A stretch of DNA of 64,000 nucleotides from Lepidostoma basale (lineage: Eukaryota > Arthropoda > Insecta > Trichoptera > Lepidostomatidae), in the NCBI GenBank assembly GCA_022606425.2, contig JAHDVF020000016.1, forward strand, positions 1,952,501 through 2,016,500, read 5' to 3'. The translations under genes and the position numbers were made by a program. The notes under the pieces were generated by a model, which was not told the DNA's origin, made no database searches, and saw only the letters and a list, made by a program, of their open reading frames with translations. Below, one piece after another: positions 1-64,000 of the stretch. Each line of letters opens with the position of its first letter. Position 1 is the stretch's first letter.

Positions 1-146
1 TTACTCCATTTACATCGTTAACATACTCGTATATTGTTTTAACCATTTTTTCTTCACCCATGCGCTCCATATGTCCGAACCAACGCTGCCAACCTTTCAT
101 AATTTTGTTCATAATACCTTCTTTCGCTCTACATTCCTTCCTAATA
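1..146 (-). pseudogene. LINE A-type reverse transcriptase C-terminal fragment
   Basis: Read on the minus strand, this encodes the C-terminal block typical of LINE tails here: RKECRAKEGIMNKIMKG, then RWFGHMERMGEEKMVK. It runs off the left window edge, so the 3' end is not seen. On its other side it is cut by a mariner insertion at TA 145-146 and resumes at 1417. No intact reverse transcriptase domain is present; it is a 5'-truncated or fragmented copy. Confidence 0.8.
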
Positions 147-1416
147 TTAGGTCCTTACATATGAAATTAGCGTTTTGCCGTACTGGCAACTGTGATCTCA
201 AATATCTTCTCTTTGGTTAGAAATTCCAAATTCAAATTTATACAGCTATTTACTCAAGTATTTGTGTTTCGAAAATTATAATTCATTTGTTTTTTCCTCA
301 ACTGTTTTTTTTTTCTTTGCGTCACTCAGTTTACAAAATGGAAAACTTGAAATATCGCGTTATTTACGAGTACGAGTTCCACCGTGGCACCAGTGCTGCA
401 GAAACGGCTCGAAGGATTAATGATGTGTATGGCGACGGTGCCGCAAAAGAAAACACATTGCGTTTTTGGTTCCAACGTTTTCGTTCTGGAAATTTCGACC
501 TGCAGAACAAGCCCCGTGGAAGGCCGGAGACCAAAGTTGATAATGAAGAATTGAAGGCTATTGTGGAAGCGGATCCGTCGCAAACCACGTCCGAGTTAGC
601 TGCAGGCTGCGGTGTTAGTGATAAAACTGTTTTAATCCACTTGAAGCAAGTTGGGAAGGTGAAAAAGCTTGAAAGGTGAGTACCTCACGAATTGAGTGAA
701 GCAAATCAACAAACGCGCGTTGACTGCTGCGTTGCATTACTCAACCGGCACAATAATGAAGGGATTTTGAATTGAACCTGTGATGAAAAGTGGATCCTGT
801 ATGATAATCGGAAGCGCTCATCGCAATGGCTGAACCCTGCCGAACCAGCGAAACCATGCCCCAAGCGAAAATTGACTCCAAAAAAGTTACTTGTGAGCGT
901 TTGGTGGACTAGTGCTGGTGTCGTTCAATACAGCTTTCTTAAATCTGGCCAGACGATTACGGCAGATGTCTATTGTCAGCAACTGCAAACCATGATGGAA
1001 AAGCTAGCTGCTAAACAACCGAGGCTGGTTAATCGCTCTAGGCCACTACTGCTTCAAGATAACGCTAGACCACACACTGCACAACAGACGGCCACCAAAT
1101 TAGAAGAGCTTCAATTGGAATGTCTAAGACATCCACCGTACTCTCCGGACCTTGCCCCAACAGATTACTATTTTTTCGAAATTTGGATAACTTCTTACAA
1201 GGGAAAAAATTCAACTCCGATGGGGCAGTCCAAACCGACTTCAAAGATTTTATTGATTCCCGTCCGAATGGTTTTTTTAGTAAAGGGATCGATGAACTAC
1301 CTATGAGATGGCGAAAGTGCATAGATAGCAATGGTACATACTTTGATTAAATAAATATATTGTATTAAAAAAAAATCAACTTTATGTTCCTCCCATACAA
1401 AACGCCAATTTCATAA
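147..1416 (+). mobile_element. mariner element, copy 1 (cecropia-like)
   Basis: A 1.27-kb mariner-family DNA transposon. The left inverted repeat starts TTAGGTCCTTACATATGAAA at 147. The right repeat keeps CAAAACGCCAATTTCAT (1398-1414) but lacks 12 internal bases compared with copy 2, leaving only the terminal AA next to the TA duplication (1417-1418; left TA 145-146). The transposase is dead. The subfamily label rests on resemblance of the protein to cecropia/SETMAR-type mariners. Confidence 0.9.
338..1350 (+). pseudogene. mariner transposase, inactivated (copy 1)
   Basis: The frame starts at ATG 338 (MENLKYRVIYEYEF) and ends TYFD-stop at 1348-1350, full length for a ~340-residue mariner transposase. 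The N-terminal helix-turn-helix region covers roughly residues 1-110 (FWFQRF, GRPETKVDNEELKAI). The D,D34D catalytic residues are recognisable: TCDEKW (Asp codon 782-784), LLLQDNARPH and PYSPDLAPTDYYFF. Damage: a TGA at 677-679 where Trp is expected after KKLER, a TGA at 773-775 where copy 2 has CGA, and a one-base loss in the T run at 1171-1176 that shifts the last ~58 codons into another frame. Confidence 0.9.
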
Positions 1417-1475
1417 TATCAGCATTTATATTCCTTCGCTCTACATTCCTTCCTAATATCAGCATCCTATTGAGA
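1417..1475 (-). pseudogene. LINE A-type fragment, continuation beyond mariner 1
   Basis: This is the other side of the LINE interrupted by mariner 1; the minus strand reads ADIRKECRAKE. The segment 119-146 flanking the left end of the mariner recurs almost exactly at 1431-1458, and the junction string AATATCAGCAT occurs at both 1415 and 1455. A tandem duplication of about 40 bp is therefore built into the right flank. Confidence 0.7.
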
Positions 1476-1930
1476 TATAGTTAATTCTTCGTCTTCCTTG
1501 TTGTTTGCCTCCCCTGAAAATTGCTCCTGGACTATTTGTGTACAGCAGTGAGGAGCCCTGATTTGGGCAAGAATTTTAAGTGAAAGTGCGGAACGGATGG
1601 AAGCAGATTCCTGCTCAACTTTTTATTTTGGAAACAATCTAAGTTGCCCCCTCCAAGAGCCAATAACTATAATTGGAGGACAGCAAACTCAGAACTTTTT
1701 CTAGGGGTATTATATTCAGCGATGATATTGCTATTTTAATTAAGTCCGTAGAATTAAAATTCAGTTTCGCGTCCAGATGGGCCCTCGGATTATTTTTACA
1801 AAACCTACCTCTCATTTTATTCGTTCAATGAGAATTTCAAATATAAAATTTTGCTTTGACTGCACCTGATAAACATTGCAGATCTTAAGAATAATGATTA
1901 TATAAAACGACTTCTACTTTTGCCGTAATT
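1476..1930. other. unassigned intronic sequence
   Basis: No open frame, RNA gene or repeat that I recognise. Composition is mixed AT-rich. The end at about 1905-1930 begins a delta-family fold-back arm (ACGACTTCTACTTTTG). Confidence 0.4.
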
Positions 1931-1934
1931 TCGA

Positions 1935-1975
1935 CAGCGACCGGTTTCACCAGGCTCGCTGGCATTGAAAGACTA
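1935..1975 (-). ncRNA. delta-family hammerhead-like motif, decayed
   Basis: The minus strand carries helix II GCCAG..CTGGT, GAAAC, loop CG and GTC, matching delta copies at 22127 and 40379. The first box is mutated (family CTGTCGA, here CTTTCAA). The sequence then continues toward 2000 as in the delta element at 44990 and is broken by LINE E. Confidence 0.5.
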
Positions 1976-2094
1976 GTGATATTTATATTTACTCCTTTAT
2001 ATATTGTAGGTGGGTTTAGAGATAAACGAAGAAAAGCCAAAAATAATTAAACAAACCAGGAATGCAACCCATAACTCACGGCGAACCATCAGAT

Positions 2095-2717
2095 TCACAA
2101 CTTTAAGATGGTGAAGGACTTCACTTATCTGGGCTCGTCTATAACAAAAGAAAACGAAGATCCCAAGGAAATCGAAAGAAGAATCACAATTGGCAACAAA
2201 ACATTCTTCTCTACTACCAGCGCTCAAATCAAGAAACGTACACTGGAAAACCAAAATCATCTTGTATAAAACAATCATTCGAACAGTAGGTGACCTATGA
2301 CAGCGAAATCCGCAGAGCGACTGGATACTTTTGAGTGAAGGGTGCTGCACAGAATTCTGGGACCTGTGAATGACGGCGAAGGCTGAGAGTGCGGCAAAAT
2401 GACGAGCTGTACCATATTTACAAAGCTCCCAGTCTCTCCACACAGGTCAGACTGAATAGACTAAGTTGGGCCGGTCGCGTGCAGAGGATACCGTCATCGC
2501 GAACCCCAAAAAAATTGCTGGAGTGGTACCCAGGTGGCAGAAGACCAATTGGACGACCAAGGCTGCGATGGGAGGATGAAGTTCGGATAGATGGGGCGAA
2601 ATTGTTACGAGTGTCAGATTGGAGGGTCGAAGTGGAGGACAGGAGGAGTTGGAGGCGAAGAATACCGGAGGCTAAGGCTCGATATGGGCTGTAGGGCCAT
2701 AGAAGAAGAAGAAGATA
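2095..2717 (+). pseudogene. LINE E reverse transcriptase C-terminal tail
   Basis: Starts with VKDFTYLGSSITKENEDP, the segment downstream of the reverse transcriptase active site. It then degrades by frameshifts and resumes as STQVRLNRLSWAGRVQRIP..GRRPIGRPRLRWEDEV, ending ARYGL-stop at about 2694 and a (GAA)n tail (2703-2717). It is the same family as the better copy at 23026-23550. It is 5'-truncated and lies inside a delta-type element whose other part resumes at about 2718. Confidence 0.8.
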
Positions 2718-2830
2718 TATTGTACATAAAGATCAAGGGTGGTAAACATGATTGTATACAAAAATATTATTAAAATAATTTCGTAAAATTTACTGAATTC
2801 AATATTGATATTTAAGATATTTAAGTTAAA
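2718..2830. repeat. delta/hAT-like element fragment
   Basis: The segment with AAGGGTGGTAAACATGATT matches the inner part of the fold-back at 45015-45320 (CAGGGGTGGTAAACATGATT). With the delta motif at 1935-1975 it appears to be one element split by the LINE E copy. Confidence 0.5.
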
Positions 2831-2839
2831 TACATTGGG

Positions 2840-3275
2840 TTACATTCTTAAAAACCGGAAAATACCGATCAACCTGAAACGAAAAGTCTATGAAGCCTGT
2901 GTTCTGCCAGTTGGTACTTATAGTCTTGAAACTGCAACATTGTCCAAACAAAGTGCCGAGAATCTACGAGTGATCCAAAGAGCCTCGGAAAGAGCCATGT
3001 TAGGAATAAGCCTAAGAGACAGAGTCAGAAACTATACGATGAGAGAAAAAACAAAGGACACTGACATCATCCGCCTGGCGACTCTAAAATGGCAGTGAGC
3101 AAGTCACGTAGCCAGAAGCTCAGATGAAAGGCGGACAAGAAGATTGCTGACTTGGAGACCATGGACGGCAAAGAGAAGTGCAAGGTGACCGCGGAAGGAT
3201 GATCTGAACAGATACACAGGACAGAATGACATGAAAGCGAATGAAGGAGGCCTTTGTCCAGAAGTTGACGGGAAT
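2840..3275 (+). pseudogene. LINE G C-terminal tail
   Basis: Reads LKNRKIPINLKRKVYEACVLPVGTYS, then SAENLRVIQRASERAMLGIS, then a stop within KWQ*ASHVARSSDERRTRR. A second copy lies at 16565-16935. This is the region C-terminal to the LINE reverse transcriptase; the catalytic domain is absent. Confidence 0.8.
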
Positions 3276-3301
3276 AGAAGAATGTATGGGAAAACGATAT
3301 A
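3276..3301 (+). pseudogene. LINE B fragment left of mariner 2
   Basis: The short stretch AGAATGTATGGGAAAACGAT is the LINE B RRMYGKTIY segment. It is joined in register to 4588 onward once mariner 2 and one TA are removed. Confidence 0.65.
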
Positions 3302-4587
3302 TTAGGTCCTTACATATGAAATTGGCGTTTTGTATGCGAGGAACATAAAGTTGATTTTTTTTTAAATATAATACTCGTATGTTTATTTAATCAAAGTATG
3401 TACCATTGCTATCTATGCATTTTTGCCATCTCATAGGTAGTTCATCGATCCCTTTACTAAAAAAAACCATTCGGACGGGAATCAATAAAATCTTTGAAGT
3501 CGGTTTGGACTGCCCCATCGGAGTTGAATTTTTTCCCTTGCAAGAAGTTATCCAAATTTCGAAAAAAAATAGTAATCTGTTGGGGCAAGGTCCGGAGAGT
3601 ACGGTGGATGTCTTAGACATTCCAATTGAAGCTCTTCTAATTTGGTAGCCGTCTGTTGTGCAGTGTGTGGTCTAGCGTTATCATGAAGCAGCAGTGGCCT
3701 AGAGCGATTAACCAGCCTCGGTTGTTTAGCAGCTAGCTTTTCCATCATGGTTTGCAGTTGCTGACAATAGACATCTGCCGTAATCGTCTGGCCAGATTTA
3801 AGAAAGCTGTAGTGAACGACACCAGCACTAGTCCACCAAACGCTCACAAGTAACTTTTTTGGAGTCAATTTTCGCTTGGGGCATGGTATGGCTGGTTCGG
3901 CAGGGTTCAGCCATTGCGATGAGCGCTTCCGATTCGATTCAAAATCCCTTCATTATTGTGCCGGTTGAGTAATACAACGCAGCAGTCAACGCGCGTTTGT
4001 TGATTTGCTTCACTCAATTCGTGAGGTACCTACCTTTCAAGCTTTTTCACATTCCCAATTTGCTTCAAGTGGATTAAAACAGTTTTATCACTAACATCGC
4101 AGCCTGCAGCTAACTCGGACGTGGTTTGCGATGGATTCGCTTCCACAATAGCCTTCAATTCTTCATTATCAACTTTGGTCTCCGGCCGTCCACGGGGCTT
4201 GTTCTGCAGGTCGAAATTTCCAGAAAGAAAACGTTGGAACCAAAAACGCACTGTGTTTTCTAACAAAACAAAACGTTTTTTTTTTTTTTTCCGGCACCGT
4301 CGCCATACACATCATTAATCCTTCGAGCCGTTTCTGCAGCACTGGTGCCACGGTGGAACTCGTACTCGTAAATAACGCGATATTTCAAGTTTTCCATTTT
4401 GTAAACTAAGTGACGCAAAGAAAAAAAAACAATTGAGGAAAAAACAAATGAATTGTAATTTTCAAAACACAAATACTTGAGTAAATAGCTGTATAAATTT
4501 GAATTTGGAATTCCTAACCAAAAAGAAGATATTTGAGATCAAAGTTGCCAGTACGGCAAAACGCTAATTTCATATGTAAGGACCTAA
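3302..4587 (-). mobile_element. mariner element, copy 2 (cecropia-like)
   Basis: A 1286-bp mariner with both inverted repeats: TTAGGTCCTTACATATGAAA at 3302 and its complement ending at 4587. It is flanked by TA duplications at 3300-3301 and 4588-4589. The target is a LINE B copy, so the mariner arrived after that LINE. It is in the opposite orientation to copy 1, 1.9 kb away. Confidence 0.93.
3387..4397 (-). pseudogene. mariner transposase, inactivated (copy 2)
   Basis: Start codon at 4395-4397 (MENLKYRVIY), TYFD-stop at 3387-3389. Damage differs from copy 1. There is an A/T-rich insertion at about 4258-4290 after GDGAG, and a TAG in the Trp codon after KKLER, where copy 1 has TGA. A net 31-bp deletion near 3930 removes the first catalytic Asp motif (TCDEKW). 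A one-base gain in the T run near 3562-3569 shifts the C-terminus. LLLHDNARPH and PYSPDLAPTDYYFF remain. Confidence 0.9.
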
Positions 4588-5015
4588 TATGATATAATAC
4601 CGAACGACGAAGTAAGGAATAAATGTAAGGCCGGCGATTGAATCATAAGTAAAATTAAAAAGAATCTCTTAGATCATTCCGATATAATATATATTGTATA
4701 ACGAATGGACAAGAGAAAAATGGTTAAACTGTTGTATATAAATAGTGTGAGTGGATAGAGAAGCCGTGGAAGATTAAGGATAGCATGGGTTGACCAAATT
4801 AGTCAAATACAATCAGAGCCACATTCGAAGTCGGAAAAATCGACAAGCATGCTTGTTACGATGTATGAATACTCGAGAGGTATATCAGGACAGGGATGTA
4901 TGGCAGTCTATCCGCTCTGCCTACTCACATTTGTCGAAAAAATCACATAAATCGAATATCGTGAATTCATACGAGTATAATGAGGTTAGAAAGTTTCTGA
5001 CTTGGCTTATATGAA
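4588..5015 (+). pseudogene. LINE B C-terminal tail
   Basis: Continues the LINE B interrupted by mariner 2: PNDEVRNKCKAGD, then degraded GHMERMD-type sequence, a DQISQIQSEPHSKSEK region, and CMNTREVYQDRDVWQSIRSAYS. The (TTAG)n end is not preserved. Non-functional. Confidence 0.75.
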
Positions 5016-5264
5016 AATAAAATTACTTTCGCAAAAGATAAATAATCGTGAAGGCAGGTTTGCTTGGTAGGTATGCTTGGTAGGTATGCTTGGAAGTAAA
5101 ATTTTATCTTATTTTGCCTTGTTTTTTTTCGTAAGAGAGTGAAAGTATTAGGATAAGAATTAAGCCCGAGAAGAGAAGGTAAATAAGGACAAGAAACAAT
5201 AACGGAAGATGCGGGAACTTCAGGGGTGTAACGCTAAAAAATATACAACCCTTAAAAACGAATT

Positions 5265-5600
5265 CACCATTTCACCGTTTTCCCTGAGTAGTAAGCAGAG
5301 AGGATAGACCGCCACACTGCTCTATCCTGATATAACTTCTTCTTCTCTCCGTGTCCTGTCAGGTCTCCCCAACGTTGACTAGCACCCTTGAGTAGGCCTC
5401 CCCGTCCTGGGCAGCTCGGAACAGCTCCCCCACGGTCCTCAGCCCCGTCCACTCTCAGAACATGGCCCAAGTAGGACACCTTACGGACTTTGATGTTGCT
5501 CAGCAACTCTCTGTCAACTCTGGCTCTATGGAGAACGTTTGTGTTAAGGAGATGCGTAACATCCTTCGGTGTATCCACACCTCAAAGGCCTCCAATTGTA
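5265..5600 (-). pseudogene. LINE C C-terminal tail
   Basis: The minus strand reads HRARVDRELLSNIKVRKVSYLGHVLR, then RGGLLKGASQRWGDLTGH and a GAAGAAG-type tail region near 5340. The preceding part (EAFEVWIHRRML) is visible at 5570-5590. Other copies: 18990, 30340, 33305, 43088, 58110. Confidence 0.8.
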
Positions 5601-5795
5601 TTATCCAAGATTTATCATTACTAGTTGCAACCCGTGAAATATTCACGGAAGTAAAGATTTTCTACCCTTTAAACTTGGTTAACTGTACAATCTTAATCAG
5701 CTATAAGTTTTACCCTAAAAAAAATTATTTCACAATTAACAACACCAAATTGTATCTGTTTTTTTTATACTCTACTGTAATACAAAAATAACTAA

Positions 5796-5935
5796 ATGAA
5801 CTAACTAACCATCACGCCCACTCGCCGAAGAGGTAGGCAGAAAGAATGGAATGCCACAATATTCTTTCCTGTCACATTTCTCTCACTTCCTCAACATTCA
5901 TACATCGTGTCAGGCACGCGCGTCGATTTCTTTGT
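5796..5935 (-). pseudogene. LINE A 3' tail
   Basis: Begins with the reverse-complement (TTAG)n tail AACTAACTAACCATCACGCC and reads, on the minus strand, RACLTRCMNVEEARE..ECGIPFFLPT. Only the last ~45 codons remain. Confidence 0.75.
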
Positions 5936-6084
5936 GTTGTATCCGGTTTAAAACCATGATCCCCCAACTAAGGGTGGGTAACCCTAACAGAAAATTCCAC
6001 CGAACAAGGCAACGGGAAACCATTTCGGTTAGCTTCCCCACGACACTTTGGAGAGAAATGAAGCGAGCTTTCTGCACCTGAAGA

Positions 6085-6520
6085 AGAATCAAATCAAATT
6101 CGTTTATTTTTTCAAAATATATTTCAAACAACAATTATAAGATTAAGGCATATTTTGAGAACAGGTAAAATATAAAAAATATACATATAATACCAGGAAC
6201 TCATGAGAGATAGTGAGACTTAAGAAATACAAGATACTCTCCAAAGTCAAGAGTAATAGTCTTCTGAACGTAATTTCACGAATATGAAAGACGTCTATCT
6301 CCGAAACGATCATGTTCAGCTGTGTGATTGCTCTGGCCACCGGCATCACCAGATAAAGGTTAATTCTGTATGCTGGGAGATAAAAACAGTCTGTCTAACG
6401 CTGTCGAGGATAACCATCCGGAACATAAAGATGGATAGCCTCCATGATGACGGAGTTCTCAAAGAATCCCCTGATAAGTCTGAAGAAGATAGAATTTAAG
6501 GTGTGGTTTAAATTTTGATG
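6085..6520 (-). pseudogene. LINE H reverse transcriptase C-terminal tail
   Basis: The minus strand is degraded but matches the H-type protein: FRLIRGFFENSVIMEAIHL near 6400-6490, LPAYRINLYLVMPVARAITQL, SEIDVFHIREITFRR. The 3' end near 6085 carries the AATCAAATCAAA (TTGAT-type) tail. Compare the best copy at 30501-31160. Confidence 0.75.
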
Positions 6521-6698
6521 TTTGTAGGTTATTGAACTCGCAGGCAAAGTACGAAATGCATGACCCACATGAGTGGAGGCAATGGTCTTCGACTGCTGTA
6601 CCAGCATATTACATGATGAAATACATTGCACGGACAACCGAAAACACCTGACGCTGTGCCTATATATCGCAATGATGAAATACATTACATGGACAAAA
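6521..6698. other. unassigned sequence
   Basis: A 38-bp piece (GATGAAATACATTRCAYGGACAA) occurs twice, at about 6613 and 6671, giving a small imperfect direct repeat. No gene is visible. Confidence 0.35.
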
Positions 6699-7165
6699 GT
6701 GATGAATCAGGGCCCGGATTCATTCACACAAGGTTACTAGAGGTTTTTTAGCAGAGCATCATATGCAAATGAACCAAAAAGCGGTACATCCGACCACCCG
6801 ATACGTCATTCCTTCTTGCGACTTCTAACAGACACGAGTCTACGTTATCAAGTCTACGTACGAGGAACCTCCGACTCGCTCCCGCCGAGCTACGCTACTA
6901 TCTACCCTGCTACGTCACGCAACTTCCGGCGAGTCTTCGCTCCAGTTGACCGACAACACCGCCCAGCGTTTCATCATCCTCAGGTGCTCGCCGCCCGGAC
7001 TCCGCCCTCGTTGCTGACAACACCCGCGCACCGTTGCTGACCTCCATCACCCGCCGTTCCACTTTGACACCAATGTAACGCCATAGACAATCAAAAATAA
7101 ACGAAAACTTCCACTTCTTGAAACTTCCACTGCTTTTAACTCTCACCACATCCCCCAAATGTTAA
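6699..7165 (+). other. GC-rich block, possible solo LTR remnant
   Basis: A block of unusually high GC for this window (6780-7060), followed by AATAAA at about 7096 and an AT-rich end. This is the order of an LTR (promoter, R, poly-A signal), but no terminal TG..CA pair or target duplication could be fixed. A 74-codon frame inside it looks fortuitous. It could instead be an unrecognised regulatory or repeat segment. Confidence 0.25.
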
Positions 7166-7585
7166 TTAAAGGTTACAAAAGATCGCTACGACACTGAGGA
7201 GAGGTAATGTTAGGGGTGGCAGCGGCGGACGGAGGGTTGGGGCAGAAGGGGTGGTTGGGAAGCAATTTGGCTGCAGGGCCTCGTAGCAAATGGGAATCTG
7301 TTTTGGAAATGTTTTAATGCTCCGTGAAACAGTTGTGTGACGTATTTTCCCAACTCTACGAGTTCACTAATAATATCCCCCGAGTTGCTAAAGATTACTT
7401 TTCGTATAATCCGCCAAAAGGCTGAGCGGTGATTAAAAAAATACAGGGCAGACTTCGCGATAGACAACTTACTCGCTCTCTTGGATTAGCTGATACATTC
7501 ATTAAGTTCATTTGTTATTCAGATTAATTATTATTTATACATCAAATTCATTTTGCATTAATCCTTCTTTTGCGAGTTCATTACT
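7166..7585. other. unassigned intronic sequence
   Basis: G-rich at 7210-7260, otherwise ordinary. No coding frame with splice-site context and no repeat recognised. Confidence 0.35.
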
Positions 7586-7719
7586 TTCTTTGCCATTCTT
7601 TCTCCATTCATTATTATCATTTGTCCAAATCACCTTAATTATCCTTTCATTATTTTATTCGTAACACTTTAATTCGCATCGCATTCACTTCTTATATTTT
7701 TATTCGACACTATCATTCA
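7586..7719 (-). pseudogene. LINE A fragment (left part of split copy)
   Basis: The minus strand encodes degraded RSECDAN..VMNKIMKG..FGHMERMNE. The copy is interrupted by LINE D at 7719/7720 and resumes at 8337. The 11-bp string ACTATCATTCA at 7709-7719 is repeated at 8337-8347. Confidence 0.8.
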
Positions 7720-8336
7720 AATCAAATGAGCCGCTCAGATGTAAACTGATCATCGATAACACACCTATTGAGCAATTAATGCGATTTATTTACCTAGTCA
7801 TAGAGATCTGTAGCTGCAGTGGCCTTTATGACGAGGTGCGAGCACAAACCATCAAAGCGACAGCCGTGGTTGGCTGCTTGCGCGACTCCATATGGAGGAA
7901 CAAATACATGCTAACCGAAAGTAAAGTCAAGATATACAAGGCATGCTTTCGCCCTATCATGACGTACGGAATAGAGGTCTGAGCCGATACCAATAAGACT
8001 AAGAACCTTCTTAGAGTAGCAGAAATGCGAACCCTACGCTCCATCGCAGACAAAACCCTCAGAAATCGGATCAGATATGAAACGATAAGGTCTGTCTGTG
8101 GTGTTGAGGACATAGTGAGATGGGGAAGAAGCAGAAGGCGCTTTTAGAGAGACCACGTGGACCGCACGGAGAAAACAAGAATTGCAAAAATTGTTAAAGA
8201 TGAAAACCCAAGCAGCAAGAAATTACCAGGAAGGCCGCCAAAGAGATGGAGAGATGGCTGGACATCATCGTCCCAGGACACCCCACCATCACAAATAGGT
8301 CATACGACATAAACTTAGAGGAAGAAGAAGAAGAAG
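7720..8336 (+). pseudogene. LINE D copy with target-site duplication
   Basis: A 617-bp 5'-truncated LINE 3' end: LIIDNTPIEQLMRFIYLVIEI, then DEVRAQTIKATAVVGCLRDSIWRNKYM, CFRPIMTYGIEV-stop, LRVAEMRTLRSIADKTLRNRIRYE and VEDIVRWGRSRR, ending in (GAA)n. It is flanked by an exact 11-bp duplication (7709-7719 and 8337-8347), the signature of target-primed reverse transcription. Stops and frameshifts make it inactive. Confidence 0.88.
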
Positions 8337-8402
8337 ACTATCATTCACAGATTTCACACATGCGTCTAAGAGGTCTCATTTCTACTGGGTATTTTTCTTC
8401 TT
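8337..8402 (-). pseudogene. LINE A fragment (right part of split copy)
   Basis: Continues the LINE A interrupted at 7719: on the minus strand PVEMRPLRRMCEICE, equivalent to EMRSLRRMCGYSVYD. Removing LINE D and one duplication restores the register. Confidence 0.7.
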
Positions 8403-8409
8403 TCATTTC

Positions 8410-8600
8410 ATTTAACTAACTAACTAACCATCACGCCGTCTCCCCGAAAGTGTAGGCAGAAAGAATGGACTGCCACACTTTAATCGATGCGGCACTCCAT
8501 CCTTCTCTTTTCGCCATCGCGAGAGACGCGGTGTGATGGGTTGCGATCCTCATCGCCACCAACAGGCATCTCCCGCGCACACTTCGATCGTTCAATGATT
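8410..8600 (-). mobile_element. S2 element (LINE A-tailed SINE-like), truncated
   Basis: Starts with the reverse-complement (TTAG)n tail AACTAACTAACTAACCATCA, then the LINE A 3' end (GGCAGTCCATTCTTTCTGCC on the minus strand). It then has the S2-specific part with GAGACGCGGTGTGATGGGTT and CATCTCCCGCGCACACTTCG. Non-coding; mobilisation by the LINE A machinery is inferred from the shared 3' end. Confidence 0.75.
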
Positions 8601-9500
8601 GCATTGAATTGATTGGAAAAATTGAATATTTTTTAGATATGACTTCAATTTACAACAATTGGATTCAAAGGAGATAAGATATATTTTCTAAAAAAAACTT
8701 GAAAAATATCGACAATCATTCACATTTGAAAAAAATATGAACAACTGAAACTTTATTCAAGGAAAGAACACACTGGAGTCTTTATCACTCTTCTGAATGT
8801 TATAGTAGCGAGTGTGCGACGTAAATAGTTGTGTGGCGCTTCACTTACTTTTCGAACGATAAAATCAGACCGATGATTGTCTTTCTCGCTCTCGCGCATA
8901 CATTTAGATTTAGCGAGAGTGAGCGAGACAGTCACGTACGTGTGATTTATCTTCAATTCTGCGTAGAAGAAAATTAATAATATGATAAGCAAAGTGTACT
9001 AGCTAAGCAACATTCGTAAGGGAAGGTTAGAGCCACCATTTTTGATGATAAATAATAATAAAAAATATATATAATTAGTAAAAAAACTTAAATTGAATTT
9101 TCTAAACTCTTTTATAAACTCTTTTAACTACTATTTTTATCTTTTAAGTGCTTTTCGCTGCATTTGATGTTACTTGCTTTTATTCCGTATTTCTCCAGAT
9201 ATTTTTTGTAGTAGTTAATTCATTTTTCTCATTTATCATTCGCTCCTTCCTTTATACAATTTTACTTTATGTTTTTAAGTGAGCTGCGAAGTGCATTTTA
9301 AGACTGAAATAAAGATGTCTTTAAAATACAGTCGTGAAAAATATTTCTTCATTATACAGCATTAGTTGAAATGTGTTTTAAACAGAACGAGGGTGATTTT
9401 TGCCTATTGCAGGGGTCCTGCAGTTTGTCAAGTGAGAAGAGCCAAATTGTCAATGAAACAAGATAACAAAGGTATCAAAGAGCTGTATAGGTATATGAAA
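8601..9500. other. unassigned intronic sequence
   Basis: AT-rich. It contains a small inverted repeat at 8882-8933 (CTCGCTCTCGCGC against GCGAGAGTGAGCGAG). No gene or classified repeat is recognised. Confidence 0.35.
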
Positions 9501-9501
9501 T

Positions 9502-9770
9502 ATACATATCGCACGTTGAAAACAAAAGTGACACTATGCAAAAATCTCAATTTTTCAGTACGGTCATTTAAAGTTTTGCCTGCTTATTAACCTAATTAAA
9601 ATCAACTAGATTTTGATGGAATAATATCTAAACTAATATATAAAACAACAACATTAGATATATTTCTACTCACAGTCAAGTTATTGACCTCACAAAAACT
9701 TTAAATGACCGTACTGAAAAATTGAGATTTTTGTATAGTGTCACTTTTGTTTTCAACGTGCGATATGTAT
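9502..9770. repeat. fold-back repeat with ~77-bp arms
   Basis: The arm 9502-9578 (ATACATATCGCACGTTGAAA, then CAGTACGGTCATTTAAAG) reappears inverted at 9693-9770 with a few mismatches. The spacer is 115 bp. The distal end of the right arm is the insertion site of the hAT MITE at 9771. Superfamily unknown. Confidence 0.75.
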
Positions 9771-10019
9771 CAGTGGCGGTACTCCCATAGAAGCCCAGAA
9801 GCCCGGCTTGCGTAAGAAATTTTGGATCAAAACCTCTTCTGGCTTACAGAGGTTCAGCTCTTGTGGCTATTCCTCTTACGTCTGATGGGAACATTGTTGG
9901 AAGGTAATTTGGTGGGTTGTTGGTTTATGCGGGGGCACGATTTCTTAGATTTGGGGGTATTGATTCAAATTTTCTTATGCAAGCCGGGCTTCTGGGCTTC
10001 TATGGGAGTACTGCCACTG
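9771..10019. mobile_element. hAT-type MITE with 8-bp target duplication
   Basis: A 249-bp element with ~52-bp terminal inverted repeats. It begins CAGTGGCGGTACTCCCATAG and ends with the complement CTATGGGAGTACTGCCACTG. Both sides carry the 8-bp duplication ATATGTAT (9763-9770 and 10020-10027). CAGTGGCG-type ends and 8-bp duplications are typical of hAT elements. It has no transposase, so it is non-autonomous. Confidence 0.88.
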
Positions 10020-10027
10020 ATATGTAT

Positions 10028-10840
10028 AGGATATAGATTTTGATTACAGGAAAAAAGCTCGAGATGTCTTATTTAAAAATTTAATTAGAACGGTGTCCAT
10101 GCATAGCTTTTGAAAGTTTCACTATATATGTATCCAGGTCCAAATTGTGCTTTGGCTTTTTAACCAGGTTTTGTAACCATATTAACAAAAAAGTAATAAA
10201 AACAATTCATGGATTGATGCATAAAACAATCAATTAAAATAATTAAAGTTAATTAAACAAATTTTAAATGTACATACGTGCATATATAATACATACAAAC
10301 AATACATTAAATTATTGTGGCTTGAAAAAATCAGGTATATGGGCTTGTTTCACACGCTAAAATTTTTGCATTTTAATAGCCTTAGTTTTGAGCTCAAATC
10401 AAGGCCGTTATATTTACGTTTGTGAAACATTGCGATCTAAAATGGGCCACCTTCAATGAGTACAGAAAAAATGTAGAGATCAAAAAGGTAGTGCTCTCCA
10501 ATTACAGAGGTCGAGAAGACAATTTTTAAACCTTATTAAACTTAAAGTTATAATGATACTTGACATGAGGTGAAATTGGAGTTCGAAGAGCAGCTCTATG
10601 GAAAGAAAGGCATACGGTTCTAAAGTCGCTCCTGCCGACCCCTTGCCAATTTTAACGTTGGCTCCACTGGCTGAAGTTTCCAGAAAGAATACAATACAAG
10701 CTGTGTTGGACGGTCTCTAAATTTTGCATGAAATTGCACCAGCTTATATACTCGTACATATAGGATCTCTGCATTACAAGAGTCTGAATATGTGAGAGTC
10801 TACAATGTGATCAACATTCTTCGAAGATGGGTTGATGGTC
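10028..10840. other. unassigned intronic sequence
   Basis: AT-rich to about 10330, more mixed after. No supported frame; parts of 10560-10840 may be the upstream portion of the LINE remnant that follows. Confidence 0.3.
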
Positions 10841-10844
10841 TGTG

Positions 10845-11010
10845 CCAAAACGCTGTCACACGATCTTTGACGAAGAAGCCTTCGCGGTAGCAGGCCCTTT
10901 TGCCTGGAATAATCTTCCTGCAGACTTCAGGTGCATTTAGAACACACGTCAGAGTTTAGATAAAAACTCAAAACGCACGTTTTTTAATTATTCTGTCCCT
11001 GTGTAAAATG
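10845..11010 (+). pseudogene. non-LTR reverse transcriptase C-terminal remnant
   Basis: Frame fragments read FAVAGPFAWNNLPADFR, then a stop, then LDKNSKRTFFNYSVPV. This matches the conserved SFSVAGPxxWNSLP..LKTYLF end common to CR1/L2/Rex-like reverse transcriptases. Only the last ~50 codons are seen and they contain stops. Confidence 0.6.
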
Positions 11011-11039
11011 TTGATCGACTGCGTAAAGCGCACTCGATC

Positions 11040-12440
11040 CTGTCTAAATTTGTCACTTTCTCAATTTTGCTAACAGTCGCACTATCGTTCTTGCAAAAGT
11101 CGTTCTATCTACATTTTGCTAACAGTTGCACTATCGTTCCTGCAAAAGTCGTTTTTATCTAAATTTTGGTAACACTTGCACAAATATATGTCTATCTAAA
11201 TTCTTAGTTGATTCCAACACTTGATGATGCTAACATTGGTTAGCATAACAGCTGTCGCGACAATCACATAGAAATTAAATCAATTGTGATATTATATAAC
11301 AGTGTTTTTATTGTGTTTCTATTATAATCTAAATTCTGCTCACAGTTGCACTAACGATATTACCTTAATATGTTTCTATCTTACTTCTGCTAACTGTTGC
11401 ACTATAAATTCTTGTAAAAAAATGTTTCTTTATAAATTCTGCTAACAGTTGCAATATCGATCTTGCCAAAACACGTTTCTATCTAACTTCTGCTAACAGT
11501 TGCACTATCGATATTATATAACAGTGTTTTTATTGTGTTTCTATTATAATCTAAATTCTGCTCACAGTTGCACTAACGATATTACCTTAATATGTTTCTA
11601 TCTTACTTCTGCTAACTGTTGCACTATAAATTCTTGTAAAAAAATGTTTCTTTATAAATTCTGCTAACAGTTGCAATATCGATCTTGCCAAAACACGTTT
11701 CTATCTAACTTCTGGATCGATTGCAAAAGTTGCACTATTGATCATGTCAAAAGGTCGATTAATCTAATTCTGCTAAAAGTTGCACTATTGGTCTTACCTA
11801 ACAGTTGCACTAACGATATTGACAAAAACGTGTCTATCTAATGTCTACCAAAAATTGCACTATTGATCTTACCTAAATATGTTGTCTATCGAAATTCTGC
11901 TAACAGTTGCACTATATATCTTGTCATTGTGTTTTTATTTAATTTCTGCTAATTAGTTGCACTATCGATCATGTCAAAAGGTCGATTAATCTAATTCTGC
12001 TAAAAGTTGCACTATTGGTCTTACCTAACAGTTGCACTAACGATATTGACAAAAACGTGTCTATCTAATGTCTACCAAAAATTGCACTATTGATCTTACC
12101 TAAATATGTTGTCTATCGAAATTCTGCTAACAGTTGCACTATATATCTTGTCATTGTGTTTTTATTTAATTTCTGCTAATTAGTTGCACTATCGATCATG
12201 TCAAAAGGTCGATTAATCTAATTCTGCTAAAAGTTGCACTATTGGTCTTACCTAACAGTTGCACTAACGATATTGACAAAAACGTGTCTATCCAACGTCT
12301 GCCAAAAATTGCACTAGTCTTACTTAAATACGAGTATGTTTCTATTGAAGTTCTGCTAACAGTTGCACTATATATCTTGTCATTGTGTTTTTATCTAATT
12401 TCTGCTAACAGTTGCACTATCGATCTTGCCAAAAGTGTCC
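11040..12440. repeat. minisatellite with ~57-bp unit and 227-bp higher-order period
   Basis: About 24 degenerate units built around CTAACAGTTGCACTATCGAT, CTTGCCAAAA and TTTCTATCTAA, in head-to-tail order. Two higher-order duplications are visible. A ~200-bp block at 11288-11485 recurs at 11511-11715, and a 227-bp block recurs at 11741, 11968 and 12195 (start of ATCATGTCAAAAGG). Non-coding; the 91-codon frame at 12242-12517 is incidental. Confidence 0.9.
11221..11255 (+). ncRNA. beta-family hammerhead-like motif, decayed
   Basis: TTGATGA box (family CTGATGA), perfect helix II GCTAAC..GTTAGC, then ATAAC for GAAAC, AGCT and GTC. Two core changes make cleavage unlikely. It sits within the first part of the minisatellite. 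Confidence 0.5.
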
Positions 12441-12748
12441 GGCAATTTAATTTTACGCGGGAAATGGACAAGTGCGGTTTCGGGAAAGAGACCGGAACCG
12501 GATATGCCGTTACATAACGCTCGACTCCGCTGATAAATGACCACCGCTGACGCCGCGGGGGCTAACTTATGACCAGTTTCCAAATGTCAAATGTAGATTT
12601 TTATGCTAAATTAACCCTCTCGGGAGAGCAATTTTATTTCAGGCAGCAATTTTGTGCCAAAAAGGAAAAGTGAGACAAGTATATTTAAATTATTTTTTTT
12701 CATATTTTAATTAGTATAATATTATTTAAAGGCAATTATTAATAATTA
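12441..12748. other. unassigned sequence
   Basis: A GC-rich stretch at 12450-12570 directly follows the minisatellite and then becomes AT-rich. No gene recognised. Confidence 0.35.
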
Positions 12749-12785
12749 ATTGTATCTTATTAGAGACGAAGATGTAAATTATTTA
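12749..12785 (+). repeat. terminal fragment of TTAATTGTATCTCAA MITE
   Basis: TTAATTGTATCTTATTAGAG then ACGAAGATGTAAATTA matches the terminal repeat of the MITEs at 15554, 22378 and 52503. Only the first ~37 bp remain. Confidence 0.65.
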
Positions 12786-12794
12786 AAGCAGTAG

Positions 12795-13245
12795 CGTTAA
12801 AAGCGTACAGCTGTACGGAAGTGAGACTTGGAAATCTAGCGCGGATGTTATTGGAAAAATCCAGATTTTTATAAAAATGTGCCTTTGCTCAATATTCAAT
12901 CAATCAAGATCTATTGGCCCCAAACAGTGTCAAATGCCGTTCTCTGAACCGTGGGAGGCAAAAAACCAATTAGAGGGCAAATAGCTAGACGCAAATGGCA
13001 GTGGATCGGTCACACTCTGAGACGGAACCCAGCCTGCATCGCTCAAGGCGCACTAGACTGCTCCACTATGGGGAGAAAGAGAAAGTGAGGGAGACCTAAA
13101 GCTGCCCAGAGAAGAACCCTGCAGGACGAAGTTAGAGCAGTTCACTTAAGATGGTGTAAGGCATCAGGCGTGCGATAGAGGATTTTTGAAACGCCGTGAA
13201 CAGAGCTAGAAATAGAGAAAGGCCTAGGAAGAGTGGCACGATCAA
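12795..13245 (+). pseudogene. LINE I C-terminal tail
   Basis: Starts LYGSETWKSS and includes ANGSGSVTL / RRKWQWIGHTLRRNPACIAQ, MGRKRK, GRPKAAQRRTLQDEVRAVHLRWCKASG in shifting frames. This WKWIGHTLR..GRPxxTWRR block is the conserved C-terminus of another LINE family seen once here. Several stops. Confidence 0.7.
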
Positions 13246-13249
13246 ATCA

Positions 13250-13415
13250 ATCAAATATTGAATGTCGGTCACGTGAGGAGTCGGAGAAATCGACGTGCGT
13301 GCATGACTGAATGAATGTAAATGAATCGAAAGAAGTATGTCAGGACAGAAGAGTGTGGCGTTTCATTCTTTCTGCCTACCCTTCCGGGAGACGGCGTGGT
13401 GGTTAGTTAAGTAGT
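13250..13415 (+). pseudogene. LINE A 3' tail
   Basis: HDQINQILNVGHVRSRRNRRACMTE, then degraded EEVCQDRRVWRFILSAYPSG and the stem before (TTAG)n near 13400. Only ~50 terminal codons. Confidence 0.75.
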
Positions 13416-13739
13416 TAGTTTACTTATTTTCTAGTGGAATAAGTACTCGTATCAATACTAATAATTATCTTAATATAAGATATATCTTTTTAAGATGTGG
13501 ATATTTAGAAAAAATAACACTTATTTTTATTTAAAATATTTTATGACTTGTCTCTCTCGAGCTAAAATATAAAAATCTGATTCAGTTAATGTTGTAAATC
13601 ATGACTTCCACTGCGGCATGTGACATTTTTGTTTGCTTGAAATAAGTTATCTTGATAACGCATTAAAAACAGATTAAGTATTATATTACAAGGGCAAATA
13701 CATGATTTAAAATGTTGCCTTAATGCGAAATCTTATTTG
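13416..13739. other. unassigned sequence
   Basis: AT-rich, low complexity in places; nothing supported. Confidence 0.35.
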
Positions 13740-14030
13740 AAAATATGCTATTGTTTAAGAAAACTATCATTCTTCTTCTACTTCTTTCCCCTTGCCTCTT
13801 CTCGTACTGTGGGTCGGCTTTTCTTATCATTTCGCGCCAGGTACTTCTTTAGTAGGCAGCTCCCTCCTTAAGACCTGGGGCCTTCATATCCCTCTGCACA
13901 TTCGTCATCCAGGTAGTTTGAGGTCTTCCTCTCCCTCTCCTACTAGTCATGAAAATACCCTTTTTCACTAATGGTCGTGAGGTCACCTCATTACGTGACC
14001 GTACCATCGGAGCCATGCTTCTGACAACTA
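13740..14030 (-). pseudogene. LINE J C-terminal tail
   Basis: The minus strand reads RGRGRPQTTWMTNVQRDMKA, then PGLKEGAAY-stop followed by STWREMIRKADPQYE, a further LINE C-terminal signature. The coding frame extends at low quality toward 14148. Confidence 0.65.
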
Positions 14031-14404
14031 ATAAAACTATCATTAATAAACAATAATCAAACAAAATAGGGTTCAACAGGGTAGTAGGGCTACGATGGGG
14101 TATGTTTTGCTGGAAAGTATGGCTCCACAAAATGTCGTAAGGCGCCATGTTGCATTTACAACAGCAACACTACTATCAAGTCCAACTCTCTAGCGTCCAC
14201 GAGAGGTCTTTTTAAAGACCCCGCGAACCCCGGGCAATGTGGCACATATTACTTAGTGCCATAGCAAATAGAGAGAGGACAAATGGCGAGCTTCTAGCGC
14301 CATAAAACTGGATACACCCAGCTAAAGAAAGGTAACCCCGACAAAAAATCCTCCAGAGAAGGCAAGGGGATACCACTCTAGATATTTTTCCCCAGGGCAT
14401 CACT
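14031..14404. other. unassigned sequence
   Basis: No convincing gene. A 63-codon minus-strand frame (14212-14403) has no recognisable motif or splice context. Confidence 0.3.
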
Positions 14405-14462
14405 ATGAAGGGTGATAGTCAACGTTAGGGAGACCTGACAGGACACAGAAAGAAGAAGAAGA
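14405..14462 (+). pseudogene. LINE C extreme 3' end
   Basis: GGGTGATAGTCAACGTTAGG, then GAGACCTGACAGGACACAGA and GAAGAAG match the terminal part of LINE C (compare 58130-58170 inverted). Only ~55 bp. Confidence 0.6.
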
Positions 14463-14569
14463 AACAAAATATAAAAAATTTCATTCAAAGAAATCGAATC
14501 CCCAACCCTCACTATTGGAGAGTTGTATTTTACAAGGGCATGAATAATCTTATTCTTAATATAGAAATA

Positions 14570-14672
14570 CTAACTATATAACCATCATGTAGTCTCTCCG
14601 AAAGAGTAAGCAGAAAGAATGGACCGTTACACTGTTTTTTCTTGACATACTTCTCTCGCTTCCTCAAAATGT
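14570..14672 (-). pseudogene. LINE A 3' tail, degraded
   Basis: AACCATCATGTAGTCTCTCC, then GGCAGAAAG-type sequence and TTCTTGACATACTTCTCTCG give the last ~30 codons of LINE A on the minus strand. Confidence 0.65.
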
Positions 14673-14684
14673 TTAAATATTTTA

Positions 14685-14735
14685 TAATGCCTTAGACAGG
14701 CGAAACATATCATTCACATAAAATATTTAAAAAAC
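14685..14735 (+). ncRNA. epsilon-family hammerhead-like motif, decayed
   Basis: TTTATAA box (family TTGATAA), helix II GCCT..AGGC, GAAAC, AT, ATC, then ATTCACATAAAATA as in other epsilon copies. Two departures from the core. Confidence 0.45.
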
Positions 14736-14799
14736 TTCTATAAACAAACGTTTTCACTCGTGTTAATTATTTTAATACGGAGTTTTACATCATCATTCA

Positions 14800-15090
14800 A
14801 GAAACAATTTATAAATATCCATTTGTCTTTTTCTTTTTCATATACTTTGTATGTACAAAACTAACTTTAAAAAAAATTAAATTAAAAATCTGACATGTTA
14901 TGGACAACCGCTCCTTCCTCAGTTATATTATATAATATAATATTTTAAATATGTATCTTTATAATATAATATCACTGAGGAAGGACCGGTTGTCCGAAAC
15001 ATGTCTGATATGTTATTTTATTTTTAAAGTTAGTGTTGTATGTACAAAGTATGTAAAAAAGAAAAAGACAAATAAAACATCTAGGTACAA
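14800..15090. mobile_element. gamma fold-back element
   Basis: The left half (CATACTTTGTATGTACAAAA, then GACATGTTATGGACAACCG) is the inverted complement of the right half (CGGTTGTCCGAAACATGTCT, then TTGTATGTACAAAGTATG). The arms meet around 14930-14965. Each arm carries one hammerhead-like motif; the left one (14893-14930, minus) has ATAAC for GAAAC. The right side continues into AATTATGGCGAACATAGAAG, shared with the element at 54640-54690. Confidence 0.8.
14969..15011 (+). ncRNA. gamma hammerhead-like ribozyme, core intact
   Basis: In order: helix I strand ATATCA (14969-14974), box CTGAGGA, unpaired A, helix II GGAC-CGGTT-GTCC, GAAAC, AT, GTC, helix I partner TGATAT (15006-15011). Helix I is six perfect pairs and helix II four. 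ACATGT around the cleavage side is self-complementary, as in hammerheads thought to act as dimers. This is the most complete copy in the window. Activity is untested, and the single base between the box and helix II departs from the textbook fold. Confidence 0.7.
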
Positions 15091-15553
15091 CACAAATTAT
15101 GGCGAACATAGAAGAAATAAATATGCAAATTAAACCATTATTTTATTTAAATAGTATTTTAAATATCACTCTATCCATCTCATAATTAATCATAGGTTAC
15201 GACTTAACTCATGAGAACTGTTGCACTTTAAGCTCTAAATACGAGCTTTCAAAGTTATAATGGTGCTGCCCCCATTTAAGCAAACTATTACTTTGTCTTA
15301 TAATTCCTCGTTGAAGCAACTTCCTCTAATAGCACCATAACGGCAACCATTAAACATCGGATATTACCTTAATTACGTTCAAAGATTTATCTTCCATCTT
15401 TGATAAATTATCCAAATGCATTGCATATACAGGTCATAAATTCGGGGAAGCGAATAAATGTTTTTGACTACTGTAATTTCATTACAATACAAAAACACAA
15501 ATCATTACTGAATATTTAAAAAAATAACAACCTTATTATTACATATCACTTTT
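15091..15553. other. unassigned sequence
   Basis: AT-rich with no supported gene; begins with the outer part of the gamma element. Confidence 0.3.
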
Positions 15554-15760
15554 AAGGATTAATTGTATCTCAATAGAGACGAAGATGCAAATTGGGAACA
15601 GAATATGGTAGTCGAGGTGTTATGACCTGTCATTGGTTTTGTAAAGCGCACGCTTTATGTAATACAACATTCCCCATTCCACCCTTCTTACGACCACCAT
15701 GTCTGACAATTTTTTGGAAGTTGTATATATAACACCACACTTCACATGTTATATTTCAAT
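15554..15760 (+). mobile_element. MITE with TTAATTGTATCTCAA end
   Basis: TTAATTGTATCTCAATAGAG, then ATGACCTGTCATTGGTT, GCGCACGCTTTATGTAATAC and AACATTCCCCATTCC match the copies at 22378 and 52503. The right terminal repeat is not evident. The sequence continues with GCGCCATCTATGAAGATTGG, also similar to the centre of the 52503 copy. Confidence 0.65.
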
Positions 15761-16560
15761 CTACACACTAGCGCCATCTATGAAGATTGGATTAAGCACT
15801 AAGCAGAAGATCTTTTTTTATTGACGCAATGTGAAAGGCTACCGCCATTAACGTATTGCTAGATAACGCCTGGAGATGTCACATCACTTTTCACATTTGG
15901 AGTGACATATCACTTTTGTTTGTAGGCAAGCAGTAACTGGGATAAAAAGTATTTGTAGAACTCTTAATAAAGAATTCGTTAGATTTTCCATTGTTTCGGT
16001 ATAAACGTTATTCAAGTACTTCAACATTATTAACTAAAATTTAAACACTGTTTTAATATCACAACCCAATTATTTAATTTCGATGAAATTATTGCGACAA
16101 CATTGATTTCTGCATCATCAGGTGTTCTCTGTTCATCTGTGGGCGAAACAGTTAAGGGCGACAATATCATAAAAATGAAATTAATATATTGTGTTACAAT
16201 AACATTGTTTTAAATTAAACAGTTAAAAATGGCATATTAATGAAATATCGGTTTTCAAATCGTTTTTTTTTTTAACAATGTTTATTTTCAACTTTGTACA
16301 CAACACCAGCTTTAATAAAAAATTAAAATAAAAAAAAACAAACATGTTTCGGACACAGAAGCCCCTCATTAGTGATATAAATATTATAAATTTATACATT
16401 TTTATAATTTCATGTATGCGGTCAGTTTTATGCTTTTTAAATTAAAAATAATATTTTAAAGTTCTTATTAGGGTTGTTTGGAGGGAATATACATACCTGG
16501 GCCACAGTATTCGATTAGGCCGAGATAACCAAACCGCAGAGCTAAAAATAAGAATTGGAC
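15761..16560. other. unassigned sequence with decayed hammerhead-like remnants
   Basis: A beta box CTGATGATGC occurs on the minus strand near 16114-16123 but without the GAAAC partner. A gamma-like GTCCGAAACATGTTT lies on the minus strand at about 16342-16356. No gene is supported. Confidence 0.4.
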
Positions 16561-16564
16561 TAAG

Positions 16565-16935
16565 CTGAGCAGCCTTCGGAAACATGAGTTACATCGTTAA
16601 AAACCGGAAAATACCGATTAACCTGAAATGAAAAGTCTATGAAGCCTGCGTTCCGCCAGTTGGTATGGTCTTGAAACTGTTACACTGTCCAAACAAATTG
16701 CCGAGAAACTACGAGTGACCCAACGAGCCATGTTAGGAATAAGCCTAAGAGACAGAGTCAGAAACGATACGGTGAAAGAAAAAACAAAGGTCACTGACAT
16801 CATCCACCGGGTGGCGACTCTAAAATGGCAATGGGCAGGTCACGTGGCCAGAAGCTCAGATGAAAAGTGGACAAGAAGACCGAGACCGTGGACGGCGAAG
16901 AGAAGTGCAGGGCGACCGCAACTGATGATCCGCTC
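16565..16935 (+). pseudogene. LINE G C-terminal tail
   Basis: KNRKIPINLK-stop, VYEACVPPVGMVLKL, then RVTQRAMLGISLRDRVRNDT, VKEKTKVTDIIHRVATLKWQ, WAGHVARSSDEKWTRRPRPW, KRSAGRPQL. Best-preserved copy of this family in the window; joined directly to an S2 element on its right. Confidence 0.82.
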
Positions 16936-17130
16936 TAATCTAACTAACTAACTAACTAACCATCACGCCGTCTCCCCGAGAGGGTAGGCAGAAAGAATAG
17001 ACTGCCACACTTTAATCGATGCGGCACTCCATCCTTCTCTTTTCGTCCCCGCGAGAGACGCGGTGTGATGGGTTGCGAACCTCATCCCCACCAATAGGCA
17101 TCTCCCGCGCACATTCGATTGTCCAATGTC
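16936..17130 (-). mobile_element. S2 element, truncated
   Basis: The (TTAG)n complement at 16942-16960, the LINE A 3' end, then GAGACGCGGTGTGATGGGTT and the CTCCCGCGCACATTCGA region, in reverse orientation. The longer head part is missing. Confidence 0.75.
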
Positions 17131-17809
17131 TACAAAATAAATCTAAAACAAAATGAATCTAATCTACCAGATCTTAATTTTGTAATCTGCTCCAGTATTT
17201 TGTGATTTATGGATAACCTGCATCCTAAGGGTTATTTTGAAATGATATCATGCTTTTGATATCCCAAGACGAGCGGTGTGGAATAGACAGCTTCATCATA
17301 TCGAGATAATCAAGATAATAGTAGAGATATTTCAAAAGCTAGTGAATTGATGTAAATATTGTGTTCTTAATAATTTTTTTTTAATAGTCTGTTCACCACT
17401 AGACTAGAATTCTTTAAAAAAATCTGCCTCTTATATAAACACGCAACCAAAGTACATAAAATTTAATGAAATTGTTAACGAATTAAGGTATGAACACACC
17501 CTTGTAATTTCAAGGGCGGTCCTTAATGGGCCCAAAGCTTTCAAACAAACAAGCCCTGACGAAGTTGTTCGATCACGCGATGCCAATTACTGCCGAAATA
17601 TCAAAACACCACTTCTAGAAGATAAACGGGAGCCAAAGGGCCAAGAGGCCCAGCGCCCTAACTCTCTGGTGAATAAATCGCGTCAGATATTTGTCATTAA
17701 AATTTGCGAAATCTAAGCTTTTGTGCCAAACACACGCATGAACTTATAATATGTGTGTTAGGAATATACTTAAATTATAAACTGTTAAATAAATAAAAAC
17801 TGAACTGCG
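17131..17809. other. unassigned sequence
   Basis: No supported gene. A moderately GC-rich part at 17500-17690 shows no frame with splice context. Confidence 0.3.
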
Positions 17810-18315
17810 GGAAGAAATACCGGCCCAAGTAAACAAGGCAGCTGCAATCTCTGGGGCTCTAAAATCCACAATATGGAAAAACAAAGACATGGCCATTAAG
17901 AGTAAGATGAGAATCTATAAAGCATGCGTAATACCAATAATAACATATGGCGTCGAAGCAAGGGCAGACACAGAAAGGACCAAACAAGTTTTGAGGACTT
18001 CCGAAATGAAAACACTGAGGACGATAGCAGGCAAGATACTGAGGGATCGCGTGAGGAACACCAGAATAAGAGAGATATGTGAGGTTGAGAAAATTATAAA
18101 ATGGAGCAGACAGCGAAAAACGGACTGGTACGGTCATGTTCAAAGAATGGACTCCACCAGACTCCCCTATATTGCATTGCATAATAAACCTCATGGGACT
18201 CGTCCTCATGGAAGACCTCCTAAAATATGGAAGGACAGCTGGGAATCTACCTCACAGGAGGAGCAACTCTCTGGAGAACAGATAGGTCTATAATAAGAAA
18301 GAAGAAGAAGAAGAA
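17810..18315 (+). pseudogene. LINE D C-terminal tail
   Basis: A 134-codon open frame: MAIKSKMRIYKACVIPIITY, GVEARADTERTKQVLRTSEM, LRTIAGKILRDRVRNTRIRE, WSRQRKTDWYGHVQRMD, GRPPKIWKDSWES, then (GAA)n at 18299-18315. The longest undamaged stretch of this family here, but 5'-truncated. Confidence 0.85.
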
Positions 18316-18407
18316 AGAGGTATGCCAGGACAGGCCAGTGTGGCGATCCATCCTCTCTGCCTACCCCTCCGGGAAATGGTGTGATGGTTAGTTAGTTAGT
18401 TAGTTAG
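18316..18407 (+). pseudogene. LINE B 3' tail
   Basis: EVCQDRPVWRSILSAYPSG then GTGATGGTTAGTTAGTTAG. LINE D appears to have inserted in a LINE B copy at this point. Confidence 0.75.
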
Positions 18408-18766
18408 AAATTATTTTCGCAAACGCCGCCTCTAGTGCAAGCCAATTAATCCAGAAAAGCCCCAATATAATAGTATCCTTAAACAATAAAGGTTCATTAT
18501 TTTCCCACTCAAGTATTTGCTCCCTTTGACACCAGTGCCAACGTTAAATTGCAGCATAATCCAATTTTGGTTTCGCTGGACCTGATTTAATACGAATCAA
18601 ATCCATTCTCCACACAAGCCTAGTTGTCTTGAGTATTATCTCAGTGTGTTCGGCTTTTCGGAATTCCTTTGTAATACCGGCACAATGTATTACTATGAAC
18701 CAATTACTCAGTTTTGATTAATTCAACACATACAGTCAGCTAACAAAATTATCCCTCATACACAAA
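18408..18766. other. unassigned sequence
   Basis: No gene or classified repeat recognised on either strand. Confidence 0.35.
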
Positions 18767-18950
18767 ATAACTGACCACCACGCCATCTCCCAAAGGAATA
18801 GGTAGTAAAATGGACCGTCACACTGTTCTTTTCTGACATACTTCTTTCTGATTCCTCAACATTTATAAGTCGTTTCATGCACACACGTCGATTTTTTCTA
18901 CTCCTCACGTGTTCGTCGTGTAATGTTTGATTGATTTGATCGTGCCACGT
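18767..18950 (-). pseudogene. LINE A 3' tail
   Basis: Starts with an AACTGACCACCACGCCATCT tail region and encodes, on the minus strand, RACMKRLINVEESERSMSEK-type sequence up to WHDQINQ near 18945. Interrupted there by LINE C. Confidence 0.75.
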
Positions 18951-18989
18951 TTTTATTTATTTGTTAATTTTTATTTAACACAAATAATA

Positions 18990-19380
18990 ATAATAATTCT
19001 TCTTAAAGTGCCCTGTCAGGTCCCCCCGACGTTGGCGATCACTCTGGCAAACTCCTCCCTATCCTGCGCTGTCCGGAACAGCTCCTCCACAGTTCCGATT
19101 CCCGTCCACTCCCTCACATTGCGCAGCCAGGACATCTGCCTTCTCTCTGCCCACCTGCGGCCCTCTATTTTCCCCTTCAATATTAGATGCAGCAGGCGAT
19201 ACTTCTGTCCTCGCAGAACGTGACCCAGATATGCAATCTTGCGGACTTTGATTAATGTCAGCAGCTCTCTATTTACTCCTGTACGATTCAGGACTTCTGT
19301 GTTCGTTACTCTATCTGTCCATGGAATCCTGAACATTCTTCGGTGAAGCCACATTTCAAATGCCCCTAACCGGTTCATTG
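18990..19380 (-). pseudogene. LINE C C-terminal tail
   Basis: A 120-codon open frame on the minus strand: MNRLGAFEMWLHRRMFRIPW, TDRVTNTEVLNRTGVNRELL, KVRKIAYLGHVLRGQKYRLL, GRRWAERRQMSWLRNVREWT, EEFARVIANVGGT-stop, then a GAAGAAT-type tail. One of the two cleanest LINE C tails. Confidence 0.87.
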
Positions 19381-19390
19381 TATTTACTTT

Positions 19391-19645
19391 TAATAATAAT
19401 AATTATTATTATTATTTTGCTCTTAACATCATGACAGCAAGAGCAAAATCTATGTAAAGGGTATTATTATAGCTATCATAGTGATTCTCGTGACATGTGA
19501 TAGGTAGCTAATCTATCGCCATTTTATTATCACGTGAATTCTACACCAGACCAAAGACAGTGTGACAATCACACTGCCCTCCCCGGGAATCGAAACCGGA
19601 ACATTCGGGGTAGCAGTCAATGCACTTACCACACGGCCACAAAGG
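19391..19645 (-). mobile_element. tRNA-derived SINE (tSINE)
   Basis: Reverse orientation: an (AAT)n-type 3' tail (19391-19420), the body with CATGACAGCAAGAGC and CACGTGAATTCTACACCAGA, and the tRNA-like head with a degenerate B box (GGAATCGAAACC) and GGCCGTGTGG near 19635. Matches the copy at 36443-36690. Confidence 0.85.
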
Positions 19646-19689
19646 TCGAGGTGTTATGAGACATAATAGCGAACAACATTTTGGCGACT

Positions 19690-19970
19690 CGTTTGAACAT
19701 AAAAAGGTTGAACGAAAACACAATAACGAAAGACATAATATGCTATGCAGATGATGCGGTGCTAATAGCAAACTCTGAAGATTATCTACAAAGGGTACTG
19801 TACAAATTCCACATATCATTTTAAAGATTCACCATGAAAATCTCCATAAGCAAGGTGGCATGGTTACATCAAGACAATCAGTACGATGCAATGTTGCATT
19901 TGATAATAAAATAATAGAACAAGTGATGCACTTCAAGTACTTGGTATTGATGTATCAAGCAGACGAATGT
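19690..19970 (+). pseudogene. LINE D-like reverse transcriptase fragment with YADD
   Basis: TKDIICYADDAVLIANSEDY at about 19724-19785 contains the YADD catalytic motif (codons at 19744-19755). It then continues as MKISISKV, TSRQSVRCNVAFDNKIIEQV, MHFKYL. Stops follow. This is one of the few places in the window where the catalytic part of a LINE survives. Confidence 0.8.
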
Positions 19971-20345
19971 GTAGATACTCTGTGTATGATAGTGTCGAAT
20001 GAAAATATAAGATGTGAATGCGGTGCGAATGATGGTGTCATGAACAAAATAATGAAAGGATCATTAAGATGGTTTGGACATATGGAAAGAATGAATGAAG
20101 AAAAAATGGTAAAAAAATTACATGTTTACGATGTAAATGGAACCAGAAATAGAGGAAGACCGAGGAAAACGTGGCACGATCAAATAAATCAAATATTGAA
20201 TGTCGGCCACGCGAGGAGTCAGAGAAAATGACGCGATATATGAATGTTGAGGAAGCGAGAGAAATATGTAAGGAAAGAAAAGTGTGGCAGTCCATTCTTT
20301 CTGCCTACCCCTTCGGGAGACGGCGTGGTGGTTAGTTAGTTAGTT
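19971..20345 (+). pseudogene. LINE A C-terminal tail
   Basis: CVYDSVSNENIRCECGANDG, VMNKIMKGSLRWFGHMERMN, KLHVYDVNGTRNRGRPRKTW, HDQINQILNVGHARSQRK-stop, then WQSILSAYPFG and (TTAG)n at 20332-20351. Confidence 0.85.
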
Positions 20346-20510
20346 AGTTAGTATAAATGAGCCGAAGAAAAAAAACGATTGACACCTTATTTTGCTCAAA
20401 GAATTAGCACCTGTTTGATTATACGGAACACCTCCGGTCCCAATTAGTTCGGATAAACGACATTCTACTATACTTACTTTACCATTATTTATTTATTTAT
20501 TATTTTCATG

Positions 20511-20600
20511 TGTCCAAACCATCTTAATGATCCATTCATTATTTTGTTCATGACACTTTTATTCGCACCGCATTCACTTCTCATTATATATTTTTAAGAA
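20511..20600 (-). pseudogene. LINE A fragment
   Basis: The minus strand encodes RSECGANKSVMNKIMNGSLR WFGH. About 30 codons only. Confidence 0.7.
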
Positions 20601-20874
20601 TTATCTATCTATTTTTCTGTAATAATAGCATTGAAAATTGAGTATACCTTATAATTAAAAATATTCAATTAATTCATTTTTGTAGCTTATTGTACGTTAG
20701 TACAACGCTTGTATTTTCTATTTTCAATTATATTCAAATCCATAACAGGGAACTTTGAACCCTCGAGTCATCTTATTGCGTTTCGATAGAGAGAATTTGC
20801 TTTGCACCTAACCTAACCTAACATAAATAATGCGTTAATGAATAAACTTCGTTTTTTTGCATCACAATTGTATT
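20601..20874. other. unassigned sequence
   Basis: AT-rich. It includes three tandem CCTAA units at about 20807-20822. Confidence 0.35.
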
Positions 20875-21115
20875 TTATTTTACGCGACAGCTGTTTCATC
20901 TACCAAAGATTCGAAGAATCACGAAAATTTTACATTTGATATATTATTGTAACACCTGATGATGTCAACATTGGTTGATGAAAGATCTGTCGCGTAAAAT
21001 AAAATACAATTGTTATACAAAAAACAAAGTTTATTCATTAATAGTTTAAAATGTTAAGGTATCATAGTGTTTCGGCCAAAACAATGGACAATTTAATAAA
21101 TAATTCGAAATTTGT
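20875..21115. mobile_element. beta fold-back element
   Basis: The inverted arms share ATTGTATTTTATTTTACGCG (left) and its complement (right, 20991-21010), with AACGAAGTTTATTCATTA-type ends. The left motif (minus, about 20885-20920) keeps GAAACAGCTGTC but lost the first box; the right motif is listed separately. The element continues into ATGTTAAGGTATCATAGTGT and TTCGGCCAAAACAATGGAC, shared with 62950 and 57150. Confidence 0.75.
20956..20991 (+). ncRNA. beta hammerhead-like motif
   Basis: CTGATGA box, unpaired T, helix II GTCAAC-ATTG-GTTGAT, GAAAG (canonical GAAAC), ATCT, GTC. One core-adjacent change shortens helix III. Confidence 0.55.
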
Positions 21116-21774
21116 TAAATGATAGGTTCATATTTAAAACATTAATGTATATTTTATTTCCTGTCTTCAATTTTCCAATTTTTATATGCTATTGGGTTTA
21201 TTGTTTTTTAATAAGCTTTATCTAAGGTTGATATGTTTCGACCTAGGGCGTGTGGGCCATGGTGTATCAAGACACACCGAATTAAATTATGAATGACAGC
21301 CACCGTACCGTAGATCGGCCGCCATTTTGGTTTGGGTGACGCGAGTGCCACCTATCCACGCGGCTTTGAACTAAAGTACTTTCATCACGACCTGTGGTAA
21401 CTTATCTTTCGGAATTGTTTGTATTGAATTAAGCAAAGGAAATGTATTGAGAATTTCTTACTTTAAGCATAAATTGCTACATGAATTAAATTGTAAGATT
21501 TAACGGAAATGTATCTTATGCCTGAAGTAGTAATGTTCTAGAATGGAATGGATTGGATTGAAGAATGGATTATCGAAATAAAAATTACTAAAAATAATAT
21601 AAATAATTTATAATAGTAGACACGACTCAAACTTAAGTCAATCGCCAAACAGTGGGTCATTATATTGATTTTAGAAAACTTAAGGATGGGGGAAATATTT
21701 ATATAAATTAAAAGTCGCGACAATTTCGAAAGAAATACGATTAATTGTGATATTCTATAACAGTGTTTTTAAAT
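21116..21774. other. unassigned sequence
   Basis: A GC-richer part at 21240-21380; no supported frame or repeat. Confidence 0.3.
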
Positions 21775-21865
21775 AATAATTCAATAAAATGTTTTTTAAG
21801 CTACTTCCACTTTTGTCTTTATTTCGACAGCGACCGGTTTCGCCAGGCTCGCTGGCATCTGTCTG

Positions 21866-21982
21866 TCACATATTCGTCTAAGAGATCTCATTTTTACTGC
21901 ATGTATTCTACTTTCATCCTTCATTTGCCAGTTCCATGCTTCGCTTCCATACATAAGGGTCGGTACAAGAACACCATTGTGT
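21866..21982 (-). pseudogene. LINE A fragment inside delta element
   Basis: The minus strand reads GVLVPTLMYGSEAWNWQMKD, ESRIHAVKMRSLRRICD. No tail; flanked by delta-element sequence on both sides. Confidence 0.75.
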
Positions 21983-22126
21983 ATAGTGTTTTAAATAATA
22001 ATTCAATTAATTTATAACAGTGTTTTAAAAGAATAATTCAATAAAACGATATGTTTTTAACAACTTACACTTTTGTCTTTATTTCGACAGCGACCGGTTT
22101 CGCCAAGCTCCCTGACATCGACAGAC

Positions 22127-22167
22127 CAGTCTGTCGATGTCAGCGAGCCTGGCGAAACCAGTCACTG
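22127..22167 (+). ncRNA. delta hammerhead-like motif
   Basis: CTGTCGA box, unpaired T, helix II GTCAG-CGAGC-CTGGC, GAAAC, CA, GTC. Helix I would be CAGT with ACTG. The box has U where hammerheads have A6. Its inverted twin is at 22088-22128. Confidence 0.45.
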
Positions 22168-22377
22168 TCGAAATAAAGACAACAGTGGAAATAATTTAAA
22201 AAAAAACATCGTTTCATTCAAATTATTATTTAAAATGAACTTCCATAAAGAGATTTCAGTAAAATCATTTGACAGTGTTTTTATTTAAACAGTTAATGAT
22301 GTTGAAATATCGAAGTGTTTCCTAATAAGATTATCTAATTTAAATGTTGGTATGTTGATACTTAAATTTTTAAGAAT

Positions 22378-22535
22378 TAATAATTGTATCTCAATAGAGA
22401 CGAAGACGTTAATTGTTTTTTGGAAACAGAATATTGGTAGTCGAGGCGTTTACAGCACTTATGACCTGTCATTAGTTGGGTTAAGCGATCGCTTTATGTT
22501 AACCCTCCCTTCCCTATGATGGGGATCTTCTACAC
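22378..22535 (+). mobile_element. MITE with TTAATTGTATCTCAA end, left part
   Basis: TTAATTGTATCTCAATAGAG, then ACAGAATATTGGTAGTCGAG, GACCTGTCATTAGTTGGGTT and AAGCGATCGCTTTATGTTAA. The right end (TTGAGATACAATTA) lies at about 23600-23613, so LINE E at 23026 and the sequence before it sit inside this element. Confidence 0.7.
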
Positions 22536-23025
22536 GTTGATTCTTAAAACCATCAATATCTCTATAAATATAATAAATATAAGGTTAAGATTTTAGGTAT
22601 TCCTCCACAATATTTTTACGCATTGATTTAAAAAATAATATTAACAATAATCAGAATTTGTCGGGTACATCGGAGGTATTTTGTGAAAATCGAAAACAAA
22701 TTCGCGTATAAACAGCGATTTCAGTGCGTCACACTATATTCGCATCTCACTCTTGCATATGTTCTTGCTCAATGTTCTCACTCTCGCCGTCCCGCCGCGC
22801 CGGTTGTTGCTTTCGGGCCCGTTCCGTGAGCGTCGCCAGATGGTTTTTTAATGTATTTAGCAATTAAATCTCAATTGTTATAATTTTTTACTTCAATTAT
22901 AATTATATAAGGGGATTAGCTATGAATGTTCTTATTTTTTCGATTTAAAATCGCAAATTTTTTAACGCGTACTGACTACCGTACACCGGAACGCACGTTT
23001 TATTTTAGCACTGTAAGGGAAAGGT
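22536..23025. other. sequence nested in the MITE, unassigned
   Basis: AT-rich with a GC-rich core at 22780-22850. It ends with the target duplication AGGGAAAGGT (23016-23025) of the following LINE E. Confidence 0.35.
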
Positions 23026-23550
23026 CTACTACCAGCGCTCAAATCAAGAAACGTACACTGGAAAACCAAAATCACCCTGTATAAAACAATCATCCGAACA
23101 GTAGTGACCTATGGGTGTGAGGCGTGGACAATGACAGCGAAATCTGCAGAGCGACTGGATACTTTTGAGAGAAGGGTGCTGCGCAGAATTCTGGGGCCTG
23201 TGAATGACGGTGAAGGCTGGAGAGTGCGGCATAATGACGAGCTGTACAATATTTACAAAGCTCCCAGTCTCTCCACACAGGTCAGACTGAATAGACTGAG
23301 ATGGGCCGGTCACGTACAGAGGATGCCGTCATCGCGAACCCCAAAAAGATTGCTGGAGTGGCACCCAGGTGGTAGAAGACCAATTGGAGGACCAAGGCTG
23401 CGATGGGAGGATGAAGTTGGGAGAGATGGAACAAGATTGTTAAGAGTGTCAGATTGGAGGGTCGAAGCGGAGGACAGGAGGAGTTGGAGGCGAAGAATAC
23501 TGGAGGCTAAGGCTCGATATGGGCTGTAGGGCCATCGAAGAAGAAGAAGA
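23026..23550 (+). pseudogene. LINE E C-terminal tail with target-site duplication
   Basis: A 141-codon clean frame from MTYGCEAWTMTAKSAERLDT through FERRVLRRILGPVNDGEGWR, RLRWAGHVQRMPSSRTPKRL, GRRPIGGPRLRWEDEVGRDG to LEAKARYGL-stop, then (GAA)n. It is flanked by a 10-bp duplication AGGGAAAGGT (23016-23025 and 23551-23560). The 525-bp insertion is truncated just before the MTYGCEAW motif. Confidence 0.88.
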
Positions 23551-23560
23551 AGGGAAAGGT

Positions 23561-23615
23561 TAACAACACTCCCCATTCCGCACTTCTTACGACCACCTTG
23601 AGATACAATTAATCC
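23561..23615 (+). mobile_element. MITE right end
   Basis: AACACTCCCCATTCCGCACT, then TCTTACGACCACCTTGAGAT and ACAATTA close the MITE begun at 22378. Confidence 0.65.
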
Positions 23616-24214
23616 TTCATATTGATTAACCCGCAATGGTTAAAATCCAGTATTTGTCTACAAGTATTTGTATACATTCAAAAACAAATTAATATTTAAA
23701 TGTTTTTTTTACTACAACAACCATCTATCGTTAGAGTTTTTACATCATAAATTGTACGGTGCCAGTACGAATGGCTGCCAGAAATTTGTATTTTCTTATA
23801 AAATCACCGAAAATATGATACTACTAAATAAACTGCGAAATGGCATCTTGGAATGTTTCAAGATTGAGGGTAAGGAGGGTGGATATCAAATTTTTGTCTC
23901 GGGTTGACTTTTATGAAATTCCTGAAAGTTTTGGACGAGGCTCGGAAAGGGGTACCAAATTGTCGAAATTTTCCAACCAAATAAGTATCCGCCTCCCGGA
24001 CTAGAGGCTCGAGTGCGGTATCTTTGTTCCCTCATCCGGATCGAGCTTTTTGAAATTAATGTTTAACTTTCGCGGAACTCCCTCTGCATATTTACAATGT
24101 TATATTGTTTTACCGAAGTAATTATATTTTTTATAACATTATACTCGTACATAGCAGGGTTTACTTATGTATGGAAGTAAAGCATGGAGCTGGTAATGTT
24201 CACTGTTAAATAAT
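23616..24214. other. unassigned intronic sequence
   Basis: No supported gene. A 79-codon plus-strand frame (23668-23907) has no motif or splice context. Confidence 0.3.
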
Positions 24215-24405
24215 AATCATCATCATCATCCTAAGCTCGACAGCCCTGGGTGGGCCTTGGCTGAATCCAGGAGCTTCCTCCATTCTTGTCTGTTTGATGC
24301 CCTTATTCTCCAATTTCTCACTTGCAACACCGATGCATCCGTGTTGACACTGTCCATCCATCGCATTTTGGGCCTTCCTGGTCTTCTACGTCCCTGTGGT
24401 ACTAA
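24215..24405 (-). pseudogene. LINE K C-terminal tail
   Basis: The minus strand reads PQGRRRPGRPKMRWMDSVNT, DASVLQVRNWRIRASNRQEW, RKLLDSAKAHPGLSS-stop, with a (GAT)n tail (ATCATCATCATC at 24218-24232). A distinct family, single copy here. Confidence 0.8.
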
Positions 24406-24407
24406 TG

Positions 24408-24655
24408 TTTGGACATATGGAACGAATGGATGAGAGTAGAATGGCTAAAAAGTTGTACACAAGCAGCATGAGTGGGAAAAGAAGCCGAGGACGACCGACG
24501 AAAACATGGCATGACCAAATTAATCAATTACTAAAAGGTGGCCACATTTGAAGTCGGAATAATCGGCGTGCGTGCATGGTACGATGTTTGAATGTAGAGG
24601 AAGCCCGAGAGGTATGCCAGGACAGGCCATTGTGGCGATATATGTGGTTAAATGT
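24408..24655 (+). pseudogene. LINE B C-terminal tail
   Basis: FGHMERMDESRMAKKLYTSS, MSGKRSRGRPTKTWHDQINQ, LLKGGHI-stop, RACMVRCLNVEEAREVCQDR. Ends abruptly at TGGCGATATATGTGG without the (TTAG)n tail. Confidence 0.8.
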
Positions 24656-24689
24656 GGTTAAATAATAATGTCCACTGTTAAATAATTAA

Positions 24690-24813
24690 TACGAATGAAA
24701 ACGTCAGTTTTCTAGAAGTTTTATTTTATTTTATGGGAATGATATGTTTCGCCCTTCTAAGGCATTATCAATTGTGGCAAAATTTCAACTCGTTGCTATT
24801 TATATACACTAGT
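24690..24813 (-). mobile_element. epsilon element arm
   Basis: TAATACGAATGAAAACGTCA, TTCTAGAAGTTTTATTTT and the epsilon motif (24741-24771), followed by CAACTCGTTGCTATTTATAT and a junction with LINE B at about 24813. The same junction occurs inverted at 47040. Confidence 0.7.
24741..24771 (-). ncRNA. epsilon hammerhead-like motif (U3/A8 type)
   Basis: Minus strand: TTGATAA box, unpaired T, helix II GCCTT-AGA-AGGGC, GAAAC, AT, ATC. Positions 3 and 8 are U and A instead of C and G. GTC has become ATC in this copy. Confidence 0.5.
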
Positions 24814-25310
24814 TCTAGTGCCAACCCTCATGTATGGAAGTGAAGCTTGGAGCTGGTAAAAGAAGGATGAAAGCAGGATAAACGCTGTATAAATGAGATC
24901 ACTAAGAAGAATGTGCGGGAAAACGTTATATGATAGAATACCGAACGATGAAATAAGAAAGAAATGTAAGGCAGATGACTGCATCATGAATAAAATTTAA
25001 AAAGGATCCCTGAGATGGTTTGGACATATGGAACGAATGGATGAGAGTAGAATGGTTAAAAAGTTGTACACAAGCAGCGTGATTGGGAAAAGAAGCCGAG
25101 GACGACCGAGGAAAACATGGCATGACCAAATTAATCAATTACTAAAAGGCGGCCACATTCGAAGTCGGAATAATCGACGTGCGTGCATGGTACGATGTTT
25201 GAATGTAGAGGAAGCCCGAGAGGTATGCCAGGACAGGCCATTGTGGCGATCCATCCTCTCTGTCTACCCCTCCGGGGAAATGTCGTGATGGTTAGTTAGT
25301 TAGTTAGTTA
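24814..25310 (+). pseudogene. LINE B C-terminal tail
   Basis: LVPTLMYGSEAWSW-stop, ESRINAV-stop, MRSLRRMCGKTLYDRIPNDE, IRKKCKADDCIMNKI-stop, RWFGHMERMDESRMVKKLYT, SSVIGKRSRGRPRKTWHDQI, LWRSILSVYPSGEMS-stop and (TTAG)n at 25291-25310. Full LINE B tail with point stops. Confidence 0.87.
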
Positions 25311-25544
25311 GCAGGATTTCAAAAATCATGTTTCGTGAAACCCCAATGTTCCGCTGATCCTGGTGTTCTGCGATATGCCACACCACAAATAAAAGGGTTA
25401 GGGGCAGTCAGAGGTATGAAAAACAAGTATTTTCTATTTACATTTTTTGTCAGTCATTCATTCATTCATTTCTCGGCGCCACTTAAGTGTGAAACATGAC
25501 GGAGTCTTATGAGGAAAGTATGTTAAATCTAATGCTCTTATTAG
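25311..25544. other. unassigned sequence
   Basis: No gene visible. CATTCATTCATT microsatellite at about 25455-25470. Confidence 0.35.
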
Positions 25545-25828
25545 GTTAGTATGAAGCTTGAAAGAGTCTTACGATGAAAATATACAACATTTTTAGTCTT
25601 ATTAAAAAAAGTATGAAGCATAAAAGGGTATTATTAGAAAAGTATGAACCATAAAAGGGTATTATTAAAAAAGTATGAAGCATAAAAGGGTATTATTAAA
25701 AACTATGAAGCATGAAAGGGTATTTATATGAAAGTATGAAGCATAAAAGGGAATTATTAAAAAGTATGAAGCATGAAAGGGTATTAATATGAAAGTATGA
25801 AGCATAAAAGGGTAATATTATAAAAATA
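25545..25828. repeat. 31-bp minisatellite abutting a splice donor
   Basis: About nine head-to-tail copies of GTATGAAGCATAAAAGGGTA plus TTATTAAAAA, period 31 (starts at 25611, 25642, 25673, 25703 and on). The array ends within ten bases of the 5' splice site of the receptor exon (minus-strand intron starts at 25836), so it is the first transcribed sequence of that intron. Confidence 0.88.
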
Positions 25829-25836
25829 TGACTTAC

Positions 25837-25960
25837 CGGTTTCCTATGGTGATCCCCATGCTGGGCGCAATAATCCTCTGTGCCAGACTCCAGCCTCACT
25901 CTTCTCCACTCATCTTGTTCTGTCCCCGTTCCTCCGGGGTGCACCTGAGTGGCTTCATCA
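25837..25960 (-). CDS. mAChR-A: muscarinic acetylcholine receptor A-type, intracellular loop 3 exon
   Basis: A 124-bp internal exon. On the minus strand it is preceded by TTTTATTTTTCAG and followed by GTAAGT. The first base T completes the Ser codon left open by the exon at 57230-57984 (AG + T). It then reads DEATQVHPGGTGTEQDEWRR, VRLESGTEDYCAQHGDHHRK, P, ending in phase 0. Acidic and charged loop sequence after KRSNSSDE and a DEWRR..RLES block fit the third intracellular loop of insect A-type muscarinic receptors. GC content is well above the flanks. No further exon was found to its left, so the rest of loop 3, TM6 and TM7 are presumably outside the window. Confidence 0.82.
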
Positions 25961-26133
25961 CTGAAAAATAAAATAAATAAAAAGTTCAATGATTGTTAAA
26001 GAGGTTGGCTGGCAGCAAAGTGAAACATTTTTGCTGGGTCTTGGGATGCCACTTGGGCCTTTAATGTGGTAGTTCCCCAGTGCTTTAGACTTTGGTATTC
26101 AGCAGGTTATTTGATCCAATTACTGTGTACTAA
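25961..26133. other. intron end, with short recurring motif
   Basis: Contains GGGATGCCACTTGGGCCTTT and AATGTGGTAG (26045-26075), a motif recurring near 44735 and 62480. The acceptor polypyrimidine tract of the receptor exon lies at 25961-25985 (minus). Confidence 0.5.
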
Positions 26134-26800
26134 AACTAACTAACTAACTAACCATCACGCCGTCTCCCCGAAAGAGTAGGCAGAAATAATGGACTGTCAC
26201 ACTTTAACCGATGCGGCACTCCATCCTTCTCTTTTCGCCCCGCGGGAGACGCGGTGTGATGGGTTGTGAACCTCATTGCCACCAATAGGCATCTCCCGCG
26301 CACAATTCGATCTTAAAACATCCACAAAATAAATCTAAAACAAATAATATAAAATACAATGATATAAAATAAAATAACACAATTAAAATAATTTAACACA
26401 AAATGTTCTTTTTAGATGGTGCACATATTGTCTATTTAATTTATGTTCCACGTATCCACCTTTTTTTTAATTAGCTGTAATTAGGCAAACCAACCAACCA
26501 ACACCAGCAAGAACTTAAAAATAATATTGAAGAAATTATTCAAATTGTCATTGGAACAAAAATTTATTTCTACACTTGTCAAAATTCTTTATATAAACGA
26601 AAAAACTTGTATAACTTTAACATCAAAACAGTACAAACGTATTTCGTATCACAATTAACTATTATAAAGTGCGGCAACAATCAAAATGACCAAACAATTC
26701 ACTTATACACGAAATATCTTAAAAAATTTCGAGAGCACCACATGAACCAAACCAAATTTTCAAAATCAGAATCGAATACTGTGTACAACTTTTTAACTAT
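26134..26800 (-). mobile_element. S2 element, long form
   Basis: Reverse orientation. (TTAG)n complement at 26134-26154, LINE A-like 3' end, GAGACGCGGTGTGATGGGTT, the AT-rich middle, then a head region with AAACCAACCAACCAACACCA, TGAAGAAATTATTCAAATTG and GCACCACATGAACCAAACCA. The long head is shared with 35583-36325 and 61588-62200. Confidence 0.8.
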
Positions 26801-26805
26801 TGATT

Positions 26806-26862
26806 CTCAGGACATGTGATAGCTAGTCTATTGCCATTTTTTTAGTGTCTAAAATTCTACAA
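26806..26862 (-). mobile_element. tSINE fragment
   Basis: GGACATGTGATAGCTAGTCT, then ATTGCCATTTTT and AAAATTCTAC match the tSINE body in reverse orientation. No tRNA-like head. Confidence 0.6.
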
Positions 26863-26899
26863 GACAGCTTGAAAGTATTTGTTTAATGGTTACAAACGT

Positions 26900-26960
26900 A
26901 ATTGGTAAATTTAATAATAGTAAACACGATTGTTTAGTGGTTTTACTTGAATTTAATTTA

Positions 26961-26962
<2 letters not shown>
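26900..26962 (-). mobile_element. theta element, left part
   Basis: AATAATAGTAAACACGATTG, then GGTTTTACTTGAATTTAATT and TATA match 60170-60215. The element continues after the Helitron at 27536. Confidence 0.75.
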
Positions 26963-27014
<52 letters not shown>

Positions 27015-27048
27015 CTATCTTCTATCTTCTATCTTCTATCTTCTATCT

Positions 27049-27141
<93 letters not shown>

Positions 27142-27142
27142 A
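26963..27142. repeat. (TATC)n microsatellite with TTCTATC variants
   Basis: A pure TATC tract at 26963-27012, six TATCTTC units at 27008-27048, then TATC to 27142. It forms the 5' end of the Helitron. The long YLSIYLSI frames it creates are artefacts. Confidence 0.95.
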
Positions 27143-27535
27143 TAAATAAAAGGCAATCCTAGCTGTGTGTGTGGACTATATTATTAAATCATACACTATA
27201 TTATTAAATCATAACGCGCTTTTGCACAGCTATGTTTAAGACCAATTGGCATCAAAAACTCATTTCAGACTTTTTGTAAACTTGCCACCTTGGTCCAGCC
27301 TTCAATTGTTCAATTCACATTAGTATTATTCAAGTTCACAGCAAGATTGCTTGGATTAAAAAAATGTTTTAAAGATATGAACTGAATTAGGATACACACA
27401 TTCTTGCACCTATACACATGTCATTTTATCCAATAAAATAATTGATATTGAACTTTCATTGTATTTCTTTAATATATATTGGGTGTATTTATATACTCCA
27501 ATATAGCAATAGCGAAGCGTTGCCGGGTCAGCTAG
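26963..27535 (+). mobile_element. non-autonomous Helitron with (TCTA)n 5' end
   Basis: A 573-bp insertion between A (26962) and T (27536), with no target duplication. It starts TCTATC and ends GCTAG. A hairpin (GCAA-tagcgaagcg-TTGC, 27526-27543 region) lies just before the CTAG end. TC start, CTRR end, subterminal hairpin and A/T insertion are the Helitron rules. The uninterrupted homologous site in the theta element at 60205-60230 confirms both ends. It carries no Rep/helicase. Confidence 0.85.
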
Positions 27536-27610
27536 TAAATTATATAAATCGTGACAAATTTGTTTCGCCTTGCGAGAGCATTCGCAAACAAGTCAGTTTG
27601 GAAATTAAAT
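27536..27610 (-). mobile_element. theta element, right part
   Basis: TAAATTATATAAATCGTGAC, then AAATTTGTTTCGCC and GCATTCGCAAACAAGTCAG match 60217-60275. It contains the theta motif at 27553-27587. Confidence 0.75.
27553..27587 (-). ncRNA. theta hammerhead-like motif
   Basis: Minus strand: TTGCGAA box (the other theta copy has TTGAGAA), helix II GCTCTCGCAAGGC (weak), GAAAC, AAATTT, GTC. ACAAATTTGT is fully self-complementary. A6 is changed to C. Confidence 0.45.
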
Positions 27611-28226
27611 CAATTGTGATATTATATAACAGTATTTCAATTCACCCTTACAGCTCCTATGTCCACATGCTGTGGCCATTGGGTTTTTCCCACGAACTCC
27701 TATGTCCACTACGTTTGGCCATTTTTTTCCCAGACATTTTTTATGAACTTCAAATATAGTAAAACTTTCGACGTTTTCTTAAGCGTTAATTATAAGATAG
27801 CTTATACACACCAACATACTCGTATTTGATGAACTTTAATTATACGGTAGCATATTTAATATATTATAGAATAAGTCTACGAATATTAAGTACTTTTGAG
27901 TCACTTAAATGAATTAAAACGTAATTTAAAAGTAATTTTGTAGAGTAAAACAAATAAACGCGTGGAATTTCGTTATTCCACCGTTTACAGGAAAATTGCA
28001 GCGGGTGCAATAATTCACGCTTGGAGTTATTTACCGCCCTTAACGGACGCCGGGACAGATGCAGAGTCTGAGTGTGGCAGGGGCGGTAGGGAGCAGTGGG
28101 GTGGTTTGGGGGTAATAATTTATACCACACGTGAAGAGATACGACCTACAAAAATCGGAATCATGTATTTTACCACTACTCTATTTACTTGTATTCAATA
28201 TTTCTCTTCATCTTAGTCGTATTCCT
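27611..28226. other. unassigned sequence with GC-rich block
   Basis: 27960-28130 is GC-rich (GGGACAGATGCAGAGTCTGA, GGGGCGGTAGGGAGCAGTGG) against AT-rich flanks. I see no splice context or motif. It could be a conserved intronic regulatory block or an old insertion. A short direct repeat with CTATGTCCAC is at 27655-27715. Confidence 0.35.
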
Positions 28227-28227
28227 C

Positions 28228-28266
<39 letters not shown>
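28227..28266. repeat. (TAA)n microsatellite
   Basis: Thirteen TAA units at 28229-28266. Confidence 0.95.
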
Positions 28267-28565
28267 TGCTAACTTTTAAAGCGCCGTTTTTGTGATGTAA
28301 TCACCTCAAGTTTTAAATTGTGTATGAAATATGAAAAATATGGGTTTTCAGCTTAGATCTGAAGTCTGTCGGATCATTTATGCATCTGAGGTGTGAAGGA
28401 AGATTGTTCCAAGCTGATGGACCGGCTACCGCAAACGCGGTAGCCGGTCGAAGAAAAATATAAATAAAACATTATAACAACACAAAGTATAGCGTACATA
28501 GAAGACATTTATTATACATGTTATATTATTATTATTATAACATGAATTTATACTATATTTATATA

Positions 28566-29178
28566 AAAATCGTCTATTAGAAAGAAGGGTTGGGGCAGGC
28601 AACAAAGTGAATGGTGCACTTAAAGTTGTCATCGCAAACAAAAACCTATCCAAAAAAGCTAGAATGGCAGTGCAGAATGGTGTTCTTCTACCGAACCTTA
28701 TGTATGGAATCGAAGCATGGAACTGGCAAAAGAAGGATGAAAGTAGAATAAATGCAGTAGAAATGAGATCTCTTAGACGAATGTGTGGATACTCTGTGTA
28801 TGATAGAGTGTCGAATAAAAATATAAGAAGTGAATGCGATGCGAATAATGGTGTCATGAACAAAATAATGAAAGGATCATTAAGATGGTTTGGACACATG
28901 GAAAGAATGAATGAAGAAAGAATGGTAAAAAAATTATATGTTAATGATATAAATGGAATAAGAAATAGAGGAAGACCGAGGAAAACGTGGCACGATCAAA
29001 TAAATCAAATATTGAATGTCGGCCATGTGAGGAGTCAGAGAAATCGACGCGCGTGCATGACACGATGTATGAATGTTGAGGAAGCGAGAGAAATATGTCA
29101 GGAAAGAAAAGTGTGGCAGTCCATTCTTTCTGCCTACCCCTTCGGGGAGACGGCGTGATGGTTAGTTAGTTAGTTAGT
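28566..29178 (+). pseudogene. LINE A C-terminal tail, longest intact frame
   Basis: A 183-codon open frame: MNGALKVVIANKNLSKKARM, AVQNGVLLPNLMYGIEAWNW, ESRINAVEMRSLRRMCGYSV, YDRVSNKNIRSECDANNGVM, RWFGHMERMNEERMVKKLYV, RNRGRPRKTWHDQINQILNV, KVWQSILSAYPFGETA-stop, then GTGATGGTTAGTTAGTTAG. The upstream GRRVGAGNKV lies at 28575-28605. It is 5'-truncated before the catalytic domain. A young copy, judging by the intact frame. Confidence 0.9.
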
Positions 29179-29211
29179 TATAAATAAAGAAGAAGAAATC
29201 CATTTACTGTA

Positions 29212-30100
<889 letters not shown>

Positions 30101-30102
30101 TA

Positions 30103-30339
30103 CATCACGTAGTTCTAGTGCCAATCTTTATATATGGAAGTGAAGCTTGGAGCTTGCAAAAAAATTATAAATGCCGTAGAAAACGATATATAGAATACCA
30201 AACAACGAAATAAGAAAGAAAAAAATAGGCAGGTGATTGCATCATAAGTAAACAATGATCCCTGAGATTTTTTTGACATATGGATCGAATGGACGAGAAA
30301 ATAATGGTTAAAATGTTGCATACAAGCAATGTTAGTGGA
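30103..30339 (+). pseudogene. LINE B, left part of nested stack
   Basis: TYSSSANLYIWK/EAWSLQ-type sequence, NAVENDI, NTKQRNKKEK, then DPWIEWTRK..MVKMLHTSNVSG. It is interrupted at 30339 by LINE C; the last 12 bases AATGTTAGTGGA (30328-30339) are repeated at 31395-31406, where LINE B resumes. Confidence 0.8.
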
Positions 30340-30500
30340 CTTGGATCCTGAAAATGCACCAGTTGGAAGCATTCGAGATGTGGTTGCACAAGAGAATGCG
30401 TCGTATACCGTGGACATATTTCGTCAGCAATTTGGAGGTTTAGAGGAGAGCCAATTGTGTTAGACAACTGCTAAAGGACGTTAAGGTCCGTAAGATTTCA
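30340..30500 (+). pseudogene. LINE C, left part
   Basis: KMHQLEAFEMWLHKRMRRIP, WTYFVSNLE, then QLLKDVKVRKISY. It is interrupted near 30500 by LINE H and continues at 31160. Confidence 0.8.
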
Positions 30501-31160
30501 TACCGGACCGGCAGAGTTTTCAGGGATCCCAATGTGCTCAGAGTCCTATACAACGCATTGGTTCGGAGCAGACTCGAAAGTGGTTCTGTGATATGGAGTC
30601 CTCACGAGGCGAGATATTCCGTTATGCTGGAGAGGGTTCAGAAAAAAATTCTGAGGTATCTCTACATGAAGGAGTATGGTAGCTATCCTTGGCTCTATCC
30701 CTCGGCATTTCTTTTGGGAATGCTCGGAACCAATTCTCTACAGCTTCGAAGAGATGGACATCTAATTACCCATTTCTTTAGATTAATTAGGGGATACTTC
30801 GAGAACTCGGCCGTACTGGAGGGTGTTCGGCTTTTTGTCCCCGATAGATATCTCCGACAGCGGCAGCACAGATTGTTTTACTTACCGGCCGCGAGAACCA
30901 ATCTGCCTCTGGTGACACCGGTGGGAAGAGCAATTAGTCTGCTGAACGCGGTCTCCTCGGAGATCGACGTCTTTCATGTTAGTGAAAGTACGTTCAGAAG
31001 GCAAATACTCTTAATTCTGGAGAGTATCCTGTCTTATGCGTTTCTGGTAGTATACTATATATAATATATTATTTTACCTGTTCTCAATAGATGCCTTAAA
31101 AATAAATTTTGTAATGTCTGTTGATGAAATAAACTGATTTGATTTGATTTGATTTAATAT
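30501..31160 (+). pseudogene. LINE H C-terminal tail (jockey/CR1-like), best copy
   Basis: A 176-codon frame from LRVLYNALVRSRLESGSVIW through SVMLERVQKKILRYLYMKEY, LGTNSLQLRRDGHLITHFFR, LIRGYFENSAVLEGVRLFVP, RTNLPLVTPVGRAISLLNAV to SEIDVFHVSESTFRRQILLI, then AATAAACTGATTTGATTTGA and a (TTGAT)n tail. This is the thumb/C-terminal part of the reverse transcriptase; palm motifs are not included. It is inserted in LINE C. Confidence 0.88.
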
Positions 31161-31394
31161 ATCTGGGTCACATTCGGCGGGGAGATAAATACAGTTTGCT
31201 CCAACTAATACTGATGGGAAAAATTGAGGGGCAGCGTGGTCCTGGTGGAAGGCAAACATCTTGGCTGTGCAACAAAGAGACTGGACCGGGTAGAGACGTG
31301 TGAGGAAACTGTTCCGGGTTAGACAAGATGGAGAAGCCTTCCCCGGAGTGATTGCCAACGTCAGAGGGACCTTATGAGGCACGCGAAGAAGAAG
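31161..31394 (+). pseudogene. LINE C, right part
   Basis: ATCTGGGTCACATTCGGCGG resumes the GHVLRGDKYSLLQLILMGKI frame of LINE C; ends VIANVRGTL-stop with GAAGAAGAAG. With 30340-30500 it forms one insertion bounded by the 12-bp duplication. Confidence 0.8.
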
Positions 31395-31406
31395 AATGTT
31401 AGTGGA

Positions 31407-31545
31407 AAATGAACCCGTGACAGACCAAGGAAAGAATGGTATGACCAAATTAATCAAATACTAAAATGCTGCCACATTCGAAATCGGAAAAATCGACGAG
31501 AGTGCGTGTTACGATGTACAAAGTAGAGGAAGCTCGAAATATATG
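31407..31545 (+). pseudogene. LINE B, right part of nested stack
   Basis: RPRKEWYDQINQILKCCHIR, NRKNRRECVLRCTK, EEARNICL. No (TTAG)n end; runs into LINE D-like sequence. Confidence 0.75.
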
Positions 31546-31599
31546 TCTTGAAGGGAACGAATGAGGCTTGCTGCAGACCAATCGACCAATATCTAAAGC

Positions 31600-31725
31600 G
31601 ACAAAAAGTACAAACGAGCAGGCGACCTCCTTAAAGTCTACCAAAAAGATAAAGAGACAGTTGGACATCAACATCACAGGAACAGGATTCAGAAATAATA
31701 GAACCCCTTTAAGGAAGAAGACAAT
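31600..31725 (+). pseudogene. LINE D fragment
   Basis: RRPPKVYQKDKETVGHQHHR-type sequence corresponding to GRPPKRWRDSWTSTSQEQ in shifted frames. About 40 codons. Confidence 0.5.
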
Positions 31726-31754
31726 GCCAATTTGGTGAAAACAGTACATAACAA

Positions 31755-31912
31755 ACTAACTTACTAACCTACACGCAGTCTCCCCGAAGGTATTGGTAAA
31801 TAGAATGGACTGTCATACTTTTCTTTCCTGAAATACGTATTTCGCTTCCTCAACATTCATACATATGTCATGCACTGTCTCACGTGGCGGACATTCAATA
31901 TTTGATTGACGT
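31755..31912 (-). pseudogene. LINE A 3' tail
   Basis: AACTTACTAACCTACACGCA tail and, on the minus strand, HVRQCMTYV-type degraded EEAKYVFQERKVWQSIL sequence. Confidence 0.65.
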
Positions 31913-31914
31913 AC

Positions 31915-32215
31915 GCTGTAGAGACGCGGGCCGACAATGTGCGAACCAAGGGTCTACTAAGAACATCTGAGATGAAGGTCCTAAGATCAATTACTGGAAA
32001 AACAACGCAGACATAAGAAAAACTTGCGAAATAGAGGATATCGTTCGGTGGAGTAGATCCAGAAGAAGATACTGGAGGGACCATGTAGCCAGAATGAATG
32101 GTGACTCGCGTATACAGCCGCTTATGAAATCCCCTCTGGACACCCCCACTCGGAAGACCGCCTAATAGATGGAGGGACAGCTGGACCTCATCATCCCACG
32201 AGACATGATTTCTGT
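31915..32215 (+). pseudogene. LINE D C-terminal tail
   Basis: ADNVRTKGLLRTSEMKVLRS, ITGKTT, ADIRKTCEIEDIVRWSRSRR, RYWRDHVARMNGDSRIQP, GHPHSEDRLIDGGT. Family D by the RIREICEVEDIVRWSR block. Confidence 0.8.
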
Positions 32216-32795
32216 GTCACTAACTAACTAACTAACCATCATGCCAATTTCTCCGGAGGGGTAGGCAGAGAGGATGGATTGCCACAATACTCTGTCCTGG
32301 CATACCTATCGGGCTTCCTCTACATATATTCATCGTACCATGTACGCACATCGATTATTCCGACTTCGAATGTGAACGCCTTTTAATAATTGATCAATTC
32401 GGTCATGTTTTACTTGGTCGTCCTCGGTTTCTTTTTCCACTCACGCTGCTTTTGTACAACTTTTTAACTATCCATTCGTTCCATAAGTCCAAACCATCTC
32501 AGGGATCCTTTTTTAATTTAATCATGATGCAGTCATCTGCCTTACATTTCTTTCTTATTTCATCGTTCGGTATTCTATCATACAACGTTTTCCCGCACAT
32601 TCTTCTTAGTGATCTCACTTCCACGGCGTTTATCCTGCTTTCATCCTTCTTTTGCCAGCTCCAAGCTTCACTTCCATACATGAGGGTTGGCACTAGAACT
32701 CCATTGTGTACTGCCATCTTTGCTTTTGTGGATATATTTCTATTTGCAGTAATGACTTTGAGTGCGAGTCTGTGTCACAGTTTGTCAAATATATT
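32216..32795 (-). pseudogene. LINE B C-terminal tail
   Basis: AACTAACTAACTAACCATCA tail at 32219. Minus strand: MAVHNGVLVPTLMYGSEAWS, WQKKDESRINAVEVRSLRRM, CGKTLYDRIPNDEIRKKCKA, then degraded GHMERMD and GRPSKT regions. Upstream ALKVITANRNISTKA near 32720-32760. Confidence 0.85.
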
Positions 32796-32821
32796 ATAAT
32801 TAGAAGAAGAAGAAAAAGACA

Positions 32822-32968
32822 CTTACCGCGTTCTTCTATTTCTAGTTCCGTTTACCATACATCCTTAACATAAACATTCTTCACCATTGTTTCTTCATTC
32901 ATTCTTTCCATGTGTCCAAACTATCTTAATGATCCTATAGTTATTATGTTCATTACACTTTCATTTAC
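32822..32968 (-). pseudogene. LINE A fragment
   Basis: The minus strand encodes VMNIITIGSLR-stop FGHMERMNEETMVKNVYVKD VW. Two frames; no tail. Confidence 0.7.
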
Positions 32969-33304
32969 AATTTCATTTACTTCGAAAATTAAAAACATTA
33001 AAAAATCTTTGTTTTGTCGTTTGGATATAATAGTTAATCTTCATATACTCCCTGAAGCAAACCTATCCAGAAATTTATTACCAAGTGGTTGGGAGACAGT
33101 ACAAAAAATGTAATGAAAACGTTAAGGCTGTTATTTCTAATATAATAAGATCGTTCTACGCTACTGAAATGTATTTTATCTTTATATATACAATTCTTCT
33201 GTACGGGAATATGTAGTTGAACTCCTCCTAAACGGCTTAACCGATGTTTTTGAGTGGGTCCCTGGATGGTTTAGATTCACAATTGGACATGGTAGGTGAT
33301 CGTT
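32969..33304. other. unassigned, possibly Helitron-like
   Basis: 33185-33260 (GTAGTTGAACTCCTCCTAAA, CGGCTTAACCGATGTTTTTG) resembles the 5' part of lepidopteran non-autonomous Helitrons, from memory only. Ends not defined. The element would continue to about 33615 around LINE C. Confidence 0.3.
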
Positions 33305-33509
33305 CTACGAGGAGAGAAATATCGCCAGCTGCATCTGATTTTGAAGGGAAAAGTGGAGGGCCACAGGGGGGCAGGGAGAAGGCGAATCTCTTGGCTGCGC
33401 AATGTGAGGGAATGGACAGGAATCGAAACTGTGGAGGAGCTGTTATGGACAGCGCAGGATCGGGAAGAGTTTACCTTTGACCTGACAGGGCACTTTAAGA
33501 AGAATAAGA
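33305..33509 (+). pseudogene. LINE C short insertion with target-site duplication
   Basis: A 205-bp copy: LRGEKYRQLHLILKGKVEGH, RGAGRRRISWLRNVREWTGI, ETVEELLWTAQDREEF, CTGACAGGGCACTTTAAGA tail. It is flanked by an 11-bp duplication AGGTGATCGTT (33294-33304 and 33510-33520). Extremely 5'-truncated and apparently recent. Confidence 0.88.
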
Positions 33510-33621
33510 AGGTGATCGTTGAAACCTTCAAGGAAATTTATGAAAAATTGACGAAATTACGTTTGTTTACCATAGATGGCGCTGATGTCGAATTCTGTGC
33601 GTGCACAAATGACGATTTCTA

Positions 33622-33775
33622 ATGTTATAGGTAGCTAATCTGTCGCCATTTTATTGTCACGTGAATTCTACACCAGACCAAATACAGTGCGACAATCACA
33701 CTGCCATCGCCGGGAATCGATCTTAGGTATGACAGTCATAGCTCTTACGACTCTGCCAAGTCGTCTTTACCTTAG
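33622..33775 (-). mobile_element. tRNA-derived SINE (tSINE), partial
   Basis: GTAGCTAATCTGTCGCCATT, CACGTGAATTCTACACCAGA, GACAATCACACTGCCATCGC, then a damaged B box (GGGAATCGATCTT) and GCCAAGTCGTC head. Reverse orientation. Confidence 0.75.
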
Positions 33776-33844
33776 CAAGGCTATATCATATTTATGACAG
33801 ATAGTAATGTCCTATTATGGCCAAATAAATCCATTATTATTATA

Positions 33845-34135
33845 CATAACTATTAAACCATCTAAAAAGAACATTTTGTGTTAAATTATTTTTATTTTGT
33901 TATTTTATTTTATATCATTGTATTTAATATTATTTGTTTTAGATTTATTTTGTGGGTGTTGGACGATCGAAGTGTGAGCGGGAGATGCCTATTGGTGGCG
34001 ATGAGGTTCGCAACCCATCACACCGCGTCTCCAGCGGAGCGAAAAGAGAAGGATGGAGTGCCGCATCAGTAAAAGTGTGACAGTCCATTCTTTCTGCCTA
34101 CCCTTTCGGGGAGACGGCGTGATGGTTAGTTAGTT
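33845..34135 (+). mobile_element. S2 element
   Basis: ACCATCTAAAAAGAACATTT, AT-rich middle, GGGTGTTGGACGATCGAAGT, GGAGATGCCTATTGGTGGCG, AAGGATGGAGTGCCGCATCA, then the LINE A 3' end and (TTAG)n. It holds a 64-codon frame (33878-34072) ending RKEKDGVPHQ-stop that recurs in other S2 copies. Probably not translated, but preserved by common descent. Confidence 0.8.
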
Positions 34136-34724
34136 AGTTTTTTATTTAACTTAAAAAAATGAACGTATTCCCCAATTATAAATATGCAAATGTGAAATCT
34201 TTTTTAAGCTTAAAAAAATCCTTTATTCATTTTCAAATAGAGTTAAAACGGATAAAAAAATGTGTGTTACCGCAAAACAGAGTTGAAACAAGTTTTCCGT
34301 TTTCATTGCTTTCTGAAAAATGGCTGTGAAATTTAAATATTTTCCCAGCACATTACGAAAGCAAAACACACTCGTCCAATGTTGCAGTTAGCAACTTTTC
34401 GTTGGGTTCCGAAAGTTCAAATAGAAATGTACAGTACAACCGAAATTGCATTCGTGACTAAAGTTCCCACGCTATAACACGACCAGCATAAATAGGAGAT
34501 TTGTGTGTTATTAAACACATATTCTCTTCTCTACGTTTTACACCAAAGTTGCCAGGTATATTATTAAAATAACGACGGAAAATAATCAAAATATTTGTAA
34601 AACCGTGGGGTTGATAAATTATAATATTATTACTTTTACGATTGTATACTTATGACTTTTAATAAATTTAAGACGTTCACACTATTCTATAATGAAGATT
34701 TTTCTATGAATTAAAACAACGTTT
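34136..34724. other. unassigned intronic sequence
   Basis: AT-rich; no gene or classified repeat. Confidence 0.35.
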
Positions 34725-35070
34725 TTTCTACGCTTGAGTTTATATTTTGAAGGTTTTATACCTTCATCATCAGGAGAACAATATAATAAGTTTACATCAT
34801 TCTCTTGATGATGAAAATATAAAACTTTGGAAACATAACTAACTAACTAACCATCACGCCGTCTCCCGCAAGGGTAGGCAGAAAGAATGGGCTGCCACAC
34901 TCTAACCGATGCGGCAATCCATCCTTCTCTTTTCTCGAACCTCATCGCCACCAATAGGCATCTCCCGCGCACAGTTCGATCGTCATTTTTAACTAAAATT
35001 TAAAACATTACAACTTTGGAAACATGCCGAGAAAAATATACTCAAACGTGAAAAAACACTGTTTTAATTT
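34725..35070. mobile_element. eta element fold-back, decayed, with S2 insertion
   Basis: The left arm on the minus strand has box CTGATGA and hairpin GAAGG-TATAAAA-CCTTC (34750-34785) but AAAAT for GAAAC. The right part, TTGATGATGAAAATATAAAA then CTTTGGAAACAT, is cut by an S2 piece (34838-34985). It resumes with ACTTTGGAAACATGCCGAGA. Both motifs are decayed. Confidence 0.5.
34838..34985 (-). mobile_element. S2 element, short, inside eta element
   Basis: TAACTAACTAACCATCACGC, GGCAGAAAGAATGGGCTGCC, CATCTCCCGCGCACAGTTCG; lacks the central GAGACGCGGTGTGATG segment, apparently an internal deletion. Confidence 0.7.
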
Positions 35071-35317
35071 ATAAAGCGCAGAATTCACTGTCGAAATGAA
35101 TAAACTGATATATAGTTAATTGGGATTTTTTTCCAAAATTTTTCAAAATTGTGTAGTTTACAGTATTAATTACTTAATTGAAATTGAATATAAGTGACAC
35201 CATTTTTAAACACATTTTTCGCTACTCAATACAAACAGACAAGTAGGCAAACGAAACAGATTAATAATAACTAATCTATTTCAAGTTATTCAAATATTTT
35301 TCTAATTTAGTTTTTAA
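34986..35317. other. end of eta element and unassigned sequence
   Basis: CATGCCGAGAAAAATATACT is eta-like; the rest is AT-rich with nothing supported. Confidence 0.3.
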
Positions 35318-35490
35318 AGATAACTAACTAACCACCACGCCGTTTCCTTGGAGGGGTAGGCAGAGAGAATATACCGTTATACTGCTCTATACTAACATAA
35401 TTCTCGATCTTAATGGATAAATTTAGTCATATCGTGTATTCTTTATCGATCCTCGACTTCTTTTTCCATTCACACTGCTACTTAGGAAAT
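35318..35490 (-). pseudogene. LINE B 3' tail, internally deleted
   Basis: AACTAACTAACCACCACGCC tail, YSILSAYPSKE on the minus strand, then a jump to the KKSRIDKEYTI / SSVNGKRSR region. A mid-part is missing. Confidence 0.65.
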
Positions 35491-35529
35491 TGAAAACAAC
35501 TTGATTTATTAACCGCAAAATATTAAAAA

Positions 35530-35564
35530 GCACGACATGTTTCGGAGGATACATCTTCAGGTAT
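35530..35564 (-). ncRNA. alpha hammerhead-like motif, helix II damaged
   Basis: Minus strand: CTGAAGA, then TGTATCCTCC (left arm of helix II lost), GAAAC, AT, GTC, GTG. Compare the complete alpha copy at 63955. Confidence 0.5.
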
Positions 35565-35582
35565 AAATATATAAAAACTAAA

Positions 35583-36325
35583 AACTAACTAACCATCACG
35601 CCATCTCCCTGAAAGGGTAGGCAGAAAGAATGGACTGTCACACTTTTACTGATGCGGCACTACATCCTTCTCTTTTCGCTCCGCGGGAGACGCGGTGTGA
35701 TGGGTTGCGAACCTCATCGCCACCAATAGGCATCTTCCGCGCACACTTCGATCGTGTAACACCCACAAAATAAATCTAAAACAAATAATATAAAATACAA
35801 TGATATAAAATAAAATAACAAAATAAAAATAATTTAACACAAAATGTTCTTTTCAGATGGTGCACATACTATCTATTTAATTTATGTTCCACGAATCCAC
35901 CGTTTTTTTAATTTAGCACATAATGTAATAACACATAATGTTTTTTTTCGATGTTGCACATGTTGACATGGACGATCCGGACTTTTGTGTTTATTTAATT
36001 TACGTTTCACGTATCCACCGTTTTTTAAATTAGCTGTAAGGAGGCACTTAACCAGCAAGAACTTTGAAATAATATTGAAGAAATTATTCAAATTGTCATT
36101 GGAACAAATGAAAAATTTATATTTACACCTGTCAAAATTCTTTATAAAAACTTTAAAACTAATATAATTTTAACAGCAAAACAGCACAAACGTATTACGT
36201 GTCATAATTAACTATTATAAAGTGCGGCAACAGTTAAATTGACCAAAACAATTCACTTATACGCGAAATATCTCCAAATTAACAGGAGCACCACATGAAC
36301 CAAACCAAATTTTCAAAAATATATA
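35583..36325 (-). mobile_element. S2 element, longest copy
   Basis: Reverse orientation from AACTAACTAACCATCACGCC to the head at about 36325 (AGGAGCACCACATGAACCAA). It includes ATGTTGACATGGACGATCCG, CGTATCCACCGTTTTTTAAA and TTGAAGAAATTATTCAAATT. ~740 bp. The frame ending RKEKDVVPHQ is at 35646-35840. The 5' end has no tRNA-like promoter that I can see, so S2 may be a LINE A internal-deletion derivative rather than a true SINE. Confidence 0.8.
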
Positions 36326-36442
36326 ATAAATAACAAAACAAGGAAAGACAAATATAAAAAACTCTTTGAAATTGGATACAATTAATTAAATTTAAAAATT
36401 AATCTACTATAATATAATATATAATAACCATTCTTCTCTCAT

Positions 36443-36690
36443 CGTGGCCGAGTGCTAAGTGCATTGACTGCCACCCCGTAGGTTCCGGGTTCGATTCCCG
36501 GCGAGGGCAGTGTGATTGTCACACTGTCTATGGTCTGGTGTAGAATTCACGTGACAATAAAATGGCGATAGATTTGCTACCTATCACATGTCACGAAAAT
36601 CACTATGATAGCTATAATCATACCCTTTACATCGATTTGGCTCATGCTGTCATGGTGTAAAGAGTGATTTAACAAAATAATAATAATAAT
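36443..36690 (+). mobile_element. tRNA-derived SINE (tSINE), complete copy
   Basis: A box TGGCCGAGTGC (36445-36455) and B box GGTTCGATTCC (36488-36498), 33 bp apart, in a tRNA-like head. Then a body with CAGTGTGATTGTCACACTGT (a hairpin), GGTCTGGTGTAGAATTCACG, ATAGCTATAATCATACCC, and an (AAT)n tail. Pol III-type internal promoter by family knowledge; the parent tRNA cannot be named with confidence. Confidence 0.88.
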
Positions 36691-37164
36691 GTATTCGTTC
36701 AAGAATATCGAATAAAAAAATTAAAAACTATTTCGAAATAAATTCACCACCCTGGCAACACTGGTTAAATAGCACCACACCGACTTCACAGTTCCAATTT
36801 CGACCATTTATATTAGCGCCACTATAAATTCCCCGACATCGAGTTACATTATTTGTTGTGTGCTTTTGGCAGTTGGTTAGCCGAAGTTTTCTGCCATCCA
36901 CGTGAACTCAGCGGCCATTTTGAGTGGACACGGCGGCCATTTTGTAATGAAATCCGGAAGTCGAGTTGCCATTGAAGTCACGGTTCGGTTAAGTGGGTTG
37001 GCGGCTTTGTGACTGTTTATTGGGAAACTTCTGTGCCTAGTGGCATGGCGGCGAGCCTGCGTCCTGACTAATGCGACTCGTTCATATTGCGGGGCAAAAT
37101 TCTTAATAATAGGCAACTTGCAATAAATTAAACAACGAAAGAAGATTAAATTATTAAATAACGA
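36691..37164. other. unassigned intronic sequence
   Basis: GC-richer than its flanks (36890-37080, with GGCGGCCATTTTG repeated as GCGGCCATTTTG). No splice context or motif. Confidence 0.3.
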
Positions 37165-37300
37165 CCTTCTTGGCCAAGTGGCAAGTACTATGACTGTCAC
37201 ACTGAAGGTCCCGGGTTCGATTCCCGGAGATGGCATTGTGATTGTCACACTATCTTTGGTCTGGTGTGTAACCCTTTACGTAAAATGTGTATAACGGTGT
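37165..37300 (+). mobile_element. tRNA-derived SINE (tSINE), 3'-truncated
   Basis: A box TGGCCAAGTGG (37171-37181), B box GGTTCGATTCC (37214-37224), then CACTATCTTTGGTCTGGTGT; body lost after about 37270. Confidence 0.85.
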
Positions 37301-37891
37301 TTTTTTAGAGGTATACAAATCTAAAATATTAAAAATAAACATTAAAATAATGTTAATGTCTATGATATTGGCTTTATTTAATAGATAATTTTATTCCATT
37401 ATTGTTTCAATATGATTTCGGGCATACGAGCGCCACGGCTAGCTCGAATGAAGCGCAATCGTGAAGTCCCATTTTCGAAGCCTTTATTGAGCAATTGGTT
37501 AAAATGGCAAAACGTACTGACTACAAATCAATTGTCAACTGTTAAATTGACAGTCTGTAAAAACAATGTTGCCAGTTTAAAAACCAAACCTCAAAAAAAA
37601 CATCCTATGTATAAAAATAATCAAGAGGGACCAGGCCACATTTAATCTACTGCTATTTTCCTCTATTTCCCGCCATAGATGCACATTACACTTATAAAAA
37701 ACACTTAAAATATTTATAAAAAAGACACGGGATTAAATGGGAAGTGGACTCATGGATACATGATAGCGGAAAACGAAAGGAGGGACAAAGGATAGAGGAC
37801 AGAGAGGGACGGAATAGCGTAAATACGCATAACTTTATTACGTAGCGGACACGGCACCGGTCAAGGGAACAGAACACATTTCTCCTTTAAA
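37301..37891. other. unassigned sequence
   Basis: A 77-codon frame (37412-37645) lacks recognisable motifs. No repeat assigned. Confidence 0.3.
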
Positions 37892-38047
37892 ATGTTCTGT
37901 TCCCCTGGCAAAAGAAGTAGAGGCAGTTCTCCTGCAGTGGTGTCTACTCCACTCGGTGATGCAGACCGCGAAGAAGCAAAAAGGAGAAGATTCGTTTTGT
38001 TTTCACAATCCTCATCAACGAGGAAACGAAGAAAGAAGAAGAATTAA
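37892..38047 (+). CDS. short basic open frame, hypothetical
   Basis: A 51-codon frame: MFCSPGKRSRGSSPAVVSTP, LGDADREEAKRRRFVLFSQS, SSTRKRRKKKN-stop. It is rich in Ser/Arg/Lys, with two nuclear-localisation-like clusters (KRRRF and RKRRKKK). It lies in a GC-richer block and may be the N-terminus of a dead element protein or fortuitous. No family recognised. Confidence 0.2.
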   Translation: MFCSPGKRSRGSSPAVVSTPLGDADREEAKRRRFVLFSQSSSTRKRRKKKN

Positions 38048-38282
38048 AACATTGTTTTTCATTTGTTAACTCATCTTAACAAATTCAAAAGTATTCTGTG
38101 CATATCTATCAGACGAGTCAGGGCGCGCTCTGAAGTTTTAACGAGCCAATTTAGCGACAAAAATGCAATATGAAGTTCATTTTTCATGAAACATTTATTA
38201 TCAAATACATTTTGTGACGTAACATGGATACATTGTACAAAGTGTCTCAAAATAAAGTTTGTTTGAATTCAGAGCTTGTTTG

Positions 38283-38420
38283 GAAATGTTAGACGACTTC
38301 TTGGTACCTGAATTGCAAAACTTTCCTGGCTATAATTAAAGAATATGATTCCAACAGGACGGAGCAACGTCACACACGTCCAATACATCTCTGCCACGAG
38401 TTCGTGAAATTTTTCCACTC
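38283..38420 (+). pseudogene. Tc1/mariner-superfamily transposase, left part
   Basis: EMLDDFLVPELQNFPGYN-stop, then FQQDGATSHTSNTSLPRVRE IFPL. FQQDGAT.HT holds the second catalytic Asp of this transposase type; a TGA stands where Trp precedes FQQD. Cut by LINE F after 38420; continues at 39082. Confidence 0.8.
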
Positions 38421-39081
38421 ACCACCAGATAAAATTGAGCATGTCAGAGAGTTCACTTATGTCGGTACGGTTATGACGGAAGCCAACGATATGCACGCGG
38501 AGTTGGAACACAGAGTTCAAAAAGGCCTACGAGCTGCAGCCTCCTTGCGAACGTTCCTAAAGTCCAAGCTTCTATCCAGAAACACCAAGCTGCGTATTTA
38601 TAACACCATCATCAAGTCATTGGTTACATATGGTTCTGAGTCATGGACATTGACTCTAAAAGAACAACAAAGAATCTACTGGTTTGAGAATAGAATACGA
38701 AGAATTATCCTGGAACCCAGACCCGGTATTGCAGAGGGAGCTTGGAGGCATAGGCCCAACCAAGAAATCCGTACGATGACCCAGCAGCTCCTTATAATGA
38801 GCACCGTGAGAGCCGGTCGCCTAGCATGGATTGGGCACGTATGCCGAGCCAAAGAGACCAGAGCAATCAAGACCCTGTACGCGTCTAGACCGACTGGAGT
38901 AAGACCTCTAGGAAGGCCTAGACAGCGCCTAATGGACAATGTTCTGGCTGGCCTGGCTAGGTTGGGCGACTCGGACTGCTGGAAGCAAAAAGGCGCAGGA
39001 TCGAGGAGCTTGGCGAAAAATCATTAAGGAGGCTAAAACTCTTCAAGAGTTGTATGGCCATAGGAAGTAAGTAAGTAAGTA
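38421..39081 (+). pseudogene. LINE F C-terminal tail
   Basis: HVREFTYVGTVMTEANDMHA, ELEHRVQKGLRAAASLRTFL, KLRIYNTIIKSLVTYGSESW, RIYWFENRIRRIILEPRPGI, RAGRLAWIGHVCRAKETRAI, GVRPLGRPRQRLMDNVLAGL, ending at a (TAAG)n tail (39065-39081). Single copy of this family; inserted inside a Tc1/mariner transposase gene. Confidence 0.87.
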
Positions 39082-39351
39082 AATTGATCTCCAGGAGAGG
39101 TGACATAAATTGGCCTTCACGCAGTCATGATTTAATCCGTATGAAGTGTTTCCCTGTGGGTTTATCCCAAATCTAAAGTTTACGCCAATAAACCGACTTC
39201 TCTGGCACATTTAAAGGAAAATTTTCGTCACGAAATGTCAGCTATCACGGAGTCTATCTGCCGAGCCGTAATAAGAATTTTTACTGTTCGACTAAATGAG
39301 TGCCGCGAACGCGGGGGTTTACATTTAGACGATTATATTTATAAAAAATAA
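39082..39351 (+). pseudogene. Tc1/mariner-superfamily transposase, right part
   Basis: LISRRGDINWPSRSHDLIRM (third catalytic Asp region, usually SPDLT), a frameshift near 39150, then a clean C-terminus KVYANKPTSLAHLKENFRHE, MSAITESICRAVIRIFTVRL, NECRERGGLHLDDYIYKK-stop at 39349-39351. Confidence 0.8.
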
Positions 39352-39509
39352 ATTCCCAAATTGTGTACTTAAATATTTTTGTTTTGTTTTGATAAATGGC
39401 TCACTTTATCATAAATCAATCCCATAAACGTGTAGCAAGTTCAATCAAGTTCTCTGACATCGTTGCTTTCAAAATATATACGTGCACTCTCAACGAGCCG
39501 ACAGTCGAG

Positions 39510-39825
39510 TTAACTAACTAACTAACTAACTAACCATCACGCCGTCTCCCCGAAGGGGTAGGCAGAAAGAATGGACTGCCTGACACTTTTCTTTCCTGAC
39601 ATATTTCTCTCGCTTCCTCAACATTCATACATCGTGTCATGCACGCGCGTCGACTTCTCTGACTCCTCACATGGCCGACATTCAATATTTGATTTATTTG
39701 ATCGTGCCACGTTTTCCTCGATCTTCCCCTATTCCTGGTTCCATTTACATCATAAACATTTTTTTTTTACCATTCTTTCTTCATTCATTCTTTCCATATG
39801 TCCAAATCATCTTAATGATCCTTAG
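39510..39825 (-). pseudogene. LINE A C-terminal tail
   Basis: (TTAG)n complement at 39511-39533. Minus strand: SLRWFGHMERMNEERMVKKN, VYDVNGTRNRGRSRKTWHDQ, INQILNVGHVRSQRSRRACM, VWQSFFLPTP. Ends at GATCCTTAG near 39825, next to a beta element. Confidence 0.85.
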
Positions 39826-39914
39826 TAATTTTTGAAACACATGGGCTTGACGTGTCGTATCGCTTAAAAAACCCCACCACCGCCCTGACGCCGATCGTCG
39901 GTTGTTTGTAACAC

Positions 39915-39950
39915 CTGATGATGCCAACATAGGTTGGCGAAAGATCTGTT
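39915..39950 (+). ncRNA. beta hammerhead-like motif
   Basis: CTGATGA box, unpaired T, helix II GCCAAC-ATAG-GTTGGC (six pairs), GAAAG, ATCT, GTT. Followed by AACAGTGTTTTAAATAATAA as in delta elements. GAAAC changed to GAAAG. Confidence 0.55.
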
Positions 39951-40039
39951 GAGACAAACTCATATAAATAAATCGATATCTCTAATAACAGTGTTTTAAA
40001 TAATAATGAAATAAAACGACGTTTTATTATAACTACTTC

Positions 40040-40343
40040 TACTACCTGAGATGGTTTGGACATATGGAACGAATGGATGAGAGTAGAATGGTTAAAACGT
40101 GTACACAAGCGTGAGTGGAAAAAGAAGCCGAGGACGACCGAGGAAAACATGGCATGACCAAATTTATCAATTACTAAAAGGCGGTCACATTCGAACTCGG
40201 AATAATCGACGTGCGTGCATGGTACGATGTATGAATGTAGAGGTAGCCCGAGTGGTATGCCAGGACAGAGCATTGTGGCGATCCATCCTCTCTGCCTACC
40301 CCTCCGGGGAAATGGCATATTAGTTAGTTAGTTAGTTAGTTCC
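40040..40343 (+). pseudogene. LINE B C-terminal tail
   Basis: WFGHMERMDESRMVK, a one-base slip, then SGKRSRGRPRKTWHDQIYQL, LKGGHIRTRNNRRACMVRCM, NVEVARVVCQDRALWRSILS, AYPSGEMAY-stop and (TTAG)n. Confidence 0.85.
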
Positions 40344-40378
40344 ACATTTGTATTTATTTCGACAGCGACAATCTGGAC

Positions 40379-40419
40379 CAGTCTGTCGATGCCAGCGAGC
40401 CTGGCGAAACCGGTCGCTG
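40379..40419 (+). ncRNA. delta hammerhead-like motif
   Basis: Helix I CAGT with GCTG (one G.U), box CTGTCGA, unpaired T, helix II GCCAG-CGAGC-CTGGC, GAAAC, CG, GTC. ACCGGT is self-complementary. Followed by AAATAAAGACAAATGAGG. The partner arm (40352-40372, minus) is truncated. Confidence 0.5.
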
Positions 40420-40509
40420 TCGAAATAAAGACAAATGAGGAAGTAGTTATAAAAAACATCGTTTTATTTAATTATTATTTGAAATGAACTTCCATCAAGA
40501 GATTTCAGT

Positions 40510-40835
40510 TAAATCATTTGTACGACAGCGACAGCACAGATTGTTTTACCTACCGGCCACCAGAACCAATCTGCCTCTGGTGACACCAGTGGGAAGAACA
40601 ATTAGTCTGCTGAACGCGGTCTCCTCGAAGATCGACGTCTTTCATATTAAAGGTACGTTCAGGAGACAAATACTCTTGACTTTAGAAAGTATCTTGTCGT
40701 CCTAATGTCGAACCATCTCTAATGCGTTCCTAGTACTATGTTGTATTTTTATAATATTTTATCTGTACTCAATAGATGCCTCAAACGTTTTCCTGTTTTT
40801 AATGTCTTTTGAGTTAATAAACTGATTTGATTTAA
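40510..40835 (+). pseudogene. LINE H 3' tail
   Basis: RQRQHRLFYLPATRTNLPLV, TPVGRTISLLNAVSSKIDVF, HIKGTFRRQILLTLESILSS-stop, then AATAAACTGATTTGATTTAA. Inserted in the delta-element flank. Confidence 0.85.
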
Positions 40836-41424
40836 TTTATCTTAAAAACAGTGTTATAAATTTAAACATATTATAAAGTGTAATTCTATTTATTCAAATG
40901 TGAATCCACAAATAAAGTGAAGGCGAATATAGAAAATAAGCTTTGTGTTTGCTTTTAAAACTGAACGATAAAAGAGCGAAAATGTGTTAATACTTTGCTC
41001 TTTCGATATGTGGCAACAAGTAGCAAAATGCCGTAATTCAAAAGCTTTCATTTCGCGAAAACATAGCACACTTCGCGTATCTAACGATCAAAGAAAATCA
41101 TTTTGCATTATTAAACAGGCAAAATTTTATATCTCTTCAACGAAATTATTTCCGCACAGGGAGTTTTTATCGAAATACCAGGAGCGCAGAAAATCAAAGA
41201 GACACAAAGAAAATGCTGCGCGGCGGCAGGCGCTTCAGGTGTTTAGAGGAAATTGGCGAGCGTTATCAGCGAAAACGCCGGCGTGTGGGTGTCCCAGTCT
41301 GCGCTCCTGATAACATTCAATCTGATATGTCGATATTGCAAATACAAAACAGGACAAACCCTATATATAAAACATTTTAATTAAAAATATGTCGATTTAA
41401 CAAAAAATAATTGCTTTAAAAATA
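40836..41424. other. unassigned sequence
   Basis: Begins with a Penelope-like-element flank (TTTATTCAAATGTGAATCCA, AAGTGAAGGCGAATATAGAA, 40885-40945) shared with 55215 and 56410. A 108-codon frame (40984-41310) shows no recognisable domain. Confidence 0.35.
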
Positions 41425-41862
41425 ATAAGATCTCTTAGACGAATGTGTGGATACTCTGTGTATGATAGAATATCAATATAGTATGTATAATGAAAATATA
41501 AGAAGTGAATGCGGTGCGAATGATGGTGTCATGAACAAAATAATGAAAGGATCAGTATGATGGTTTGGACATATGGAAAGAATGAATGAAGAAAGAATGG
41601 TAAAAAAATTATATGTTCATGATGTAAATGGAACCCGAAATAGAGGAAGACCGAGGAAAACGTGGCACGATCAAATAAATCAAATATTGAATGTCGGCCA
41701 TGTGAGGAGTCAGAGAAATCGAAGCGCGTGCATGACACGATGTATGAATGTTGAGGAAGCGAGAGAAATATGTCAGGAAAGAAAAGTGTGGCAGTCCATT
41801 CTTTCTGCCTACCCCTTCGGGTAAACGGCGTGTTGGTTAGTTAGTTAGTTAGTTAATTGCTT
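41425..41862 (+). pseudogene. LINE A C-terminal tail
   Basis: IRSLRRMCGYSVYDRI, a short insertion, ENIRSECGANDGVMNKIMKG, a TGA, WFGHMERMNEERMVKKLYVH, DVNGTRNRGRPRKTWHDQIN, RSQRNRSACMTRCMNVEEAR, SILSAYPFG-stop and (TTAG)n. Confidence 0.87.
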
Positions 41863-41951
41863 TGTTATGAAGCACTTAATTTGTGGCGTGACATTATTAT
41901 AAATAATTTTAAACCCTTATCAATTAGTCTTAAAATCACTTTATTTCTTAG

Positions 41952-41991
41952 AGCCAACCGGTTTCGCTCTCACCGAAGCATCTTCACGGTT
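41952..41991 (-). ncRNA. zeta hammerhead-like motif
   Basis: Minus strand: GTGAAGA box (C3 changed to G), unpaired T, helix II GCTT-CGGTGA-GAGC, GAAAC, CG, GTT. Helix III ACCGGT is self-complementary as in delta. Confidence 0.45.
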
Positions 41992-42009
41992 ATAAAACAA
42001 ACTACTTTA

Positions 42010-42712
42010 TGAACACACATTATATTCGGCACGGCACCTGTCTGCTCTTTGCAGATGATCTAAAGCTATTTTTGAGAATCCAGTCTATTTATGACTGCAT
42101 AAAATTGCAGTCTGATATAGATGCGATAGCAATATGGTCAATGGAGAATTAGCTGGAATGAAACATTAAAAAAAAATTCGTTGCAATGACATTTACGCGT
42201 TCTCCAAGACCAATTGATTTCGTTTATAATATTAAAAATCAGGCTCTGGAACGAGTTTCCACAAAAAATGATCTTGGTGTCGTATTTGATCCCAGACTGA
42301 CTTTTTCTGATCACGTATTAACGTTGGCATCGACTGGCTATAAACTTCTGGGTTTTGTCTTGAGAACTTGCAAACAGTTCCGAAATCCCGAAGCGATGAC
42401 ATCAATGTTTAACGGTATCGTTTGATCAAAATTAGAATACGCGAGTGGTGTATGGTCTCCATACCAGCAGAAGTATGTGGAGGTATTAAAACAAATCCAG
42501 AAAAAAAATCTGAGATACCTCTACATGCGGATGAATGGGGTATACCCGAGGTTTATGCACCACAATGAACTATTGATTAACACAGAGAACATCAGTCTCG
42601 AATCAAGAAGAAAGGGTACATTGATGATCTTAGGATTTAAAATACTCCGTAACGTCATTGATAGCTCATACCTCTTAGAGTGTTATGGCTTCAATGTACC
42701 GGACAGGTATGC
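42010..42712 (+). pseudogene. jockey/CR1-like reverse transcriptase with FADD
   Basis: GTCLLFADDLKLFLRIQSIY at 42037-42096 carries the FADD catalytic motif. It is followed by KLQSDIDAIAIWSMEN, a stop, KNQALERVSTKNDLGVVFDP, RLTFSDHVLTLASTGYKLLG, SKLEYASGVWSPYQQKYVEV, QIQKKNLRYLYMRMNGVYPR, SLESRRKGTLMILGFKILRN and LLECYGFNVPDRYAM. It covers the palm, thumb and C-terminal region of a LINE related to H but clearly divergent. Stops at about 42150 and 42423. Confidence 0.87.
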
Positions 42713-43080
42713 GATGACCATTTTAAGTGCACCATTCACTTTGTTACCTGCCCCAACCCTTCTTTCAATATCGCTCTCCACTCGCACATATTTTGTTAAC
42801 GTACTACCCAAATACACGCACTCATCTACTTGCTCCAAATTTTCACCATGCACGCTAATGTTGCAGACTGTCATGATATACTATTTTTTTTAAATCATTA
42901 CCTTGGACTTATTCACATTCATCATCAGATGATTTCGCATGCATACCTCATACATACGAGAACTATTCACCAAGACTTGTAGTTCATGCTCGTTGTCTGC
43001 AAGTAGGACAGTGTCATCCGCATACAAGATACAGCTTACTGACACTCCGCTCATTTTGGCACCTACATAAATGTTTGATT
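42713..43080 (-). pseudogene. LINE A reverse transcriptase segment with YADD
   Basis: Minus strand: KMSGVSVSCILYADDTVLLA at about 42995-43055 includes YADD. Then DNEHELQVLVNSSRMYEVCM, RNHLMMNVNKSKVMI, NISVHGENLEQVDECVYLGS, RVGAGNKVNGALKMVIA. It is the catalytic-to-thumb part upstream of the tails seen elsewhere and so extends the LINE A consensus. Confidence 0.87.
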
Positions 43081-43087
43081 TAATTTT

Positions 43088-43492
43088 CTTCTTCTTCTTC
43101 TTAAAGTGCCCTGTTAGGTCCCCCCGACGTTGGCGATCACTCTGGTAAACTCTTCCCTATCCTGCGCTATCCGGAATAGCTCCTGCACAGTTCCGATTCC
43201 CGCCTATTCCCTTACATTGCGCAGCCAAGAGATCTGCCTTCTCCCTGCCCCCCTGCGGCCCTCTATTTTTCCCTTCAAAATTAGATGCAGCAGGCGATAT
43301 TTTTCTCCTCGTAGAACGTGACCCAGATATGAAATCTTGCGGACTTTGATCTTTGTCAGCAGCTCTCTATTTACACCTGCACGATTCAGGACTTCTGTGT
43401 TCGTCACTCTGTCTGTCCATGGGATCCTGAACATTCTTCGATGAAGCCACATTTCAAATGCCTCTAACCGGTTCATTGTATTTACTTTATAA
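43088..43492 (-). pseudogene. LINE C C-terminal tail
   Basis: MNRLEAFEMWLHRRMFRIPW, TDRVTNTEVLNRAGVNRELL, TKIKVRKISYLGHVLRGEKY, GRRGAGRRQISWLRNVRE-stop, then degraded EEFTRVIANVGGT and TTCTTCTTCTTC tail. Nearly intact. Confidence 0.87.
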
Positions 43493-43814
43493 CTTGGTAA
43501 TATTTATTATTAAATCGCTTTGAGTGGTTGTCCCGATTTGCATGTTCACCATCGCTGTATTTTATACGTATCCCTAGATTTCCGACTTGCGAGCTTCTGG
43601 GTAGTCCCATTCAGCCGGCAGACAGGCCGGAGATGAGGTATCGCCGAGTGATATAACAGTACGTCTCGGATTCTGTGCTCCTGGGATTTCTCAATATTCT
43701 CAAAGTGCATTTAGATGCGGAAATGTCTTGTACAGTACACTCTATTTACAGCTCCACTGTGAAATTGGCAGAATTTACTTTATTGTTAGAATATATCGAG
43801 CAAAGATGGCGCAG
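43493..43814. other. unassigned sequence
   Basis: No supported gene or repeat. Confidence 0.35.
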
Positions 43815-43944
43815 TGCCCAATGAAGTTCTAGTACCGACCCTAATGCATGAAATTAAAGCTTGAAAATGACAGTTGTAGGATGAAAATATGATAAATGGC
43901 GTAGAAATTAGGTTACTAAGAAGAATTTGCGAAAAAACAATGTA
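43815..43944 (+). pseudogene. LINE B, left part
   Basis: EVLVPTLMHEIKA-stop, then NGVEIRLLRRICEKTMYE. Interrupted by LINE H; resumes at 44158 (ISNDERSKIGM..CKADECLINKI). Confidence 0.78.
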
Positions 43945-44157
43945 TGAAATTTCATATTAGTGAAAGTACGTTCAGAAGGCAAATACTCTTAATTCTGAAG
44001 AGTATCCTGTATTCCTAATGTTGAATCATCTCTCATGCGTTTCTGGTAGTATAGGTACTATAAACAATATATTATTTTACCTGTTCTCAATAGATGCCTT
44101 AAATATTAATTTTGTAATGTCTGTTGATAAATAAACTGATTTGATTTGATGATAGGA
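43945..44157 (+). pseudogene. LINE H 3' tail
   Basis: HISESTFRRQILLILKSILY, TAATGTTGAATCATCTCTCA, AATAAACTGATTTGATTTGA. A very short copy inserted in LINE B. Confidence 0.82.
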
Positions 44158-44525
44158 TATCTAATGATGAAAGGAGTAAGATAGGAATGTAAAGCGGACG
44201 AATGTTTGATAAATAAAATTTAGAAAGGTTCACTAATATCATTTGGACATATGGAACGAATGGATGAGGGAAGAATGGTTAAAAATATATATACAAATAG
44301 TGTGAATGGAAAAAAATCGAGGAAGGCCAAGGAAGACATGGCATGGCCAAATTAATCAATTACTGAAAGGCGGCCATGTTCGAAGTAGGAACAATCGACG
44401 AGCGTGCATGTCACGAACTGTGAATGTAGAAGAGGTGCGAGAATTACGTCAGGATAGAACAATGTGGCGATCCATCATCTCTGCCTACCCCTTCGGAGAA
44501 ACGGGGTGATGATTAGTTAGTTAAT
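44158..44525 (+). pseudogene. LINE B, right part
   Basis: KCKADECLINKI, FGHMERMDEGRMVKNIYTNS, a one-base slip at the A run near 44313, GRPRKTWHGQINQLLKGGHV, RSRNNRRACMSRTVNVEEVR, MWRSIISAYPFGETG-stop, (TTAG)n. Confidence 0.85.
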
Positions 44526-44559
44526 TAGTTACTTTATTGTTATATTATTCTATAATATT

Positions 44560-44665
44560 TTAATACGAATGAAAACTTCTGTTTTCTTAAACTTTTATTA
44601 TATTTTATGTAAATGACAAGTTTCGCCTGTCTTAGGCATTTTCAAATGTAGCGAAAATCGTTAAC
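44560..44665 (-). mobile_element. epsilon element arm
   Basis: TAATACGAATGAAAACTTCT, TTTTATTATATTTTATGTAA and the epsilon motif at 44615-44645, with GTAGCGAAAATCG following. Confidence 0.65.
44615..44645 (-). ncRNA. epsilon hammerhead-like motif (U3/A8), best copy
   Basis: Minus strand: TTGAAAA box, unpaired T, helix II GCCT-AAGAC-AGGC, GAAAC, TT, GTC. Helix I pairs AT with AT next to the core (CAT before the box, ATTTAC after GTC). Positions 3 and 8 are U and A; every other core base is canonical. Confidence 0.6.
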
Positions 44666-44889
44666 GTACTGATAAAGCAGCAGTTATCTCCGAATGCACT
44701 TCATAGGATTGGCAAACAGTAAGCGTTTTTTGGTTCTTGAGATGACTATTAGGCCTTTAATGTAGTACCGTCCTGTTTCTCGTCTACCACCACAACCGTC
44801 ATCACTTTCTTGTATTTGTGAGTAAATAATTTGAGTTTAATGTAAGATAAGACGAATTTTTTATGAACACTGTTTTCTACATAATAATT

Positions 44890-45430
44890 AAATAAAACGA
44901 TGTTTTTTAACTACTTCCACTTTTGTCTTTATTTAGACAGCGACCGGTTTCGCCAGGCTCGCTGGCATCGACAGACTGGTAACACTATTGTAAACTTAGT
45001 CCTTTATATACATACAGATCAGGGGTGGTAAACATGATTCTACACAAAAATAATCTTCAAATGTTTATGTAAAAATTTTCTGAATTTATTGGAGAACCAA
45101 GAACTATAACATATAATATTTAAATTCAGTAAAAATTTAAACAAAATTACCATTTTTTCAAAAATTATATATGAATATGTAAGATATAATAAAAATTAAA
45201 ACCCATTGTATTAAACACAAACCTCCAAGAATACCTGTAATACCAATAGTTAAATTCAGAAAAATTTTACATAAATATTTGAAGATTATTTTTGTATAGA
45301 ATCATGTTTACCACCCCTGATCTGTATGTGTATAAAGGACTAAGTTTACAATAGTGTTACCAGTCTGTCGATGCCAGCGAGCCTGGTGAAACCGGTCGCT
45401 GTCTAAATAAAGACAAAAGTGGAAGTAGTT
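44890..45430. mobile_element. delta fold-back element with hAT-like inner ends
   Basis: A large palindrome. The arm 44890-45095 (AACTACTTCCACTTTTGTCT, the delta motif, AACACTATTGTAAACTTAGT, CAGGGGTGGTAAACATGATT) is mirrored at 45235-45430. The delta motifs are 44938-44978 (minus) and 45361-45401 (plus). CAGGGGTGGTAAAC is typical of hAT termini, but no 8-bp duplication can be seen because the flanks are themselves inverted. Confidence 0.82.
45361..45401 (+). ncRNA. delta hammerhead-like motif
   Basis: CTGTCGA, T, GCCAG-CGAGC-CTGGT, GAAAC, CG, GTC. Mirror of 44938-44978. Confidence 0.45.
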
Positions 45431-45534
45431 AAAAAACATCGTTTTATTTAATTATTATTTAAAATGAACTTCCATCAAGAGATTTCAGTAAAATCATTTG
45501 ATTAACTGTTTTCTACTTTTGAGTTTATTTTTCT

Positions 45535-45590
45535 CGACACGTTTCGAAGGCTTTGCAACATCGTCATTGTGAGAATAATATAAACTTATA
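45535..45590 (-). ncRNA. eta hammerhead-like motif, decayed
   Basis: Minus strand: ATGACGA box (C3 changed to A), helix II weak (GTTGCAAAGCCTTC), GAAAC, GT, GTC, then GAGAAAAATAAACTCAAA as in the eta element near 35030. Confidence 0.45.
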
Positions 45591-46023
45591 TTTTAACAAA
45601 CTTAAAGAAAAACAAAAATAAACGAACGAATAATAGTGTATACACAATATATAAATTAAGCTAATACATTTGAAAATAGCTATCAATTCATTTATTCAAT
45701 TGATTGACCTGGATTCAGTTGTTTGTGAAAAATAATATACAACTTATGTTGGCATTGTCATACACTCGTATACCAGTTTTCGCTTTATCGACTTGTTCTC
45801 GTACTTCGGTGTAAAGTACGTACAGGTACCTACCCCTGCCTAATCCCACGCAAGACGCCTCATCAAGAAGCAATCTACATACATTATATTGTATACTTAC
45901 CTTTAATATTAATTAATAGTTTACCTACTCGTACAAATCATACTAATAGCACACGAGTTTTCGAAACGAATCGTTGAAATGCTGATTATCTTCATATATT
46001 TTCAAAATTTGATATAAACTAAA
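45591..46023. other. unassigned sequence
   Basis: AT-rich; nothing supported. Confidence 0.35.
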
Positions 46024-46471
46024 AACTAAACTAACCATAACGCCATTTCTCCGGAGGGGTAGGCAGAAAGGATGGATCGCCACAATGGTTTGTCATGGCA
46101 TACCTCTCGGGTTTCCTCTACATTCATACATAGTACCATGCACGCACGTCGATTATTCCGACTTCGAATGTGGCCGCCTTTTAGTAATTGATTAATTTGG
46201 TCATGCCATGTTTTCCTCGGTCGTCCTCGGCTGCTTTTTCCACTCACGCTGCTTGTGTAAAACTTTTTAACTATTCTACTCTCATCCATTCGTTCCATAT
46301 GTCCAGACCATCTTAGGGATCCTTTTTTTAATTTTATCCAGGAAACAGTCGTCTGCCTTACATTTCTTTCTTATTTCATCGTTCGGTATTCTATCATACA
46401 ACGTTTTCCCGCACATTCTTCTTAGTGATCTCATTTCTACGGCGTTTATCCTGCTTTTATCCTTCTTTTTC
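46024..46471 (-). pseudogene. LINE B, right part of split copy
   Basis: Minus strand: KKDKSRINAVEMRSLRRMCG, KTLYDRIPNDEIRKKCKADD, MERMDESRIVKKFYTSSVSG, KSSRGRPRKTWHDQINQLLK, CHDKPLWRSILSAYPSGEMA. The ACTAACC tail lies at 46026. Split by LINE H; upstream part at 47004-47055. Confidence 0.85.
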
Positions 46472-47003
46472 AAATCAAATCAAATCAGTTTATTAACTCA
46501 AAAGACATCACAAACAGGAAAATGTTTAAGGCATCTATTGAGTACAGGTAAAATATTATAAAAATACAACAAAGTACCAGGAACGCATTAGAGATGGTTC
46601 GACATTAGGAAGACAACATACTTTCTAAAGTCAAGAGTATTTGTCCCCTGAACGTACCTTCACTAATATAAAAGACGTCGATCTCCGAGGAGATCGCGTT
46701 CAGCAGACTAATTGCTCTTCCCACCGGTGTCACCAGAGGCAGATTGGTTCTGGTGGCCGGTTGGTAAAACAATCTGTGCTGTCGCTGCCAGAGAAATCTA
46801 TCAGGGACAAAAAGACCAACACCCTCTAGCACGGCCGAGTTCTCGAAATATCCCCTGATTAATTTAAAGAAATGGGTTATGAGATGCCCATCTCTTCGAA
46901 GCTGTAAAGAATTGGTTCCGACCATTCCTAAAAGAAATGCCGTGGGATAAAGCCACGGATAACTACCATACTCCCTCATGTAGAGATACCTCAGAAATTT
47001 TTT
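46472..47003 (-). pseudogene. LINE H C-terminal tail
   Basis: Minus strand: KKFLRYLYMREYGSYPWLYP, TAFLLGMVGTNSLQLRRDGH, LITHFFKLIRGYFENSAVLE, GVGLFVPDRFLWQRQHRLFY, RTNLPLVTPVGRAISLLNAI, ISEGTFRGQILLTLESMLSS-stop, then the AATCAAATCAAATCAG tail at 46472. Intact frame, 5'-truncated, inserted in LINE B at a T run. Confidence 0.88.
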
Positions 47004-47055
47004 GCCAGCTCCAAGCTTCACTTCCATACATGAGGGTTGGCACTAGAACTAGTGT
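47004..47055 (-). pseudogene. LINE B, left part of split copy
   Basis: Minus strand LVPTLMYGSEAWSW. It joins an epsilon element at about 47053 with the same junction as at 24813. Confidence 0.75.
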
Positions 47056-47165
47056 ATATAAATAGCAACGAGTTGAAATTTTGCCACAATTGATAATGCC
47101 TTAGAAGGGCGAAACATATCATTCCCATAAAATATAATAAAACTTCTAGAAAACTGACGTTTTCA
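47056..47165 (+). mobile_element. epsilon element arm
   Basis: GTATATAAATAGCAACGAGT, the epsilon motif (47090-47120), AAAATATAATAAAACTTCTA, ACGTTTTCATTCGTATTAAT. Inverted duplicate of 24690-24813. Confidence 0.7.
47090..47120 (+). ncRNA. epsilon hammerhead-like motif (U3/A8 type)
   Basis: TTGATAA, T, GCCTT-AGA-AGGGC, GAAAC, AT, ATC. Identical to the motif at 24741-24771. Confidence 0.5.
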
Positions 47166-47644
47166 TTCGTATTAATTATTTAATAGTGGACATTATAACT
47201 ATACGAAATGAATCGCTGTAGTTTTCACCCAATGGTAAACGTGAATTCAGAATAAGTGGAGAATCCTTTCAGGGAAGAAAACCCTTGTTTACATTCCAGA
47301 TGTGGATTTAACCTTTTGGAATGCTAAGTAAACATGGGATAGTTATTGTAAAATTTGTATTTTTGTATAATAAACTACGTAGATACTGGGACCATGAGCC
47401 CGCGGCTACAGCGACGTGCCATCATGAATACAGCGTATTCGGAACCTACTCGCTATCCTCAGGGTGTTTCTTTACATCCAACTCCACGATAAATTTGTGT
47501 TGACAGTTTTTTTTTCTATCTTATCTTTCTTTATTTAACAAATTATATGCTATTATCAAAATATATTTTCACTATTTTAAATATTTATTGTTTCCTGAAC
47601 AATGATGTAAAACTCCAATATTAATACGAATTTAAATGTCAGTT
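47166..47644. other. unassigned sequence
   Basis: No supported gene; a 60-codon frame at 47321-47503 lacks motif or splice context. Confidence 0.35.
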
Positions 47645-48136
47645 TTCTAACTAACTAACTAACTAACCATCACGCCGTCTCCCCGAAGGGTTAGGCAGAA
47701 AGAATGGACTGCCACACCTTTCTTTCCTGACATATTTCTCTCGCTTCCTCAACATTCATACATCGTGTCATGCACGCGCGTCGATTTCTCTGACTCCTCA
47801 CATGGCCGACATTCAATATTTGATTTATTTGATCGTGCCACGTTTTCCTTGGTCTTCCTCTATTTCTGGTACCATTTACATCATTAACATATAATTTTTT
47901 TACCATTCTTTCTTCATTCATTCTTTCCATATGTCCAAACCATCTTAATGATCCTTTCATTATTTTGTTCATGACACCATCATTCGCACCGCATTCACTT
48001 CTTATATTTTCATTCGACACTCTATCATACACAGAATATCCACACATTCGTCTAAGAGATCTCATTTCTACTGCATTTATTCTACTTTCATCCTTCCTTT
48101 GCCAGTTCCATGCTTCGCTTCCATACATAAGGGTCG
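47645..48136 (-). pseudogene. LINE A C-terminal tail, intact frame
   Basis: Minus strand, 145 codons: MYGSEAWNWQRKDESRINAV, EMRSLRRMCGYSVYDRVSNE, NIRSECGANDGVMNKIMKGS, RWFGHMERMNEERMVKKLYV, RGRPRKTWHDQINQILNVGH, EICQERKVWQSILSA. (TTAG)n complement at 47648-47670. It abuts another LINE A piece in the opposite direction at 48137. Confidence 0.9.
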
Positions 48137-48290
48137 ATGAATGTTAATAAGTCCAAGGTAATGATTTTTGAAAAGGAAGAAACCACGACAGTCTGCAACA
48201 TTAGCGTGAATGGTGAAAACTTGGAGCAAGTAGTTGAGTTTGTGTATTTAGGTAGTATGTTTACAAGAGATGGGAGAGTGGAGAGTCAGT
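48137..48290 (+). pseudogene. LINE A segment, inverted relative to neighbour
   Basis: MNVNKSKVMIFEKEETTTVC, NISVNGENLEQVVEFVYLGS, MFTRDGRVES, the part just upstream of the sequence in 47645-48136. The two halves meet head to head, the twin-priming arrangement known for LINE insertions. Confidence 0.8.
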
Positions 48291-48439
48291 TTTCTAGAAG
48301 TTTTATTATATTTTATGGGAATGGCATATTTCACCCTTCTAAGGCATTATCAAATGTTGACATTTATTGTAGAGGACATTTATTTTTTCTTGAACAAAGA
48401 TGTAAAACTTCATATAAAGTAATTCATACGAATGAAAAC
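48291..48439 (-). mobile_element. epsilon element arm
   Basis: TTTTCTAGAAGTTTTATTAT, then the motif TTGATAA..GCCTT-AGA-AGGGT, GAAAT, AT, GCC on the minus strand (48331-48361), followed by AGAGGACATTTATTTTTTC. U3/A8 box retained; GAAAC and GTC damaged. Confidence 0.55.
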
Positions 48440-49045
48440 GTCTGTTTTCTAGAAGCTTAATTATATTTTATGGGAATGACATGTTTCGCCCTTCTAAGGC
48501 CTAATGTGACTAAATTTCAGCTCGTTGCTGTTTATATACAGTAGTGAATGGAGCAGAATATGGTAATTAACGAAAATTGATGTGACTTCATACATTTTTA
48601 ACAAAGAATTATTTAGGTAGGTCCAGAAATATTGGAAAGTGTTTCTTGGAACTCGTTAAGACATTTTATGACAATGATTACATAGTTAAGGGATACTAAA
48701 TGATACAATATAAATCAAAAATAAGTTATTTGAGGTAGGACGAAATAAAATGTTTCTAAGAAAACATCTTCTTACAAATTGTTTACAGATGATTTTACAT
48801 ATTTCAAGGTGACTAATGATTCTAAGTATTATATATAAAACAAAATCACCATCCTGTGTATGTAGACTCAATCGATGTATTCTTTTCTTCTGCATTTGAA
48901 TCTGTTAATTACCATATTCTGCTCCATTTACTAGTGTTTAAAAACTGCAACGAGTTGAAGTTTCGTCACATTTTATAATGCCTTACAAGGGTGAAACATG
49001 TCATTCCCATAAAATATAATAAAACTTCTGACAAACTGACGTTTT
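48440..49045. mobile_element. epsilon fold-back element
   Basis: The left arm (48440-48575) and right arm (48899-49045) are inverted: TTTTATGGGAATGACATGTT against AACATGTCATTCCCATAAAA, and AGTGAATGGAGCAGAATATG against CATATTCTGCTCCATTTACT. Motifs at 48477-48508 (minus, first box lost) and 48976-49006 (plus, TTTATAA box). The 320-bp centre has no recognised content. Confidence 0.78.
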
Positions 49046-49084
49046 CATTCGTATAGATTATTTTTAAATACATTTTCTTTTTCT

Positions 49085-49535
49085 TCTGGTGCGGTCTCCC
49101 CAGCATCCCTCTATCAAACACCTTGGCAGTAAACAGTCAACTTCGTGACCATTGTCCAAGACCCTTGTTAATGTATTCTGTGAATACCATGAGATTATTT
49201 TTAGTATAACGCCTCTTCCTAAACCTATGTTGTTCTGTTATAATATAGGGGTCGACTTTGGGAAATATCAACAAATAGCTTAGCTGGAGCCGACAGTATC
49301 GCTACAGGTCTGTAGTTTTCGACTGACTGTTTGCGCCCCATTTGAAAAACGACTGATCCTGGAAACTTTTCCAGAGATCAGTTAAAGAATTTATACTTAA
49401 AGAAAGGTGAAATAGAAAATACAGCGAATATATAAGGAGCTCAGAGCAACATTTAAAGAAGTAAATGGTAAGAATATCAGGACCAACGGAGTGTGAATTC
49501 ATCATAACATTGATGGAGGATTTAATATTATTCAT
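49085..49535 (-). pseudogene. jockey/CR1-like reverse transcriptase, fingers/palm part
   Basis: Minus strand in three frames: GPDILTIYFFKCCSELLIYS, LYFLFHLSLSINSLTDLWK, VENYRPVAILSAPAKLFV, TEQHRFRKRRYTKNNLMVFT, EYI..LFTAKVFDRGMLGR. It matches the NYRPVSxLxxxxKxFE, QHGFxxxRSTxTNL and FxKAFD conserved blocks of non-LTR reverse transcriptases. Degraded by frameshifts. Confidence 0.8.
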
Positions 49536-49544
49536 CAATTTTGA

Positions 49545-49930
49545 TTGGTTTCAATGTGTCTAAATCTAAAGTGATGGTTTTCGAGAAAGAAGAATGTATG
49601 ATGATTTGTGATATAAGTGCGATGGGCGAGAAATTGGGCATGCGTGTTTACAAGAGACGGAAAAATGGAGAAAGACATCGAAAGAAGGGTTGGTGCTGGG
49701 AATAAAATACATGGCGAACTCAAAGTCATTACTGCAAATAGAAATATATCCACAGAAGCAAATATGGCAGTACACAATGAAGTTCTAGTGCCAACCCTCA
49801 TGTATGGAAGTGAAGCTTGGAGCTGGCAAAGAAGGATGAAAGCAGGATAAATGCCGTAGAAATGAGATCACTAAGAAGAATGTGCGAGAAAACGTTGTAT
49901 GATCGAACACCGAACGATGAAATGGTAGCG
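49545..49930 (+). pseudogene. LINE B upstream part of tail
   Basis: VSKSKVMVFEKEECMMICDI, VYKRDGKMEKDIERRVGAGN, KIHGELKVITANRNISTEAN, MAVHNEVLVPTLMYGSEAWS, MRSLRRMCEKTLYDRTPNDE. Frameshifted; ends in fragments similar to a delta motif (CTGCCGAAACCAGTCGATG, 49931-49955). Confidence 0.8.
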
Positions 49931-50649
49931 AGCTGCCGAAACCAGTCGATGACACAAACAAGAACATTTGTGGATTTTAACTAAATATACATTTTTAAAA
50001 CAATTAAAAAATATATATATATTATTTAAGTTTATCGTCTTTTAAGTCGAGTTAATTACACCATTTATAACTCAAGAACGGCTGGACCGATTTTGATGAT
50101 CTTTGATTTGTTGGATTTGTCTCCGCCCCGAATAGCATAATAACTATTAAAACATCGGAAAAAATCACGAAAAAAAATTATGCAAAAAGTTCATTTTCTC
50201 ATACATTTGTTATGGAACAGTTTTTTGATGACATCTCGAGAACAAATTGACTGATTTCGATGAATTAAAAAATGTATACATTATGGATTCTGCAAGTTTA
50301 ATGAACTTAATTAATTTTGAGTATTAATTTAAACTTAATGAATAACTGAATTTAATTCAGTTAATAAGTTAACTAACATTATTTATTGATTCTGTAGTTA
50401 ATTATAAATGTAGATTTAACAAAATTTTCTCTCCGTCACTGGTGAGTATACCTGATTTTTACGAGAAAAACATTTCTGTTCTTGGTTTATTGTGAAATAA
50501 AACATTTTTGTATTGAAAATTCAGGATTTTTGCTTCTTGGGGCAAATCAAAAGGCTAGTAAGATGTCATATAAATAAATTAGGTAGCACGAGTCGCGTCG
50601 TACCCAGATTATTCTACAAAAGAGAACTATTTCTTCTTCAAACAATTCT
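49931..50649. other. unassigned, possible Helitron-like segment
   Basis: 50040-50110 (AACTCAAGAACGGCTGGACC, GATTTTGATGATCTTTG) resembles text common in insect Helitron-like or MITE sequences, and AAAGGCTAGTAAG occurs near 50550. I cannot fix the ends or show an empty site. Confidence 0.3.
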
Positions 50650-51300
50650 TTAAATTTGAATGAATCGATGAAATAAGAAAACTGGGGGAAATACACTCAA
50701 GGCAATTAGAGCAAGTTACCGAATTTGTTTATCTAGGAAGCATGTTTACAAGAGATGGAATAATGGAGAAAGATATCGGAAGAAGTGTTGGAGCTGGAAA
50801 CAAAATAAATCGTGCACTCAAAGTCATTACCGCAAATAGAAATATATAGACTGAAGCAAAGATGGCAGTGCACAAAGGAGTTCTAGTCCCGACTCTTATG
50901 TATGGTAGTGATGCTTGGAGTTGGCAGAAGAAGGATGAAAGTAGGATAAATGCCGTAGAAATGAGGCCACTAAGAAGAATGTGCGGAAAAACAATGTATG
51001 ATAGAACACCTAATGATGAAGTAAGAAAGAAATGTAAGGCGGATGAATGCGTGATAAATAAAATAAAGTAAGGGTCACTTAGATGGTTTGGACATATGTA
51101 ACGACCTTGGCATGACCAAATTAATCAATTACTGAAAGGCGGCCATGACCGAAGTAGGAACAATCGACTAGCGTGCATGTCGCGATGTGTGAATGTATAT
51201 AGAAGAGGCCCGAGAATTATGCCAGGATAGAACAATGTGGAGATCCATCCTCTCTGCATAGCCCTCCGGGGAAACGGCGTGATGGTTAGTTAGTTAGTTA
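50650..51300 (+). pseudogene. LINE B tail, decayed
   Basis: TLKAIRASYRICLSRKHVYK-type frameshifted start (LEQVTEFVYLGSMFTRDGIM in another frame), MAVHKGVLVPTLMYGSDAWS, WQKKDESRINAVEMRPLRRM, TPNDEVRKKCKADECVINKI, an internal deletion around GHM*RP, then WHDQINQLLKGGHDRSRNNR and (TTAG)n at 51287-51300. Confidence 0.83.
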
Positions 51301-51424
51301 AATAGTTACTCAAAAGTCAAAAAACAGTGTTCACTCTCAAAAAATACTCAAAAGACAAAAAAAAATTCCACAAATTAAAAAATATGCATCATTTGTCCTC
51401 CACCTCACATCCAAAAAATATAAT

Positions 51425-52040
51425 ATGACGATATCTATTAATAAAACGAAATGCATAACAATATCAAAAGAGCCTCTTAGATGTAAACTGATCATCGATA
51501 GCACACCTATTGAGCAAGTCATGCGATTCATTTACCTAGGCATAGAGATCGGTAGCTACAGTGACCTATATGACGAGGTGCGAGCACAAACCGACAAAGC
51601 GACAGCCGCAGCCGTGGGTGGCTGCTTGCGCGACACCATATGGAGAAACAAACACACGCTTACCGTAAGTAAAAGTCGAGATATACAAGGCATGCGTTCG
51701 TCCCATCATGACGTATGGAACAGAGGTCAGAGCCGATACCAATAGAACTAAGAACCTTCTCAGAGTAGCAGAAATGCGAACCCTACGCTCCATCGCAGGC
51801 AAACCCTCAGAGATCGGATCAGAAATGAAACGATAAGGTCTGTATGTGGTGTTGAAGACATAGTGAGATGGGGAAAAAGCAGAAGGCGCTTTGGAGAGAC
51901 CCCGTAGACCGCGAGCAGCAAGAGATTACCAGGAAGGCCGTCAAAAAGATAGAGAGATGGCTGGACATCATCATCCCAGGACAGCTCACCGTCATAAACA
52001 GGTCATATGAGCTCACCAAGAGGAAGAAGAAGAAGATAAT
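51425..52040 (+). pseudogene. LINE D tail
   Basis: MTISINKTKCITISKEPLRC, KLIIDSTPIEQVMRFIYLGI, DEVRAQTDKATAAAVGGCLR, DTIWRNKHTLTVSK (frameshift), LRVAEMRTLRSIAG, RDRIRNETIRSVCGVEDIVR, WGKSRRRFGETP, RLPGRPSKR, ending (GAA)n-like AGGAAGAAGAAGAAG at 52020-52035. Confidence 0.85.
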
Positions 52041-52224
52041 ATTTAAATCAGAGGCGATAAATTTTGTTCTCTCAAGATTAAACTTTTTTTTTTAAATAAA
52101 TGTAATTATTATTAAAATCAAAATTTTAATGTTTACAATTATAAAAAATATGCATATTGCGCCTGGATATGAGTATACCCGTTAACGAAATAGCACCTCC
52201 AACCTCAACCGATACTGAAGATTA

Positions 52225-52425
52225 CTGTTTTAAATTTGTTCACGTGGACCGCATGGAGAATACAAGAATTGCAAACATGGTTAAGGATGAAAACCCAAGC
52301 AGCAAGAGATTACCAGGAAGGCCGCCGAAGAGATGGAGAGATGGCAGGACTTCATCATCCCAGGACAGCCCACCGTCACAAACAGGTCATACGACCTAAA
52401 CTAAGAGGAAGAAGAAGAAGAAGTA
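52225..52425 (+). pseudogene. LINE D 3' tail
   Basis: FVHVDRMENTRIANMVKDEN, PSSKRLPGRPPKRWRDGRTS, SSQDSPPSQTGHTT-stop, (GAA)n at 52409-52422. A second, shorter copy 190 bp after the previous one. Confidence 0.85.
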
Positions 52426-52502
52426 TCATTTGTATGTTTTTGTGAATGTATACTTATACTTGTATACGAATACTGGATTTTACCTACCGTGGGTTCATGA
52501 TT

Positions 52503-52940
52503 TAATTGTATCTCAATAGAGACGAAGATGCAAATTGGAAACTGAATATGGTTGATCAAGGTGTTTACAGGACTTATGACCTGTCATTGGTTGGGTTAAA
52601 GAAATTCTGCTTAATGCTTAATGAACATAAATCTCTATAGATGGCGTTAGTATGTAGATTATATATAGAGTGATCTTAAAAAGATTAACATATGTAATCA
52701 AAATCTTCATAGATGGCACATTGAAACTGACATGTGAAATTTGCATAGGACTTTAACATATTTACAACTTCCAAACATTTGACAGACATGGTCATAAAAA
52801 CAAATGTGGAATGGGGAATGTTGTAATTACATAAAGCGTGCGCTTAACCCAACCAATGACAGGTCATAAGTCCTGTAAACACCTTGATCAACCATATTCA
52901 GTTTCCAATTTGCATCTTCGTCTCTATTGAGATACAATTA
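52503..52940. mobile_element. fold-back MITE with perfect 97-bp arms
   Basis: The left arm 52503-52599 (TAATTGTATCTCAATAGAGA ... GTTGGGTTAA) equals the complement of the right arm 52844-52940. The centre (52600-52843) is 244 bp. It is the same family as 15554, 22378 and 12749, which lack the inverted second arm, so this copy is an inverted duplication. No coding capacity. Confidence 0.9.
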
Positions 52941-53309
52941 AATCATCATTTGTATGTTTTAATTATCTTTGGGGCAATCTTTCTACAGTTTTGATTCGCC
53001 TATATGAACCTTCCAGTGGGCGTAAATAATGTATGACGCATCTGGCGAAAGGCGAGCATTTTGACTTTTCACAAAACTTAGAATACATGAATAATTTACA
53101 TTTATTGAATATTTCTTTAAAGCAAGTGGCCGCTTCCCTAGATCCATTTGCATAAACCGAGATATTCTTTATTAATATGCTGTAGGATGGTCAGAGTGCG
53201 TACATTTATCACCGAAGAAGGCTGTTACTATCTGACATACAACAGACAAATTATAAAAAAATGGTGCATTCGAAACATATCAAATTAATAAAAAAATAAA
53301 TAATAAAAT
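52941..53309. other. unassigned sequence
   Basis: No supported gene or repeat; a mixed stretch. Confidence 0.35.
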
Positions 53310-53447
53310 CGTGACAGTCAACAACAGCAACATTAGCGTGAATAGTGAAAATTTGGAGCAAGTAGATGAGTTTGTGTATTTAGATGGTGTGTTTACAAGA
53401 TATGGGCGAGTGGAGAGGGATATTAAAGAAGGCGCTCAGAGCTCTTA
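53310..53447 (+). pseudogene. LINE A, left part of split copy
   Basis: SNISVNSENLEQVDEFVYLD, GVFTRYGRVERDIKE. Interrupted by a tSINE and resuming at 53695 (RLGTGNKVNCALKVVIANKN). Confidence 0.82.
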
Positions 53448-53660
53448 CCACTCAGCCACGAAGGCGACGACCTTCGTGGCTGAGAGGTAAGAGCTCTGAC
53501 TTCCATTCCGAAGGTTCCGGGTTCGATCCCCGGCGATGGCAGTGTGATTGTCACACTGTCTTTGGTCTGGTGTAGAATTCACGTGACAATAAAATGGCGA
53601 TAGATTGGCTACCTATCACATGTCATAAGAATCAACATAATAGCTAAAAAAATAAATGTA
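53435..53660 (+). mobile_element. tRNA-derived SINE (tSINE) with inverted head duplication
   Basis: A box-like TGGCTGAGAGG (53477-53487), B box GGTTCGATCCC (53520-53530), then CAGTGTGATTGTCACACTGT, GGTCTGGTGTAGAATTCACG, CACATGTCATAAGAATC. The first ~30 bp of the head are preceded by their own inverted copy (GAGCTCTTACCACTCAGCCA at 53438), making a hairpin at the 5' junction. Confidence 0.83.
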
Positions 53661-53694
53661 TACAGTAATTGGGTTCAAACGACCTGTTGTATTC

Positions 53695-54268
53695 AAAAAA
53701 AAAAAAAGGTTGGGGACAGGCAACAAAGTGAATTGTGCACTTAAAGTTGTCATCGCAAACAAAAACCTATCAAAAAAAGCTAGAATGGCAGTGCACAATG
53801 GTGTTCTTCTACCGACCCTTATGTATGGAAGCGAAGCATGGAACTGGCAAAACAAGGATGAAAGTAGAATAAATGCAGTAGAAATGAGATCTCTTAGACG
53901 AATTTGTGGATTCTCTGTGTATGATAGAGTGTCGAATGAAAATATAAGAAGAGAATGCGGTGCGAATGATGGTGTTATGAACAAAATAGGATCATTAAGA
54001 TGGTTTGGGCATATGGAAAGAATGAATGAAGAAATAATGGTAAAAAAAAGTATATGTAAACGATGTAAATGAAACCAGAAATAGAGGAAGACCGAGGAAA
54101 ACGTGGCACGATCAAATAAATCAAATATTGAATGTCGGCCATATCAGAGAAATCGACGCGCGTGCATGACACGATGTATGAATGTTGAGGAACGAGATAA
54201 ATATGTCAGGAAAGAAAAGTGTGGCAGTCCATTCTCTCTGCCTACCCCTTCGGAGAGACATATAAATC
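53695..54268 (+). pseudogene. LINE A, right part of split copy
   Basis: KVNCALKVVIANKNLSKKAR, MAVHNGVLLPTLMYGSEAWN, EMRSLRRICGFSVYDRVSNE, WFGHMERMNEEIMVKK (frameshift at an A run), RGRPRKTWHDQINQILNVGH, RACMTRCMNVEE. The tail stops at CGGAGAGACA without (TTAG)n and abuts the gamma-prime fold-back. Confidence 0.85.
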
Positions 54269-54710
54269 AAATAGATATATTATTTCTTCTATATAAGCCA
54301 TACTTTGTGTTGTTATGATGTTTTTTTTTCTATTTTTCTTTTTTATGCACTTTGGATATACGAGTACAACACTTACATTAAAAAATAAAATTATATAGAC
54401 ATGTTTCGGACAAACAGTCTTTCAGTAAAGATACATTTTAAAAATATTATTAAATTGTTGTTGTTTACATGATCTGACAGATATTATAATATCTGTCAGA
54501 TCATGTAAACAACAACAATTTTATAATATATTTAAAAATATATCTTTACTAGAGGACTCTTTGTCCGAAACATGTCTGTATAATATTATTTTTTAATATA
54601 AATGTTGTATTTACAAAGTGTATAAAAAAGAAAAATAGAAATAAACCACCATAACAATACAAAGTATGGCGTATATAGAAGAAAAAATATATCTATTTGA
54701 TTTATAAAAA
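54255..54710. mobile_element. gamma-prime fold-back element
   Basis: A near-perfect 455-bp palindrome. Left arm TATAAATCAAATAGATATAT, CATACTTTGTGTTGTTATGA, GACATGTTTCGGACAAACAG; right arm the mirror ending ATATCTATTTGATTTATA. The centre pair CTGACAGATATTATAATATC / GTCAG is at 54475-54505. Motifs at 54403-54435 (minus, CTGAAAGA box) and 54550-54583 (plus, CTAGAGGA box) keep GTCCGAAACATGTC, but the first boxes are damaged. Confidence 0.85.
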
Positions 54711-55409
54711 TACTTAATCAAGAGAGTGGATTAATTGATTTCGAATTAAGAATGACAGTGAAAGCTTAAATCACTTGTTATGGCGTCGTATACAATACGA
54801 ATTATGTACTGCGCACGCTATACGAGTACATTGTGGGGTTGGGAGCGCCGACCACACATCCTCCAGAAATCTTTAGAGAACATATTTTTACTTTACAAGT
54901 TTCCATTACTTTACTACCCCTAGGAGGTACTCTGGGGTCACGTGGAGTTATGGAACTCGGGAGGGCTGAATTATTAAGAGGAATGTGGGGAGGAATGGAG
55001 GATGAACTAAACCCGGGCCGAATAATACAAGGATTGATCCTGTTTACATTTTGTACACTTTAACTCTTAGTTATAATACCTTATTATATTAAAAGCTTCA
55101 TAAAATATTCTTGAAACATATAGTAACAAAGCTAAAATGGCAGGGCACAATGATGTTCTTGCACAGACCCTTATTTGAATGGAATATTGTTACTTGGACA
55201 AAGATTATTTTTTCTTCTATATTCGCCTTCACATTGAGTTGTGGATTCATATTTGAATAAATATAATTATACTTTGAATTACACTTTTTATGTTTACTGA
55301 ACTCAGAGATGTTTTTCAGTTCATTGAAAATAATCATACATTTAATAAAGAAAACAGTATTGAAAATTTGCATATTAATAATAAAAACCTAACTTCAAAC
55401 AATTTAGAA
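54711..55409. other. unassigned sequence with short element pieces
   Basis: A weak LINE A/B-like SKAKMAGHNDVLAQTLI at 55120-55175. TATATTCGCCTTCACATTGA and TGGATTCATATTTGAATAAA at 55215-55265 match the flank at 40885 (inverted) and 56410. A 76-codon frame at 54833 has no recognised domain. Confidence 0.35.
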
Positions 55410-55495
55410 ATTGTATTGCTTCGAATCTATCTTGCCTTCTGTCGAACCATCTTTCTGCGTTCATGGTATTGTTAAACATTGTATAATATATACAT
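55410..55495 (+). pseudogene. LINE H 3' UTR, left part
   Basis: TCTGTCGAACCATCTTTCTG, CGTTCATGGTATTGTT match the LINE H 3' UTR at 40695-40740. Interrupted by a fold-back MITE; resumes at 55885. Confidence 0.7.
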
Positions 55496-55884
55496 TGGTT
55501 ATTAAATACATTCCTTCTAGGAGGTTGAAGGGGAGGATTATGCAAAAAAAAACATTTTTGAGATAAAATGAACTTAAGTTTTTTTTAATTCATCAACGTC
55601 AGGTGTTTAAAAATTAAATCAAAAATAACTGTTTGTCATAATCAATTTCTTTTTTAATAAGTGAATAAAACAGGCATTCAGTATCAACACAAAAACTAGA
55701 ACTGTGTGTCCACGTTAGGAAATACCAGACGGAAATTTTAAACATTTTAATTATTTTATTTACAAATTCTAAGAGTCGATAAATTAAAAAAAACTTAAAT
55801 TCGTTTTGTCTCAAAAATGGTTCACTTTTGCATAAGACCTTACATAACCTCCTAGAAGGAACGTATTCAATAACCAATAACCCT
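55490..55884. mobile_element. fold-back MITE with ~100-bp arms inside LINE H
   Basis: The left end ATTGGTTATTAAATACATTC CTTCTAGGAGGTT is mirrored at the right by AACCTCCTAGAAGGAACGTA TTCAATAACCAAT. The arms extend inward (TTATGCAAAA, TTTTTGAGA, AACTTAAGTTTTTTTTAATT). Removing it rejoins the LINE H tail; TA flanks fit a TA target but are not decisive. Confidence 0.82.
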
Positions 55885-56052
55885 TTAAAATATTATATTA
55901 TAACTGTACTCAATAGATAACGTAAACATTTATATTTTTTGTAATGTCTGATGAGAAAATAAACTGATTTGATTCGATTCGATTCGATTCGATTCGATTC
56001 AATTCGATTCGATTAGATTTGATTTGATTTGATTTGATTTGATTTGATTTGA
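55885..56052 (+). pseudogene. LINE H 3' end with (TTGAT/TTCGA)n tail
   Basis: ACTGTACTCAATAGATAACG, TTTTTTGTAATGTCTGATGA, AATAAACTGATTTGATTCGA, then ~80 bp of pentamer repeat (55970-56052) switching from GATTC to GATTT units. Confidence 0.85.
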
Positions 56053-57229
56053 TCCTGTCGACGTGTGGAGCTAGTCCTATGCGCTAGGAGTGACCCAGTT
56101 GATCTGCCTTGATACCCACGTGTGCTGTTAAGCGTTTTTATGTTAGCCGGTTGGAAGTTGGCTGATGAGTTGATCTGTGAATATTTGATGTCGGGAGGGT
56201 TGGATTCATTATGCATGACCGCCCGTCTTCCTAACTTCGTGTCAGAAATACTGTTTCACTCAAATTGTGCGGAAATCTGAGAAGAGATTCATCAAATTCT
56301 AGCGCGAAACTACACATTTATTAATTCATAAGAATGATAGCATTTGCTTAATGGCAGTGCACAATATTGAAAAGTGATTAAGATGTTTTGAAAACACAAC
56401 GTTTAAAAAAATATATTCAAATGTGAATTCACAAGACAAATTGATGGTGAATATTGAGGAAATTTGTATTTTTATTTTCATTGTTTACAATAAACTTCAA
56501 CCAAGCAATTTCAATTAACAACATAAGTACACTTTCATATAATATATTATATATTTAAAAATCGTTTGTAACGCGAATAAAATTAAACACTCAATGATAT
56601 TTCCCGAAACACAAACATACTTCAACAATATTAACTGTTAAAATCTATAACACTGTTAAAATATCACAATTTTTATAACTCTTTGTGAGTTTTGCGTAAG
56701 TAACTTTATCTATTTGGCAAAAGGTCCCAACTGCTTTTTTATGAACTTTACAGGAGAACAAAAATTTGATTTTTACATTATTTTGATTCTTTATAAAAAT
56801 GTTATTTGTGTTCGAAACTGTTTCTTTCAAATGTCAACTTACGCAGCATAACGTTATCTACAAGATATATCAGTAACTAAATTAAAAAAATATGTATACA
56901 TATTTTAAAAAAATAGGAGTTGAATGCATTTTTACATAAAAAAAATGTTATAAAAAAAAGTACAGCTCTAAAGTTTTGTCAAAACATAAAGTGTGCAAAA
57001 CTAATACTGATTTTTAACTCTATTTCACAAAAAAACGCATCTGGGACCTTTTGTCAAATAAGTACCGAGTTGTTTAAATAAAGGGAGAGAGCAAAAAGTG
57101 TATAAAAAAAAAATGTTATAACATTGTTGTAAATTAAACAGTTATTAATGTTGAAGTATCAAAGTGCTTCGGCGGAAACGATGGACTATTAAAAAAATCG
57201 TGTTTTAGAAGTAAAGTAAAAGAACTGAC
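56053..57229. other. intron start of the receptor gene, unassigned
   Basis: 56053-56230 is GC-richer with no motif. 56410-56470 carries the TATATTCAAATGTGAATTCA flank also seen at 40885. 57140-57175 has the TTAATGTTGAAGTATCAAAG beta-element flank, ending only ~50 bp from the receptor donor at 57229. Nothing else is supported. Confidence 0.35.
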
Positions 57230-57984
57230 CTTGAATTGGACCGCTTTGAAGAGTCGTGCTTCTTCCCCCCTTGCAGATTGGGCAGATCCTTCTGCCGCTT
57301 CTTTGTCTCCCTCCAGATTCTCCAGTACAATATACACATCACCGTCACGGGAACATAGAAAGCTGCGATAGCAGTCCCGAACGTAATATAGTGATTAGTT
57401 TCGATAAACTGAATGTAACAAGCGTTCGGCGGCACTGTCCTCTGCCCTTCTATGTAGGGCCAAGCGAAGATCCAAGGCGGCCACAGGAGAAGGCTTATGC
57501 CCCAAGCGCTGCCTATCATCATGGCCGCTTTCCCCGTCGTCCTCTTGGCCCTGTAAGTCAACGGCCTCGTGACGCTGAAGTAACGGTCGAAGCTGATGAT
57601 CAGCAGGTTCAGAACGGAAGCGTTAGAAGCCAGGTAATCCAGGGCCAACCACGTGTCGCAGATGTGCGGACCTAGCGGCCAGTAGCCCATGATGATCGAG
57701 ACTGTGAACAGAGGCATCGAGATCAAGCCGATGGCGAAGTCGGCCACCGCGAGCGAGAACAGGAAGTAGTTGCTGATGGTCTGGAGTTGCTTGTCTATCT
57801 TGAAGGAGATCATCACCATGCAGTTGCCGACGACCGTGAGCACGGAGAGGATGGTGGCGATGATGGCGATGATGACCATCTGCAGGATGCTGAAGCGGTT
57901 GGGGGGCGCGGCGGTCGCCGGGGGCGCGGCCGTGGCATTGCCCAGCAGCGCGCCCAGCAGGCCCAGCTCCTGGGACGTGCTCAT
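57230..57984 (-). CDS. mAChR-A: muscarinic acetylcholine receptor A-type, exon for N-terminus to TM5
   Basis: ATG at 57982-57984; 251 full codons plus two bases before the donor (AAG|GTCAGT, intron from 57229). This is a rhodopsin-class GPCR. TM1 is ~33-57 (GN at 53-54), TM2 ~70-93 (LAVAD), TM3 ~108-130 with ligand Asp116-Tyr117 in [12 protein letters not shown], and DRY at 133-135. TM4 is ~153-175 (WPP), Cys109 and Cys189 form the extracellular pair, and TM5 is ~199-222. Then [18 protein letters not shown] and KRSNS open loop 3. There is one N-glycosylation site at Asn16. The [20 protein letters not shown] signature is muscarinic; the short Ala/Pro N-terminus and loop 3 fit the insect A type (Gq-coupled, acetylcholine receptor at the plasma membrane). 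A high-GC island in AT-rich DNA. TM6-7 are not in the window. Confidence 0.93.
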
Positions 57985-58020
57985 GCTGGGCCCTCACCTC
58001 ACATCTTCGCAGCTGCTCAC
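57985..58020 (-). other. mAChR-A: putative 5' UTR part of the receptor exon and splice acceptor
   Basis: On the minus strand CTGTTCCAG (58021-58029) precedes GTGAGCAGCTGCGAAGATGT just upstream of the ATG. A 3' splice site there would make the start-codon exon an internal exon with upstream non-coding exons to the right. The pyrimidine tract is weak. Confidence 0.4.
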
Positions 58021-58109
58021 CTGGAACAGACGACACTTCATCAGACACAATTAAAATAAAGGACACACGCTTAACTTATTGCAAGAATTAGAAATCAATA
58101 TACATATTG

Positions 58110-58545
58110 AAACACTTCTTATTCTTTCTGTGTCCCATTAGGTTTACCTAACGTTGACTATCACCCTTGAGTAGGCATCCCTGTCCTGGGCAGCTTGGAA
58201 CAGCTCCTCCACGGTCCTGAGCCCTGTCCACTCTCGGATGTTCTTCAGCCAGGAAACCTGCCTTCTCCCAACACCTCGTCGACCCTCAATCTTACCCTTT
58301 AAGATCAGATGTAACATGGGCCAAGTAAGACACTTTACGGACTTTGATGTTGGTCAGCAACTCGTCAACTCTGGCTCTATGGAGAACGTTTGTGTTGCTG
58401 ACCATGTCAGTCCAGGAGATGCGTAACATCCTTCGGTGTATCCACATCTCAAAGGCCTCTAATCGGTTCATAATATTGACTTTAAGGGTCCATGACTCCA
58501 CCCCGTATAACAGCACTGACCAAACATAGCATCTGACTATTCTTT
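58110..58545 (-). pseudogene. LINE C C-terminal tail
   Basis: Minus strand: MLLYGVESWTLKVNIMNRLE, AFEMWIHRRMLRISWTDMVS, NTNVLHRARVDELLTNIKVR, KVSYLAHV, then in other frames RRGVGRRQVSWLKNIREWTG and EELFQAAQDRDAYSRVIVNV. Lies in the putative 5' region of the receptor gene. Confidence 0.85.
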
Positions 58546-58604
58546 GTCGTAATTTTAAATTACTTTAAAACACTTTGTTTATTATCCACAGAATATTTAA
58601 AAAA

Positions 58605-58643
58605 ACACGACATGATTCGGAGGATACCTCCATCTTCAGGTGT
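58605..58643 (-). ncRNA. alpha hammerhead-like motif, one core change
   Basis: Minus strand: helix I ACAC/GTGT (four pairs), CTGAAGA, T, helix II GGAGG-TAT-CCTCC (five perfect pairs), GAATC for GAAAC, AT, GTC. Followed by GTTTTTTTAAATATTC. The single A-to-T change after GAA probably weakens helix III. Confidence 0.6.
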
Positions 58644-58997
58644 AAATATATAATAAAAACTAAACTAAATAAGACTAATATAAAAAACGCATTTAAAATT
58701 CGATACAATATATATAATTTAAAAAATAACCTGGGCTCATTGTTATAAGTACTATTAATTATTTTTATCAGTAAGAAATAATAAATAATATTAAACAATA
58801 AAATAAAGATAATAAAAAAATATTTAATTGTAATTTAGCAAAAAAAAACAATTTGAAAAGACATAAATAAATTATTAATTTGCATATGATTGGGAATGGG
58901 AGCTTGAGAGACTAAAAATAGACATAAGTATTTAAGGAGAAAGGAGTAAAATGAGGAATCTGATAATTAATTACGTTTTCAACCATTTTCACCTAAA
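58644..58997. other. unassigned AT-rich sequence
   Basis: Very AT-rich, likely the body of the alpha element whose motif is at 58605. No coding frame recognised. Confidence 0.35.
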
Positions 58998-59425
58998 AAT
59001 AACTAACTAACTAACTAACTAACCATCACGCCGTCTCCCCGAAAGGGTAGGCAGAAAGAATGGACTGTCACACTTTTACTGATGCGGCACTCCATCCTTC
59101 TCTTTTCGCCCCGCGGGAGACGCGATGTGATGGGTTGCGAACCTCATCGCCACCAATAGGCATCTCCCGCGCACACTTCGATCTTCCAACATCCTCAAAA
59201 TAAATCTAAAACAAATAATATAAAATACAATGATATAAAATAAAATAACAAAATAAAAATAATTTAATACAAAATGTTATTTTTAGATGGTGCACATTTG
59301 TCTATTTAATTTATGTTCCACGAATCCACCGTTTTTTAAATTTAGCACATAATGTAGTAACACATAATGTTTTTCCGATGTTGCACATGCTGACATGGAC
59401 GATCCGGACTTTTGTGTTTATTAAA
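58998..59425 (-). mobile_element. S2 element
   Basis: (TTAG)n complement at 59000-59023, LINE A 3' end, GAGACGCGATGTGATGGGTT, CATCTCCCGCGCACACTTCG, TTATTTTTAGATGGTGCACA, ATGCTGACATGGACGATCCG. The far head is truncated at about 59425. Confidence 0.8.
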
Positions 59426-59561
59426 AATATTAAAACAAAAATTGTTTTCTATGATTTGGCTTTGAATTCATACTATTTTGTGTTTTCAAAATTCCTCTAC
59501 CGGACAAATTAATACACACTTTACTCTAAGAAAAACGAATTTTGTCAGCATCCAATAGGTA

Positions 59562-59597
<36 letters not shown>

Positions 59598-60179
59598 GCT
59601 GGAATAGCTGGTGAAGCATTATAAACACGTGAAAAGCATCAAAATTTTCAATAACAACAACTGTTTGAATACTAATGAAATGTTTATGTGAAAATTATGG
59701 GAGCACAAAATTGGCCTACATATTAAATTACTCTGGACATCCGATATTTCTCGTCAAATCGCAAAGGACGAGATTTCCTATTAGAGCACAGAGTTATTCG
59801 ATTCGCCCTCGGGGGTGATTCTTAAATTACGAGAAGGCGAAATGAACTACGACATTGAAACGAGACTTTTCAAACATTGTATGCACAAACAAAACAACAA
59901 AAAATGTAAACTCGAGTAAACTGTTTATAATACATCTTTAAAATCATTAAAAATTAGTTCAGTAAAATCCTTCGAAACAATCAACTGTTACCAGGTAAAT
60001 TTTTTTATCTTGAATAGTGGTTTTCAAAGTGTGTTCCGCGGAGACCTGGGGCTCCACAAGGCCTCGGCGAAGGCTCCGCTTCGACAAGCAGCATAATAAA
60101 TATATAATAATGCTACGTATTTATTGATGGTTGAGGCATTAGTTTTGTAAAACTCCATTATAAATTTATAACAGTAAAC
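59426..60179. other. unassigned; (ATT)n and possible hAT terminus
   Basis: (ATT)n at 59567-59595. AGTGGTTTTCAAAGTGTGTT then CCGCGGAGACCTGGGGCTCC at 60014-60055 resembles hAT-type termini (CAGTGGTTCTCAAA class), but no matching second end or duplication was found. Confidence 0.35.
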
Positions 60180-60275
60180 ACGAATGTTTATTGGTTTTAC
60201 TTGGATTAAATTTATATAAATTATACAAATTGTAACAAATTTGTTTCGCTTTGCGAGGGCATTCTCAAACTGATG
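60180..60275 (-). mobile_element. theta element (uninterrupted Helitron target)
   Basis: TTGGTTTTACTTGGATTAAA, TTTATATAAATTATACAAAT, then the theta motif. It corresponds to 26900-26962 joined to 27536-27610, so it serves as the empty site for the Helitron there. Confidence 0.75.
60234..60268 (-). ncRNA. theta hammerhead-like motif (U3/A8 type)
   Basis: Minus strand: TTGAGAA box, unpaired T, hairpin GCCCTCGCAAAGC (weak), GAAAC, AAATTT, GTT. Helix I GT/AC next to the core. ACAAATTTGT is self-complementary. U3 and A8 as in epsilon. Confidence 0.5.
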
Positions 60276-60493
60276 AAGAATTAGAGGAAGACCGAGGAAA
60301 ACGTGGCACGATAAAATAAATCAAATATTGAATGTCGGTTACCTGAGGAGTCAGAGAAATCGACGCGCGTGCATGACACGATATATGAATGTTGGGGAAA
60401 CGAGAGAAATATGTCAGGAAAGAAAAGTGTGGCAGTCCATTCGTTCTGCCTACCCCTTCGGGGAGACGGCGTGATGGTTAGTGAGTTAGTTAG
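60276..60493 (+). pseudogene. LINE A 3' tail
   Basis: RGRPRKTWHDKINQILNVGY, LRSQRNRRACMTRYMNVGET, REICQERKVWQSIRSAYPFG, ETA-stop, then GTGATGGTTAGTGAGTTAG. 5'-truncated directly at RGRPRKTW, joined to the theta element. Confidence 0.87.
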
Positions 60494-60899
60494 TTAAGAC
60501 ATTATCAAATACCTTAGATATTAGTGGTTATTGGGTATTTCGATTACTTCTTTTGATTTTATGCTGTCGGGGTGTGATTCAGTTAGCTGTGAGCCTGGAA
60601 TCGCCCCCTACCACGTGCAGTGAAAATCGATACCTAATTAGAGGCTTCCCCCAGATTACGCAGTAAACGAGATAACTAGACCTAACCAAGTGGCGACTCA
60701 AAGAAAGTGGCCGATTTGGGGTGGCGGCGGTGGGACCGCTTACCCATCAAACGGGTCCATCAGCCGTGAAATTGCTGACAAACAATTATGCTTTGGTATC
60801 AAAAATACACAAATATTTCAATTTTCCAACATAGTTATATTCTTCCCTTGCGCTGTACGGATTCGCCATAAAAATCCTTGATACCAGTGTTTAATTAAT
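60494..60899. other. unassigned sequence
   Basis: A GC-richer part at 60560-60770 with no supported frame or splice context. Confidence 0.3.
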
Positions 60900-61366
60900 T
60901 TAACTAAAAAACTAGTTCTTGCTGGTTAAGTGCCTAATTACAGCTAATTTAAAAAACGGTGGATACGTGTAACATAAATTAAATGAACACAAAAGTCCGG
61001 ATCGTCCATGTCAACATATGCAACATCAAAAAAAACATTATGTGCTAAATAAAAAAACGGTGGATACGTGTGCACCATCTAAAAAGAACATTTTGTATTA
61101 AATTATTTTTATTTTGTTATTTTGTTATTTTATTTTATATCATTGTATTTTATATTATTTGCGTTAGATTTATTTTGTGGGTGTTGGACGATCGAAGTGT
61201 GCGCGGGAGATGCCTATTGGTGGCGATGAGGTTCGAAACCCATCACACCGCGTCTCCCGCGGGGCGAAAAGAGAAGGATGGAGTGCCGCATCAGTAAAAG
61301 TGTGACAGTCCATTCTTTCTGCCTACCCTTTCGGGGAGACGGCGTGATGGTTAGTTAGTTAGTTAA
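60900..61366 (+). mobile_element. S2 element
   Basis: CTAGTTCTTGCTGGTTAAGT, AAAACGGTGGATACGTGTAA, CCGGATCGTCCATGTCAACA, GTGCACCATCTAAAAAGAAC, then the RGRCLLVAMRFETHHTASPA frame (61070-61297), LINE A 3' end and (TTAG)n at 61348-61366. Confidence 0.82.
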
Positions 61367-61449
61367 AAAACTAACTAACCATCAGTAACCTAACAATAAC
61401 CAAGAGTATCTTTGAAGTATTATATAATAATACACACCAGCTTGAATAA

Positions 61450-61520
61450 TAAATGATAATGCCTTAGCAAGGCTTACTACGTAATTCTCATAAAAAATAA
61501 TAAAACTTATAGACAACTGA
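61450..61520 (+). mobile_element. epsilon element remnant
   Basis: ATGATAATGCCTTAGCAAGG, then ATTCTCATAAAAAATAATAA, AACTTATAGACAACTGATGT. GAAAC is lost, so the motif is dead. Confidence 0.5.
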
Positions 61521-61587
61521 TGTTTTCTTTAGTATTAATGTTTAAAATGGAGTTTTACATAAATGTTTAAGAAGTAATGAATAACTA

Positions 61588-62200
61588 ACTATTTTAACAT
61601 CACGCCGTCTCCCCGAAAGGGTAGGCAGAAAGAATCGACTGTCACATTTTAACCGATGCGGCACTCCATCCTTTTCTTTTCGCACTGCGGGAGACGCGGT
61701 GTGATGGGTTGCGAACCTCATCGCCACTAATAGGCATCTCCCGCGCGTACTTCGATCATCCAACATCCACAAAAAATAATATAAAATAAAATAACTAAAA
61801 ATAATAATTTAACACAAAATGTTATTTTTAGATGGTGCACATTTTGTCTATTTAATCTATGTTCCACGTATCTACCGTTTTTTTTTAAATAGCAGTAATT
61901 AGGCACTTAAAACAAACCAACACCAACAAAAACTTTAAAATAATTTTGAAGAAATTATTCGAATTGTCATTGACACAAATGAAAAATTATTTTTACACCT
62001 GTCAAAACTCTTTATATAAACGAAAAAACTAATTTAACATCAAAACAGTACAAACGTATTACTTGTCACAACTAACTATTAAAAAGTGCGGCAACAATCA
62101 AATTGACCAAAAAAATTCAGTTATACACGAAATTTCTCCAAATTTACGGGAGCACCATACGAACCAAACCAAAATTTTCAAAATCAGAAACAGATATATA
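61588..62200 (-). mobile_element. S2 element, long form
   Basis: CACGCCGTCTCCCCGAAAGG, GAGACGCGGTGTGATGGGTT, CATCTCCCGCGCGTACTTCG, TTATTTTTAGATGGTGCACA, GAAGAAATTATTCGAATTGT, GAGCACCATACGAACCAAAC. The (TTAG)n is reduced to AACTAACTATTTTAACATCA. Confidence 0.8.
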
Positions 62201-62309
62201 TTTAACTAATTTTAAAAATCCAAATTGATGCCTGAACTGCAATGCGCACGTGCAGAAGATGAATCCCTCCAGAATCCCACACTTTGAGACGCATCAGATT
62301 TATTTTGGC

Positions 62310-62425
62310 TACCGTCCCCCCGGAAGACCACCGAAGAGATGGAGGGATAGCTGGCAATCAACCTGCCAAGAGAGGCCAGCCTGACTACAGAAACTGACCA
62401 AGCATCTAAAAAACGAAGAAGAAGA
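62310..62425 (+). pseudogene. LINE D 3' tail
   Basis: TVPPGRPPKRWRDSWQSTCQ, ERPA-stop, then (GAA)n at 62414-62427. About 35 codons. Confidence 0.75.
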
Positions 62426-62737
62426 ATTTATGCTCCAAAAATTCGTCTTGCAAGCTATGACATCTTCACTGTTTTATGGGATGCTACTTGGGCCTTTAAT
62501 GTGGTTTAAAGTTTCCCGTTGATTTCCACATTACTTATATACAAGTTATTTATAAAAAAATATTTGATTTTTACTAGTCAAAATGGTGACAAAAAACAGC
62601 GCTGTTAAAATGTATTACACTGTTATAATATCACAATTTCTTTTTATTCACTGAGAGTGTCGCGATAGCTGTTTTGCCAACAGATGTTGGCATCATCAGG
62701 TGTTATAATAAACTCGCTTTAACACCTGATATAACAC

Positions 62738-62773
62738 CTGATGATGCTAACATCGGTTGGCGAAACAGCTGTC
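62738..62773 (+). ncRNA. beta hammerhead-like ribozyme, core intact
   Basis: CTGATGA, unpaired T, helix II GCTAAC-ATCG-GTTGGC, GAAAC, AGCT, GTC. Helix III region ACAGCTGT is self-complementary. Helix I pairing to the flanks is weak. Confidence 0.65.
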
Positions 62774-62788
62774 CACCGAGAGCGTCGC

Positions 62789-62824
62789 GACAGATGTTTC
62801 GCCAACCGATGTTGGCATCATCAG
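62789..62824 (-). ncRNA. beta hammerhead-like ribozyme, core intact
   Basis: Minus strand: CTGATGA, unpaired T, helix II GCCAAC-ATCG-GTTGGC (six pairs), GAAAC, ATCT, GTC, GCGACG. Confidence 0.65.
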
Positions 62825-62850
62825 GTGTAACAATAAACTCGTTGTAACAC

Positions 62851-62886
62851 CTGATGATGCTAACATCGGTTGGCGAAACAGCTGTC
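62851..62886 (+). ncRNA. beta hammerhead-like ribozyme, core intact
   Basis: CTGATGA, unpaired T, GCTAAC-ATCG-GTTGGC, GAAAC, AGCT, GTC, GCGATAC. Nearest neighbour 62789-62824 is inverted, so a read-through RNA could also fold as one long hairpin. Confidence 0.65.
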
Positions 62887-62960
62887 GCGATACTCAGTGA
62901 ATATAAAGAAATGTTGATATTATAACAGTGTTATAAATTTTAACAGTAATAATGTTAGAG

Positions 62961-63559
62961 TATCATAGTGTTTCGGCCAAAACAATGGATTATTTAAAAA
63001 AAAAACAGCTCTTAAAACATACTGGTGCGTATGGAGAAACTGTCAACATCCACATATTTGATATTTACAAGATCGGATTGAAGATGCAGCGTGGGAAAAC
63101 CGTGGTTTCGTTGGCTGGACGGTGTTCTGAAAGACCTGGTATTGTTGGGAGTCTAGGGCTTTTTGAAAGCGGCCGAGATCCACCCAGGACTATAGAGCCA
63201 GAGAAAAGAATAAAGAAACATACAACTCTTACCCATTTTGCACGTGTTATGACATGATTTGACTTGCTAGGATATTATCAAATGCATAGTCAAGCGAAAC
63301 AACGGCGACATTAGATGATGCTTTAGCAAAACAAAATATCAACTTATTGAACGCTAAGGAATTCCATAGTATTATACTTAAAAACTTTATTTAATCTACT
63401 ATTTAATAAAAGAATATTAAAAAACATTTCAAAATAAATATTTTTTTGTATTATCATTATGTACTATACTATTATTATTTAATATAACTTATTATTTATT
63501 ATTAAATAGCACAGGTTAATTTTAAAATTTGAATTATTGTATCGAAATTTAAATGCTGT
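62961..63559. other. beta-element flank and unassigned sequence
   Basis: A 101-codon frame (62952-63257) starts in the beta-element flank; its later part (ERPGIVGSLGLFESGRDPPR) has no recognised domain. The remainder is AT-rich. Confidence 0.3.
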
Positions 63560-63895
63560 GAAGTGAATGCGGTGCGAATGATGGTGTTATGAACAAAATA
63601 CTGAAAGGATCATTAAGATGGTTTAGACATATGGAGAGAACGAATGAAGAAAGAATGGTAAAAAAAAGTATTTGTTTACGATGTAAATGGAACCAGAAAT
63701 AGAAGAAACGAGGAAAACGTGGCACGATCAAATAAATCAAATATTGAATGTCGGCCATGTGAGAAGTCAGAGAAGTCAGACACGATGTATGAATGTTGAA
63801 GAAGCGAGAGAAATATGTCAGGCAAGAAAAGTGTGGCAGTCCATTCTTTCTACCTACCCCTTCGGAGAGACGGCGTGATGGTTAGTTAGTAAGTT
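63560..63895 (+). pseudogene. LINE A C-terminal tail
   Basis: SECGANDGVMNKILKGSLRW, FRHMERTNEERMVKK (slip at an A run), GTRNRR, RKTWHDQINQILNVGHVRSQ, a 12-bp loss at the RRACM site, TRCMNVEEAREICQARKVWQ, SILSTYPFGETA-stop, (TTAG)n. Confidence 0.85.
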
Positions 63896-63954
63896 AGTTT
63901 ATTAAAAATGCGTTATTTATTTGTCTTTCCTTGTTTAGTTTTTACTATATTTTT

Positions 63955-63993
63955 ACACCTGAAGATGGAGGTATTTTCCGAAACATGTCGTGT
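63955..63993 (+). ncRNA. alpha hammerhead-like ribozyme, core intact
   Basis: Helix I ACAC (63955-63958) with GTGT (63990-63993), CTGAAGA, unpaired T, helix II GGAGG-TAT-TTTCC (two G.U pairs), GAAAC, AT, GTC. ACATGT is self-complementary. The element continues past the right window edge (TTTTTAAA). Confidence 0.68.
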
Positions 63994-64000
63994 TTTTAAA

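Follow-up and report, generated by a model that had tools for sequence, protein, structure and literature searches.

Introduction

Minimal type-I hammerhead ribozymes of Penelope-like elements (PLEs) were reportedly described by Cervera and de la Pena in 2014. The hammerheads of the newt and of Penelope are described as acting as dimers (PMC6155905, PMC7761336), and the role of the Penelope hammerhead for its element was still called a mystery in a 2020 review (PMC7761336). For PAc, a PLE of Anolis, it is reported that hammerhead residues C3 and G8 precede the start codon and that the cut falls 26 bp into the open reading frame (ORF); that cleavage occurs only with the protein added; that hammerhead mutants are without effect on insertion in vitro; and that PAc cuts and extends both DNA strands (PMC11167929). 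In the rotifer Adineta vaga, Penelope inserts are described in which inverted pseudo-LTRs (pLTRs) meet head to head at a palindrome, sometimes with a tail, and which have target-site duplications of 8-10 bp (PMC3846280). Finally, chrysanthemum chlorotic mottle viroid carries an additional A in its plus hammerhead, located between A9 and 10.1; this A is reported to lower the rate moderately, and a U at that position (U10) raises the rate 3-4 fold (PMC3705267). Against this background we consider a hammerhead-like motif in one arm of a fold-back element, together with its relatives in the whole 64,000-nucleotide stretch of Lepidostoma basale DNA that was analysed (the window).

Results

The motif in the right arm (A1R) of fold-back element A1 occupies 14969-15011 on the plus strand and reads directly as ATATCA-CTGAGGA-A-GGAC-CGGTT-GTCC-GAAAC-AT-GTC-TGATAT, 43 bases in all. 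As the preliminary description had it, and as direct reading confirms, the hammerhead parts are complete and in the correct order: a helix I of six Watson-Crick pairs (14969-14974/15006-15011), the core CTGAGGA (14975-14981), an extra unpaired A (14982), a helix II of four pairs (14983-14986/14992-14995), GAAAC (14996-15000), a two-base AT loop (15001-15002) and GTC (15003-15005), with the predicted cut after 15005. The type-I core CUGANGA...GAAA...UH is present in order (as CTGAGGA, GAAAC and GTC), plus one extra base at position 10. The motif has no stable helix III of its own, the two-base AT loop being unable to form a normal hairpin. Folded in isolation, the 43-mer takes exactly helix I and helix II as its minimum-energy structure (-6.5 kcal/mol; ensemble share 0.09), and A1R is the only one of seven motif pieces folded alone whose best fold is exactly both helices.

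The six pairs of helix I had been put forward as the main argument for the motif, and this argument is not supported. The local chance of six such pairs is 0.0008, and of four pairs beyond two shared ones 0.008; a helix I of six Watson-Crick pairs is found in none of 1500 first-order Markov windows, which together yielded 39 matches to a descriptor that demands an exact CTGANGA, three or more pairs in helix II, GAAAC and GTH. Among the arms of its own family, however, the six-pair helix is private to A1R: A3, A2R and A2L have two contiguous pairs and A1L none, and the other families have from zero to four. The same exact-core descriptor finds five loci in the window (one of family A, one of B and three of D), against a mean of 0.026 per random window. 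With one mismatch allowed, the rows number 21, spread over 13 loci, where 60 random windows average 0.82 rows. Exactly one extra base lies between CTGANGA and helix II in every one of these 21 rows, compared with 17 of the 39 chance matches.

Covariance models from Rfam, the check that the preliminary description had proposed, list no hammerhead in the whole window at gathering scores, none when 2 kb or a slice of 61 bases is searched with E values as high as 10, and none for the copy at 16350 (A3). The sole Rfam match at gathering score in the window is tRNA-like, at 53470-53541 (+), with 39.5 bits. The microRNA and sRNA rows returned for the 2 kb were discarded; they lie below their gathering scores and track the long hairpin.

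By hand, 31 loci were compiled across families. Similarity groups the copies into families A (five arms, A1R included), B, D, E and F, to which a looser family C can be added, recognised by its hairpin, GAAAC and ACATGT or ACATAT, with a worn 5' core. The window holds at least six families on one plan, namely CTGANGA followed by a single additional base, then helix II, GAAAC, a self-complementary helix III and GTC; in family E the core is CTGTCGA, not CTGANGA. Helix II differs by family (GGAC/GTCC in A, GGAGG/CCTCC in B, GCCAAC/GTTGGC in D, GCCAG/CTGGC in E) and is paired in most copies, B1 having lost most of it. In each family the bases that follow GAAA up to the cut are self-complementary (ACATGT, ACAGCTGT, ACCGGT), some copies being worn, and since this is a hammerhead without a helix III of its own, these bases would be needed for working as a dimer.

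In family A, the left arm of A1 has a worn motif (A1L, 14892..14922, minus strand) in which GAAAC has become ATAAC and helix I is broken; A3, a single copy at 16342..16372 (-), has a CTAATGA core and helix II GGGC/GTCC; and the fold-back A2 (54261..54706) has worn motif cores in both arms. Family E forms the fold-backs E1 (22029..22271) and E3 (44881..45504), and family D a nested fold-back with four motif copies (CTGATGA-T-GCCAAC..GTTGGC; 62602..62946). An inverted pair of C copies, again with a worn 5' core, lies at 48416..49064. In family B, the copy B2 at 63959..63989 (+) reads CTGAAGA-T-GGAGG..TTTCC-GAAACATGTC with helix I ACAC/GTGT, and other copies are at 58639 (-) and 35560 (-); family F is a single copy at 41956..41987 (-). 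A repeat of about 100 bases occurs at 63800-63900 and in many other places, and B1, B2, A2 and E2 directly adjoin copies of it.

Whether the helices are maintained was judged from a plain MAFFT alignment of 13 of the 31 loci, drawn from families B, D, E and F; families A and C, some copies of D and E that are nearly identical (D2, D5 and 44974) and the divergent E6 and E7 are not part of it. An alignment of all families was visibly misaligned and was not used. In the 13-locus alignment, standard pairs fill 90.1% of 111 cells, against 22-52% in slid controls, and eight of the nine pairs have changed on both sides. Its covariation score was reached by 0 of 500 shuffles, which ignore relatedness. 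Helix II is paired in 100% of cells and helix I in 78.8%. Within family D alone covariation is weak, its score being reached by 27 of 500 shuffles. Compensating changes in helices I and II, expected of a type-I hammerhead and named in advance as a test, are thus found when families B, D, E and F are compared with one another; family A shows none among its own copies, and helix I is not kept there.

From the same 13 sequences, none of them of family A, a covariance model (R1) was built. It matches A1R at 14971-15009 with 20 bits (E 0.0019, a rough value), ranking directly behind 18 loci that belong to the families of the model, and at E up to 5 it does not find the other four family A arms, A1L among them. 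Part of the A1R score is due to the core sequence alone, since three of 12 pattern-picked bacterial or archaeal loci (L009, L016 and L008) reach a similar E (0.00025-0.0021) without both helices. Two weak R1 matches, at 49922-49947 (+) and 45532-45572 (-), with E of 0.012 and 0.16, may be further families. On the evidence of sequence, we conclude that the A1R motif is a genuine hammerhead-type ribozyme sequence and not a product of chance. The more general lesson is that a hammerhead overlooked by Rfam can be judged by sister families in the same 64 kb.

Among genome contigs the motif pattern matched 12 times, where some tens would be expected by chance on a rough estimate. Both helices are present in one match only (L011); L016 lacks helix I but has 7 bp of helix II, and the other ten have 1-2 contiguous bp of helix II. 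L011, labelled a bacterial MAG, reads CTGAGGA-T-GGCGT..ACGCC-GAAACATGTC with helix I CCCC/GGGG, in a part where GC falls from about 0.6 to 0.4; in both L011 and L015, DNA of animal appearance seems to be joined to bacterial sequence, with bacterial ORFs at one end. This part of L011 is probably animal DNA in a bacterial assembly, and it gives a hint that the class exists elsewhere. The animal-like stretches with class motifs in these MAG records (L011 2001-6691 and L015 1-1800) are probable contamination and serve as leads only. In viral contigs, five exact 16-mer matches, none preceded by CTGANGA and helix II, were taken as chance, and four other motif patterns gave no match.

The fold-back setting claimed for the motif is confirmed, and its arms can be mapped. 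A1 (14822..15116) consists of two head-to-head units around a palindromic centre at about 14938-14959, its outer ends being set by the flanking repeat; the inverted arms pair 14821-14876 with 15018-15073 and 14872-14937 with 14960-15025. Arm against arm, self-BLAST gives 80.9% identity over 257 columns, and A1R against A2R gives 75.2%. The possible target-site duplication of A1 is 11 bp long, with one mismatch between its left (14811..14821, plus strand) and right (15117..15127, plus strand) copies. E3 has a perfect 12-bp flanking repeat (12/12; at 44869 and 45505); in E1 the repeats at 22017 and 22272 are about 10-11 bp long. These three, of eight loci, are the only ones with a flanking repeat worth naming; A2, E2, C, the single copy C1 and D have none. 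Random pairs score as high as the flanking repeat in 2 of 300 cases for E3, 7 of 300 for E1 and 19 of 300 for A1, the random windows being somewhat smaller than A1's.

The arms stop at set distances from A9, at 95 and 136 nt in A1, 90 and 135 in E1, and 88 and 134 in E3; by arithmetic, the ends are at 87 and 87 in C and at 92 and 90 in D. The surplus of the longer arm, set beside a PLE tail of 30-40 bp, is 41 nt in A1 (15076..15116, plus strand, in the right arm only), 45 in E1 and 46 in E3. This is reminiscent of the tail that one of two inverted pLTRs may bear (PMC3846280, PMC11167929). A2 has no such surplus and breaks the arm-length rule, with arms of about 154-161 nt from A9 and near symmetry to its ends. 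Of 10 pairs of same-family neighbours less than 1 kb apart, seven point outward, two are tandem and one points inward. The palindrome centre is variable, the cores being 53 nt apart in A1, 123 in A2, 7 in E1 and 391 in E3, and since it is not fixed within families A and E, a new palindrome seems to be formed at every insertion.

The base at position 10 is T in all 18 listed B, D, E and F loci, where with its neighbours it reads ATG. In family A the triplet is not ATG (AAG in A1R and A1L, AGG in A3); six family C loci have AATGCC, in a listing offset by one base, and the C copy 48463-48518 has AGG. From A9 to the cut we count 25 nt in A1R, B2 and B3, 27 in E and 30 in D. The reading frame that starts at the family E ATG is open for at least 20 codons in E1R, E2R, E6 and E7's neighbours and meets an early stop in E3R and E3L, which suggests coding from the motif ATG in that family. 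The unpaired A had been described as a departure from the textbook fold. That description needs correcting: the single extra base recurs in all the window's descriptor rows, and an extra A or U is known from the viroid hammerhead (PMC3705267). The extra unpaired base is a feature of the class, not an oddity of A1R.

Discussion

The reading that best fits these results is that A1 is an old Penelope-like insertion of two head-to-head hammerhead-bearing units, in which a live ribozyme would cut after GTC, and that this copy is now inactive; we hold it to be probable. The earlier assignment of the motif to the minimal type-I hammerheads of the Penelope kind gains support from the covarying sister families in the window and from a fold-back anatomy that fits paired Penelope pLTRs (PMC3846280 and PMC11167929). 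Inverted pLTRs joined head to head at a palindrome are what the fold-backs here look like, and E1 and E3 have the full anatomy of A1, unlike A2. It is on anatomy, not on a gene, that the putative Penelope link rests: no PLE gene (reverse transcriptase, GIY-YIG endonuclease) was found among the eight window ORFs scanned with Pfam. Other residents of the window are an exon-like ORF of a rhodopsin-family receptor at 57205-57993 (-) (Pfam 7tm_1, E 4.8e-47), presumably muscarinic from its looks, and two broken pieces of mariner-type transposase, one at 221-1306 (+) with Pfam HTH_48 and Transposase_1 and the other at 3548-3949 (-), recognised by its likeness by eye to the first. Both features that had seemed odd at first reading, the extra base and the fold-back, would be accounted for by the Penelope-like origin.

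In a live element, the RNA would be cut after GTC, inside the 5' end of the ORF. Cleavage would most likely take place as a dimer, the ACATGT palindromes of two copies forming helix III, and/or with the element's protein. Since PAc acts on both DNA strands, cutting and extending each, its mode of insertion could yield a pair of units linked 5' to 5'; the rotifer paper prefers another origin of the head-to-head pair, in which an antisense template primes itself (PMC3846280). The A1 copy itself, to go by modelled folds, is probably a dead relic. The transcript of the whole element folds at -118.5 kcal/mol, and when the hammerhead is imposed the value is -73.2, so that the hairpin is favoured by about 45 kcal/mol; when the right arm is folded by itself, helix II is retained in the best structure and helix I is lost. 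In a modelled dimer the double hammerhead reaches -17.0 kcal/mol, against -13.0 for two monomers, and the best duplex is another fold, at -21.9. Little or no cleavage is to be expected of A1, because it has no tandem partner, has A at position 10 and yields a transcript that favours the hairpin.

A more tentative proposal, on balance doubtful, concerns why the extra base is there. Since ATG is found in families B, D, E and F and PAc is cut 26 bp into its ORF, we infer that the position-10 base may be kept because the element's start codon, A9-U10-G10.1 (AUG), has it as second letter. Ribozyme core and translation start would then be one sequence; the cut after GTC would part the start codon from the message, cleavage and protein synthesis would be mutually exclusive, and families without the ATG, such as A, would be non-autonomous. 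If general, this overlap would explain why Penelope hammerheads have an odd core, and it would allow the ribozyme's service to its element to be tested directly. We do not claim priority in print for either fold-back hammerheads or the overlap of core and start codon.

How well do other explanations fare? Long inverted arms, AT-rich and non-coding, and the near symmetry of A2 to its ends are what one would see in a DNA-transposon derivative, a MITE or fold-back element with a functionless hammerhead-like sequence in its long terminal inverted repeats. Such an element has fixed inverted ends and a common centre, but the arm ends here are unequal, with the right arms of A1, E1 and E3 the longer, and the centres differ within a family. 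Moreover, single uninverted copies exist (A3, B, F), and the motif is common to otherwise unlike families, all of which makes a transposon derivative unlikely. We consider it improbable that the conserved part is a hairpin and flanking box that is not a ribozyme, for example a protein-binding or reverse-transcription start signal of the element. The better preservation of helix II than of helix I would suit such a signal, as would the PAc hammerhead mutants that insert normally in vitro (PMC11167929); against it, the shared bases are those of the hammerhead core, helix I covaries in part, and self-complementary bases precede the cut. A non-LTR retrozyme, that is, non-autonomous tandem repeats of 150-450 bp with canonical type-I hammerheads that spread through circular RNA, would share the small size, non-coding character, low GC and type-I plan of these units (PMC7229834). 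It is improbable here, however: A1 is one complete motif with an inverted partner, units stand head to head and only two of the 10 neighbour pairs are tandem, and a stable helix III is lacking. Chance resemblance in AT-rich sequence, for which the privacy of the six-pair helix and the silence of Rfam might speak, is hardly tenable beside five exact-core loci in one window, 39 matches in 1500 random ones and sister families that covary.

Comparison with known systems

The Penelope-like insertion that we favour can be set beside each of the described systems. Animal non-LTR retrozymes are likewise small, low-GC, non-coding type-I units, but they are tandem repeats with canonical helices, unlike the head-to-head pairs here (PMC7229834). 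The chrysanthemum chlorotic mottle viroid plus hammerhead shares with A1R the extra A between A9 and 10.1, and its rate-raising base, U10, has its counterpart in the T that families B, D, E and F carry there (PMC3705267). Hammerheads of Penelope-like elements resemble the present class in their type-I plan with almost no helix III of their own, in the logic of the dimer, and in being scattered through animal genomes in many copies, some of them within pLTRs; the reviews describe tandem copies, whereas here head-to-head pairs predominate (PMC7761336, PMC6155905). PAc, from the Poseidon group, is cut 26 bp into its ORF, comparable to the 25-30 nt that separate the A of the ATG from the cut in intact B, D and E copies; the element ends near +111-118, with a tail, against about 88-95 and 134-136 nt here, and it has a known ORF and protein, unlike the units here, and family A is without the ATG (PMC11167929). 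The pLTRs of Adineta vaga flank a PLE gene, where here there are paired ends only; the rotifer inserts resemble the fold-backs of this window in their inverted pLTRs, in the head-to-head palindrome and in a tail that one arm may have, about 31 bp long in the rotifer, and their short target-site duplication has a possible counterpart here (PMC3846280).
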